NCBI GenBank assembly: GCA_021158465.1
Contig: JAGGUN010000036.1
Span: 1 to 48,942 of the forward strand
DNA length: 48,942 bases
Source: a bacterium
GTDB lineage: Bacteria > UBP14 > UBA6098 > 4484-93
Reading direction: 5' to 3'
Each line of letters begins with the position of its first letter. The first letter of the stretch is position 1. This document shows positions 1 through 48,942 of the stretch, in pieces. The notes beneath the pieces are model-generated. The model was given only the letters and a program-made list of their open reading frames with translations. It was not told the DNA's origin and did no database searches. The position numbers were made by a program, and so were the translations under genes.

Positions 1-216
1 GGTTTACAAATAAAACCTATAACCTATGAACAAACTCCAGAGATATACAGATGGAAGGAATGGCTTGGCAGGACACATAAGAAATTTGAGGAAAATTTCG
101 GTGGAAAAGTGTTTATTGTATTTTCAACCCAAAGGGACAATAAAAAGGAAATCTATAACCTGGAAGTAGTTGAACAAATAAAGGAGGAAATAGAAAGGCT
201 TGAAGGAGGCAAGTAA
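1..216 (+). CDS. 3' end of an unidentified protein (5' truncated by window edge)
   Basis: Frame 1 is open from the first base to a TAA at 214-216, giving the last 71 residues of a protein. I do not recognise it. The visible part is charged and rich in Lys and Glu, with one short hydrophobic strand (FIVF, about residue 41) and a Glu/Lys-rich helical end (VEQIKEEIERLEGG). Codon choice favours AAA, ATA and GAA, and the stretch is clearly more AT-rich than the genes that follow, so it may have a different origin. Its last codons contain the AAGGAGG that serves as ribosome-binding site for the next gene, so the two genes abut. The reading frame is well supported; the function is unknown. Confidence 0.6.
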   Translation, partial: GLQIKPITYEQTPEIYRWKEWLGRTHKKFEENFGGKVFIVFSTQRDNKKEIYNLEVVEQIKEEIERLEGGK

Positions 217-217
217 A

Positions 218-1444
218 ATGGTGCTTCGGGCAATTCTCCGCTTCGTTTCGGTGCTTTTGCACTCGGACAACTGGAAGATATTGGTCTTTATCCTTGGACT
301 GGTATTTATCTTTCTTGCTTGCTCGAAGGAGACGACACCGCCCGAGGAACCGACAGCACCCTCCGCTCCACAGAACCTAACAGTAAGCGAAGGGGACCTC
401 TATGTCACGCTCTCCTGGGAACCCTCAGGGAGCGAAGGTGAAGAGAACTTCGCAGGCTACTTCATTTTCATGGCAAACCGTTCTATCGCTGAGTTCTCCG
501 GCTTCTCGGAGCTTCTGCCATACCTTGTAAACGACACACCTATCGACAGCACATCTTACAGGATAGAGAATCTTATCGAGGATTCGACCTACTTTGTGCA
601 TATAAGGGCAGCCCTCAACGAGGGAGGAAGTTATCTCCTGTCCAGCCCAACGGAAGAGTGTTCATTCACAGCAAGGATATTGCTACCTGCTCCAGAAGGT
701 ATCGATTTCGAGGCAGGTGAAGGGGAAATAACGGTTTCCTGGGAGCGTTGCTTGAAGGACACACTCCACGACTTCGCAGGTTACTTCCTATACCTTTCCA
801 CACGCTCATTTGAACTAATCGATGAGGATTCACTCACTTCATTGAGGTATAATCCAGCTCCCACCCCGGATACAACTGTCCTTGTAGCGGAGCTTTCCGA
901 GGGGGTGATATACTATTTTGCTGTGTCCTCGGCTCGGAATAAAAACGGGGAGTACAGAGAAAGTGAGCTATCGGAGGAGGTTGATGCGGCAGTTGTCCGA
1001 CTGGGAGATGGAACAATCTATGAGTATTTCTCAGGCGGCGAATCAGGCTTCGACTTCTCGGATGGGATGCCCTTTTTGATGACATCGGAGAACGCAAACT
1101 TCGTTGATATATATCTTGGAACAGTCGCCGAGAACGACTCGGCTGGACTCCTTTGCCTAAAGAGTCCGCATCTTGTCTTCGACCCGTCTCCTGTCTGGAA
1201 TTCTGTTATCTCCCGCATCAAGGTTCTGGGTGATGGTGCATTCTCAGACTACACAGAGACGGACGATTCCGGCTGGAACACCGAAGAGATGGAGGTTGTA
1301 TTATCCGGAAGAACCTACTGCGTGAAGACGCCTGATAACCATTTTGTCAAGCTCGCTGTCACGGGAACCTATGGGATCTTCCCGGAGCGATACATAACAT
1401 TTAGATACTCATATCAACCGGTGATCAACTATGGGAAATTTTAA
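218..1444 (+). CDS. Secreted lipoprotein with two fibronectin type III-like domains
   Basis: 408 residues. ATG at 218 is chosen because AAGGAGG (203-209) lies 8 nt upstream; an in-frame TTG at 200 lies inside the previous gene. The N-terminus has a basic start, a long hydrophobic stretch (about residues 20-34) and a lipobox-like FLAC with Cys35, followed by a Thr/Pro/Glu linker. This suggests a lipid-anchored envelope protein. Two tandem FN3-like domains follow, at about 49-150 (SAPQNLTVSEG...VTLSWEP) and about 153-260 (PAPEGIDFEAG...ITVSWER). Both contain 'FAGYF' at the same place, so they look like an internal duplication. The last ~145 residues are unassigned. The 3' end overlaps the next gene by 14 nt, which suggests coupled translation. 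The binding partner cannot be told from sequence. Confidence 0.75.
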   Translation: MVLRAILRFVSVLLHSDNWKILVFILGLVFIFLACSKETTPPEEPTAPSAPQNLTVSEGDLYVTLSWEPSGSEGEENFAGYFIFMANRSIAEFSGFSELLPYLVNDTPIDSTSYRIENLIEDSTYFVHIRAALNEGGSYLLSSPTEECSFTARILLPAPEGIDFEAGEGEITVSWERCLKDTLHDFAGYFLYLSTRSFELIDEDSLTSLRYNPAPTPDTTVLVAELSEGVIYYFAVSSARNKNGEYRESELSEEVDAAVVRLGDGTIYEYFSGGESGFDFSDGMPFLMTSENANFVDIYLGTVAENDSAGLLCLKSPHLVFDPSPVWNSVISRIKVLGDGAFSDYTETDDSGWNTEEMEVVLSGRTYCVKTPDNHFVKLAVTGTYGIFPERYITFRYSYQPVINYGKF

Positions 1445-1994
1445 GTCGAGGAAAAGGGAAAAGCTCGTTGATTTCAAGAATGTATTCATTCCTCTTATCA
1501 TCTCCTATCCGTTCTTTCTGTATATCTTTATTCCGCCCTTCGACAAGATACTTTTGCCATTTCATTTTGTTGTATTCTACCTGACGATACTTTTGAGCAG
1601 GTTCTACGGGCTGCTGGCTGCTCTTGTTCTGCCGATTCTGTGCAACATTATGTATAACCTCCCGATGACCAATCTCCTCATTCCGCTTATTGTCGAGCTT
1701 GTCGGGATATCACTCTGGTCAGAGAGGATATTCTCAGATTCGAGGAAGGACATAGAGGGTGGTTTTGTCGCAGCTGCTCTCTCGATTATGTTCGGGCGGG
1801 TTAGCTATGCCATCCTGACATACACACTGAAAGGAACACCTGTTGGGATAAGGGAGGAGCCTGGACAGTTCATCATGAAAAGTTTCTACTACTCGCTTCC
1901 CGGGATTACCATATTCATACTACTTGGAGCGCTCCTCCTACCGAGGGTGTACAGATGGTATCATACAGAGGAAGAAGGAGGAGTGGTGATATGA
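1431..1994 (+). CDS. Small polytopic membrane protein, ECF S-component/MreD-like in appearance
   Basis: 187 residues with roughly five or six hydrophobic segments: about 20-35, 40-60, 62-80, 84-95, 115-130 and 155-170. The N-terminus is basic (KSRKREK). Size and hydrophobicity resemble substrate-binding S components of ECF transporters or MreD-like proteins, but no diagnostic motif was found and no ECF ATPase or T component lies nearby, so this is only a suggestion. It starts inside the preceding lipoprotein gene without a clear Shine-Dalgarno and ends in an ATGA overlap with the mutase gene, so it is an internal cistron of a compact operon. The membrane location is well supported; the function is not. 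Confidence 0.6.
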   Translation: MGNFKSRKREKLVDFKNVFIPLIISYPFFLYIFIPPFDKILLPFHFVVFYLTILLSRFYGLLAALVLPILCNIMYNLPMTNLLIPLIVELVGISLWSERIFSDSRKDIEGGFVAAALSIMFGRVSYAILTYTLKGTPVGIREEPGQFIMKSFYYSLPGITIFILLGALLLPRVYRWYHTEEEGGVVI

Positions 1995-3337
1995 AGCAAT
2001 CTCTCGATAGGATCTTCAAGGCTTATGACATCCGAGGGATCTATCCAGATGAACTGGACGAGGATATCGCATACAGGATAGGGTATGCAACAGCCAAACA
2101 GCTTGGTGGGGAGATACTTGTTGGGCGCGATATGAGGTTATCCTCGGATAAGCTATTCTCCGCCCTAACCCGTGGGATAATTGATTCTGGAAGTGATGCG
2201 ATAGACTGTGGGCTTGTCTCCACCGATGCGCTATATTTCGGTGTTGGGAGGTTCAGCCTCCCTGGAGGGGTGATGATAACAGCTTCGCACAACCCTCCGG
2301 AGTATAACGGGTTCAAGATATGCGGTCGGGAAGCAACCCCTATGTCCGGTGCAAGCGGTCTGCCGGAGATAAAACAGATGGTCTCAAAAGGAGGGTTTCC
2401 GAAATCAAAACATCCAGGGAAGATACGCCAGATTGATCTGTTGGCTCCATATATAGAGCATATCCTTTCATTCATCGAGAGGGAAAAGATCGCCCCTTTG
2501 AGGATCTTAGTCGATGCGGGGAACGGCATGGCAGGGAAGGTTGTTCCGCTCCTGTTCGAGCATCTACCTTGCAGGCTAACCGGTATGTACTTTGAGCTTG
2601 ACGGTTCGTTCCCACATCATCTTGCCAACCCGATAGCCTCCGAGAATACAGCTGAGCTCCGCCGCCGGGTTGTCGAGGAAAGGTTTGACCTCGGTGCTGC
2701 CTTCGATGGAGACGCTGACAGGGTCTTCCTTGTAGATGAGCGCGGCGAACTCGTCGGTGGCGATATGCTACTCGCGCTTATCCTCAAAGGGATACTCCAG
2801 AAGAACCCCGGTGCAACGGTTGTCTATAACCTCATATGCTCAAGGGTAGTGCCTGAGCTCATTGAAAAGTACGGTGGTGTTCCGATCCGCTCTCGTGTGG
2901 GGCACGCATTTATCAAGCCGCTTATGAGAAAACATAACGCAATCATCGGTGGCGAGCACTCAGGGCACTTCTATTTCAGAAACAACTACTTCGCTGACTC
3001 GGGGCTTATTGCACTCGCAGTTGCCCTCGAGGTAATATCGAAGGAGAAAAAACCCTTGTCGGAACTCATATCCGAATTCAAAAGATACTACCGAAGCGGT
3101 GAGATAAACAGCCGTGTCTCCGACCAGAGGGGGAAGATGAAGGAAGTAGAACAGGAGTTTCTCAAAAAGGGGTTCAAGGTTGAGAAGCTGGACGGAGTGT
3201 CAGTCATCGGCAACGATGTCTGGTTCAACCTCCGCCCGTCTAACACGGAGCCGCTCCTGAGGCTCAATGTCGAAGGGAAAACGAAGGAGTTAGTCGATAG
3301 AACAACCGAAGAGGTGATACGCATCCTAAAGAGGTAG
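1991..3337 (+). CDS. manB: Phosphomannomutase/phosphoglucomutase (alpha-D-phosphohexomutase family)
   Basis: 448 residues, the usual size for bacterial PMM/PGM enzymes, which interconvert hexose 1- and 6-phosphates in the cytoplasm and supply GDP-mannose or UDP-glucose pathways. All four family signatures are present: catalytic phosphoserine loop TASHNP at 97-102 (Ser99), Mg-binding DGDADR at 239-244, sugar-binding GEHSGH at 321-326, and phosphate-binding RPSNTEPLLRL at 415-425. Start chosen at ATG 1991: AAGGAGGAG lies just upstream and the ATGA overlaps the previous stop; a longer frame from 1955 would add residues with no family match. Whether mannose or glucose phosphate is preferred cannot be decided. 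It may feed the polysaccharide genes near 40 kb. The symbol is tentative between manB, pgm and algC-like. Confidence 0.9.
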   Translation: MKQSLDRIFKAYDIRGIYPDELDEDIAYRIGYATAKQLGGEILVGRDMRLSSDKLFSALTRGIIDSGSDAIDCGLVSTDALYFGVGRFSLPGGVMITASHNPPEYNGFKICGREATPMSGASGLPEIKQMVSKGGFPKSKHPGKIRQIDLLAPYIEHILSFIEREKIAPLRILVDAGNGMAGKVVPLLFEHLPCRLTGMYFELDGSFPHHLANPIASENTAELRRRVVEERFDLGAAFDGDADRVFLVDERGELVGGDMLLALILKGILQKNPGATVVYNLICSRVVPELIEKYGGVPIRSRVGHAFIKPLMRKHNAIIGGEHSGHFYFRNNYFADSGLIALAVALEVISKEKKPLSELISEFKRYYRSGEINSRVSDQRGKMKEVEQEFLKKGFKVEKLDGVSVIGNDVWFNLRPSNTEPLLRLNVEGKTKELVDRTTEEVIRILKR

Positions 3338-3340
3338 AGG

Positions 3341-4387
3341 GTGATAGCAAGGATTGTTGGACTTCGCCGCTGCGGAAAATCTACACTGTTTAATCTGCTC
3401 TCGGGTAGAGAGGAAACAGGGGGAAGATTTGGTGAAAAGAGGCTCACCGTTTGCAGGATAGCAGACAAGAGGGTGAGTCAGCTCGCCGAGGTGTACTCCT
3501 CCCAAAAAACAACATTCCCCGAGATAAAGATAGAGGAAATACCAGAACTCTCCTCCCGTATGCTACCTGATATAAAGGATGCAGACGCACTTATCGTTCC
3601 TGTCAGGCTATTCGACGACCCGGTAACAAGGGAAAAACCCTCCCCCAAGAAGGATATAAAGGAAATAGATTCAGAACTTATCCTGAATGATGTGAAGGCA
3701 ATTGAGACACGGCTCGGCACAATTGAAAGATACATCAAAAAAGGGGCATCAACACAGGAACGAGAGGAATTGGAGCGTGAAAGGGCACTCCTTACGAGAC
3801 TCGAAGGCTCTCTCGAATCCGGCATCCCAGTGCGGCAGATACCGTTGGACAAGAAAGAGGTAGAGAAAACGAGGAACTATTCATTCGCATCCGGGATACC
3901 CATTCTCTATCTTCTCAACCATAACGACGACTACAAAGAGACGGCAGAAGCCTTAGCAGATAGGCTTTCTTCCCTTGCTGGCACAGATACACTTCCTATG
4001 AATGTAAAACTTGAGCTCGAGCTGGCATCTCTACCCGATGATGAGCGAAGGGAGCTTATCGATGAGTTCGAGCTTGAACCCGTTGGTGCGGACTTCTTGA
4101 TAAAAAAGGTGTATAATCTCCTCGGTCTTATCTCGTTCCTAACGGCAAACGAGCATGAGGCTCGCGCCTGGACAGTCAAAGCTGGAACAGACGCGCTTCA
4201 TGCAGCAGGCACCGTCCACAAAGATATACAAAAGGGGTTCATACGGGCAGAGGTAATATCGTTCAACGAGTTGGCATCCGTCAACTTCGATACAAATCTC
4301 GCGAAGAAAAAGGGGTTGCTGCGGCTCGAGGGAAAAGACTACATTGTCAAGGATGGAGATGTTATCCTATTTAGGTTCAATGTGTAA
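3341..4387 (+). CDS. ychF: Divergent YchF/OLA1-family P-loop NTPase with TGS domain
   Basis: 348 residues, GTG start with GAGG motifs at 3331-3340, three bases after the mutase stop. YchF is normally a ribosome-associated ATPase. Family match is clear in the C-terminal half: 'RAWTVKAGT', 'AAGTVHKDI', 'KGFIRAEVIS' and the TGS ending 'KDYIVKDGDV'. The P-loop is present but altered (GLRRCGKST, 7-15; usually GLPNVGKST). The G3 region, normally VDIAGLV, is replaced by 'IEEIPELSS' at about 64-72 and lacks the DxxG. The base-specificity motif NVNE appears as NHND at 193-196. The coiled-coil arm (about 110-165) is kept. It is slightly shorter than typical YchF (about 363). ATP binding remains plausible but hydrolysis may be altered. 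It could be a diverged paralogue rather than the housekeeping copy. Confidence 0.85.
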   Translation: MIARIVGLRRCGKSTLFNLLSGREETGGRFGEKRLTVCRIADKRVSQLAEVYSSQKTTFPEIKIEEIPELSSRMLPDIKDADALIVPVRLFDDPVTREKPSPKKDIKEIDSELILNDVKAIETRLGTIERYIKKGASTQEREELERERALLTRLEGSLESGIPVRQIPLDKKEVEKTRNYSFASGIPILYLLNHNDDYKETAEALADRLSSLAGTDTLPMNVKLELELASLPDDERRELIDEFELEPVGADFLIKKVYNLLGLISFLTANEHEARAWTVKAGTDALHAAGTVHKDIQKGFIRAEVISFNELASVNFDTNLAKKKGLLRLEGKDYIVKDGDVILFRFNV

Positions 4388-5027
4388 ATACATCGTCACA
4401 TCCCTTATCTTGTTAACTCTTTCCGGATGCTCGACCTCTCCGACCACGCCCAGCTTATTCGAAGGTAAAATCTCTGTCTCCGGATTTGTCGCAAAGCGTC
4501 CGGCAGGTAATACCCTCATCAGGTTGACTGTCGAGTATGAAGGATGCAAGGATACAACCGCCTATGTGTATATAAATAGCCACTCCGTGCCGTATCAGCC
4601 ACATTTTGGCGTCTACGAGGCGGAGATACCCGATGCAGGTTACTCAACCCCTATGGAACTACTTGTTGTATCACATCAGGAGAGCTTGTCCCTCTCTCGA
4701 ACCATCCCTGGAGGGGTTTCTGTCATATCACCTACGCCGACAACATACCACCCAGCGGGGAACGAGCTTGTCGTCCAGTGGAGCAGGACAGCTCTTGCCG
4801 ATGGCTCATTCATTCATCTCCGGACCATGTGGGTAGATACGACATTCATAGGTGGAATAGAGTCTTTTGTGGTTCCAGGGAGCTATTTTCAGGAGACAGG
4901 CTCCGCAACGGTCTCCGTCGGGCTGTTCAACGGGGAAATACAGCAATCCTCCAACGAGTTCGGATATGTCGGCTTTGCCGCCGTTTCCTGGTCGGAGGAG
5001 ATAACATTTAACATACAGGGGAGGTAG
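4380..5027 (+). CDS. Small lipoprotein of unknown function
   Basis: 215 residues from ATG 4380, which overlaps the ychF stop by 8 nt. The frame is open further upstream, but only this start gives a clean type II signal peptide: hydrophobic TSLILLTL, then lipobox LSGC with Cys17, followed by a Ser/Thr/Pro linker. The mature part is rich in beta-strand patterns and resembles a small Ig- or FN3-type fold (for example 'SVSGFVAK', 'LIRLTVEYEGC'). I recognise no family. It probably sits in the periplasmic face of a membrane. It lies between ychF and dapA in the same operon, but neither neighbour suggests a role. Confidence 0.7.
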   Translation: MCKYIVTSLILLTLSGCSTSPTTPSLFEGKISVSGFVAKRPAGNTLIRLTVEYEGCKDTTAYVYINSHSVPYQPHFGVYEAEIPDAGYSTPMELLVVSHQESLSLSRTIPGGVSVISPTPTTYHPAGNELVVQWSRTALADGSFIHLRTMWVDTTFIGGIESFVVPGSYFQETGSATVSVGLFNGEIQQSSNEFGYVGFAAVSWSEEITFNIQGR

Positions 5028-5030
5028 ACT

Positions 5031-5900
5031 ATGCTCAATGGTTGTATCGTTGCACTTGCCACACCTTTCACCAAGGATGACAAACTCGACATCGAGGCTT
5101 TGAAAAGGCTTGTTCGGTTCCACCTTGACAACAATACCGACGGCATTCTTGTTGCCGGCTGTACAGGTGAATCGTTTACCCTGACAGATGAGGAGCGAGA
5201 TAAGCTCCTTTCGACTGTTTTGGAGGCTGTTGGTGGCAAGCTTCCTGTTCTTGCTGGATGCGGTGCTCCAAGCCTATGGAAGGCAAAACAGTTAGCAACA
5301 AGGGCAAAGAAGCTTGGCGCAGACTATGCCCTCGTCATAACACCCTACGGGAACAAGCCGTCACAGGAGGGGATGTATCGCTATTTCTCCGAGGTAGCAG
5401 AAGTCGCCTCGCCGGTTGTGCTTTACAATGTTCCATCGCGCACGGGAAGGTCGCTCGACCCAGAGACAGTTATCAGATTGTCCTCCCATCCAAATATCGT
5501 CGGGATAAAGGAGGCAAGCGGAAACCTCGACAATGTCTCAAAGATTGTGAAAGGATGCAACATCTCCGTCCTATCTGGTGACGATTCACTTACTCTGCCG
5601 ATGCTAACAGTTGGAGCAGTTGGCGTCATATCAACAGTGGCGAACATCACCCCTCACCTGATGCATAATATGATAGAGGCTTTCGAGAACGGCGATATCG
5701 AATCTGCGAGGAAACTGCATCTAAGGATGTTTAATCTCATCAAGGCGCTCTTCATCGAGTCCAACCCTCAACCGCTCAAGTACGCTCTATCGGTTATGGG
5801 GCTTTGCGAGGGGAATCTTCGACCACCACTCGCTCCGATAAGCGAAACGACTGCAAACAGAGTCAAAGAGGCAATGCGCGAGGCAGGAGTGGCAATATAA
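5031..5900 (+). CDS. dapA: 4-hydroxy-tetrahydrodipicolinate synthase
   Basis: 289 residues, the normal length. DapA condenses pyruvate with aspartate semialdehyde in the lysine/diaminopimelate pathway, which feeds peptidoglycan. Family hallmarks: GCTGES at 43-48 (substrate-binding Thr45), LYNVPSRTG at 131-139 (Tyr132 and Arg137), and the Schiff-base lysine in GIKEASGN (Lys160). ATG 5031 has AGGGGAGG 6 nt upstream. It is the last gene of the operon that starts at 218; the next gene follows after 82 nt with its own promoter-like signal. Related aldolases of the DHDPS/NAL superfamily are the main alternative, but the YNVPSRTG form favours DapA. Confidence 0.92.
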   Translation: MLNGCIVALATPFTKDDKLDIEALKRLVRFHLDNNTDGILVAGCTGESFTLTDEERDKLLSTVLEAVGGKLPVLAGCGAPSLWKAKQLATRAKKLGADYALVITPYGNKPSQEGMYRYFSEVAEVASPVVLYNVPSRTGRSLDPETVIRLSSHPNIVGIKEASGNLDNVSKIVKGCNISVLSGDDSLTLPMLTVGAVGVISTVANITPHLMHNMIEAFENGDIESARKLHLRMFNLIKALFIESNPQPLKYALSVMGLCEGNLRPPLAPISETTANRVKEAMREAGVAI

Positions 5901-5943
5901 CACCTTTTCAACCGACAGCCTCGAAATCTGCCTTACTTTCTTG

Positions 5944-5971
5944 TTGATTATAACCCGTTTATCTTTAAATT
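5944..5971 (+). promoter_or_regulatory. Candidate promoter of tgt, giving a leaderless or nearly leaderless mRNA
   Basis: TTGATT (5944-5949), 16 nt, TAAATT (5966-5971), then 11 nt to the tgt ATG at 5983. No Shine-Dalgarno lies in front of that ATG. The same spacing (N16, TAAATT, N11, ATG) occurs before atpD. The -10 match is imperfect. The rest of the 82-nt gap after dapA shows no hairpin. Confidence 0.4.
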
Positions 5972-5982
5972 TCCTAATATGT

Positions 5983-7140
5983 ATGATCAGTTTTGAACTC
6001 GTTGCCAAGGACAGCAAAACCTCTGCCAGAGCGGGTATCCTTCATACACCGCACGGGGATATCCCTACACCTGTTTTCATGCCTGTCGGGACCCAGGGAA
6101 CGGTCAAGACGCTCCCTGTGTGGGAACTAAAGGAACTCGGCGTGAAGATTATTCTGAATAACATTTATCATCTTTATCTCAGACCGGGGATTGAGAAGAT
6201 AGTGAGGCTTGGTGGATTGCACAGCTTCCAAAGCTGGGATGGTGCAATCCTAACCGATAGTGGCGGCTTTCAGCTGTTTTCCCTTCCGGATCTGAGGAAG
6301 GTCAACGATGAGGGAGCAGTTTTCCAATCGCATTTCGATGGCTCATACCATTTCATAACCCCCGAGAAGGCAACAGAGATCCAGTTTGCAGCTGGCGCGG
6401 ACATTATTATGGCGTTCGACGACTGCATAAGCCTGCCAGCAAGCAGGGATAAACTTGAGGAAGCAGTCAACAGGACAACCAACTGGGCGAAAAGATGCAA
6501 AGGGAAGTATATCCAACTTATTGAGGACTTGAATGTTGCAAATCCGCCATCCCTCTTCGGGATATATCAAGGTGGAACGGACATCAATCTGAGGAAGAAG
6601 AGCTTAGTTGAGATACTCGATATCGATTTCCCAGGCATTGCTATAGGTGGGTTATCCGTCGGTGAGGCAAAAGACGATATGCTCTCTGTCTTAGAGGAGA
6701 CCGTTCCGATCATCCCCGAGGATAAGCCGAGGTATCTTATGGGCGTAGGCAAGCCGACTGATATAATGGATGCTGTGGTGATGGGAATCGATATGTTCGA
6801 TTGCGCCTTGCCGACAAGGAACGCCAGAAACGGCTCGGTCTATACATGGAAAGGGAAGCTCATTGTCAAAGCAGGTGCTTACGCTACCGATGAAACGCCC
6901 ATCGACCCGGACTGCTCCTGCAAGGTCTGCAAGAGATATTCAAAGGCTTACATAAGGCATCTGTTCAATGTGGGCGAACTGCTCGCCCCACATCTTGCAA
7001 CATATCATACTATGCATTTTTACCTCGAGTTTATGGAGAAAATGAGGAAGGCGATCATCGATGGGAATTTTAGCAAGTTTTGTAAGGAGTTCCGTTCGAA
7101 CTTCAGCGAGAAGCCTGATACTCCTTCTGGTGCTTGTTAG
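5983..7140 (+). CDS. tgt: Queuine/preQ1 tRNA-guanine transglycosylase
   Basis: 385 residues from ATG 5983. Tgt swaps guanine 34 for preQ1 in tRNAs with GUN anticodons, the first tRNA-bound step of queuosine synthesis. Active-site features: Asp92 in LTDSGGFQ, nucleophile Asp273 in FDCALPTRNARNG, and the zinc site Cys311, Cys313, Cys316, His342. The frame extends 14 codons upstream, but those residues (hydrophobic, no family match) lie where the promoter is. No Shine-Dalgarno is seen. The last ~80 nt overlap the start of the next gene, so the final ~20 residues probably have little constraint. No other queuosine genes are in the window. Confidence 0.93.
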   Translation: MISFELVAKDSKTSARAGILHTPHGDIPTPVFMPVGTQGTVKTLPVWELKELGVKIILNNIYHLYLRPGIEKIVRLGGLHSFQSWDGAILTDSGGFQLFSLPDLRKVNDEGAVFQSHFDGSYHFITPEKATEIQFAAGADIIMAFDDCISLPASRDKLEEAVNRTTNWAKRCKGKYIQLIEDLNVANPPSLFGIYQGGTDINLRKKSLVEILDIDFPGIAIGGLSVGEAKDDMLSVLEETVPIIPEDKPRYLMGVGKPTDIMDAVVMGIDMFDCALPTRNARNGSVYTWKGKLIVKAGAYATDETPIDPDCSCKVCKRYSKAYIRHLFNVGELLAPHLATYHTMHFYLEFMEKMRKAIIDGNFSKFCKEFRSNFSEKPDTPSGAC

Positions 7141-9136
7141 CCCTGCACTTGCTGGGGGGAACCTGCTCTTCTATATTACCGATGAGGCAAACAATCCTCT
7201 CGAGTTCGTCGCCGTGTCGCTTGAAGGGAAGTATGGCGGATATACAAACGCCGACGGTGTGTTTCTTTTTTCAAACATACCAAAAGGTGAATATGAAGCA
7301 GACATAACGATTATCGGCTATAGGGATACGAGCATCAGTGTGGAGGTCCTGGAGGGCAAAACGGAAAGGTATTCAGTAGCACTCTCTTCCGAGGTGCTGA
7401 AGGCGGAGGTCGCGGAGAAGACACCTGAATGGGAGCTGTTCCGTCAGGAGGTAACCATTGGACAGAACAGGTTCTCAGAAGGCGAGTTCGCTTCTCTTCC
7501 AGTTATTGAGAAGGTAGACCCACTGAGGTCTGTTATCCGGCTCCCTGGCACAACTGTCTACAACGACCTTTTCTGCCAGATGAATGTCCGTGGACTGGGA
7601 GCTGAGTATCAGAAGGTTGTCGTGGGCGGTGCAAGCGTATACAATCCATATCATATAGCAGGACTATTATCCATATTTTCAGGGGAGAATGTGCGGTCGC
7701 TCACGCTGTATAAGGGTGCTCTCCCACCCAGATTCGGTGGTAGAATCGGCTCTGTTCTCGAGATAACACCAAAGGTAGGAGATTACGAGAACTTCTCTGG
7801 AGGTGCGGACATCAACTTGCTCTTTTTCGGGGGAGGTGTATCTGTCCCCCTGAAGAAAGGGAACATTGTCATCTCTGGCAGGAAGAGCCTTCTTATCGAC
7901 TTTTATGACATAACAGCGAGGGGAAGGTTCGGCACATCTCCGACGGGTAGAGTTGACTTCTTCCTGCTTAACTCCAACGATGAACTGACCGGCGATTCAA
8001 CGGCATACTTCAATAGTGGCAATCTGCTTATTCAGGGAGGGGTTCAAACGGTTCTTCTGGGGAAGTATCTTACCCGCGGCTCGGGCTACTTCTCATCATT
8101 CGAGATGACAGTGGATGACGATTCGGACACGAGCCGTTTTGACAACAGCATAGAAGAGGGAGGCGGTCTAATAAGAATAACATCGTTCCTCGGCGACCAT
8201 ATAACGGATTTCGGGCTTACAACGGCTACCACAAAGATATTCTATCTCGGCACCGCATCGGGCGATACGAACTTCAACGACACGCACAATATCTCGAGCT
8301 TCAGGCTATTTATTCAGGACAAGTGGTATGCATCGGAGAAGCTTATCCTTCAATACGGCACAGGCTTTACCTACTTCCACCCAGATGGGTATTCGATGCT
8401 CGAGCCGAGGATAAGGGGCAAGTTTTTTATAAACGAAGAGCTGGCAGTTTCATCCGCTTTTGGTATCTCAAGCCAGTATATTCGCAGCATAGCAGACGAG
8501 ACAAGCGACTTCCCTTTCGATGTGTTCTTCCCGAGCGATAAAGCGGAGCCTGCAAAGAGCACAAATATATCGGTTGGCGTCCAGAAATGGCTCGGAAAGG
8601 AGTATACGCTCACAGGTGAGCTTTTCTACTCGAAATTCTCCAATATATCGATGTATAAGGATTCACTTGCACGCTGGAACGACTTTTTCTGGATAGGAGA
8701 GGGCAGTTCTTACGGGCTCGAGGCTCTGTTCGGGAAGACCGGAGCCAGAATGACAGGACATATCGGATATACACTCCTCTTCTCCAACAGGAAATTTGCC
8801 GGAGAGAGCTTCTCACCAAGTATTGCAAGGAGACATACCGTTACTGCTGTGTTATCCCTATCTTATGGGAAATGGACACTGGGAACAGCCGGAGAACTGG
8901 CATCGGGAAATCCATACACACCAAACGGCAAAGAGAGAAACTCAAGGGAAACAGAACCGTATTTCAGGTTAGACATATCGGGAAGTAGAGCCATCGGAGA
9001 GAAGGTCGTTATAACACCTTATTTGTCTATCATCAACATAACGAACCACAAAAACATCTTCGACTATTCGGCAGATGAAACAGCCAAGAAAGGACTGCCT
9101 CTTATACCATTTGTCGGGATTAGGGGCAGCTTTTAG
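7061..9136 (+). CDS. TonB-dependent outer-membrane receptor with N-terminal CarboxypepD_reg-like domain
   Basis: 691 residues. Signal peptide about 1-31 (hydrophobic ILLLVLVSPALA). A carboxypeptidase-regulatory-like beta domain follows at about 33-115 (ITDEANNPLEFVAVSLEG, YTNADGVFLFSNIPKGEY). A plug domain lies at about 130-240, with 'MNVRGLGAEYQKVVVGG' and 'GALPPRFGGRIGSVLEI'. The rest is amphipathic beta-barrel ending in Phe (GIRGSF), as typical for BAM substrates. This layout is that of SusC-like or other FCB receptors, but it is shorter than SusC and no SusD partner lies next to it, so the substrate is unknown. ATG 7061 is the only reasonable start; GAGGAAGG lies about 10 nt upstream inside tgt, giving an 80-nt overlap. 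Confidence 0.88.
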   Translation: MGILASFVRSSVRTSARSLILLLVLVSPALAGGNLLFYITDEANNPLEFVAVSLEGKYGGYTNADGVFLFSNIPKGEYEADITIIGYRDTSISVEVLEGKTERYSVALSSEVLKAEVAEKTPEWELFRQEVTIGQNRFSEGEFASLPVIEKVDPLRSVIRLPGTTVYNDLFCQMNVRGLGAEYQKVVVGGASVYNPYHIAGLLSIFSGENVRSLTLYKGALPPRFGGRIGSVLEITPKVGDYENFSGGADINLLFFGGGVSVPLKKGNIVISGRKSLLIDFYDITARGRFGTSPTGRVDFFLLNSNDELTGDSTAYFNSGNLLIQGGVQTVLLGKYLTRGSGYFSSFEMTVDDDSDTSRFDNSIEEGGGLIRITSFLGDHITDFGLTTATTKIFYLGTASGDTNFNDTHNISSFRLFIQDKWYASEKLILQYGTGFTYFHPDGYSMLEPRIRGKFFINEELAVSSAFGISSQYIRSIADETSDFPFDVFFPSDKAEPAKSTNISVGVQKWLGKEYTLTGELFYSKFSNISMYKDSLARWNDFFWIGEGSSYGLEALFGKTGARMTGHIGYTLLFSNRKFAGESFSPSIARRHTVTAVLSLSYGKWTLGTAGELASGNPYTPNGKERNSRETEPYFRLDISGSRAIGEKVVITPYLSIINITNHKNIFDYSADETAKKGLPLIPFVGIRGSF

Positions 9137-9153
9137 ATTCGGCAAGAAAATTC

Positions 9154-9189
9154 TTGATTATTGATATAAGAAGTAATATAATATATAAT
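9154..9189 (+). promoter_or_regulatory. Two overlapping sigma70-type promoters before the giant vWA gene
   Basis: Two complete -35/-10 pairs are offset by 7 bp: TTGATT (9154-9159) N17 TATAAT (9177-9182), and TTGATA (9161-9166) N17 TATAAT (9184-9189). A perfect palindrome, CAAGAA-AA-TTCTTG (9143-9156), overlaps the first -35 and could be an operator. The leader of about 35-40 nt contains AGAGG (9218-9222), 8 nt before the ATG. Confidence 0.65.
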
Positions 9190-9230
9190 GGAAGCTTGGA
9201 GTAAACCGATAATCTAAAGAGGAAATACAT

Positions 9231-12200
9231 ATGAAAAAAGGCTTGAGCTTTTTTACAATACTTTTTGTCCTTTCCGTATCGGCGGGGGTTTTTGCCTCCG
9301 ATGGGCTTCTTGTAAAGTCCTGGTCAATAGTAGGTGGTGGGTATGCCAGGACGATGGTTCCCGACGACCATGGTTTTGAGCTTGTAGTCGGCTGTCGAAC
9401 TGACACCGGTGCTGTGGACATCGCCTTTGTGATAGACACGACCGGCAGTATGTATGACGATATTGCCGATGTTCGAGACAACCTTTACGATTTCACGGAT
9501 GAGCTTGACGCTGCTGGATACGACTATCAACTTGGCATGTGCACATTTGGCGACGGTGTGAACGCATCGCATGGTGGCTGGGGTTTCACATCGAACCCTG
9601 TTACATTCCACTCCTGGATAGCTGCGCTCTCATCCGGTGGGGGTGCCGACTGGGAGGAGACATCTCTCGACGCCATCGCCGACGCAATAAGGAACTTCCC
9701 CTGGCGAGCGGGTGCATTGCACATTGTCATTATGGTAACCGATGCACCTTACTGCGTCACAAATTATTCTCCCAATCCCGGCGGATGTTGCTGCGAGACA
9801 AACACAGATGAGACTGACTCGGGGGTGTATTCTCTCGTTCTTTCAACAGGCACTGTGCTGTTCATCGTTAGTCCGTCCTCGTCCGGCTCGCCATCCATTC
9901 CTGCTTACTGCTATAACTGGTATCACGATACAGCCCACGATTCTGGTGGGAATTGGTATCTGCTCGGGACCTCCTTCTCCGTTATATTCTCCGATATCGC
10001 TGATATGATAAGCGAATTTCAAGTAATAAACATCGAGATAGAGAATGTTTCCGGTGTGACGCTTTCTCCCGTCTATGCTCAGCTTCTTCCTCGTTCTTGC
10101 GTAACGATAACCTACGGTTCCAACCCGCAGGTGTGGCCGAGTGCTCCTCCTGGTGGGATAATGGATTTCAGCTGGCGGGTCAATGTCTCCTGCTCCGGCA
10201 GCGAGGACTGCTTCCAGATCGTCGTATGGAGCGGTTCTTACGCCGACACAATAATGGGATGTATGCATCTCGGCGAGGATTGCGAATGCTATGGACCTGT
10301 GGCAACGGTTTCTGAGCCTATCCCCTGTGGGGTAATCTCTGCCTGCGACTATCAGTCTCTCGGATACCAGCTGACCGATGATGATTCACCTATTAACGCA
10401 TCGACAATCTCGCTCGAGGTCGATGGTCATACATACATATATCCGGAGAATATGACATTTTCAGCCAGTGGATTGACAGGGACGGTTACATATACGCCTG
10501 CTGTTGCCTGGACGCATGGGCAGGTGGTTCACTTCAATATATGGACTGCTGAGGATGGCAACGGTTGTCCTCTGCAAAACCACCCGGAGTGCAGCTTCAC
10601 AATCGACCTTCTGCCGCCCGATATGAGCGACTTCTCCATTCCCTGCGGCTCGATTATCACCGACTCATTCCTGACGATAAGCGTTGACCTACAGGACTAC
10701 CCTGCTGGAATCGACATAGATAATCTATATTTTGTGATAAACGGTGATAACTATCCGCTCCGCTCGGGCTTTGTAACCTATGTTGGCGATGAGCATACAG
10801 GAACGGTAACATTCTCACGGAGGCTCGAGGATATGGGTATCGAGCCTGAGGACACGATACTTGTTTGTCTTCACAGGCAGGATCTGGTATCGCCGGAATT
10901 CTGCGGTCCGAACGAGGCTGATTCCTGCTGTGAGTATTATGTCAATGTGGGACCGACAGCGTATATCGTCCATCCGATGCCCGATTCCATCACCGCCTGC
11001 GACCCGGAGCAGATTATCATCCATATCTACGATGCTCACGGGATTGACCCGACATCCATCCAGCTACTCGTCGACACGACAATCTATACAATGGAAACGA
11101 GTCGCTGGCTGCAGCTGATCGATGACACACTTATCGTATTCTCTCCACCTGCCGGGTTCTATCACACCTGGGATACAGTTCATGTTGAGCTTATCTCTGC
11201 CAACGACAGCTGGGGTGCTCCGCTTCAGGATACACTCATCTGGGATTTCTATGTCGACTATGCACCGCCTGTGTTCTACAATATGACACCGCCCGAGTCG
11301 ACAATCATCTTCCTCCCGACAACGGACATCTATATAAATGTGTTCGATTCCATCGCTGGGGTTGACTCCTCCAGCCTCGTTATGACAGTAAACGGTGAGG
11401 AGGTTGAGCCGGAAATTATACTCGACAGGGACGGCAGCTGGCGTCTTCACTATCTACCGACCGACCCGCTATGCCCTCCTGACAGCGGTGGATGCACAGT
11501 CGAGGTATGCGTTTATGCTGGAGACCTGCCCGACTACTGCGGTCCGAACGATACCACATTCTGCTGGACATTCGACATTATACTTTCAGGTCCTGTTCCA
11601 GAGATTGTTACCCCTCAGCCCGAGTCGACTACTGCCTGCCTTGACCAACCTATCATTATGTATCTGCATCCGACGGTTCAGCCTGTCGACCCGAACTCAA
11701 TCCATATTACAATCGATGGAATCGGATATACTGTGGATAGCACATATCTGACATTTACAGATGATTCTGTCCTTACCTTCCAGCCACCTGCCGGTTTCTG
11801 GGACGATTTCGACACCGTTCTTGTATCTCTGGACTCTCTCAGGGATATTGTCGGGACACCTGCCGATTCGCTCCCTGTTGAGTGGGTGTTCTACACGGAT
11901 TTCTCTCCACCCATTTATTTAGACGAGTTCCCTCCCGATGGGGCAACTGTTGCATCCGCCACACCGACTATTGCTGTAACCATATTCGACTCGATAACGG
12001 GACTCGATACCACAAGCTTTGTCGTTGTGATAAACGATACACTTGAATTTGTTATAGGTGATACGGGCGTATACTGGGATTCAGGCAGGATTGAGATCTC
12101 CTCGAGGACAGCAGGGTTTGAGTTTTCAGACAGCGAGTATGTCGAGGTGTGCATTCGCCATGCCTGGGACAGACCCGACTACTGCGAGCCGAACAGCTCC

Positions 12201-15200
12201 GATTTCTGCTGGGATTTCTTTGTCTCACTATCTGGACCCGACCCTGAGATTATCTCCTATCTGCCATACACCTATGTCGCCTGCGACGAGGACAGCCAGT
12301 ATATCGAGATGACAATCATAGACCCCGATACCGTTGACCCTGCATCCGTCGTTATATCCGTCGAGGGTGAGAGATACACGCTCGACTATCCCGGGCTGAC
12401 ATACGAGAACGATACCCTCGTCTTCCGTCCACCGGAGGCTTGGGAGAACAACCAGATTGTTGATGTCTGCCTGCTCGAGGCTGTGGACCTGCTCGGCAAT
12501 CCTATGCCCGATACACTCTGCTGGTCGTTTATTATGGACCTCGAGCCACCTGTTCCGACAGGCGAGACACCTGCAGATGTTATCCTGAACGATTCGCTCG
12601 CCGCATTCTCCATTCTACTTTACGATACTCTGAGCGGAATAGACGATTCGAGCATCGTTGTGTATATCGATTCTATCCCCTACACGCTTGACTCTGCTGG
12701 TATCCACTGGGATGGTGAGACGCTTTCGTTCTCGCCCGAGGAGGCAGGGATATTCTGGTCCGACTGGGACACAGTGAACATCTGCATTTCTGTCGAGGAC
12801 CTGCCGGACTACTGCGGTCCGAACGACACGACATACTGCTGGCGGTTCTTTGTCCATCTCCGCGGTCCTGTTGCGGAGATTGTAACCCCTATGCCCGGGC
12901 AGATTGCAGCATGCGACAGTCAGGAGATTGTGATACATATAACCGACGACGATACGCTCATCGACCCGACGACCATTCTTCTCGTTGTCGAGGGTGATAC
13001 ATTCAGCGTCGACGGGAGGATACTCGTCTTCGATGGGGAGAACCTTACCTTTTACCCGCTCGAGGCAGGAACCCCGTGGTATAACGAGCAGGAAGTGAAC
13101 ATAGAGCTTATCTCTGCCGATGATATGCTCGGAAATCATTTGCAGACACCTCTCTCCTGGAGTTTTCTTGTCGACCTCGAGCCACCTATTGTTATCGATG
13201 TTGACCCGACGGTAGGTGATACGGTTTCCACAATAGCACCCGTTGTTCGCTTCCATCTGACCGATAACCTCTCGGGCGTGGATATATTCAGCTTGCACAT
13301 CTTGGCGGATACGATTATGCTTTCTCCGACTATCAGTTCTCCTGATGAGGAGATACTGGTTGACCCGGTGGAGCTTGGCATCGTTCTACACGGAGGCGAT
13401 TCGCTTATTGTCTGTGTTTCCGTGGATGATTCACCTGACATCTGCCTGCCAGCGAACCATCTTGACACCTGCTGGACGATATATATCGAGCCGGGCGGAC
13501 CGGTGGCTGAGATTATCCGCCCGTTCGATGGGGCATATTCTGCTTGCCAGGATACGGAGCACATCGAGATGACGATTACCGATGAAAACGGTGTGAACCC
13601 ATCGACGATACTGTTCCAGATTGTGCGAACCGACTTCCCCGACGATACACTCATCCTCACAGTTGATTCCGCTGGCGTCTCATACGACGGGACGAATTTC
13701 TTCTACTACCCCGAGCTTCCTTTCTCCGATGGTGAGGAGGTATTCCCCTGTCTGCTTGGAGCATCCGATATGCTCGGCAACCCGATGGATTCCGTTCCGA
13801 TATGCTGGCATTTCATTATGGATCTGTCTCCGCCTGTTGTTCACTCTGTTTCGCCAACGCCGGGTGATACGGTGGCGACAAGGCTTCCCGTTATCTCGTT
13901 CTATCTGAACGACTACATAACAGCGGTCGACTTGGGCGAGTTCTACCTCACGATAAACGGTGTCGAGTATATGGTTGGCGATTCCGGGCTCGTCTATTCG
14001 GGTGATACGGTATTCAGCTGGTATCCCGAGTCTCTGGGGATTATCTTCTCCGGCGGGGATTCTATCGTTGTTTGCCTGCATGCACAGGATAATCCCGACT
14101 ACTGCGACCCGAATATGCTCGACACCTGCTGGACGATATACATCGAGCCGGGTGGACCTATTGCCGAGATCCTCCGCCCGTTCGATGGTGCACATTCATC
14201 CTGCGAGGATGAGCATATTGTAATCTCACTGACCGATTCAAACGGTGTCAACGATTCGACAATAATCCTTGTTGTCAACGGCGATAGCATCGACATATTT
14301 GACCCGAGGTTGACCTATTCGGAGGATACTCTGATATTCATCCCTGCCCCATATTTTGGTGATACTGAGACGGTCTATGTTGAGCTTATAGCTGCCGATG
14401 ACATCCTTGCAAATCCGCTCGAGACACCGCTTTCCTGGATGTTTATAATGGACAGAATCCCACCTGCAATAGAGGTTATCTCTCCAGCCGACGGCGAGGT
14501 CGTTCCATCGACACATCCAACGATAAGAGCAACTATCGATGAGGAAATCTCCTGGCTCAACTACGATTCACTCACTATTACGGTGAACGGCATAACATAC
14601 ACCCTCGGTTCGGCAGGGGTGACATTTACAGGTGATACACTCATCTTCAGTTCGCTCGATGCAGGGGTATCATTCACTGGCGGAGATACCGTCGATGTTT
14701 GCATAACCGCCTACGATTCGCTTGATTACTGTGACCCGAACGATTCGACTCTCTGTTGGGAATTCTATATCTCGCCGGGTGGTCCTGTCGGGCATCTTGT
14801 CCGTCCGATACCCGATGTTTATTCCGCCTGCGTCGATGAGCATATCGAGATGACGATAACCGACGAGGATTCAGTCGTTGATGAGACGATAAGGCTACTC
14901 GTTGCGAGATATGGCTGCACAGACACGGTCATCTATGATATTTCCGACCCACAGCTCGACTTCAGCTATCCGAACCTGATATTTACCCCTGACCCGCCTT
15001 TTGCCGATGCCGAGACTATCTGCGTCACCCTTATAGAGGCTGATGATACTCTCGGCAACCACCTCACAGCGCCTGTTTCAACGGTATTCTATATCGACCT
15101 GACACCACCCGTAATAACATCCCAGACACCTTATCCTGGAATATATGTCGATGATATAACGCCTGAGATATGTGTCGGTATAGCGGATTATCTGTCCGGG

Positions 15201-17009
15201 CTCGACCCTGCGACTATCTTTATAACAATCGATGGAACAGGATACAGCGTAACCGATGAGCCTGTCAGTTTCGATGGTGAACTGCTCTGCTTCGACCCGA
15301 CCACCGCTGGACTCGAGTGGCACGGTGGAGACACTGTTTCTGTCTGCGTTCACGCCGAGGACTCACCATACTACTGCGACCCGAATGTCCTGGACTCCTG
15401 CTGGCAGTTCTATATCTCACCTGGCGGTCCTATCGGGATAATCGTTCGACCACAGCCGGATATATTCTCTGCCTGCATCGATGAGCATATTATTATGACC
15501 ATAACCGATACCAACGGTGTCGACGAATCGACTATCAGGCTCGTTGTCGAGGGGGTCGAATACTCTGTTGATGATGTTATCACAACATTCCGCAACGATA
15601 CGCTCTATCATACACCACCGACACTGCCTACCTTTGCTGATGCCGAGACTGTTGATGTCTGTCTGACAAGGGCGGATGATATGCTCGGCAACCCGCTCTC
15701 CGGTGCGCCTATCTGCTGGAGCTTTGTTATGGACCTATCTGCCCCTTATGTCTCAGGTGTTTATCCTGCTATCGGCAACTATGTCGCCACTCGCCAGCCA
15801 GAGATACATTTCGGCTTGTTCGATGATATAACCGGTGTCTCCGACACATCGATTATCGTCACGGTCGACGGTATCGAATATCGGACAGACGACCCTGCAC
15901 TCAGCTTCTCGAACGATACTATCTACTTCGACCCGGTTATTGCAGGGAGAATCTGGTCAGGAGGTGATTCGATCGTTGTCTGCGTTCATGCACATGACCG
16001 ACCGACACCGGGCTACTGCGACCCGAACGAGCTTGATACCTGCTGGGTCTTCTACATATCACCGGGTGGACCTGTGGCAGAGATCGTCCGACCGTTCGAT
16101 GGAGCCTTTTCCGCCTGTGAGGATGAGCATATCGTTATGACCATCCGCGATGCTGACGGTGTCGATGTTCCGACGATTCGGCTTGTCGTCGAGGGGATAG
16201 AATACTCTGTCGATGGTGTGCAGACGATATATCAGAACGACACGCTTTACTTCTTCCCTGAGCCACCTTTCGCAAACGGACAGGTGGTTGATGTCTGCCT
16301 GACGAGGGCGGATGATATGCTCGGCAATCCACTGACCTGTGCACCTGTCTGCTGGAGCTTCACGATGGACCTTACCCCGCCTTTTATCCAGCTTCGTGAG
16401 CCAGAAAACGGGATTATGACACGCAGCACAACGCAGAGAATACATCTCTTCATTCAGGATACAATATCCGGGCTTAATGTATCAGGGATTGAACTCGAGC
16501 TGAACGGTGAGGAGTACGATTTCGGCGACCTTTCACCCATTCCAAATGCCGATTCCAGCGGGTTTGTGCTTACATTCGAGCCTGCCTCATTCGGAGTTGA
16601 GTTCGGCTTTGGTGATACCATCCGCTTCACACTATCAGGGTTCGACACGCCCGATTACTGTGCCCCGAACGACACATCGTCTTCCTGGTGGTTCTGGGTC
16701 GAGCCACAGGTCTCCTGCCTCGTTTTCCCGAACCCGTTCACACCGAACGGTGATGGCTACAACGAGATGGCTGTATTCAACTATCCGTTTATGTTCTCCG
16801 AGGAGGCACACATCTCAGTTTATACCGTTCGGAATCTGCTTGTCTGGGAGAAGGATGTCCCGCCATTGACCGATTTTGGGGATTATCTCTCACGAGCCTG
16901 GAACGGGTGCGACTTATCCGGCAAGCCGCTCCCGGAAGGGCTGTATATCTATGTCGTTCAGGTGAACGATGAGGTCGTCTGCAACGGAACGGTCGTCATA
17001 GCAAGATAG
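9231..17009 (+). CDS. Giant secreted vWA protein with ten tandem double-Ig repeats and a C-terminal sorting domain
   Basis: 2592 residues. A Sec signal peptide (1 to about 23, ending GVFA) is followed by a von Willebrand factor A domain (about 60-275) with MIDAS DTTGS (Asp69-Ser73), a candidate Thr in WEETS and VTDAP (Asp171). A linker reaches residue 354. Ten units of 209-219 residues start at residues 355, 574, 787, 1002, 1212, 1423, 1642, 1851, 2066 and 2280. Each has two Ig-like halves: one starting 'GPvaEIv.P...SAC.dEhI', the other 'd..PPvv....P..G..v', and closing with a Cys motif like PDYCdPN..DTCW. The end (about 2495-2592) has PNPFTPNGDGYNE and resembles the CHU_C/type B T9SS sorting domain. 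Expected to be exported and cell-surface attached, perhaps as an adhesin. The single long frame shows no frameshift. Confidence 0.85.
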   Translation: MKKGLSFFTILFVLSVSAGVFASDGLLVKSWSIVGGGYARTMVPDDHGFELVVGCRTDTGAVDIAFVIDTTGSMYDDIADVRDNLYDFTDELDAAGYDYQLGMCTFGDGVNASHGGWGFTSNPVTFHSWIAALSSGGGADWEETSLDAIADAIRNFPWRAGALHIVIMVTDAPYCVTNYSPNPGGCCCETNTDETDSGVYSLVLSTGTVLFIVSPSSSGSPSIPAYCYNWYHDTAHDSGGNWYLLGTSFSVIFSDIADMISEFQVINIEIENVSGVTLSPVYAQLLPRSCVTITYGSNPQVWPSAPPGGIMDFSWRVNVSCSGSEDCFQIVVWSGSYADTIMGCMHLGEDCECYGPVATVSEPIPCGVISACDYQSLGYQLTDDDSPINASTISLEVDGHTYIYPENMTFSASGLTGTVTYTPAVAWTHGQVVHFNIWTAEDGNGCPLQNHPECSFTIDLLPPDMSDFSIPCGSIITDSFLTISVDLQDYPAGIDIDNLYFVINGDNYPLRSGFVTYVGDEHTGTVTFSRRLEDMGIEPEDTILVCLHRQDLVSPEFCGPNEADSCCEYYVNVGPTAYIVHPMPDSITACDPEQIIIHIYDAHGIDPTSIQLLVDTTIYTMETSRWLQLIDDTLIVFSPPAGFYHTWDTVHVELISANDSWGAPLQDTLIWDFYVDYAPPVFYNMTPPESTIIFLPTTDIYINVFDSIAGVDSSSLVMTVNGEEVEPEIILDRDGSWRLHYLPTDPLCPPDSGGCTVEVCVYAGDLPDYCGPNDTTFCWTFDIILSGPVPEIVTPQPESTTACLDQPIIMYLHPTVQPVDPNSIHITIDGIGYTVDSTYLTFTDDSVLTFQPPAGFWDDFDTVLVSLDSLRDIVGTPADSLPVEWVFYTDFSPPIYLDEFPPDGATVASATPTIAVTIFDSITGLDTTSFVVVINDTLEFVIGDTGVYWDSGRIEISSRTAGFEFSDSEYVEVCIRHAWDRPDYCEPNSSDFCWDFFVSLSGPDPEIISYLPYTYVACDEDSQYIEMTIIDPDTVDPASVVISVEGERYTLDYPGLTYENDTLVFRPPEAWENNQIVDVCLLEAVDLLGNPMPDTLCWSFIMDLEPPVPTGETPADVILNDSLAAFSILLYDTLSGIDDSSIVVYIDSIPYTLDSAGIHWDGETLSFSPEEAGIFWSDWDTVNICISVEDLPDYCGPNDTTYCWRFFVHLRGPVAEIVTPMPGQIAACDSQEIVIHITDDDTLIDPTTILLVVEGDTFSVDGRILVFDGENLTFYPLEAGTPWYNEQEVNIELISADDMLGNHLQTPLSWSFLVDLEPPIVIDVDPTVGDTVSTIAPVVRFHLTDNLSGVDIFSLHILADTIMLSPTISSPDEEILVDPVELGIVLHGGDSLIVCVSVDDSPDICLPANHLDTCWTIYIEPGGPVAEIIRPFDGAYSACQDTEHIEMTITDENGVNPSTILFQIVRTDFPDDTLILTVDSAGVSYDGTNFFYYPELPFSDGEEVFPCLLGASDMLGNPMDSVPICWHFIMDLSPPVVHSVSPTPGDTVATRLPVISFYLNDYITAVDLGEFYLTINGVEYMVGDSGLVYSGDTVFSWYPESLGIIFSGGDSIVVCLHAQDNPDYCDPNMLDTCWTIYIEPGGPIAEILRPFDGAHSSCEDEHIVISLTDSNGVNDSTIILVVNGDSIDIFDPRLTYSEDTLIFIPAPYFGDTETVYVELIAADDILANPLETPLSWMFIMDRIPPAIEVISPADGEVVPSTHPTIRATIDEEISWLNYDSLTITVNGITYTLGSAGVTFTGDTLIFSSLDAGVSFTGGDTVDVCITAYDSLDYCDPNDSTLCWEFYISPGGPVGHLVRPIPDVYSACVDEHIEMTITDEDSVVDETIRLLVARYGCTDTVIYDISDPQLDFSYPNLIFTPDPPFADAETICVTLIEADDTLGNHLTAPVSTVFYIDLTPPVITSQTPYPGIYVDDITPEICVGIADYLSGLDPATIFITIDGTGYSVTDEPVSFDGELLCFDPTTAGLEWHGGDTVSVCVHAEDSPYYCDPNVLDSCWQFYISPGGPIGIIVRPQPDIFSACIDEHIIMTITDTNGVDESTIRLVVEGVEYSVDDVITTFRNDTLYHTPPTLPTFADAETVDVCLTRADDMLGNPLSGAPICWSFVMDLSAPYVSGVYPAIGNYVATRQPEIHFGLFDDITGVSDTSIIVTVDGIEYRTDDPALSFSNDTIYFDPVIAGRIWSGGDSIVVCVHAHDRPTPGYCDPNELDTCWVFYISPGGPVAEIVRPFDGAFSACEDEHIVMTIRDADGVDVPTIRLVVEGIEYSVDGVQTIYQNDTLYFFPEPPFANGQVVDVCLTRADDMLGNPLTCAPVCWSFTMDLTPPFIQLREPENGIMTRSTTQRIHLFIQDTISGLNVSGIELELNGEEYDFGDLSPIPNADSSGFVLTFEPASFGVEFGFGDTIRFTLSGFDTPDYCAPNDTSSSWWFWVEPQVSCLVFPNPFTPNGDGYNEMAVFNYPFMFSEEAHISVYTVRNLLVWEKDVPPLTDFGDYLSRAWNGCDLSGKPLPEGLYIYVVQVNDEVVCNGTVVIAR
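10293..16700 (+). repeat. Ten tandem ~640-bp coding repeats (double-Ig units) in the giant vWA gene
   Basis: Unit starts, set at the conserved Gly-Pro of 'GPxxEI', are 10293, 10950, 11589, 12234, 12864, 13497, 14154, 14781, 15426 and 16068; the last unit ends near 16700. Lengths are 627-657 bp. Some units are close at DNA level: units 9 and 10 share a 23-nt identical run at 15669-15691 and 16305-16327, and units 6, 7 and 10 share 'GAGCCGGG' or similar plus CCGTTCGATGG at their starts. Early units are more diverged. This fits stepwise unit duplication with later exchange. Confidence 0.85.
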
Positions 17010-17044
17010 GACGGATTACACCCATATGAGAAAAAGGAGCAGAT

Positions 17045-17464
17045 ATGCTGTATGTTGAGGCATTGGCGTTGGCTATCATTGTGTGGCTCATTATTGTATG
17101 TGTGTTTTGCGTCATAGCCACCGTGCGGAAGCCTCCTTTGAAGAAGCCTCAACGATACATAAAATCGTTTGAAACCACACTTCGCACCGATGAGGTTATG
17201 AAATCAATCGTCAATTTTGCAATCAGAACTGGTTACAGGATTGAGAATTTCGACGAAAAAGAGGGGCAGAGTATCCTAAGTGATGGCATAACCCTCACGA
17301 GCTGGGGATTCTTTTATCCTATCTTTATATCGAAGAGTGATTCAGGTTCAACGGTTGTCGAGGTAGGAGTGAGGGGGAAGGCATCTATCGTTGGAACGAT
17401 TGCCTTTCGCTGCCAGGAGCGGGTCCTGAACGGGATAAAGGGTTACATATTTGCAAGAGGCTAA
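17045..17464 (+). CDS. Small membrane-anchored protein of unknown function
   Basis: 139 residues. ATG 17045 has AAGGAG (17034-17039) 5 nt upstream. One N-terminal transmembrane segment (about 5-27) is followed by basic residues (RKPPLKKPQR), so the remaining ~110 residues probably face the cytoplasm. That soluble part has an alternating helix and strand pattern ('LRTDEVMKSIVNFAIRTGYRIENFDE', 'GSTVVEVGVRG'), split here only for description. I recognise no family. It follows the giant gene by 35 nt and may be cotranscribed with it. Its stop is 4 nt from the stop of the convergent uvrC-fusion gene. Confidence 0.6.
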   Translation: MLYVEALALAIIVWLIIVCVFCVIATVRKPPLKKPQRYIKSFETTLRTDEVMKSIVNFAIRTGYRIENFDEKEGQSILSDGITLTSWGFFYPIFISKSDSGSTVVEVGVRGKASIVGTIAFRCQERVLNGIKGYIFARG

Positions 17465-17468
17465 AACC

Positions 17469-18047
17469 TTATCTTATCACTCTTCTCCCGCCGACGAAGC
17501 GCCTTTTGTAGTAAGGCAATTCGAGTGTGTCTTTTCTGACACCGTGGGTTGACGCATGGACAAACTGGCTATTGTCTATGTATATCCCGACATGGTCGAC
17601 TCCGCGGAAGCGGCTCTGAAAGAAAACCAGATCACCTGTTGCAAGCTCATAGCTTGAGACAAACCTACCACATTTGAACATCTCCTTTGATGTCCTCGGT
17701 AGAGTTATCCCGTAGGTTCTTTTGTAGACATATCTGACAAACCCGGAGCAGTCGAACCCGCTTGGTGTTGTGCCACCCCACTTATAAGGTGTTCCGAGAA
17801 GCGGATTTATCTCCCCTATGAGCCGCTGCTTTCGAATATCTATCCTCTCCTTTTGTGGTGGTCTTGTTGTCTTCTTTCTCTCTGCTCTCTTCACTATCTC
17901 CTCGTCGGGAGAGTGGTATTTCTCCTCCGGCTCGATACGGATAGCCCTTATCGGGCGGTATCTCGGATAGGAAACGAACGGGGCACAACCGCCGACCGCG
18001 AGAAGAAAGACGGCAAGCATCGTTCCGAGAGAACCTTTCAGGTGCAA
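17469..18047 (-). other. NlpC/P60 lipoprotein module inside the uvrC frame; possible separate cistron
   Basis: This half of the fused frame looks like a complete Spr/NlpC-type peptidoglycan endopeptidase. An in-frame TTG (18047) would begin MHLKGSLGTMLAVFLLAVGGC-like signal sequence with a positive n-region, hydrophobic core and lipobox (cut shortly before the Cys); ATG 18020 gives a shorter one. The mature part has a basic linker and the papain-like NlpC/P60 triad: Cys in GFDCSGF (codon 17750-17748), His in VDHVGIY and His in FVHAS, plus the family motif GTPYKWGG. NlpC/P60 enzymes cut D-Glu/mDAP stem-peptide bonds. Only weak Shine-Dalgarno-like bases (AAGAGA) precede the TTG. Either start would free it from UvrC. 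Confidence 0.55.
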
Positions 18048-19835
18048 AAGCAGTCTCTTGGCGACTGAGAGTGGAATCCCAGATTTCTTCGATATCGCCT
18101 CGGGTGAACTCTCCTTTATCTCATCGAGTGAGGAAAACTCTGCTAAGAGCCTATTTGCACGTAGCTTCCCTATGCCGGGGACATCTGTCAGAATACTCGA
18201 AAAGCTTCCCCTTTTCCGCAGCTTCCTATGGTAAGTTATCGCAAATCTGTGAGCCTCATCCCTTATTCTTTGCAGGAGCTTAAGTGATGGTGAGCTTTTA
18301 GGGATGTTCTGTGGATCCGGGATACCCGGCAGGTACACCTCCTCCAGCCTCTTGGCAAGCGATACAATAGGGAGCTTCTCTTCCAATCCAAGGTTCTTCA
18401 GCGCTTCATAGGCAGCGGTTAACTGCCCCTTGCCACCATCGATTAAGACGAGGTCGGGCAGAGGTTTTCCCTCATCGAGCAATCTTTTGTATCTTCGATA
18501 CACCACCTCGTTCATCTTGGCGAAATCATCCTGAACATCGGGCGTCTCTTTTATCCTGAAATGCCGATAATTGCTCTTCAACGGTCGCCCGTTCTTGAAC
18601 TGCACCATAGAGCCGACCGATGCCTTCTCTCCTATGTTTGATATATCGAACCCCTCGATGACGACAGGAATACGAGGTAGATGCAGCTCCTTCTGGAGTG
18701 AGAGCAAAACACCTGAAATCTTTGACCTCTCCCTTTCGATTATGTACTGGTTGAGGAGATACTCCGCGTTCTTTGTCGCCATATCGAGCAGCTTTTTGTG
18801 AAATCCTCTCTCCGGGGTGATAATCTTTACGGACCGCCCGAGGTTCTTCGATATGCTTTTCTCGAATACTTCTTTCTCTTCGATGTTGCATCCGATATAG
18901 ACAAGGTGTGGCGGGTCATCACCTTCTGAATAATACTGTTCCAAGAACGATGACAAGACCTCCCTACCCTCCGTATTCGGTGGGAAATTCAAAAGGAAAC
19001 TTTCCCTACCAACTGCGTTACCTTCACGGATGAGGAATACCGTCACATATGCCTTATCACCGATGTAGAACAGCCCGACATAATCCCTATCGTCGAAATC
19101 TTCAATTTCGAGCTTCTGGGATTCTGTCGCCTTCTCGATTGCCCGTATCTCATCTCGTATGGCTGCGGCAGTTTCAAAATCGAGCCTATCCGATGCCTCC
19201 TTCATCTGCCTCCAAAGGGAGTTCAATATATCCTTTCTTCTTCCTCGTAGGAATCTGACAGCCTGCTTCACCTGCTGGTTGTATTCTTCCTCGCTTATCT
19301 TCCCTACGCAAGGAGCAGAACACAGTCCGATGTCATACTCAACGCATGGACGGGCAAGACGCCTCTTCCGAAGATTAAGTTTGCAGCTTCTTATCTGGAA
19401 CAACTGGCGGACAAGCTTTATCATTCTGCGCATACTTTTTGCGCTGGTATATGCCCCAAAATACAGCGAGCCGTCCTGTTTCCTCCTCCGTGCGACCTCG
19501 ATCCTCGGGAACGGTTCACCTGTTATGTGGATGTAGGGGTAATGCTTGTCATCCGTCAAGCGGACATTATACCGAGGTCTATGTTTCCTAATGAGGTTTG
19601 CCTCGAGTATGAGAGCCTCTGCCTCTGAGTCGGTCAGGATATAGTCGAAATCGGCTATCCGAGCGATAAGTGCCTCGGTCTTCGGGGAACGCTCACCAGT
19701 CTGGAAATAGGACGATACCCTTGCTCTCAGCGAACGAGCCTTCCCGATGTATATTATCCTCCCCTTCGCATCCTTCATAAGGTAAACGCCGGGGAGGTCA
19801 GGCAACAGTCCGACCTTCTCCTTCAACCTGTTCAT
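17469..19835 (-). CDS. uvrC: Excinuclease ABC subunit C read in frame into an NlpC/P60 lipoprotein
   Basis: 788 residues from ATG 19835 (TGATG junction with the upstream gene; GTG 19838 would add one residue). Residues 1 to about 600 are a complete UvrC, which makes both incisions in nucleotide excision repair: GIY-YIG domain (GVY 16-18, YIG 29-31), Cys-rich segment, UVR motif (LDFETAAAIRDEI), RNase H-like endonuclease half (EGFDISNIGE, DLVLIDGGKGQL) and HhH (DVPGIGKLRANRLL). UvrC normally stops about there. Instead the frame continues without a stop into a lipoprotein signal (LAVGGC, Cys617), a Lys/Arg-rich linker and an NlpC/P60 peptidase with Cys696. A cytoplasmic nuclease joined to an exported hydrolase is odd, so internal initiation or a lost stop is likely. 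UvrC identity is firm; the true product boundary is not. Confidence 0.88.
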   Translation of the reverse strand: MNRLKEKVGLLPDLPGVYLMKDAKGRIIYIGKARSLRARVSSYFQTGERSPKTEALIARIADFDYILTDSEAEALILEANLIRKHRPRYNVRLTDDKHYPYIHITGEPFPRIEVARRRKQDGSLYFGAYTSAKSMRRMIKLVRQLFQIRSCKLNLRKRRLARPCVEYDIGLCSAPCVGKISEEEYNQQVKQAVRFLRGRRKDILNSLWRQMKEASDRLDFETAAAIRDEIRAIEKATESQKLEIEDFDDRDYVGLFYIGDKAYVTVFLIREGNAVGRESFLLNFPPNTEGREVLSSFLEQYYSEGDDPPHLVYIGCNIEEKEVFEKSISKNLGRSVKIITPERGFHKKLLDMATKNAEYLLNQYIIERERSKISGVLLSLQKELHLPRIPVVIEGFDISNIGEKASVGSMVQFKNGRPLKSNYRHFRIKETPDVQDDFAKMNEVVYRRYKRLLDEGKPLPDLVLIDGGKGQLTAAYEALKNLGLEEKLPIVSLAKRLEEVYLPGIPDPQNIPKSSPSLKLLQRIRDEAHRFAITYHRKLRKRGSFSSILTDVPGIGKLRANRLLAEFSSLDEIKESSPEAISKKSGIPLSVAKRLLLHLKGSLGTMLAVFLLAVGGCAPFVSYPRYRPIRAIRIEPEEKYHSPDEEIVKRAERKKTTRPPQKERIDIRKQRLIGEINPLLGTPYKWGGTTPSGFDCSGFVRYVYKRTYGITLPRTSKEMFKCGRFVSSYELATGDLVFFQSRFRGVDHVGIYIDNSQFVHASTHGVRKDTLELPYYKRRFVGGRRVIR

Positions 19836-22800
19836 CACTTAAGAAGTATGCACCGTCTTATCTCTATCCAGTCTCTGGTCTTTACCTTGACAAGATACAG
19901 TCCTGTCGGGTACCCACTGCCATCCCAGGTATAGCGAGAGACCCCGTTCGAAACAGAGCCTACTGGAAGAACCGCAACCTTCTCACCAAGTAGGTTTGAT
20001 ATCTCAACTGCTGCATCCTCCGAGCCGACAAGGATATTTACCGTCTCATTGAACGGGTTCGGGAAGATCCGCACTTTTCCAACCTCTTCCGGAACGGATC
20101 CACGCTCATACTCTCCAGGCGGCGCTGGTGGCACTGCATCAACGAACGCAGCTATCGGCTTGAGCAGCCCACCACTTCCGGGGACAGATATTGTGGTATC
20201 ACCAGTGGCAAGCACCCAGTATCCTTTCCCTGACTCGAGGGCGACCGCTCTGTAGTATGCCCTTGCCAGCGGGTCATACCCCCAGACAGGAAGCGCGAAG
20301 AAATCGGTTGGGCTGTCGGACAACGGGGCACCAAGGATATTCCAGCCAGCAGAAACTACCCTCTGAAACTCCGATACCTTCATCCCAGCAATAAGAACGG
20401 TAGTATCCACCTCCGACAGGAGCCAGTAACCCTTCCCTGCTGTAATATAATCTGCTATATCATATCTCCTCGCGACAGGGTCATACTCATAGATGGTTCC
20501 AACATCGGCGAACAGCTCATCTCTAACGGGCAGAACAGGAAAGGAGATAAGGTTCCAACCTGGGGAAAGATGCAGATGAAATACCGCAAGTGATGGTCTG
20601 TCCCAGACAATCGTAAGTGTGTCCTCGCTGAACTCCCAACTGGTTGTGTGAAGCATATCGACAGTATTGTTTATGCGGAACTCTCCTGGAGGCAGAACAG
20701 ACGGGTTCCAGGAAACGGTATACCTCTCCTGGTCCTCGACCGTGAGCCTCCATTCGACCGGGAACGGACCGTTTGCCCTTATATCCCGGTGGAGTCGGGG
20801 ATAGTGCAGGTCAGAGACCGTCAGGTAGCCATCGGTAACAGATGGTATAGGCGGCAGGTATATGATGTCAACCCCTGGGTCAAACCCCGCTGTTGCTATG
20901 GGCGATGCACCGATGGTAACAACCTCCTCCGTCCTGTCTGGGACAGTCCCATCAACTGTTATATCGAGCATCCAGGAGACATCCTGCCAGTTGATGACCA
21001 GGGCTCCGTTGCCAGGAATAGCCACAGGAACACCGGAATTGAACCGCGCATCCAGGAATACAAGCGGGAAGAAATCGCCTTCACCAGCCGCCTGCGAGAC
21101 AGCAACAACTATCCAGACAAGCACACCATCACCTGCCAGCGGAATATCTCCAGACGATTCGATATGCAGGGCACCCGATAGGCTATCTACCCCCCAGGAC
21201 AGCTCCGTCCAGAGGCAGATGGTCGAATCGAGCACAACATCGATTACATCGAGTATATCTAAAGGAAGCCCGATGTCGAATCCCCAGGAAACTATATTCC
21301 CTTCATCTGTCTCATCACACAGAACGGGTATAGATACCGTATCACCCGCCGATGCGAATATCTCCGGCAGCCAAACGGGGAGCTCCATATAGAAGTGGGT
21401 AAACGAGAAGCAGGTATCAAGCAGGTTCGGAGGACACAGGTCTGGGGTATCCTGCGCTCGTACGCAGACAACGACAGTATCCCCAGGAGCGATGGGGGTC
21501 TCAAACGGACAGGATATATCTACACCAGAACCGGTCATGCTCATCTCAAACGAGAGAGGCTCTCCATCGACGCTGACCGTTATGGATGCTGTGTCAACAC
21601 CGGAGATGGAATCGTAAAGGTGGAACGACACGGTTGGCAGCGGGTCATCGATGACAGTATCAGGCGGCGGGAACAGACCTGTTATCACGGGTGGTGTGAG
21701 GTCTACATAGAACTGCCAGCAGACAGGTAGCTCGAGCATTCCACCGCAGGAATCAACGGCAGACACAAGACAGACAGAGACCGTATCACCATTCTCAAAG
21801 CTGTCGGGAGCAACAGGAACAAAGCTCAAGAAACCACCGTCAGTGAGTGTAACTTCTGTATCGGAGGCGGAGTAGAATATCCCGTTGACGGTAAGCTGGA
21901 TAGAATCAGGGACGATACCACAGGTCGCCTGGTACCAGACATAGACCATAAAATCGACCCCCGCAACGACAGAATGCAAATCGCACCCGTGGATTTCAAG
22001 CGTATCCTCACCGCTATGGAGCAGTTCTGTTATATCTATATGGTCCATTGTCCTCCAGTCGCCGGATGTCGAGCCTGCGAGCGTCCCGTTTACGGATATA
22101 TCCCCCTGGTCATCGATGTATGTCTCTATATAAGCCGAATCCACCGTTGCTCCCTCAGGTATATTCACAAACGCCCTGAAGTCGACACATTCATAAGGGG
22201 AGAAATGGTCATCCCACACCCACTCGGTTCCAGGGATTATCCTCGAGCCCCATCGGCTCGGGTCAGGAGCATAGGTTGGAACCCATTCGGAGCCGTTCCA
22301 GTATTCCACTGTCGATGTGGAGCTACCGAGCGTATAGAGAGCTGATATAGGATAACTCATTAATCTCATCATTATCGGCTGGTCTGAACAGGCAGTTATC
22401 TGTTCTGGCTGAGGGGTAATAATCTCCGCCTCAAGCGGGCTTCTCCTTATTCCACGACCACGGACAACGACATACATAATCGGGTAGCAGGGCGTGTTAG
22501 AATAGATCTGGAGTGTATCGCAGAAATCACCTGTATCGGGAGGGGTAAAGCGAACATCATATTCGACCCGCGAGCCTGCAAGTATGTATCCTGCCCGTGG
22601 ATAGACATGAAAGATATCGATGTCGGTATTTAGTATGTAAGTTATCCTGAGCGTATCCTCACCTGTGTTTTCCATACCAAGCGGAAGGTGTGCAGTATCG
22701 CCAACCAGCACCTCTCCGAAGTCGAGCTCGCCCGTATCGATAACAAGGTTTGGTATGAGGGAATCTCCGTTCCAGCCTGGCTCGACGACAAGGAAGAGCG

Positions 22801-23941
22801 GTGGCGGATTGCCATCGAAGCCGTCGGATGGCTCCTCCCAGACATCGTAGGCAAACATCGTGTCGCAGACAACAGCCATTCTTATCCTGGAAGCTATCCC
22901 TGCCCGGGAGTCGTATGTCTTCAGCCTAACGGAATCTGGGAACTCATCATATGTGACGAAGTTCGCCGAGGCATAGTCACGTGTGCAGCATCCGTAGATA
23001 TGCATCCTCAAAGCACCGTCGAGATACCCCCAGGCTTCTGTGGCGGTGTTGGAACCACCTGTCATCCTGATGGCGCTTCTCACAGGATTAAGGTAGCCTA
23101 TACGAAATCCTCTCTGCTGCGTTCCTGTGCAAACGCCCATCGAATCGGTGCAAAGGATACACCATCGGCGATTCGCCTCAAATATGGTTCGGGCAGATGG
23201 TCCCTCGATAACAGGTCTCCCAGAATACCAGCAACTGCCCGCAAATGTTCCATCTCCGTGCCTGTGGATAGCCGCAGAGTAAAGCATAATAACCCTCTGA
23301 CCAAGATTGTTCTTCAGACCGAAGTTGAGCATATTGAACCCGTAGAGATATGCAGCAGAATACACCCCTGGCGGGTCATGGCAGAGCCTATCACGAAGGA
23401 TCGGTAGCTCACCGGAGATGATGTAGCCGTCATCTGTAATGCGCTCATATTCATAGTGCAGAAAAACCGCCAGAAGGTTCTGGCTGTAGTCGAGACGAAT
23501 ATATTCACCCGTCATAACATCCGTCTCCTCGAGCGGTCTCTCCCAGGTTGCAACAGGACCGAGACTGCCCTTGACGAGCATAACAAGCGCCTTCGAGGTG
23601 TCAGGGTCGTATACGCCGATATACATCCTCCCAAGCGTATCTATTGCAAGCTTGAACCTCAGCGAATCCGAGAAGCCATCCCAGGTATGCCCAGGGTGGC
23701 AGGTGTAGTCGAACCAGCAGGAGTCCGCACGGAAATAGTCGATGCTCCGCATCCAGACAGCGTAATCGCCTATACGCTCGGCAGAGTAGTCCGGGTCAGA
23801 GATAATCCCTTCAAGGTCCACCTCGGCACACAGGCTCACCCGCTCGACAAGATACATATCAGAGGTTATCTCGTCTATCGTCTGCGAGAAAAGAGGCACG
23901 GAGATAAGCAAAAGCAAAAAAGCCCCAAAAAGCCTCTTCAT
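19835..23941 (-). CDS. Large secreted multidomain protein with ASH, double-Ig, cohesin-like and T9SS-type tail
   Basis: 1368 residues; GGAGG precedes ATG 23941. Signal peptide about 1-19 (ends LFSQ). Residues about 20-400 are an unassigned, probably beta-rich region. An ASPM-SPD-2-Hydin-like domain follows at about 405-495 (LDFGEVLVGDTAHL, YDVRFTPPDTGDFCDTL). One double-Ig unit homologous to the repeats of the giant vWA protein spans about 503-850, interrupted at 530-673 by a jelly-roll-like insert. Next is a cohesin-like domain (about 860-1000), then two 'GWNLISFP...GKGYW' repeats (about 1130-1260). The C-terminal ~80 residues (RIFPNPFNETV, YPTGLYLVKV) resemble the type A T9SS sorting domain. 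Probably a surface-exposed or released protein. A weak promoter (GGGACA N18 TATTAT) lies in the 66-nt gap upstream. The stop overlaps the uvrC start. Confidence 0.8.
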   Translation of the reverse strand: MKRLFGAFLLLLISVPLFSQTIDEITSDMYLVERVSLCAEVDLEGIISDPDYSAERIGDYAVWMRSIDYFRADSCWFDYTCHPGHTWDGFSDSLRFKLAIDTLGRMYIGVYDPDTSKALVMLVKGSLGPVATWERPLEETDVMTGEYIRLDYSQNLLAVFLHYEYERITDDGYIISGELPILRDRLCHDPPGVYSAAYLYGFNMLNFGLKNNLGQRVIMLYSAAIHRHGDGTFAGSCWYSGRPVIEGPSARTIFEANRRWCILCTDSMGVCTGTQQRGFRIGYLNPVRSAIRMTGGSNTATEAWGYLDGALRMHIYGCCTRDYASANFVTYDEFPDSVRLKTYDSRAGIASRIRMAVVCDTMFAYDVWEEPSDGFDGNPPPLFLVVEPGWNGDSLIPNLVIDTGELDFGEVLVGDTAHLPLGMENTGEDTLRITYILNTDIDIFHVYPRAGYILAGSRVEYDVRFTPPDTGDFCDTLQIYSNTPCYPIMYVVVRGRGIRRSPLEAEIITPQPEQITACSDQPIMMRLMSYPISALYTLGSSTSTVEYWNGSEWVPTYAPDPSRWGSRIIPGTEWVWDDHFSPYECVDFRAFVNIPEGATVDSAYIETYIDDQGDISVNGTLAGSTSGDWRTMDHIDITELLHSGEDTLEIHGCDLHSVVAGVDFMVYVWYQATCGIVPDSIQLTVNGIFYSASDTEVTLTDGGFLSFVPVAPDSFENGDTVSVCLVSAVDSCGGMLELPVCWQFYVDLTPPVITGLFPPPDTVIDDPLPTVSFHLYDSISGVDTASITVSVDGEPLSFEMSMTGSGVDISCPFETPIAPGDTVVVCVRAQDTPDLCPPNLLDTCFSFTHFYMELPVWLPEIFASAGDTVSIPVLCDETDEGNIVSWGFDIGLPLDILDVIDVVLDSTICLWTELSWGVDSLSGALHIESSGDIPLAGDGVLVWIVVAVSQAAGEGDFFPLVFLDARFNSGVPVAIPGNGALVINWQDVSWMLDITVDGTVPDRTEEVVTIGASPIATAGFDPGVDIIYLPPIPSVTDGYLTVSDLHYPRLHRDIRANGPFPVEWRLTVEDQERYTVSWNPSVLPPGEFRINNTVDMLHTTSWEFSEDTLTIVWDRPSLAVFHLHLSPGWNLISFPVLPVRDELFADVGTIYEYDPVARRYDIADYITAGKGYWLLSEVDTTVLIAGMKVSEFQRVVSAGWNILGAPLSDSPTDFFALPVWGYDPLARAYYRAVALESGKGYWVLATGDTTISVPGSGGLLKPIAAFVDAVPPAPPGEYERGSVPEEVGKVRIFPNPFNETVNILVGSEDAAVEISNLLGEKVAVLPVGSVSNGVSRYTWDGSGYPTGLYLVKVKTRDWIEIRRCILLK

Positions 23942-24007
23942 ACCACCTCCTTAGTTTCTACTGGAGAGATAATACAAAATTGCTTATTTTGCTGTCCCAG
24001 GAAAGGG

Positions 24008-25036
24008 CTACCACAACCCGCAACAGATACCACCACCTTCTTTCTTGCGGTGCGTGACACCAACGGATATTGTGGCTGATGTGTGCGTTCTGTCAGCAAA
24101 CACAGCTGTGAAGCGGGCATCAAGGATGAGCCGGAAATCGTATGTCTGGAACGCCACAATACCACCACCAACGGTTATCGAGGGACCATCATCGAGCTTC
24201 GGCTCGTAGTCTATCCAGTAGCTTGTATCGGAATCGTAGACAGAGAAGATAGTATCTTCTGCCGTTTCGTAGCTTATCCAGTGCATACCAAGCCCAGCAA
24301 CAACAAATGGAGAGAAATCACCTGTTCTGAAGGCGTAGATAAGCGAAAATTCCACGGGAAAATCATATGCGAATTCACCTTCGTCAGCGTCGATGTTCAC
24401 TCGGTAGCCTGAATGTGCCTCCACAAAGAAATGTTGCATCTCATATAGCCCAACGGCGTCGAAGCAGACGAGCCTTTTGGCATTGCCAAATGATTTACCA
24501 AACGGGAACATATAACCGATTTTCCCACCGTATGTGTAGAAGTTCTTCCGTCGCGTAGGTTCTCTCGCCTCATGCTTTGTCACCGCTTCCTTCGTTACAA
24601 CCTTCTCCGCTGGTCTACCTGATATGACGCTTTCTGCAACTCGTTTCATAACAGGGTCAAGGTCCTCGAGGCTCTCCGCTGTCATCCTGTCAGAGAGAAT
24701 AAGCTCCCTTGTGGATGTATCAAACACCCTATATCTTACAACGATATTCTCCCCAAGCTCCCCAAGCGACACGAGAACTACCCTGTCGGCTCCAACCGCC
24801 CTACCGTACGGAACAGCACAATCCTCGGAATAGCATCTGTAGAACGAATCCTCGACAGCAGAGACAACAGTCGTAGTCTCACTATCAGCGATATAGTCAC
24901 GAAGTAGTGCCTCCGCCGTCCTCACTGCGTTCTCATCTATCCCAGCTGCATCGAAATCAAATACAAAATACTCACTGGCAGACGCTCCATTGAGCATAAA
25001 AAAGATGACCACTATCAACGGGAAAAATCTCTCCAT
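24008..25036 (-). CDS. Envelope protein: CsgG/TolB-N-like N-terminal domain plus outer-membrane beta-barrel-like domain
   Basis: 342 residues. ATG 25036 is chosen because AGGAGGG lies 8-9 nt upstream and a signal peptide follows at once (about 1-20, ends GASA); the longer frame adds 22 unrelated residues. Residues about 22-155 resemble the alpha/beta domain of CsgG-, LpoB- or TolB-N-type proteins ('FVFDFDAAGIDENAVRTAE', 'VGADRVVLVSLGELGENIVV', 'YRVFDTSTRELIL'). After a charged linker (about 155-180) comes an OmpA/OMP_b-brl-like beta region ('YGGKIGYMFPFG', 'FSPFVVAGLGMHWI', 'LILDARFTAVFA'). This suggests a periplasmic domain tethered to an outer-membrane barrel. It heads the minus-strand operon with the 1368-residue protein and uvrC, but no specific role can be given. 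Confidence 0.7.
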   Translation of the reverse strand: MERFFPLIVVIFFMLNGASASEYFVFDFDAAGIDENAVRTAEALLRDYIADSETTTVVSAVEDSFYRCYSEDCAVPYGRAVGADRVVLVSLGELGENIVVRYRVFDTSTRELILSDRMTAESLEDLDPVMKRVAESVISGRPAEKVVTKEAVTKHEAREPTRRKNFYTYGGKIGYMFPFGKSFGNAKRLVCFDAVGLYEMQHFFVEAHSGYRVNIDADEGEFAYDFPVEFSLIYAFRTGDFSPFVVAGLGMHWISYETAEDTIFSVYDSDTSYWIDYEPKLDDGPSITVGGGIVAFQTYDFRLILDARFTAVFADRTHTSATISVGVTHRKKEGGGICCGLW

Positions 25037-25074
25037 AGTTTCGCTCCCTCCTAATAAGATATTAGCTATGTTTT

Positions 25075-25102
25075 TATATACCCTATTTTCCGCGGAAATC
25101 AA
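25075..25102 (-). promoter_or_regulatory. Candidate promoter with a palindromic operator, for the CsgG-like/OMP gene
   Basis: On the minus strand TTGATT (25102-25097), 16 nt, TATATA (25080-25075), about 40 nt before the start codon. A perfect 12-bp palindrome TTTCCGCGGAAA (25087-25098) fills the spacer, where a bound repressor would block the promoter. A second inverted repeat, CTAATA-AGA-TATTAG (25051-25065), lies in the leader just before the Shine-Dalgarno. Confidence 0.5.
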
Positions 25103-25115
25103 GCAAATTTTTTCT

Positions 25116-25143
25116 TTGAAAAGACGGGAAAACCTTGTATCTT
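25116..25143 (+). promoter_or_regulatory. Candidate near-leaderless promoter of the transglutaminase gene
   Basis: TTGAAA (25116-25121), 16 nt, TATCTT (25138-25143), then 9 nt to ATG 25153. There is no Shine-Dalgarno before this ATG. The -10 is a weak match (4 of 6). It lies about 15 bp from the divergent promoter, so both could share control. Confidence 0.35.
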
Positions 25144-25152
25144 AACCTCAAT

Positions 25153-26634
25153 ATGGGTAGGATCGGTAGGCTACTTTCGGTCCTCGCTATCGTGTGGTGG
25201 GGGGCATCGCTTGCGATGCTCTATCGGGCGACTCATACCATCCAGGAAAGGGTTATTCGGGATGCTAATATCGTCTCCACAGGGGATATCGAGCGTGAGA
25301 ACTACATCGGTATCTACTATGGCGGTGAGAAGATAGGCTACTCATCCAAGGTGGTCCGTCGTGGTAAGACGGGGCTTCTGGTGAGCGAGGTATCCTATAT
25401 GAAGCTTCCGCTTGGCGGTATTAACCAGGAGGTGCTCTCAGAGATGCTCGCATCCGTTGGAAGCGATTTCTCCCTCCTCAACTTCGACTTTAGCCTCTCT
25501 TCCGGCGGATATGAGAGCAGAGGTAGCGGGTTCACCACTGACGAGAAGCTTATCCTCAAGCTAAATGTCTCAGGGCAACCGACAAGAAGAGAGTTCCCGA
25601 TAGGGGGAAGGATTTACCTACCCTCGCTTATACCAGAGATGTATGTATCATCCGGCATGCCGGAAAGGCTCGAAGTTCCCACGGTGAACCCACTGACGCT
25701 CTCTTATGGAAACTACCTTGTTAAAAGAATTGGCATAGAGGATGGAAAGAAGTTCAATATTAACGGGGATGTGTATCACCTGTTCGTATCGACAGGCGAG
25801 CTCTACACTGAGATGTGGGTAGACAGTAAGGGGAACCTCATTATGGAACGCTCACCTGGCGGATTCGTCTCATATATGGAACCAAAAGAGAAAGCACTAT
25901 CATTCCCATCCAATCCAGCAGTCAAAACAGACCTCCTGTCCACATTTTCCATCCCTGTGCAGACAGCACCGGACGATCCAAGGGATGTAAGCTATCTTCG
26001 CACCACAACGGTTGGACTCGACCCGGCGATATTCGAACTCACCGACTTCAATCAGAGGTATACAAAGAAGGGGGATTCGCTTGTAATCGAGGTATTCCGT
26101 GAACCTATACAGAATATTCCCCCGATTACTCCATCCGATACCGCCTCGACAGAGTTCATACAGGCATCCGACAGGCGAATAAAGAAGGCAGCAAAAAAGA
26201 TTATAGGGGACGAGACAGACACACTCAAGATGCTCCTTGCAATAAACAGTTGGCTTTATGAGAACATCAAGAAAAGGCATCGGGCAACGATTCCGAACGC
26301 CCTTGCTGTTCTGAGGCGTCGTGAGGGTGACTGTAACGAGCATTCGACCCTGTTCTGTGCGCTCGCCAGGTCACTCGGCATCCCAACGAGGATTATGGTA
26401 GGGGTTGTCCTCCTGGACGACGCCTTCTTCTACCACACCTGGGTGGCATCCTATGCAGAAGGAAACTGGCACTCATTCGACCCAACGCTTGGAGTTGCAC
26501 CAGCAGATGCAGCGAGAATCAAACTGCTCTCAGGTGAATTGGAGAGCCAGATACAACTGCTTCGGATAGAGAGACTCTACATAAGAATTGACGACTACGA
26601 GAAGGACAAAGATGCCTATACTCAAGTTCGATAA
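25153..26634 (+). CDS. Membrane-anchored transglutaminase-like protein
   Basis: 493 residues from ATG 25153 (a TTG at 25135 would add six residues lying in the promoter). The N-terminus has one transmembrane helix or uncleaved signal (about 7-25), so the protein is probably anchored with its body in the periplasm. The long middle (about 45-330) is beta-rich and unassigned, as in other long transglutaminase-core proteins ('YIGIYYGGEKIGYSS' near 52). The core is C-terminal with a full triad: Cys394 in REGDCNEHS, His428 in FYHTWV and Asp443 in FDPTLG. Known members act as proteases or amide-bond enzymes. It overlaps the ABC ATPase gene by 23 nt, so the two are cotranscribed. The substrate is unknown. 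Confidence 0.82.
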   Translation: MGRIGRLLSVLAIVWWGASLAMLYRATHTIQERVIRDANIVSTGDIERENYIGIYYGGEKIGYSSKVVRRGKTGLLVSEVSYMKLPLGGINQEVLSEMLASVGSDFSLLNFDFSLSSGGYESRGSGFTTDEKLILKLNVSGQPTRREFPIGGRIYLPSLIPEMYVSSGMPERLEVPTVNPLTLSYGNYLVKRIGIEDGKKFNINGDVYHLFVSTGELYTEMWVDSKGNLIMERSPGGFVSYMEPKEKALSFPSNPAVKTDLLSTFSIPVQTAPDDPRDVSYLRTTTVGLDPAIFELTDFNQRYTKKGDSLVIEVFREPIQNIPPITPSDTASTEFIQASDRRIKKAAKKIIGDETDTLKMLLAINSWLYENIKKRHRATIPNALAVLRRREGDCNEHSTLFCALARSLGIPTRIMVGVVLLDDAFFYHTWVASYAEGNWHSFDPTLGVAPADAARIKLLSGELESQIQLLRIERLYIRIDDYEKDKDAYTQVR

Positions 26635-27367
26635 TGTTTCCAAGTTCTTTGGAACAACCGTTGCGGTATATCAGCTGAACCTCGAGATAGAAGAGGGGGA
26701 GTTCTTCGGTTTTCTGGGACCAAACGGCGCAGGCAAGACCACAACAATCAAGATGGCAACAGGGCTCCTTCATCCAACCGAAGGAAGGATAACAATAGGT
26801 GGTTTCGACATTCAGAAGTATCCTGAAGCGGCAAAAAGGTTGATAGGATACATCCCGGACTCGCCATTTATCTATGAGAAGTTAACAGGGAGGGAATTCC
26901 TGTACTTTGTTGGTGGTCTCTACGGGATGAGCGAAAGGAGCATCCGTAACCGAGTAGAATGGCTCTTCGATCTGTTCAAGATAGGCGACTGGGGTGATGA
27001 GCTTGCTGGGAGCTATTCCCACGGGATGAAACAGAAGATAGTCTTTTCGTCGGCACTTTTGCACAACCCGAAGCTCATCATAATCGACGAGCCGTTAGTG
27101 GGGCTCGACCCACAGAGCCAGAAGCTCGTTAAGGATGTCCTCTCACAGCTCGTGTCAATGAACCACACCGTCTTTATGTCCACCCACACCCTACCGGTGG
27201 CAGAGGAGCTATGCACAAGAATAGGGATAATCCATGAGGGGAAGCTGCTCCAAACCGGTACACTCGACGAACTGAAGGAACAGGCACACACAAAGGGGAC
27301 ATCGCTCGAGTCGCTTTTCCTCGACTTAACTGGGGGAAGACTCGAGGTCTGGTTCCCGCAGGAATGA
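26612..27367 (+). CDS. ABC transporter ATP-binding protein (exporter type)
   Basis: 251 residues from ATG 26612, which has GAAGGA about 5 nt upstream inside the transglutaminase gene. All nucleotide-binding motifs are present: Walker A GPNGAGKT (36-43), signature YSHGMKQK (135-142; S-H-G instead of S-G-G), Walker B LIIIDEP (155-161), D-loop GLDP and switch His in MSTHTLP. The sequence is of the ABC-2/drug-exporter type (CcmA-like). It pairs with the permease that starts 10 nt after its stop. Substrate unknown; with a transglutaminase upstream, export linked to envelope processing is a guess. Confidence 0.92.
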   Translation: MPILKFDNVSKFFGTTVAVYQLNLEIEEGEFFGFLGPNGAGKTTTIKMATGLLHPTEGRITIGGFDIQKYPEAAKRLIGYIPDSPFIYEKLTGREFLYFVGGLYGMSERSIRNRVEWLFDLFKIGDWGDELAGSYSHGMKQKIVFSSALLHNPKLIIIDEPLVGLDPQSQKLVKDVLSQLVSMNHTVFMSTHTLPVAEELCTRIGIIHEGKLLQTGTLDELKEQAHTKGTSLESLFLDLTGGRLEVWFPQE

Positions 27368-27377
27368 GGATGAGAGT

Positions 27378-29072
27378 ATGTACTCGTTCCTATTTAAGAA
27401 AAAGATAAAACTGCTTCTCAGGGCTCTCTTCAGGGCGCAGGAAAAGAGCACAGCCAAATTCATCGCTGGAGTTGTTGTTCTCTCTATATTCTTCCTGGGG
27501 GCATACTATCTCTTCTTTCGGACATTCAACTATCTGGTTACTGTTCAGGACATAGGGGTAATGCTCATCGACAAGGTAATATCCATAGGGTTTCTTGCTC
27601 TGGGGATACTCCTTATTGTCAGCAACATTATAACCTCCATATCCACACTCTATCGCTCGGATGAGACCTCATTTCTCTTCTCTTCACCACTTTCCTATAA
27701 CGAGGTTTTCTTTGCTCGCTTTATAGATAACCTTTTTTTCAGCTCCTGGGCAACGCTCGTTATCGGTATCCCCCTCTTCCTTGCCTATGCTAAGGTGCAT
27801 TCCTTCCCGATGCATTTCTATGTTATTGCAGCTCCCATCATCTTCATCCCGTTCGTTCTTATACCTGCATATATCGGGGTGGCACTGAGTATGCTCTTCT
27901 TCCTGGCCACAAAGAGGTTCGGGGTAAAGAAGGTTTTAATCTTCCTCGGTGCAGTCGCCGCCCTTGCCGTTTTCTTCATACTTCGCTACGGTTCAGCAGC
28001 AAGCCTCCTACTGAATATTGAGGGTGATATCGTTTCGTTGAACTATTTTCTAAAGAACCTCGGGACAACCACACATCCGTTCTTGCCGAACAACTGGATA
28101 GTCGAGGTTCTCCGTGGCTTTCGGTATGGAAATACAGATAGTATCCTCTTGCATTCCTCGCTTCTTCTGAGCAGTTCTGCCGCATTGTGGGTCCTGCTAT
28201 CCGGCTTTGTCAGCCATCTGTATTACCCTTCCTATCTTGCCGCCTTAGAGGTAATGGGGAAGCAACGCCGCAAAAGGTCGACCTCAATGAAGGAGAAAGG
28301 GGTTCTCTGGAACCTTTTATCGGTATTCCCGAGTGATATGCGCGTTTTCATCATCAAGGACCTGAAGCTCTTTGTCCGGGACACAAAGCAGTGGTCACAG
28401 TTCACCATACTTATTGTTCTGCTCCTGCTTTACCTCATAAATCTGCGCAGTGTTCCGTTGAATGTCACCGGCAAGTTCTGGCAAACGCTTATCACATTCG
28501 GTAACTTCGCATTCACAGGGTATATCCTTGCAACACTATCTGTGCGGTTCGTCTATCCGTCAATAAGTATGGAGGGAAAAAGCTTCTGGGCGATAATATC
28601 GACACCGTTCCCAGCGAGAAGGCTTTTCTGGGCAAAGTTCTGGCAGGCGTTTATTGTATTCTTCATCATAGCGGAGATTGTTGTCGTTATCTCAAGCGGG
28701 ATGCTCGCACAGACAGGGACAATGATTTTCCTAACAAGTATTGGCACGCTTCTTATGAGCATCTCCCTCGTTTCGCTCTCGATCGGTCTGGGGATACTGT
28801 TTCCATCGTTCGAGGAGCCGAACCCAGCAAAGATTGCATCCTCATCCGGCGGAATGATAACCGCTCTCGTCTCACTCGTATATGTCGGACTTATGGTCAT
28901 CGTTATGGCTGTTCCAACCCACAGAATGATGCTCTATTTCGCATCCAGAGGAAATTTCCCATCAAAAACCATCATCTTCTCGGTAATATTCATTGTCCTT
29001 TTGAACATAGTCGCAACCGTAGTCCCGATTAAACTTGGGCTAAAGGTTATAAAGGAGCGAGATTTCCGATGA
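27378..29072 (+). CDS. ABC exporter permease, ABC-2-like
   Basis: 564 residues with about ten to twelve hydrophobic segments, in two clusters separated by a hydrophilic stretch at about 295-330 (KQRRKRSTSMKEKG). First cluster about 28-285, second about 340-560. Helix-rich loops such as 'YRSDETSFLFSSPLSYNEVF' (~95) and 'WAIISTPFPARRLFWAKF' (~405) occur once per half and match each other in position, so the protein looks like a duplicated ABC-2 membrane domain ('putative ABC exporter' type). GAGGATGAG lies before the ATG. It forms a complete transporter with the preceding ATPase, presumably two of each. No substrate clue. Confidence 0.8.
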   Translation: MYSFLFKKKIKLLLRALFRAQEKSTAKFIAGVVVLSIFFLGAYYLFFRTFNYLVTVQDIGVMLIDKVISIGFLALGILLIVSNIITSISTLYRSDETSFLFSSPLSYNEVFFARFIDNLFFSSWATLVIGIPLFLAYAKVHSFPMHFYVIAAPIIFIPFVLIPAYIGVALSMLFFLATKRFGVKKVLIFLGAVAALAVFFILRYGSAASLLLNIEGDIVSLNYFLKNLGTTTHPFLPNNWIVEVLRGFRYGNTDSILLHSSLLLSSSAALWVLLSGFVSHLYYPSYLAALEVMGKQRRKRSTSMKEKGVLWNLLSVFPSDMRVFIIKDLKLFVRDTKQWSQFTILIVLLLLYLINLRSVPLNVTGKFWQTLITFGNFAFTGYILATLSVRFVYPSISMEGKSFWAIISTPFPARRLFWAKFWQAFIVFFIIAEIVVVISSGMLAQTGTMIFLTSIGTLLMSISLVSLSIGLGILFPSFEEPNPAKIASSSGGMITALVSLVYVGLMVIVMAVPTHRMMLYFASRGNFPSKTIIFSVIFIVLLNIVATVVPIKLGLKVIKERDFR

Positions 29073-29082
29073 GGAGGGGATT

Positions 29083-29478
29083 GTGCAGTCAATCGAGGTA
29101 AACACGCATTCGAGGAACGAGCTCATCGACATAACATCGGAGGTGAGAAAGGCTGTTCGTTCAACAGGTGTGACGGATGGGGTTTTGGTCCTCTATGTTC
29201 CCCACACAACAGCGGGGATCGTTATAGACGAGGTGTTCGACCCATCTGTGGCAGAGGATATATCGAGGACACTCTCGCGTCTTGTTCCAGCAGGAGCAGG
29301 GTATTCTCATCTCGAGGGAAACGCCGACTCGCATATAAAGTCAAGCATCGTTGGGGTATCACATACACTTATCATCGAGAACGGAGAGCTCGTCCTCGGC
29401 AGATGGCAGGGGATACTCTTCGCCGAGTTCGACGGTCCCAGAAGAAGAAAGGTCTATCTGAAGGTTATCAAGGGATGA
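29083..29478 (+). CDS. yjbQ: YjbQ/UPF0047 family protein
   Basis: 131 residues, the usual family size, GTG start at 29083 with GAGGAGGGG just upstream. Family motifs: YVPHTTAGIVIDE (about 38-50), YSHLEGNADSHIKSS (about 74-88) and LGRWQGILFAEFDGPRRR (about 107-124). Conserved His residues in the first two are thought to bind metal. Members are trimeric cytoplasmic proteins annotated as 'secondary thiamine-phosphate synthase enzyme'; the biochemical role is uncertain. It sits between the ABC permease (10-nt gap) and a TPR protein (ATGA overlap), with no thiamine genes nearby. Confidence 0.9.
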   Translation: MQSIEVNTHSRNELIDITSEVRKAVRSTGVTDGVLVLYVPHTTAGIVIDEVFDPSVAEDISRTLSRLVPAGAGYSHLEGNADSHIKSSIVGVSHTLIIENGELVLGRWQGILFAEFDGPRRRKVYLKVIKG

Positions 29479-30476
29479 GAAGATTCATACTCCTAACGGT
29501 CTTCCTTCTTACACTGGCGGCAAGAGCGGACGCTGTGCTTCAGATTTACAATCCGCTTTACCGCGAGAGGATAGAAGAGGGGCTTTCTCTCATCTATTCG
29601 GACAGGTTCGATGAGGCGAAGGACTATTTTGCGGAGGTCATCGAGGATGATGTCACCGACCCGACAGGATACTTCTTCTCTGCCCTCTCGGACTATCTAA
29701 GGATGTGTGACCTCGAGGAGCCAGCTCTCATCGATTCCGTTCGTGAGGGGTTTGAACGGGTAATCGACCTCGCCGAATTCTCAGCAGATAGAGGAGAAAT
29801 CGAGTGGGGGAATTATATAGTCGGGACGAGCCATTTCATTCTCTCGATGGCGGAGTCGCAATACGGCTCAAAATCGAAGAGCATCTCGGAGGGAAGAGCA
29901 GGGTTCCTTGCCTGCAAGACGGCACTCGACCTATCGCCGGAGAACAATGACCTGAAACTTGCCGTCGGGAGCTACTACTTCTGGTCGGGGAGGAAACTCT
30001 CCTGGCTGCCTATCGTCATCGACAAAAGCGAACTCGGGCTTTCATACCTTATCGATGTGGCGACGAAGAGCCGATACACAAGGCTTCTCGGATATCAGGT
30101 GCTCGTCTATGCCCTTCAGGAGTCGGGGGAGAAGGACAAGGCTCTATCTTATGCCAGAAGATTTTCCGAGGAGTTCCCGCGGTCTCGTGCCGCACTCTGG
30201 ACACTTGCCAAGGCTCTCCTCGATGCGGGAAAGACAGATGAGGCAATATCCATTTTCGATACACTCCTTGCCCACTACCGGAAATCCCCTGGAAACTGGT
30301 TCAATGTCACCCAGATAAGATACTTCCGACTGAAGATATTCCTCTTGAAAGGGGATAAGCCTTCTGCCTGTTATGAGGCAAAGAAGATTCTTTCTCTTCC
30401 GCTCTCCGATGCTGTGAGAGAGCGTCTTGAGAAGGAACTCAAAGAAGTAGAAGCTGTTATCAAGGAATGCAATTAA
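29475..30476 (+). CDS. Secreted tetratricopeptide-repeat protein
   Basis: 333 residues from ATG 29475, which overlaps the yjbQ stop (ATGA). A signal peptide (about 1-20, ends ARADA) follows at once; upstream codons in the frame are the out-of-frame 3' end of yjbQ. The mature part is helical, with TPR-like pairs at about 27-60 (EGLSLIYSDRFDEAKDYFAEV), 150-180 (ACKTALDLSPENNDLKLAVG), 210-240 and 245-290 (ALLDAGKTDEAISIFDTLL). Likely a periplasmic scaffold. As last gene of the transglutaminase/ABC operon it may assist that system. Its stop overlaps the stop of the convergent gene by 4 nt. Confidence 0.75.
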   Translation: MRRFILLTVFLLTLAARADAVLQIYNPLYRERIEEGLSLIYSDRFDEAKDYFAEVIEDDVTDPTGYFFSALSDYLRMCDLEEPALIDSVREGFERVIDLAEFSADRGEIEWGNYIVGTSHFILSMAESQYGSKSKSISEGRAGFLACKTALDLSPENNDLKLAVGSYYFWSGRKLSWLPIVIDKSELGLSYLIDVATKSRYTRLLGYQVLVYALQESGEKDKALSYARRFSEEFPRSRAALWTLAKALLDAGKTDEAISIFDTLLAHYRKSPGNWFNVTQIRYFRLKIFLLKGDKPSACYEAKKILSLPLSDAVRERLEKELKEVEAVIKECN

Positions 30477-32716
30477 GGTACCGTTCGGCAGCCGCTCTCG
30501 TTGAACAGGGAATCGAGTGTCACGACAACGCTGTCACCGTCTGCTCCGGGGAAACTCACAATTCCAAGCGTGTCCCCGACAAAATGCAGATATGGGCTCA
30601 CCGGGGCAATAGAAAAGCTCGAATCGGCTCCCGTTTCCCTGTTTATCACATGAACGGTGAAATAGACCCGCATAGTGTCAATATTTGCTCCCGTCGTGTC
30701 CCGAAAGAAAAACCTCACCTCCTGAGATACACAGGATGAGAACTCATTGGAGGATGTCGGGCAGTCGAGCCTCGTGATAAACTCCGTGCAGTATCTTATC
30801 TGAAATGTGCAGGTATCACGGGTTATGTTACAGAAGGAATCCCTTACCACCACGACAAGAGTACAGAGCCTGTTCTCATATGGGGCTGTCCAGTTAAAGA
30901 ATGTGTCGCCCACCTCGTAACCCTCCCCACAGATATAGAGAGAACAGGGAGCATCCCCGAGGAACATATCTGTTATCCCCCATTCGAGGTGCACCATCTC
31001 CCCACCCGATACCGTATCGGGGCAAAAGAAGGATATATCCGGTGCACGGGTGTCGACAGGGAAGCTGTCACTCGATGCGGAGTCCTCACCGACGGCTACT
31101 ACCTTCAGCATAAATGAAGCACTCTCAACACCTGGCAGGTCATCACTCACCAGCCAACCGAAGCAGTGAATTCCGGGAAGGATGTTTGCTCCTATGTGCC
31201 CTGCTGGAGCAATCAGCGTCGACGGAATAATACCCCAGCTCACGCCAGCATCATCGCTTGCCTCGATATAGACAATATCAGCCGTGTCGCCCGATAGAGC
31301 ATAGCATATTGTCACAATGTTCGAGTCGTTGCAGTCCGTCTCGACATCCACCCAGACGGAATCTATCACCACCGGCTGCCTGATGGTGAAGCTATAGCAG
31401 GAATCGGAGATGTTAGGTCCGCAGGTATCTGGGCAGATGTCCACCGAATGGATGCAGACATTTATCTCTCCTGTTCCCCAGCTTCCGCCGAATTCATCGG
31501 GGTCAACGGTTAGATAATCGGAGGCATACGAGCATCCAAGCGATTCCGGCGTGAAATACCTACCGTTTACCGTTACGGAAATCTCGAGCGAATCACAGAA
31601 ATCGTCATAGACCATCGCTACAATGGGAATGGTGCTATCATCGACAGCAGCCCCCGGCGCAGGAACAACTGCCTCGATATGCGGGGAGGAGTAATCCTCA
31701 TAGAAAAAGATGCATACCGACGAGTCGAGCGTGTGTCCCAGCCCACTCGATGCTGAATCGAGGCAAACGGTAACCGTCTCGACCTCATCCCAGGCAGGAG
31801 ACGGTGTAAATGTCAGGACAGAATCTATGTATGTCAACCTCGGGTCCGTAATATCGATTGTATCACCGTTGACAGAGACCCTGAAGGATAGGGTATCGAC
31901 ACCATATAGGTCCCGCCTCCCAAGCCAGTCAAACAGGTTTCTCGCAAACTGCAGATGGTCCGGGTCATCAATTCCCTCGAGTATAAGCGGGTAAGGGTAG
32001 GGACCGTTGATGAAGGCAAGCTCATCAAAGTAACAGGCGACCCTACCGCTGCCATAATTCCGCACCGCAAGCCCGCAATATGTTGTAAAAAGATATGAGT
32101 AATCCCCTATGCAGGAAGCAGGCGAGGAGGTCGAGATTTCTGTTACTCCGTTCCCTGTTATATCCGATACCCCAGCGGTCACAGGATGAGAAGAGAGGCT
32201 GAGGGTGAACGCAAAGTCGATAGCTCCTATCAGCGATATCCCGTATGCGCTTAATATCGCATTATACCTTGTCCTGTCTGTTCCATATTCCGTTATAACA
32301 AAAAGTCCACCACCATCCGAGACAAAACCCTCCAAAGCTGTCCGCTCAGCCGCTGTCAGGTCACGAGGAAGATTGAAGCCCAGAACAATTATGTCATATT
32401 CCCCACAGAGGGAATCGGTTATCGTGTCGCTCGATACGGTCGTATAATCGGATGAAAACCCACGCCCTGAAAGCGTATCCTTGAGCGTCGAATAACCGTA
32501 GACACCCGTCGAGAGTATCGGCACATCTATCCAGAGTATCTTCTGCGTGCTGTCGGAAAAATATACCTGGAAGCGAACAGGAAGCTCCGGACAGGCAGAG
32601 ACAACAGAATCGTCAGGCGAGAGCCTCTCTGCAACAAGCGCCCCGGAAGGTGCAGCATCAACACGGAAAGATGCCCCAAAAAGCATAAACCCAAGTAGAA
32701 CAATTCGCCATCTCAC
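30473..32716 (-). CDS. Secreted protein with double-Ig module carrying a DUF4350/GATase-like insert
   Basis: 747 residues, GTG start with GAGGGGG 6 nt upstream. Signal peptide about 1-21 (ends VDA). Residues about 28-480 match one double-Ig unit of the giant vWA protein ('VVSACPELPVRFQV', 'TFTPSPAWDEVETVTVCL', 'CPDTCGPNISDSCYSF'), but the first Ig half is split at about 55-271 by a Rossmann-like domain resembling DUF4350/glutamine-amidotransferase-like folds ('YDIIVLGFNLPRDLT', 'LEGFVSDGGGLFVITEYG'). No catalytic Cys is evident in the insert. The C-terminal third has further Ig-like, Cys-rich segments. It ends abruptly (NESGCRTVP) with no sorting tail. Probably periplasmic or secreted by another route. 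No clear promoter was seen upstream. Confidence 0.75.
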   Translation of the reverse strand: MRWRIVLLGFMLFGASFRVDAAPSGALVAERLSPDDSVVSACPELPVRFQVYFSDSTQKILWIDVPILSTGVYGYSTLKDTLSGRGFSSDYTTVSSDTITDSLCGEYDIIVLGFNLPRDLTAAERTALEGFVSDGGGLFVITEYGTDRTRYNAILSAYGISLIGAIDFAFTLSLSSHPVTAGVSDITGNGVTEISTSSPASCIGDYSYLFTTYCGLAVRNYGSGRVACYFDELAFINGPYPYPLILEGIDDPDHLQFARNLFDWLGRRDLYGVDTLSFRVSVNGDTIDITDPRLTYIDSVLTFTPSPAWDEVETVTVCLDSASSGLGHTLDSSVCIFFYEDYSSPHIEAVVPAPGAAVDDSTIPIVAMVYDDFCDSLEISVTVNGRYFTPESLGCSYASDYLTVDPDEFGGSWGTGEINVCIHSVDICPDTCGPNISDSCYSFTIRQPVVIDSVWVDVETDCNDSNIVTICYALSGDTADIVYIEASDDAGVSWGIIPSTLIAPAGHIGANILPGIHCFGWLVSDDLPGVESASFMLKVVAVGEDSASSDSFPVDTRAPDISFFCPDTVSGGEMVHLEWGITDMFLGDAPCSLYICGEGYEVGDTFFNWTAPYENRLCTLVVVVRDSFCNITRDTCTFQIRYCTEFITRLDCPTSSNEFSSCVSQEVRFFFRDTTGANIDTMRVYFTVHVINRETGADSSFSIAPVSPYLHFVGDTLGIVSFPGADGDSVVVTLDSLFNESGCRTVP

Positions 32717-32853
32717 AGAATTCCCCCTCAGATGAAAACCCCAACAAATAATAAGACTTTAACATTTGACAAATATTTTTATCAATATAGCAATGAAACA
32801 TCGTTATAGCAAGAAAGATATTCCTTCGAAAAAATAAAAAATGCAAAAATAGC

Positions 32854-32883
32854 TTGACAAAACATAAAAAATATGGTTATATA
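32854..32883 (+). promoter_or_regulatory. Candidate promoter of the 12-residue-repeat protein operon
   Basis: TTGACA (32854-32859), 18 nt, TATATA (32878-32883). It sits in a 245-bp very AT-rich divergent gap (32717-32961). The rest of the gap shows only short AT-rich inverted repeats (ATTTG-A-CAAAT at 32763-32773). The leader of about 70 nt ends in AAGGAG (32950-32955) before the ATG. Confidence 0.55.
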
Positions 32884-32961
32884 TTAGAAATTAAGTTAAG
32901 AATTTGAGGAAACCTGTCGATAAATAATATATTAAGATGAGATATTAGCAAGGAGTGGAAG

Positions 32962-35900
32962 ATGAGAGCAAATACTGGAGGGAGTGGTATTTTTTTTGCT
33001 ATCTTCATTCTGGTTTTCGCTGTTTCTACCCTGATACCCGCAGAAGATGCAACTGCTGCCCCTACGGCTGTTCCCAGTCATATAGATACGGTGTGGGTTG
33101 AGTCCTCGGGTTATCCTGCCTGGCTCGGAGACCAGATAAGGGAGATTTTTTTCTATGTTCGGGACAGTACTGGACAGCACAACTGGAGGGTTATTGCCAC
33201 GGGAACGGATACAACAGGTGTGCCAGTGAATATGGATTTCACTGTTTCCGGTGAGAGTGGGATAAGGTGGCTTTATGACCACTATGATTCTCTGAGTGCT
33301 CTTTACCCCGATAATATATGGCATTATGCCTGGGATGTTGATATAATTGCCACCGACACGAGCGGAGTGGCTGATACTGTTAGCTTCGCCTCGACACATA
33401 TCCCCGGATGGCTCTCCACCAAGCTTGACACGATATGGGAGACGGAATCCGCTAACAGAGAACAGTTAATCGACATACTTTCTTCACATTATATACAGAT
33501 TCGGCTTGTCGATGATGCTTCTCCTCCGGACACATTATTCCCGATAGATATTATGCTCGGTATGTTGCCCGATTCATTCTATGAGGAGCTTATCGACTCG
33601 ATGTCCGACTCGCTCCTGCATGCGCTCATCGACTCTCTGTCCGACTCGACATTCCGCTGGATACTGGATTTTATGCCCGATTCGGTGGTGCTCGAGCTTA
33701 TAGATGCTGTGTCCGATTCGACACTCAGGAAGCTGGTAAATTCCATCTCGGATTCGGAGCTTGCCGAGTTTGTGGATAGTCTTCCCGATTCTACGATACT
33801 TAACATTGTTCGCGACCTTCCCGGTTCTGTTGTGCGGACCATTCTGAGCAATATTCCCTGCTCCGACCTTGCAAATGCCGCAAGAGGGCTCGATGATGCG
33901 ACTCTCGAAAGCATCCTACCGCCACCATGGACACCTTCTCTCTTCCGTGCCGCAGACGATGCTACAATATGTAGTGTAATAATGCACGACTGCTCCGATT
34001 CTGACCTTGAGACACTTGCCGATGCTCTGGTTGACTCCGACCCGAACCTGATACTGGATGCAGTAAGGGGTATGTCGGATAGCGACATTCGGGACATCGT
34101 TGATAGTATTCCCGATTCTGACCTACGGCAGATGGTCGACACTGCCACGGATGATGAGCTCCTCGCAATGATGGATGCCGTCCCCGACTCGACATTGAGG
34201 GAGTTCATAGCCGATGTTCCCACAGGCGGTCTGCAGCTTCTCATATCCACCCTCCCTCACGAGGTTATACTGCTTATCGCAGGTATGGTTCTCCCGCTGG
34301 AAACAATCGAGGCAATCGTGGAGGAACTGCAGGATTCGGTGTTTGAGAATATGCTGTTCGCGGTAGCTGACAGCCTGCCTGACAACGCTCTGGGACTGTC
34401 CTGGCAGCTGATGATTACCTCGCAGGATACATCTTTGAATGTGGATACAACCATCTTCGAGATATCAGATTTACCGGATTGGATAAGAGATGGTATCGCA
34501 AAGGTTAAAAACCTGGGAAAGGATATTGCCCTGCATCGTTCCTGGGATATACAGGCAGCATATCTCGACACAGCCACCGGAGCCTGGGATACAATATTTG
34601 TCTCCCCACACGGTATCTGGGGCTGGTATGGACTTTTTGTGGCTCGGGATTCCTTGCGTGCCCTTATCCCTCATAGACCGCAGACATACCCTTGGGAGAT
34701 AACAGCCATTGGAACCCATAACTCAACCGGGGTATCTGACACCATCGAGTTCTCGTACTCGGGGATAACCAACTGGCTTGCCACCGTGATCGATACATAC
34801 ATAACAGAATATCGTTTCCCGGATACGCTGGGTGTCTATTATGTTGAGGGGACGATAGTTGTTCGGGACGACATTGCGGACACACTCGTCGATTCTGTGT
34901 ATTTTGAGATACCAGCCGGCACCAACTCTGCCGGGGTGCTGAACATATTGGATTCGGTCTACACGCTTATGCAATCTTCCTATATCGATTACCATTGGAG
35001 GATAACCGTTCAATATTTTGTTCCACCGCCGAATGTTCTTCCTGTGCTCGACTTCGACACGCTTAGTATCCCGCTGGGCAGCTCGTTCGGTGCGATAGAG
35101 CTTGACAGCTGTGTTACCGACCCGGATGACCCGGATTCTATCTTAAGCTACACAGTCTCCGGAGGAACTAATATTAGTTTTACTCTTGTTGGACACAGGC
35201 TTCTGGTTACCGTGGATTCACTTAGTTGGACAGGGCTGGATAGCCTGCTCGTTATAGTGGAGGACTGGCGTGGTTGGGGAGCAGACACTGCCTGGGCTTA
35301 CTTCGAGGTTTATAGACCAACTTATGACATCTGGATAAGCATCGTCGGTGGAGATGTCAGGCTCGACTGGTCGAAATATCCAAATGCAGACGAGTATAAG
35401 GTATATCGCTCCACCAACGACCCGTATTTTAGCCCATCAGCTCCACCGTTGACAACGACCACCGACACATTCTTTACGGATGCAGCAAGCCACACCGGAG
35501 ACACATTGAACCAGTCTTACTACATAGTCGAGGCAATTGAATCCGGTTCCGTAGTCCATACTTACGGGACAGTTGGTGAGTTCGACTATCCTCTATACGA
35601 GGGGGCTGGATTTGCCACGGATGCTAACTGGGTTGGGCTTGTGCTGTTTAACGATGATATCCTGATGGCATCACAGCTGGGTTCTGATATCCCTTTCTGC
35701 ACCGCTGTCAGTCTGTGGGATGTGAATGAGCAGACATTTGTCAACTCCTGTGTCAGGTTAGGGCTCTTCTGGATAGGAGACTATACCCTGAACATCGGCT
35801 ACCCATATCAGGTAAATGTTCCAACGGATGAGATATACACTCTTGTCGGCAAGGTCCCACCGTCCTGGCAGGTTCACATCTATCCGAGCACAGGCACCGA

Positions 35901-36126
35901 CCAGAATGTTATAGTTCTTCCACTCGATGCAACCGTTACCACGGCTGCGGAACTTGGAGCAAGTATTACTGGCTGCACTGCGGTTTCTGTCTGGGACCCC
36001 GTGACTCAGCAGGTCGGGAGAAGCTGTGTATATATCGCAGGACTCGGCTTCTGGATAGGGAATTTCTCCGTCCATCCAGGAGGAGTGTATCTTATTAACG
36101 CAACAGAAGAGGTCATCTGGCCATAG
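32962..36126 (+). CDS. Secreted protein with 12-residue helical repeat array, FN3 domain and duplicated C-terminal module
   Basis: 1054 residues; AAGGAG lies 6 nt upstream of the ATG. Signal peptide about 1-32. A beta domain (about 38-165, 'YPAWLGDQIREIFFYVRD') precedes the array at 202-430: about 18 tandem 12-residue units of the form h(P/S)DSxLxxhhDx (LPDSFYEELIDS, MSDSLLHALIDS, ...). The leading domain recurs in diverged form after the array (about 455-600, 'LPDWIRDGIAKVKN'). An FN3-like domain lies near 790-850 (VRLDWSKYPNADEYKVYRS). The C-terminus has two copies of a module with 'TAVSxWD' and 'GFWIG' (about 880-960 and 970-1050). No sorting tail; the small protein 18 nt downstream has one. 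Function unknown. Confidence 0.75.
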   Translation: MRANTGGSGIFFAIFILVFAVSTLIPAEDATAAPTAVPSHIDTVWVESSGYPAWLGDQIREIFFYVRDSTGQHNWRVIATGTDTTGVPVNMDFTVSGESGIRWLYDHYDSLSALYPDNIWHYAWDVDIIATDTSGVADTVSFASTHIPGWLSTKLDTIWETESANREQLIDILSSHYIQIRLVDDASPPDTLFPIDIMLGMLPDSFYEELIDSMSDSLLHALIDSLSDSTFRWILDFMPDSVVLELIDAVSDSTLRKLVNSISDSELAEFVDSLPDSTILNIVRDLPGSVVRTILSNIPCSDLANAARGLDDATLESILPPPWTPSLFRAADDATICSVIMHDCSDSDLETLADALVDSDPNLILDAVRGMSDSDIRDIVDSIPDSDLRQMVDTATDDELLAMMDAVPDSTLREFIADVPTGGLQLLISTLPHEVILLIAGMVLPLETIEAIVEELQDSVFENMLFAVADSLPDNALGLSWQLMITSQDTSLNVDTTIFEISDLPDWIRDGIAKVKNLGKDIALHRSWDIQAAYLDTATGAWDTIFVSPHGIWGWYGLFVARDSLRALIPHRPQTYPWEITAIGTHNSTGVSDTIEFSYSGITNWLATVIDTYITEYRFPDTLGVYYVEGTIVVRDDIADTLVDSVYFEIPAGTNSAGVLNILDSVYTLMQSSYIDYHWRITVQYFVPPPNVLPVLDFDTLSIPLGSSFGAIELDSCVTDPDDPDSILSYTVSGGTNISFTLVGHRLLVTVDSLSWTGLDSLLVIVEDWRGWGADTAWAYFEVYRPTYDIWISIVGGDVRLDWSKYPNADEYKVYRSTNDPYFSPSAPPLTTTTDTFFTDAASHTGDTLNQSYYIVEAIESGSVVHTYGTVGEFDYPLYEGAGFATDANWVGLVLFNDDILMASQLGSDIPFCTAVSLWDVNEQTFVNSCVRLGLFWIGDYTLNIGYPYQVNVPTDEIYTLVGKVPPSWQVHIYPSTGTDQNVIVLPLDATVTTAAELGASITGCTAVSVWDPVTQQVGRSCVYIAGLGFWIGNFSVHPGGVYLINATEEVIWP
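33565..34251 (+). repeat. Array of about 18 coding repeats of 36 bp (12 residues)
   Basis: Residues 202-321 are ten gapless 12-mers. A degenerate 22-residue stretch follows (322-343), then seven more 12-mers with one 3-residue insertion (368-370). Consensus: hydrophobic, Pro/Ser, Asp, Ser, x, Leu, x, x, hydrophobic, hydrophobic, Asp, x. The pattern predicts short helices joined by PDS or SDS turns, like the MgtE N-terminal superhelix. At DNA level the GAYTCG or GAYTC core recurs every 36 bp. Confidence 0.85.
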
Positions 36127-36144
36127 TGGTCAAGGAGGAGAAAG

Positions 36145-36879
36145 ATGAAGCAGGTTATAATATCGTTCGGTATCTTGCTTGTAATGATATTCCCTCTTTT
36201 TGCACAGGGGGTTGCGCACTCGGTCATCACTCCCGTTATCTTTCCCGGTAATGGTGCCCCTCCTGAAGGGACAGTTACCTTCTGGAGCTTCTTGAAAGAC
36301 TCGTCAAGTTCCTGGGCGGTATCGGATACGATAATCGATGGGGACACGATACCTCCCAATATGTATAAAATCTACTATGACCCGCCAACCATACCGGACA
36401 CATTCGCCGTTGTATGGGTCGAGTGCACTTCATTCCACCGTTTCTCCTGGGACCCGGGTGATTCCTTCTTCGTTTATGTGGTAACCACAGCTTCCCCAGG
36501 GGATACATTCTTTACCTCCTGCATACTGAATACGGCTAATCCGCAGGTTCTCGATACGCTCGAGCTCGATGTAAATGAGGCAAGAACATATCCGGGAATG
36601 TTCTATCTCACCTCCAACTATCCGAACCCGTTTAATCCAGCTACTTCTATCTCCTTCGGTATAGGAGGGAATACTCCTGTCTCCGTGAGGCTCGATATTT
36701 ACAATCTGCTCGGCGATAAGATAAAGACGGTTATGGATGAGGAGCTTCCACCGGGCTCATACGAGGTTACCTGGGATGGTATGGATAAATATGGAAATCC
36801 TGTGGCAAGTGGTGTCTATTTCTATCGTCTGAAGGCGGGGGGAAATCTGCTCTCACGCAAGATGCTCCTTCTGAGATAA
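36145..36879 (+). CDS. Small secreted protein with T9SS type A/FlgD-like sorting tail
   Basis: 244 residues; AAGGAGGAG precedes the ATG. Signal peptide about 1-21 (ends PLFAQ). Residues about 25-130 form an Ig-like beta domain ('PEGTVTFWSFLKDSSSSW', 'PDTFAVVWVEC'). The C-terminal ~85 residues are a textbook FCB-type tail: YPNPFNPATSISF (about 160-172), 'VRLDIYNLLGDKI', 'GSYEVTWDGMDKYGNPVASG' and VYFYRLKAG. This directs export and surface attachment in T9SS-bearing bacteria. It is 18 nt after the repeat protein and probably cotranscribed. Its stop codon directly abuts the stop of the convergent gene. Confidence 0.8.
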   Translation: MKQVIISFGILLVMIFPLFAQGVAHSVITPVIFPGNGAPPEGTVTFWSFLKDSSSSWAVSDTIIDGDTIPPNMYKIYYDPPTIPDTFAVVWVECTSFHRFSWDPGDSFFVYVVTTASPGDTFFTSCILNTANPQVLDTLELDVNEARTYPGMFYLTSNYPNPFNPATSISFGIGGNTPVSVRLDIYNLLGDKIKTVMDEELPPGSYEVTWDGMDKYGNPVASGVYFYRLKAGGNLLSRKMLLLR

Positions 36880-38514
36880 TTAAAGACGGTTCTCTCCTGC
36901 AGGAGAAGCACTGAACAAAGCTGCAACCGAGTCTACATAATCTTCGAACGGAAAAAGATAATCATCGATATTGTATATCGTCTTACCTGTTTTGCGGTCG
37001 ATTGCAAAACTGATTGGGGTTGTCTTTATCCCTAAATTGGGAAGCAGTTCAGGATTTCCGCCCCAGTATAGTTTTCCCTCCATCTGGCAGCCCCGTTTGT
37101 AGTAGTTGACCTCTTCTTTGTGTTGGTCAAACAGGATATTGAGAACTAAAACCCCTTTTACCCCATGGGACAAGAGAGATGAGTATAGGGAGTCGTAACC
37201 CCTTGGAACCACATCCTCCTGGGTGAAAATGCTGACGATGATATTGGAATACCCCTTTACTTCCTTGAGCACCGTCGTGGACGAGCCCAGGCTATCAAGC
37301 GGTTCAATTGGGAGGTTGAGAATGTCATCAAGGAGAGAATCCAACGGCCTTTCAGGCAGCTCGGGATGACAGTGACAGTTATCCCTTTCAGGGAGTAGCT
37401 CATACAGATTGATAACGAGCGTGTCGTCTGATGACAGCGTCTGCTCCAGACTATATGTCCATAACCTGCAATTTTCATCGAGTGAAAGAGGGACATCCTG
37501 CAAAACGAGGCTTCCGATATATGAAAGCTCCTTTATGTTGTAAAAGTCAAGAAAGCAAGGAGGCTTAATATTCCGGAAGACAACGGCTATCTCATCTGTT
37601 AAAGCGTATACATGGGATTGATAACTTATGTTGAAGGAGTCGCTCTCCATTACAGAGTCCCGCTCCGGTTTCTCTGTTCCGAGAAGCAGTTTCCGCATAT
37701 CAGGATATTCACGGAAATCAGGCAACAAAACATCTGTTTCTTCCATTTCGTTCCTGCTGATATTGTATCTAAACACTCTTGGGAAGAAGGTATAAACCCC
37801 GAAAAGGAGTGTGTCAGAAACGAAATCAAACAGAAGATACCGATGCGACCTGCCTATACCCCCTGATTTCTGGTTGATTTGAGAATAAACTTCAAGGTTC
37901 ATTGGCACAAGCTCCCGAATGTATTTGAAGCTTGTCGTGTCCAATTGCGAAACGGCGTATTGCTTCCCTCCCCTATCCGGATAGAATTCCGTGGTATAGA
38001 GATAGAAGTATCCCTCTCTGGCGGTTGCGTATGTGCACCACCTGTGTGGTTGAGGAATGGGAAAGGACTGCCAGTTCCCATTCCGGTCAAAGATAAATAT
38101 CCTACGGTTCGCATCAACTATGAGCACTCTTCCGTCATCTGCCCTTGAGAAATGAGTTTCTAATTGAAGTTCCTCATACTCTCCTATCCGGTTTCCAGTG
38201 AACTGGCGGATCACAGAGCCTGTGCTATCATAAATAGTTATGATTTGCCATGCCTCTGTTTGAGCAGGGTCGCAGGATAGCCGCCTCAGAATAAAATTAT
38301 TGTTTGGAAAAGCCTCGAGTGAGAGAGGCTGAAGTATCATCCGCCATTTCCGGAGAAACCGTTTTCCGCGCGGCTCGATGGGGATATGCCAATCCCGTAT
38401 GAATTCAATTTTGTAGCCGGAGTCGGGAACATGCTCCAACTTCCTAACAGACTTTTGCTTTCCGCAGGAGAGGCAGAGAAAAAATATAAGCAGTAGATAT
38501 TTGATAAATTTCAC
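36880..38514 (-). CDS. Lipoprotein with beta-propeller-like body and thioredoxin-like C-terminus
   Basis: 544 residues, GTG start with AAAGGA about 6 nt upstream. Lipoprotein-like signal: KFIKYLLLIFFLCLSC with Cys17 as the likely lipid site. Residues about 40-390 have beta-propeller character, as in the '6-bladed beta-propeller' lipoproteins of Bacteroidetes ('DDGRVLIVDANRRIFIFDRN', 'TYATAREGYFYLYTTEF'). The C-terminal ~120 residues look like a thioredoxin fold ('GVKGVLVLNILFD', 'LGIKTTPISFAIDRKTGKTI') with the cis-Pro loop but no CxxC, so a redox role is unlikely. A TTGACA (38633-38628, minus) lies upstream, but no -10 at normal spacing. Function unknown. Confidence 0.65.
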   Translation of the reverse strand: MKFIKYLLLIFFLCLSCGKQKSVRKLEHVPDSGYKIEFIRDWHIPIEPRGKRFLRKWRMILQPLSLEAFPNNNFILRRLSCDPAQTEAWQIITIYDSTGSVIRQFTGNRIGEYEELQLETHFSRADDGRVLIVDANRRIFIFDRNGNWQSFPIPQPHRWCTYATAREGYFYLYTTEFYPDRGGKQYAVSQLDTTSFKYIRELVPMNLEVYSQINQKSGGIGRSHRYLLFDFVSDTLLFGVYTFFPRVFRYNISRNEMEETDVLLPDFREYPDMRKLLLGTEKPERDSVMESDSFNISYQSHVYALTDEIAVVFRNIKPPCFLDFYNIKELSYIGSLVLQDVPLSLDENCRLWTYSLEQTLSSDDTLVINLYELLPERDNCHCHPELPERPLDSLLDDILNLPIEPLDSLGSSTTVLKEVKGYSNIIVSIFTQEDVVPRGYDSLYSSLLSHGVKGVLVLNILFDQHKEEVNYYKRGCQMEGKLYWGGNPELLPNLGIKTTPISFAIDRKTGKTIYNIDDYLFPFEDYVDSVAALFSASPAGENRL

Positions 38515-38652
38515 TACTATCCTTTAACACACAACAAACACTCCCCCTTTAACCGAGGAACTCACACCAAACCAGGAATCTCCCGAGTATCGGTGAACTT
38601 TTAATATTTCTAATATATATACCGAGATGTCAAGAAAAAAATATTGGTATAA

Positions 38653-40104
<1,452 letters not shown>

Positions 40105-40110
40105 TTTAGT

Positions 40111-40140
40111 TTGACATTCCGCAGAAATTCAATTTATTAT
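40111..40140 (+). promoter_or_regulatory. Promoter of the polysaccharide operon
   Basis: TTGACA (40111-40116), 18 nt, TATTAT (40135-40140), starting 6 nt after the atpD stop. The leader of about 30 nt ends in AAAGGAGGAG before ATG 40178. It gives the three-gene operon its own start, separate from atpD. No terminator is visible between atpD and this promoter. Confidence 0.65.
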
Positions 40141-40177
40141 CCCAAAATTCCCTAACCAAAAACCAAAGGAGGAGAGT

Positions 40178-41281
40178 ATGCCTGTCCCTCTTTTAGATGT
40201 TACAAGGGAATACAAAGATTTGAAGGATAGCATCGATTCTGCTATCGCTCGCGTTTTTGAGCACGGCAGGTTTATCCTCGGGCCTGAGGTAAAGGAGTTC
40301 GAGCAGGCGGTAGCAGAATACTCCGGGACAAAGTATGCTGTTGGTGTTGCCTCCGGAACAGATGCCCTGCTTCTCTCCCTCCGAGCCTGTGGTGTTAAAC
40401 CCGGTGATGAGGTTATAACTACACCATACACATTCTTCGCCACAGTGGGGGTTATCTCTCGCCTCGGAGCAACGCCTGTTTTCGTTGACATAGAGCCGGA
40501 TACATACAACATCGACCCTGGGAAGATAGAAGATGCGATAACGGAGAAAACAAAGGCAATAATACCTGTGCATCTTTATGGTCAGATGGCAGATATGACG
40601 AGGATAATGGAGATTGCTGGAAAGTATTCCGTTCGTGTTGTTGAGGACGCAGCTCAGGCAATCGGCTCCCGGCACAAAGGAAAACGGGCAGGAAGTATAG
40701 GGGATCTCGGTTGCTTTTCGTTCTTCCCGAGCAAGAACTTAGGCGGCATCGGCGATGGTGGGATGGTTGTTACAAATGATGAAGAGCTGGCAGAAACGGT
40801 AAGGACCCTTCGTGTTCACGGGAGCAAGCCGAAGTATTTCCACTCTATCGTCGGATACAACAGCCGTCTCGACACACTCCAAGCAGCAGTGCTTCTGCAG
40901 AAACTCCCACAACTGGACAGATGGCATGAGAGAAGGCGAGCGAACGCTGTATACTACAACAAGCGGTTCGCAGGATACCCGATAGTAACCCCCGTCGAGA
41001 AGGAAGAGAACTACCATATCTACAATCAATATACGATAAGAGTTGAGAACAGGGATGAACTATTCTCATTCTTGAAAGAGCGCAAGATAGGATGCGCACT
41101 CTACTATCCGCTTCCGCTTCATCTGCAGAAATGCTATGAGTATCTCGGGTATCAGGAAGGTGATTTCCCTGTCGCCGAGGAGGCATCGCGCAGGACAATC
41201 TCTATCCCTATTTTCCCGTACCTTCACAAGAACGAGCGAGAAGAGGTGGCAGAGGCAATAATCGAGTTTGTAAAGAGATGA
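40178..41281 (+). CDS. DegT/DnrJ/EryC1/StrS-family sugar aminotransferase
   Basis: 367 residues; strong AAAGGAGGAG before the ATG. A PLP-dependent enzyme that adds an amino group to a nucleotide-linked keto-sugar. Landmarks: GVASGTDALLLSLRA (about 56-70), TTPYTFFATV (81-90), VEDAAQAIGS (155-164, Asp157 for the PLP nitrogen) and the Schiff-base lysine Lys186 in SFFPSKNLGG. WbpE/FdtB-like members are closest in appearance. With the adjacent UDP-GlcNAc 2-epimerase homologue it may act in the pathway of a UDP-diaminosugar acid (Wbp type), but the dehydrogenase and acetyltransferase are missing here. Ends in an ATGA overlap with the next gene. Confidence 0.92.
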   Translation: MPVPLLDVTREYKDLKDSIDSAIARVFEHGRFILGPEVKEFEQAVAEYSGTKYAVGVASGTDALLLSLRACGVKPGDEVITTPYTFFATVGVISRLGATPVFVDIEPDTYNIDPGKIEDAITEKTKAIIPVHLYGQMADMTRIMEIAGKYSVRVVEDAAQAIGSRHKGKRAGSIGDLGCFSFFPSKNLGGIGDGGMVVTNDEELAETVRTLRVHGSKPKYFHSIVGYNSRLDTLQAAVLLQKLPQLDRWHERRRANAVYYNKRFAGYPIVTPVEKEENYHIYNQYTIRVENRDELFSFLKERKIGCALYYPLPLHLQKCYEYLGYQEGDFPVAEEASRRTISIPIFPYLHKNEREEVAEAIIEFVKR

Positions 41282-42351
41282 AGATAATCTCCATCGTCGG
41301 AGCAAGACCACAGTTCATCAAGCTCGCAGGTCTTCTACACTCGCTCGAGGAAAACTTTTCACACCTTGTTATCCACACAGGACAGCACTACGACGATAAT
41401 ATGTCTTGTGTGTTCTTTGATGAGCTTTGGATTCCCCCACCTGCTTATAATCTCGGTGTGGGAAGCGATACCCATTCTAAGCAGACAGCGGCGATGATGG
41501 TCAGGTTGGAAGAGGCACTGGAACACGAGTCTCCCGATGGTGTTCTGGTGTACGGTGATACGAACTCGACACTTGCTGGCGCACTCACGGCGTCCAAGAT
41601 GCACATACCGGTTGCTCACATCGAGTCTGGGCTACGGAGCTTCAACCGGAAGATGCCCGAGGAAATAAACCGTATTGTCGCCGACCATGTCTCGGACCTA
41701 CTTTTTGCCCCCACCCCTACTGCGATGAAAAACCTCAAGCGAGAAGGGTTGCTGAGGAAGTCATTTCTCATCGGTGATGTAATGATGGAAGGGCTAAGGA
41801 AATTTTCGCCACAGGCAGAGCTACATAAGTGCAAGCTCCTTGCAAGCCTCGGAGTAGAGGAGAAGCAGTTTGCTCTTGCAACAATCCACCGAGCGGAGAA
41901 TACCGACTATCCAGAAATCCTGGCTGATATACTCGACGGGTTGTCATCAATAGATTACCCTATTGTCTTTCCAATGCATCCGAGAACGCGGAAGCGGATT
42001 GATGAGTTCTCTCTTGAGAATAGAGTGGGCAGAAACATACAGATTATCGAGCCTGTTGGATACATCGAGATGTTTGCTCTTGAGGCAAGTGCATCGGTCA
42101 TACTTACAGACTCAGGCGGTGTTCAGAAGGAATCCTGGGCGCTGAATACCCCCTGTGTTACAATCAGGGATGAAACGGAGTGGGTTGAGACGGTGGAATC
42201 AGGGGCAAACAAACTATCCGGCAGAACCCCTGAAGGGATAAAAGAGGCTTTTCTATCTATGCTTGGAAAGAGACTCCCACCGCTTCCCGACTTCTTTATG
42301 CTCAATCCCTCGGAACTGATACCAGGAATAGTCAAACGGTTATGGGGATAG
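41278..42351 (+). CDS. wecB: UDP-N-acetylglucosamine 2-epimerase (non-hydrolysing), WecB/WbpI type
   Basis: 357 residues. Converts UDP-GlcNAc to UDP-ManNAc, or the 2,3-diacetamido uronate equivalent in WbpI. Motifs: VGARPQFIK (7-15), GDTNSTLAGAL (93-103), HIESGLRSF (114-122), PEEINR (127-132), TIHRAEN, HPRTRKRI and TDSGGVQKES. Starts within the aminotransferase stop (ATGA) and overlaps the flippase gene by 10 nt, so all three are coupled. Pairing with a WbpE-like aminotransferase favours WbpI-type substrate, but sequence alone cannot decide; the symbol is therefore tentative. Confidence 0.9.
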   Translation: MKIISIVGARPQFIKLAGLLHSLEENFSHLVIHTGQHYDDNMSCVFFDELWIPPPAYNLGVGSDTHSKQTAAMMVRLEEALEHESPDGVLVYGDTNSTLAGALTASKMHIPVAHIESGLRSFNRKMPEEINRIVADHVSDLLFAPTPTAMKNLKREGLLRKSFLIGDVMMEGLRKFSPQAELHKCKLLASLGVEEKQFALATIHRAENTDYPEILADILDGLSSIDYPIVFPMHPRTRKRIDEFSLENRVGRNIQIIEPVGYIEMFALEASASVILTDSGGVQKESWALNTPCVTIRDETEWVETVESGANKLSGRTPEGIKEAFLSMLGKRLPPLPDFFMLNPSELIPGIVKRLWG

Positions 42352-43820
42352 CGGCTGAATCGAGGTCTGTTGGAAGGGCAGTTTCCGATTCCATCAAATA
42401 TGTGACAGGACAGATCTTCCCTGCACTCATCAATTTCGTCGGGGTAATGGTCTACACAAGGATATTCACCCCGAAGGATTACGGGAACTACGCATTAGCA
42501 TTGTCGCTTGTAGTTATGAGCTTTGCGTTCACAATCGAGTGGATACGCAACAGCTCCATCCGCTTCTACCCAACATACAGGAAAAGGGGAAATGTAAAAG
42601 GATACTTCTCCACGCTTGCTGTTGTTGTGGTGGTTTCCGTTGGGATAGTTGCTCTCATTGGGACTGCATTGTTTCTATCCTTCAGAGAAAACCTTGACCC
42701 TGGTTTCTCTCGAATGATACCCTTCGCTATCGTCTACTTTGTGGCGTTCTCGCTATTTGCCACATCGAACGCACTGCTTGTTGCCTCGTTTCGGGGCTGG
42801 CTCTTCACATTCAGCCTAACCACAAACGCCGCCTCAAAACTGCTGTTTGCTGTTCTGCTGCACCACTTCCTTGGAACGGGTGCAGAAGGGATATTTGTCG
42901 GTGTGAGCTTATCCTGCATACTCCTGATCCCCTTCATCCTCAAGCGTGTGGGGTTCTCTTTCTCATTCAAGAACTTCTCCAGGAAGACTGCAGGTGAGAT
43001 AACACGCTTTGGCACACCGCTTATACTTATGCTCATCTCCAACTGGGCTTTCCTGCACATAAACCGGCTGATTATCAAGCTACTCGGTTCAAGTGAGCTT
43101 GTGGGGTATTATACTGTAGGGTTCCAATTCTCCCAGAATGCGCTCTCACTTGCCCTATCAGGTTTCTATATCGCTTCATATCCTGTCATATTCCACGCGT
43201 ACGAAGAGAACCAGGACATAGGCAGGATCATATACGGGCTCACCAAGCGGTTTATCCTCCTCGCTTTTCCCTTCATCTCTTTCGTTGCGGTCTTCTCAAA
43301 AGAGCTAATCAGGTTGTTTGCTGGAAAGGAATTCTTCTCAGGGTGGGAGGTGATGCCGTTCTTAGCATCTGCTGTTCTCTTTCACGGTTCGAGCCAGTAT
43401 CTCGTCAAAGGGTTTGAGGCAGTTCGTCGCTCCAAGGAACTCGGAGGAATCTACCTCTTCTCTGCCACCACCTTTGCACTCCTCTCGGTGATACTAACAT
43501 CCCACTATGGGATAAAAGGTGCAGCGGCAGCAGCCCTTATCGGATACATTATACTCTATACCAGCCTGTTTCTGCGGCTCAAACAACGAGCACATCTCAT
43601 CTTCCCGGCAATTCCCATACTGAAGGGAGCGGTATATTCTGGCGTCTCGCTTGTTCCGATTTACTTTATGATGAAAGCGGTTAGACCGCTACCATACCTG
43701 ATACTCGCTGGTCTACTTTTCCTGACACTCTATTTCGGGATACTCATTATAACCGGTGAGTTCCGCCTCAGAACATTTATATCCTTCGTAAGGAAGAAGC
43801 TACTCCGACGAGGGAAATAA
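42342..43820 (+). CDS. Polysaccharide flippase, Wzx/MATE-like
   Basis: 492 residues with about 14 transmembrane segments spread over the whole length, as in the MVF/PST family. N-terminal signature-like 'IFPALINFVGVMVYTRIFTPKDYGNYAL' region (about 25-50). Moves lipid-linked sugar repeats across the inner membrane. Start ATG 42342 lies inside wecB, without its own clear Shine-Dalgarno, so it is coupled. No polymerase or glycosyltransferases are present, so the rest of the pathway must be elsewhere. Its TAA abuts the stop of the convergent receptor gene with no gap. Confidence 0.88.
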   Translation: MGIAAESRSVGRAVSDSIKYVTGQIFPALINFVGVMVYTRIFTPKDYGNYALALSLVVMSFAFTIEWIRNSSIRFYPTYRKRGNVKGYFSTLAVVVVVSVGIVALIGTALFLSFRENLDPGFSRMIPFAIVYFVAFSLFATSNALLVASFRGWLFTFSLTTNAASKLLFAVLLHHFLGTGAEGIFVGVSLSCILLIPFILKRVGFSFSFKNFSRKTAGEITRFGTPLILMLISNWAFLHINRLIIKLLGSSELVGYYTVGFQFSQNALSLALSGFYIASYPVIFHAYEENQDIGRIIYGLTKRFILLAFPFISFVAVFSKELIRLFAGKEFFSGWEVMPFLASAVLFHGSSQYLVKGFEAVRRSKELGGIYLFSATTFALLSVILTSHYGIKGAAAAALIGYIILYTSLFLRLKQRAHLIFPAIPILKGAVYSGVSLVPIYFMMKAVRPLPYLILAGLLFLTLYFGILIITGEFRLRTFISFVRKKLLRRGK

Positions 43821-45659
43821 CTAATCCCAGAGCTCCCACTCGAGCCCGCATCTCAATGTCCTCCCCGGCAGAGGATAACCACGCCGTAGCTCGTAGCTCT
43901 TGTCCGTTATGTTCTCAACAACACCAAAAAGGTCTATATCAACAAGCCTTATTCGCCCCTTGAGGTTCAGAAGAACAACATCTGCCATCTTCTCACCGGC
44001 AGAATCTTCCATACCAGATGTCACATCCGCCTCAAACCTTATGCTCCCGCCAAGAAGCTCCCGAAAGAAGCAATGTGACAACTCAACAAAGGCAAAGGAA
44101 TGAACCAGAGGAGAGTACGGAATAACCTTACCGTCCTTATCCTTTGACGAGGCAACAGATAGGTTACCAAAAAGCCTCAAGAAATTGAGCGGTTTTACAT
44201 CAAGGAACAGCTCTCCACCGTAAACCTTTGCCTCATCAAAGTTGACAGGCATCCACCAGTCACGCATAGCATCGGGGACCGTATCCTGCCAACAGATAAG
44301 ATTGCTAATATCCGAGTAGAACAGATCAAATCCAATAGATTCATCATAGAACCCCCCACCGACATCCACAGTGTGCGAGAGCTCACTCACAAGCTCCGGG
44401 TTCCCTGATGTTCCGTAATCGATGTCACCATCTGTATCCCAGTCATATTCCTCCCTGTTCCAATAAAGCTCATTCATAGTCGGGGAACGCTTGCCACCCG
44501 AGTAATACGCGTGAAGCTCACATCCGCCAATCTCCTTCTCTACTCCGAGGAAGCCGGAGACAAGCAGTTCCTCGTTCAACGACCTGTCCACACGAACGAA
44601 CGGCGAAACGGCGTATCCCGAAAATGTGAATATCTTGCCAACACCTCCACCGAACCGATTATACCGTTTGTTCTCCGACTTGGTCGAGTGCACCGTTCCT
44701 ATCTCGCCATCCAGCTTGACAAAAAGTGAAAGCTCGGGCGACCAGATATCCACTCTCGATGTATATATCTCACCATCGTAGCTGTCGGATGTGAAGCAAT
44801 CGGAGTATTTCTCCTCATACCGATTGACCGACGCCCCAGCCGATGCAACAAACTGCTTGAAGCGATGGGTGAGCTTCAGATAAGAGAACACAAGATTGTC
44901 CGTCCGATGACCAGCTACAGGGAAGGTCTGAGAGCCAGGCGTGTCAAGGGAAAGCCTCGTCTTCGTAGCAAAAAGGTTCACTCCAAGGTTCCTTGCTGGC
45001 TCAAAGTAGATGGAGGAGACCACATTCTCAGAGCGGCTCTTCTCATTCTCGCGGAAGCCGGAGCTTTTTCCCCTACTGACAGATAGATTGTATGATAACC
45101 TACCGAAAGCCACTGACCCGATCGACGCACTAACATCCTCATATCCCCGCTCACCCGCACCATAATGTATCCTGGACACAGGATGCTCAGCCAGAAATAT
45201 CTTCGGCATTATGTTCACAGCTCCCGATAACCCACCAGGAGAGAAATACCAGCTACTCCCGCCTTTTATCATCTCAATCCTGTCGGCAAAGGAAGTAGGA
45301 ATAAGTGATAGGTCTATTGTGCCGAGATGAGGATTGACAAGAGGAAATCCATCGATCAGAATCTGAGTTCCCTCTGAGCTACCACGCCTCGTTGAGGCGA
45401 GCGTCAACTGCCCGATATCACCATACCGGACAACAGTCACCGGCTCGAATAATGAAAGAACATCACCAAATCCCTTAGGAAACAAGCCTCGCACATCATC
45501 CGCATCTATCACCCTCGATATACCAAGGTCACCTCCCGGAGAGAGCCTCTTCCCATATATAACAAGCGTATCCTCCATAATGTATGTCTTAAGCGTATCA
45601 TCGGCAATGCATGGAATAGCAAGCAGAACAACAAGCAGAATGACGGCTATCCTTCGCAT
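43821..45659 (-). CDS. BtuB-like TonB-dependent receptor
   Basis: 612 residues from ATG 45659, chosen because AAAGGAGG lies 5 nt upstream and a signal peptide (about 1-19, ends CIA) begins there; the longer frame runs into nrdJ. TonB-box-like EDTLVIYG follows at about 27-34. Plug domain about 40-150 ('LTLASTRRGSSEGTQILIDG', 'DRIEMIKGGSSWYFSPGGLS'). Barrel to the end, finishing LEWELWD. Size matches BtuB and other short receptors. It lies 16 nt after nrdJ, whose enzyme needs adenosylcobalamin, so cobalamin uptake is an attractive inference. No B12 riboswitch is visible, and BtuF/C/D are absent from the window. Confidence 0.85.
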   Translation of the reverse strand: MRRIAVILLVVLLAIPCIADDTLKTYIMEDTLVIYGKRLSPGGDLGISRVIDADDVRGLFPKGFGDVLSLFEPVTVVRYGDIGQLTLASTRRGSSEGTQILIDGFPLVNPHLGTIDLSLIPTSFADRIEMIKGGSSWYFSPGGLSGAVNIMPKIFLAEHPVSRIHYGAGERGYEDVSASIGSVAFGRLSYNLSVSRGKSSGFRENEKSRSENVVSSIYFEPARNLGVNLFATKTRLSLDTPGSQTFPVAGHRTDNLVFSYLKLTHRFKQFVASAGASVNRYEEKYSDCFTSDSYDGEIYTSRVDIWSPELSLFVKLDGEIGTVHSTKSENKRYNRFGGGVGKIFTFSGYAVSPFVRVDRSLNEELLVSGFLGVEKEIGGCELHAYYSGGKRSPTMNELYWNREEYDWDTDGDIDYGTSGNPELVSELSHTVDVGGGFYDESIGFDLFYSDISNLICWQDTVPDAMRDWWMPVNFDEAKVYGGELFLDVKPLNFLRLFGNLSVASSKDKDGKVIPYSPLVHSFAFVELSHCFFRELLGGSIRFEADVTSGMEDSAGEKMADVVLLNLKGRIRLVDIDLFGVVENITDKSYELRRGYPLPGRTLRCGLEWELWD

Positions 45660-45675
45660 TTTTCCTCCTTTGTTA

Positions 45676-47898
45676 TCAGTCGCACTTTGAGTATCCACAA
45701 GAGAGACAGCGGAGACACCCCTCCTGATACACCAGTGTCCCACCACACTCAGGACAAACAGTGGTCCTGACAACCTTCGCCTTATGTCCTCTTTTGGGCT
45801 CAGGTTTCCTCTCCTTCATCTTCATATACCTCTCCAGAGCCTTCCCGATTGCATCTGGACAAGAGAGGACAACCTCTCCTTCCTCCCAGGTAGGGTTATT
45901 ACAACCTATTCCTTTAAGCTGCTTGATGATAGCTTCCGGCTTCACACCACTCCTCATAGCGAGGGATATCAGCCTACTTATCGCCTCTCCCTGAGCAGCA
46001 GCGCATCCACCGGATTTACCGAGCGTTGCAAACAGCTCAATCGGACCAAACTCATCCTCATTTATCGTGATATACAGGTTCTCGCACCCAGTCGGAACCT
46101 TGAAGGTCATTCCTTTTGTTACCTTCGGTCTTGAACGCGGAGAGGTATAGGTGAACCTCTTGGGAGCCTCCTTTTTCTCCTCACCGGCTCCAAATGTTAT
46201 AACCTGCCCCTCGCGGCAACCGTCCCTGTAAACAGTAATACCCTTGAGACCAAGTTTATACGCGAGAAGATACGCTTTCCTTACATCCTCCTTGGTTGCT
46301 GAGCTGGGGAAATTGATGGTTTTGGATACAGCGTTGTCGGTGAACTCCTGAAACGCCGCCTGTATCCTTAAGTGCCACTCTGGGGAGACCTCATGGGCTG
46401 TTACGAACAGCCTTTTCACATCCTCGGGGATGCCCGATATATTGGCAAGTGTTCCATCCTCCGAGACACGCTTTACAAGCCTATCCGAGTAGAAACCTCG
46501 CTTCTTTGCCACATCCTCAAACAGCGGGTTTACCTCAACAAGACGCTGGTCGCCAAGAACATTCCGGACAAATGCGATGGCAAACAGAGGCTCTATCCCA
46601 GGGGAGGTGTCAGCGATTATGCTTATCGTCCCGGTCGGTGCAATTGTTGTTACTGTGGCATTCCTGACAGCAGGCGCTCCCGGCTTATCATATATGCTCC
46701 CTTTGAAAGCAGGGAAAGGTCCACGGAGCCTCGCAAGCTCGATACTCTCCTCTCTCCCCTTTTCTGTTACGAACTTCATAAGCCTCCTGGCAAAGGCTTC
46801 CCCTTCTGAGGAATTGTAGACTATCCCCAGTTTGATAAGCATATTGGCGAACCCCATAACACCAAGCCCTATCTTCCGCGTCTTCTTTGTCATCTCCGCT
46901 ATCTGCGGGATAGGGAACCTGTTCGCATCTATCACATTGTCAAGGAAATGCACAGCAAGCTTGACTGTCCTTTCGAGCTTCTCCCAGTCGACCCTGCCAT
47001 CTGGTCCTACCATATTCTCAAGGTTCACAGAGCCGAGATTGCAGGATTCATACGGCAGTAGAGGCTGCTCACCGCATGGATTGGTGGATTCTATTGCTCC
47101 AAGCTGTGGCGTAGGATTATTCGCATTTATCCTATCTATGAATACCATCCCTGGCTCACCGGACTCCCAAGCAGATGTAACTATCCGTTCAAACACCTCT
47201 TCGGCAGAAAGCGAGCCGACTACCTCCTTGTTCCTCGGATTTATCAGGTCATATGATCCCCCATTCTCAAGAGCCTTCATAAACTCATCGGTAACAGCCA
47301 CCGATATGTTGAAATTGGTCAGTTTCTTCCTGTCCCTCTTAACATCTATAAACTCCAGGATGTCAGGATGGTCAACCCGAAGTATTCCCATATTTGCGCC
47401 CCTGCGGGTTCCACCCTGCTTTACCATCTCGGTTGCCCTGTCATACACCTGCATAAACGAGATCGGACCCGAAGATACTCCTCTCGTTGAATGAACAACA
47501 TCGTTCTTCGGGCGCAGCCTCGAGAAAGAGAACCCTGTCCCCCCACCGGACTTGTGTATCAGAGCAGCTTGTTTAAGCGTCTCAAATATCCCTTCCATCG
47601 AGTCCTCCACAGGCAGAACAAAGCAGGCGGATAACTGCCCAAGATGCCTCCCCGCATTCATAAGCGTCGGTGAATTAGGAAGAAAATCCCTATCTACCAT
47701 CATGTTATAAAACCTAAGAGCTAAAGCATCTATGTCTGCATCAGGATTATAGTCCTTCTCTACCTCGGCAACCGCATATGCAACACGCTTGAACATATCC
47801 TCCGGCTCCTCAACCACATTCCCCCCTAAATCCCGCTTGAGATACCTCTTCCTAAGAACGGTCAAGGCGTTCTTGCTAAAATTCCCCTTCTTGAACAT
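45676..47898 (-). CDS. nrdJ: Adenosylcobalamin-dependent (class II) ribonucleoside-diphosphate reductase
   Basis: 740 residues; AAGGAG precedes the ATG. Makes dNDPs using a B12-derived radical. Active-site residues: thiyl Cys275 with Asn273 and Glu277 in NPCGEQPLL, redox pair Cys92 (LSACFVL) and Cys286 (ESCNLGSVNL). Other landmarks: SGGGTGFSFSRLRP (117-130), GGTRRGANMG (162-171), APTGTISIIADTSPGIEP. There is no N-terminal ATP-cone. A C-terminal extension carries CxxC pairs (CPECGG, CLRCLSCGYSKCD), as in long NrdJ proteins; these may bind zinc or re-reduce the active site. Class II enzymes tolerate but do not need oxygen. Regulation by NrdR is suggested by the upstream boxes; the downstream receptor is in the same operon. 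Confidence 0.95.
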   Translation of the reverse strand: MFKKGNFSKNALTVLRKRYLKRDLGGNVVEEPEDMFKRVAYAVAEVEKDYNPDADIDALALRFYNMMVDRDFLPNSPTLMNAGRHLGQLSACFVLPVEDSMEGIFETLKQAALIHKSGGGTGFSFSRLRPKNDVVHSTRGVSSGPISFMQVYDRATEMVKQGGTRRGANMGILRVDHPDILEFIDVKRDRKKLTNFNISVAVTDEFMKALENGGSYDLINPRNKEVVGSLSAEEVFERIVTSAWESGEPGMVFIDRINANNPTPQLGAIESTNPCGEQPLLPYESCNLGSVNLENMVGPDGRVDWEKLERTVKLAVHFLDNVIDANRFPIPQIAEMTKKTRKIGLGVMGFANMLIKLGIVYNSSEGEAFARRLMKFVTEKGREESIELARLRGPFPAFKGSIYDKPGAPAVRNATVTTIAPTGTISIIADTSPGIEPLFAIAFVRNVLGDQRLVEVNPLFEDVAKKRGFYSDRLVKRVSEDGTLANISGIPEDVKRLFVTAHEVSPEWHLRIQAAFQEFTDNAVSKTINFPSSATKEDVRKAYLLAYKLGLKGITVYRDGCREGQVITFGAGEEKKEAPKRFTYTSPRSRPKVTKGMTFKVPTGCENLYITINEDEFGPIELFATLGKSGGCAAAQGEAISRLISLAMRSGVKPEAIIKQLKGIGCNNPTWEEGEVVLSCPDAIGKALERYMKMKERKPEPKRGHKAKVVRTTVCPECGGTLVYQEGCLRCLSCGYSKCD

Positions 47899-47943
47899 CT
47901 CGCTCTCCTTCTCAAATTATCCTTGAAAATTTTTCCAAGCGAG

Positions 47944-47972
47944 AATATAAAAAGCAAGAGCTATCTTGTCAA
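47944..47972 (-). promoter_or_regulatory. Promoter of nrdJ
   Basis: On the minus strand TTGACA (47972-47967), 17 nt, TATATT (47949-47944), near consensus. The start codon is 46 nt further, after AAGGAG. NrdR-box-like sites lie just upstream of the -35. Confidence 0.75.
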
Positions 47973-47979
47973 GTGGAAA

Positions 47980-48027
47980 ACACAATATATTGTATAATTT
48001 TTTCAATCACCATACTACAAATTGTGC
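47980..48027. promoter_or_regulatory. Tandem NrdR-box-like operator upstream of nrdJ
   Basis: Box 1 (47980-47995), ACACAATATATTGTAT, matches 15 of 16 positions of the NrdR consensus acaCwAtATaTwGtgt as I recall it, and contains a perfect 12-bp palindrome. Box 2 (48012-48027), ATACTACAAATTGTGC, matches 12 of 16. Centres are 32 bp apart with a 16-bp gap, the three-turn spacing typical of NrdR sites. Box 1 lies 7 bp upstream of the nrdJ -35. The nrdR gene itself is not in the window. Confidence 0.65.
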
Positions 48028-48047
48028 ATAACCTGTTGATAGGACAC

Positions 48048-48054
48048 AAAAAAA
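48048..48054 (-). terminator. T7 tract directly after tRNA-Thr, possible terminator
   Basis: Seven A residues on the plus strand give T7 right at the 3' end of the tRNA. The T-arm and acceptor stem could act as the hairpin. There is no separate stem-loop. It may also be only a processing region, with read-through toward nrdJ. Confidence 0.3.
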
Positions 48055-48126
48055 GCCAGCGCGCGGGCTCGAACCGCGGACCTGCGCATTACGAATGCGC
48101 TGCTCTACCAACTGAGCTACGCTGGC
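48054..48126 (-). tRNA. tRNA-Thr (anticodon CGU)
   Basis: A 73-nt cloverleaf folds on the minus strand. Acceptor GCCAGCG pairs fully with CGCTGGC. D-stem GCTC/GAGC, anticodon stem GCGCA/TGCGC with loop TTCGTAA (anticodon CGT, reads ACG), T-stem CGCGG/CCGCG with TTCGAGC. The discriminator is U and no CCA is encoded. A promoter with consensus -35 lies about 38 nt upstream. Confidence 0.95.
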
Positions 48127-48163
48127 AGGTTCTTTATCTTCGCAAACAGTCGATTTTTATAAA

Positions 48164-48192
48164 AATATATTAGCATTTACCTTAGTTGTCAA
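48164..48192 (-). promoter_or_regulatory. Promoter of tRNA-Thr
   Basis: On the minus strand TTGACA (48192-48187), 17 nt, TATATT (48169-48164). This is the same -35, spacing and -10 as at nrdJ. It begins 10 nt before the stop codon region of the neighbouring gene and stands about 38 nt upstream of the tRNA. Confidence 0.75.
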
Positions 48193-48201
48193 GTCTATAT
48201 C

Positions 48202-48942
48202 TTAGTCGTGAATATGTTCATTGATCCTGATATAGGCTTTCTCGAGAAAGGCATCCCTGTATAGAGCTGTTCCCTCCTTCGGTGTAACCTCTATCTGGTC
48301 GAAAAACAGCTTTCCAAAACCTGTCCAGTATATTCTCGATGAGAGTATTGCCCTTCCTTTGTTGTCATCCCAGCAAGAAAGCATATCGTCCTTTGCAAGT
48401 GGGAGTGAGAGCGATATGGTTGTGTATGCGGTATCCTTTTCGGAAATATCCCGGAATTTAATGGTTCTTTTCCCTCTCTCGATGTAGTTTGCCTCTTTGA
48501 GGTGGCAATCCGTCATAATCCCGACATCCCATATGAAGATTGTCGTTGTATCGGGTAGAGGCTCACCGAACATATCCGGATGGCATCTGAAATATAGTTT
48601 TAATTCTAAATCTATTGAGTCTGCTTTATCCCATCCAAAAGCGGTAGGATAGACGGGGAATGTTCCTTCCCTGGAGGGCAGGCGGTTTATCCTCGCTCCG
48701 TTTATAATATATCCAGCCCTATCGTATTTAGACGATACATAAAACGCACAACCACCATTGGCTGTTGCTGATGTGTCATTGTTGGCAGAACTATATACCG
48801 TATCATGTGCAAAATAGGCAAAGCCTGAGCCCACGACACCGGGCATCTGCTGATTATACCAATCTCCCTTATCATCAATCTGGAGAAATATCCTCGATAT
48901 ATCCGGCACCTCGGCAGCAAGACAAATCGGGACTAAGAGCAA
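48202..48942 (-). CDS. Secreted protein of unknown function, 5' end beyond the window
   Basis: At least 246 residues; the frame is open to the window edge, where TTG at 48942 is more likely an internal Leu of the signal peptide than a start. The first residues (LLVPICLAAEVP) look like the end of a signal peptide with cleavage near LAA. The mature part is beta-rich with aromatic and acidic residues ('DDKGDWYNQQMPGVVGSGFA', 'LELKLYFRCHPDMFG', 'SSRIYWTGFGKLFFDQIEV'), the last motif resembling carbohydrate-binding-like or jelly-roll domains, but no family is recognised. No sorting tail is present. The tRNA-Thr promoter starts just past its stop. Confidence 0.6.
   Translation of the reverse strand: MLLVPICLAAEVPDISRIFLQIDDKGDWYNQQMPGVVGSGFAYFAHDTVYSSANNDTSATANGGCAFYVSSKYDRAGYIINGARINRLPSREGTFPVYPTAFGWDKADSIDLELKLYFRCHPDMFGEPLPDTTTIFIWDVGIMTDCHLKEANYIERGKRTIKFRDISEKDTAYTTISLSLPLAKDDMLSCWDDNKGRAILSSRIYWTGFGKLFFDQIEVTPKEGTALYRDAFLEKAYIRINEHIHD

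Follow-up and report, generated by a model that had tools for sequence, protein, structure and literature searches.

The locus considered here raises a simple question: what might a bacterium of the uncultured UBP14 lineage (GTDB UBP14; UBA6098; 4484-93) do with a giant protein composed for the most part of one repeated unit? The ORF in question occupies 9231-17009 on the + strand of the window, by which we mean the whole 48,942-nucleotide stretch analysed (contig JAGGUN010000036.1, assembly GCA_021158465.1), and from an ATG start it encodes 2592 amino acids. The genome to which it belongs amounts to 2.04 Mb in 54 contigs and is 97.6% complete. A Sec signal peptide (residues 1-22, 9231..9296, +; MKKGLSFFTILFVLSVSAGVFA) is recognizable by eye from MKK, a hydrophobic core and VFA/SD, just as the preliminary description had read it from the sequence. 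The following segment (residues 23-60, 9297..9410, +) contains, according to the alignment, a conserved strand up to the invariant Cys55 (strand 49-55 in the model) and leads to a vWA domain.

The repeated part is formed by ten contiguous units covering residues 355-2493, each 209-219 residues long. As delimited by the unit alignment and profile, and all on the + strand, these are unit 1 (residues 355-573, 219 aa, 10293..10949), unit 2 (574-786, 213 aa, 10950..11588), unit 3 (787-1001, 215 aa, 11589..12233), unit 4 (1002-1211, 210 aa, 12234..12863), unit 5 (1212-1422, 211 aa, 12864..13496), unit 6 (1423-1641, 219 aa, 13497..14153), unit 7 (1642-1850, 209 aa, 14154..14780), unit 8 (1851-2065, 215 aa, 14781..15425), unit 9 (2066-2279, 214 aa, 15426..16067) and unit 10 (2280-2493, 214 aa, 16068..16709). 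The count, lengths and adjacency given in the preliminary description stand, although its word "gapless" applies to adjacency only, small indels being present between aligned units. All ten units agree at eleven positions (G1, P2, C18, D88, F102, D105, P109, D197, C204, P206 and N207 in the numbering of unit 1), and the unit profile reaches an E-value of 1e-70 in other genera, far above chance.

Units 8 and 9 were modelled together with AF2 from an alignment of 27 rows. The model has a mean pLDDT of 94.2. Each unit comprises about 16 strands, arranged in two sandwiches of seven to eight, while the pTM of 0.63 means that the relative orientation of the domains is not fixed by the model. With the unit model, Foldseek retrieved from the PDB titin, neurofascin, Robo, cadherins, the MpAFP adhesin, S-layer proteins and the neck of GhpA. 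Together with the model, these matches, among them tandem Ig proteins and Ig-like adhesins of bacteria, support the earlier suggestion of two Ig folds per unit, so that the stalk as a whole is predicted to contain twenty Ig-like domains. It had also been suggested that the unit corresponds to no named family, and this is borne out by the searches: no Pfam family matches it one to one, and the unit profile has no match at a meaningful E-value among PDB sequences. Big_5 (PF13205) gains 51.8 bits over the whole protein, and matches only two of the ten units when these are taken singly (best E-value 2.8e-5). A literature search found no published work on the unit family; in the Zodletone spring paper, UBP14 is mentioned for sulfur metabolism only.

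Each unit was further said to be framed by the Cys of SAC and the Cys motif PDYCxPN..D.CW. The SAC and YC.PN cysteines are indeed present in all ten units, but the Cys of the CW motif, together with a Cys in strand F, occurs in nine, both being absent from unit 10, which accordingly is without this F-G pair. The partners of these cysteines were sought through co-occurrence in 256 distinct units, with twelve Cys columns and 2000 shuffles within proteins. The twelve columns resolved into six mutually best pairs with phi of 0.89-0.99, the next best partner never exceeding 0.34; 358 of the 1522 unit cysteines fall outside these pairs. Five pairs would lie within one domain: 183-201 (both present in 196 units), 77-94 (66 units), 113-202 (30), 187-197 (24) and 125-164 (15), with phi of 0.90-0.99 and none of the 2000 shuffles equalling the observed value. 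The sixth, 17-193, would connect the first Ig to the second; both cysteines are present in 251 of the 256 units and neither in 4, and since so few losses do not allow a decisive test (172 of 2000 shuffles reach the observed value), the pairing relies on these co-losses and on the elimination of other columns. The predicted strands put column 17 in the loop between A and B of the first Ig, and column 193 in the F-G loop of the second. In the Ig topology, two such loops meet where the two domains of one unit join. We thus infer that C17-C193 is an inter-domain staple in nearly every unit. Overall, the exclusive co-occurrence of Cys pairs speaks for the disulfide bracing envisaged earlier, with the bonds themselves being putative. 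It counts against such bonds that, although the genome encodes surface proteins rich in paired cysteines, neither VKOR nor Thioredoxin_4 (DsbA-like), the only two models tried, had a match in it at 97.6% completeness.

How stable is such an array? Three other genera contain four orthologues (L031/L051, L032/L050, L033/L052 and L034/L064) that are colinear with our protein at 41-45% identity, and all four of them have the vWA domain, exactly ten units and the tail. A given unit is on average 47% identical to the unit of the same rank in an orthologue and 29.5% identical to the other units, and in 160 of 180 comparisons, with the closest orthologue pair left out, the best match was found in register. 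Paralogue C24 is also largely in register over units 3-10. Such a pattern indicates that the array predates the split of these families and has not been reshuffled since. It fits the idea that the number and order of units are held by selection, either as a spacer of set length or because individual positions have their own functions. The units of one protein share about 30% identity, and here another explanation may apply in place of a length ruler. For tandem Ig proteins, it is argued in PMC4660218 that low identity between neighbours serves to avoid misfolding; by analogy, the same may hold for our units.

The protein is one member of a large family that, judging by profile searches, is restricted to the UBP14 class. 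The unit was found in all 17 genomes of the class and in none of 273 others at E<=1e-15, and relatives of our protein occupy 13-40 places in each genome of the class; outside these relatives, a scan of named genomes matched the vWA part alone. The genome under study encodes about 25 further unit-bearing ORFs with one to 19 copies each. The copy-richest of them, a paralogue of 4375 residues (L017, C54), carries 19 double-Ig units with a mutual identity of about 22-41%. In the window itself, 30473-32716 (-) encodes a secreted-type protein of 747 residues with 0.4% Lys, 3.5% Cys and one unit-like match; it has no sorting tail and no Pfam match, and a similar protein is found at L022. Lys depletion is extreme in the family: the product of 9231-17009 contains 5 lysines in 2592 residues, in comparison with about 4-8% in cytosolic neighbours, and the unit proteins with type B-like tails (this one and paralogues L011-L021) and the orthologues have 0.2-1%. 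Despite this, Arg still makes up about 2% of our protein. As to the cause, one may guess at resistance to proteases or at a surface that is strongly acidic.

It could be supposed from these figures that unit proteins are packed into an S-layer-like or fibrous envelope, where vWA would serve lateral assembly and not adhesion. About 25 acidic, nearly Lys-free paralogues per genome, the absence of a match to the vWA part in most of them, and the S-layer proteins SbsC, SbsB, HPI and that of N. maritimus among the Foldseek matches would all suit such a coat. However, the sequences are diverse (about 30% identity between units), the heads vary among paralogues, no lattice-forming motif is seen, and a type B tail of the T9SS is typical of surface adhesins. 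We regard this structural role as unlikely.

The head of the protein is better described as a vWA domain that might bind a ligand. It spans residues 61-265 (9411..10025, +) and belongs to the vWA family (VWA_4/VWA) both by profile and by its MIDAS residues. In a scan of the whole protein, VWA_4 reached 36.4 bits over residues 64-158 (cut-off 27); with the N-terminal part alone, VWA_4 reached 39.6 against 27 and VWA 24.6 against 23.8. The metal-site residues, namely DxTGS (D69, T71, S73), D140/E143 and D171, are unchanged across 15 relatives, so the intact MIDAS reported at first sight is confirmed. An acidic pair after DTTGSMY, which we had likened to the integrin ADMIDAS, was dropped, as the alignment shows that it is not kept in orthologues. 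Residues 266-354 (10026..10292, +) form an Ig-like domain of seven strands in the AF2 model.

Several observations bring integrin beta subunits (betaI plus hybrid) to mind, namely the vWA profile, the metal-site residues and the rank in the fold search. The AF2 model of the head, which starts at residue 35 and has a pLDDT of 81.6, places integrin beta chains at the top of the Foldseek ranking with about 360 columns aligned, a stretch that includes the Ig-like domain after vWA. The vWA sequence profile has its best PDB match in integrin beta (E 2e-8) with the D.TGS, D.PE and TD metal-site residues aligned, and the Pfam model Integrin_beta gives 26.3 against 24.8 for the N-terminal part scanned and 21.2 in the whole protein. 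It is tempting to imagine an integrin-beta-like headpiece, with a betaI-like vWA inserted in a hybrid-like Ig domain, whose swing would pass force down the twenty Ig domains, a leg stiffened by disulfides, as far as a barrel anchored at the wall, as a bacterial counterpart of the mechanosensitive integrin leg. However, when a profile of ordinary Bacteroidota vWA domains was searched as a control, its best PDB match was likewise integrin beta (E 4e-7), which makes the affinity a general one of this vWA class; the Pfam scan of the protein found no PSI or EGF domains; and the sole pointer to a hybrid-like Ig domain flanking vWA is the fold-search alignment. A special kinship with integrin beta was consequently reduced to a lead, and we consider the headpiece scenario quite unlikely.

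The remaining question is how the protein would reach the surface and stay there. Its C-terminus (residues 2494-2592 and stop, 16710..17009, +) carries the tail PNPFTPNGDG...NGTVVIAR, which had been called type B-like, and this name can be kept. Scanned alone, the tail reaches 34.0 bits with CHU_C (cut-off 27; 26.6 in the whole protein) and 29.8 bits with TIGR04131, below the curated cut-off of 35. Among the tails of paralogues, 13 of 14 match CHU_C and 13 of 14 match TIGR04131 at E<=0.01, and each genome of the class has 15-51 similar tails. T9SS genes are present in the genome, where SprA (669.5 bits summed), PorU (608.6) and PorV (208) all exceed their curated cut-offs and PorU adjoins PorV. 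Directly beside PorU lies a PorV-like protein of 806 residues (L150:4503-6920, C17). Beta-propeller repeats (Reg_prop, with a weak match to PorZ) interrupt it some ~60 residues from its start, and it may combine PorV and PorZ in a single chain. The window also contains two T9SS-like tails of other kinds (FlgD_ig / Por_Secre_tail, ending in LLLR / LLK) at 36145-36879 (+) and 19835-23941 (-), from which it follows that two tail classes coexist in the genome.

Type B proteins are known to be gathered and held by PorP/SprF-like barrels whose genes often follow immediately downstream; in P. gingivalis, it is PorE that ties PorP to the wall (PMC9143113, PMC12618676). In the UBP14 class, we found proteins of 930-1030 residues in which a PorP/SprF barrel is joined to OmpA-like domains and, in most cases, to CARDB, with 4-8 matches per genome in 17 of 17 class genomes and none in 273 others at E<=1e-40. 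Judging by its domains, such a fusion resembles a single-chain version of PorP plus PorE. Genes with type B-like tails lie at most 150 bp upstream of these fusions, on the same strand, at no fewer than nine places in seven genomes (G000:C40, C41, C9; G001:C8; G008:C22; G010:C145; G012:C201; G014:C86; G016:C69; positions compared by eye), and no other independent observation supports the type B reading as strongly as this arrangement in several genomes. Four fusions of 931-969 residues (L138:1837-4671, L139:153-3059, L140:189-3095 and L141:1886-4678, on C9, C40, C41 and C9 of the genome under study, respectively) adjoin unit-family genes; all have the barrel and OmpA-like peptidoglycan-binding domains, and three of the four have CARDB. 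The gene at 9231-17009 is itself an orphan, with no PorP-like gene beside it and no conserved neighbourhood found; in F. johnsoniae, 3 of 12 type B genes are orphans too (PMC12618676). In total, a T9SS route is well supported by these sequence data, and actual export and attachment would follow from it.

A barrel of the SprF kind also allows a mobile variant, i.e., a SprB-like gliding adhesin moved along the cell by the T9SS motor. In F. johnsoniae, no PorE-like gene accompanies those of the mobile type B proteins (PMC9143113, PMC12618676), and our ORF likewise has no PorE-like neighbour. Nevertheless, the fusion of PorP-like proteins of the class to OmpA domains predicts static wall anchoring, no gliding gene was shown, and the GldM motor model had no match in the genome, though it had none in the control either; we therefore find gliding improbable. 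Release into the medium or a biofilm matrix after cleavage of the tail has as little to recommend it, for although a PorU sortase is encoded and some T9SS cargo does go to the medium, the tail is of the type B-like class whose proteins stay on PorP-like barrels, and the paralogues pair with such barrels.

Overall, we might conclude that the protein is probably a giant surface adhesin exported by the T9SS, with a vWA domain at the tip of a disulfide-stiffened stalk of twenty Ig domains and a type B-like tail that holds it. After Sec export, it would cross the outer membrane through the T9SS by means of its C-terminal domain, and the tail end would remain attached, most likely by a PorP/SprF-like barrel whose gene lies at another place in the genome. 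The ten units would form the stalk, in each of which the C17-C193 disulfide would join the first Ig to the second, while another would lock the F-G hairpin of the second Ig in most units. From Cys co-occurrence and predicted strands, each unit may then behave as a stiff rod, with bend points between units. Going by the number of domains, vWA would be presented at the free end, at a distance of about 70-80 nm from the cell, and would bind its ligand via a divalent metal, as its conserved metal-site residues suggest. Of the long fibre with a metal-dependent adhesion domain at its tip that had been proposed, the vWA domain is confirmed and the stalk is well predicted, while metal binding and adhesion are putative.

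If so, an uncultured lineage has used one expandable module, two Ig domains in a Cys frame, to make up much of its surface. Orthologues keep the same count of units in the same order, unlike ordinary repeat adhesins, which lengthen and shorten, and this makes it possible to test whether selection acts on the length of the stalk. The fusion of PorP/SprF with OmpA domains next to paralogues, one chain in place of the two of Porphyromonas (PorP and PorE), is evidence from independent genomes in favour of type B cargo being anchored to the wall, as proposed here.

Finally, we would like to place the protein among known systems. The repeats of MpAFP are nearly identical to one another and Ca-bound, the protein is secreted by the type I route, and we know of no inter-domain Cys frame in adhesins of the MpAFP or GhpA type; a tandem Ig-like stalk is what our protein shares with MpAFP repeats and the GhpA neck of Aureispira (structural matches 4p99, 6xi3 and 9flp). 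With Big_5 and other bacterial Ig-like domains, each half unit shares its Ig-like sandwich, but Big_5 has neither the Cys frame that is conserved in the UBP14 unit nor its fixed period of two domains. The closest parallels are SprB and other proteins with type B CTDs (F. johnsoniae; PG1035/PorP/PorE of Porphyromonas gingivalis), also giant repetitive surface proteins, with which it has in common a type B-like tail, T9SS genes and a PorP/SprF-like barrel beside paralogues (PMC9143113, PMC12618676). It differs from them in its lineage-specific Cys-framed double-Ig unit, its vWA head and its phylum, as well as in a TIGR04131 score below the cut-off, the lack of an adjacent barrel and the fusion of the PorP barrel of the class to OmpA domains. 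Giant type B surface proteins of the T9SS are thus a known class, and what is new is the Cys-framed double-Ig unit, which is undescribed.
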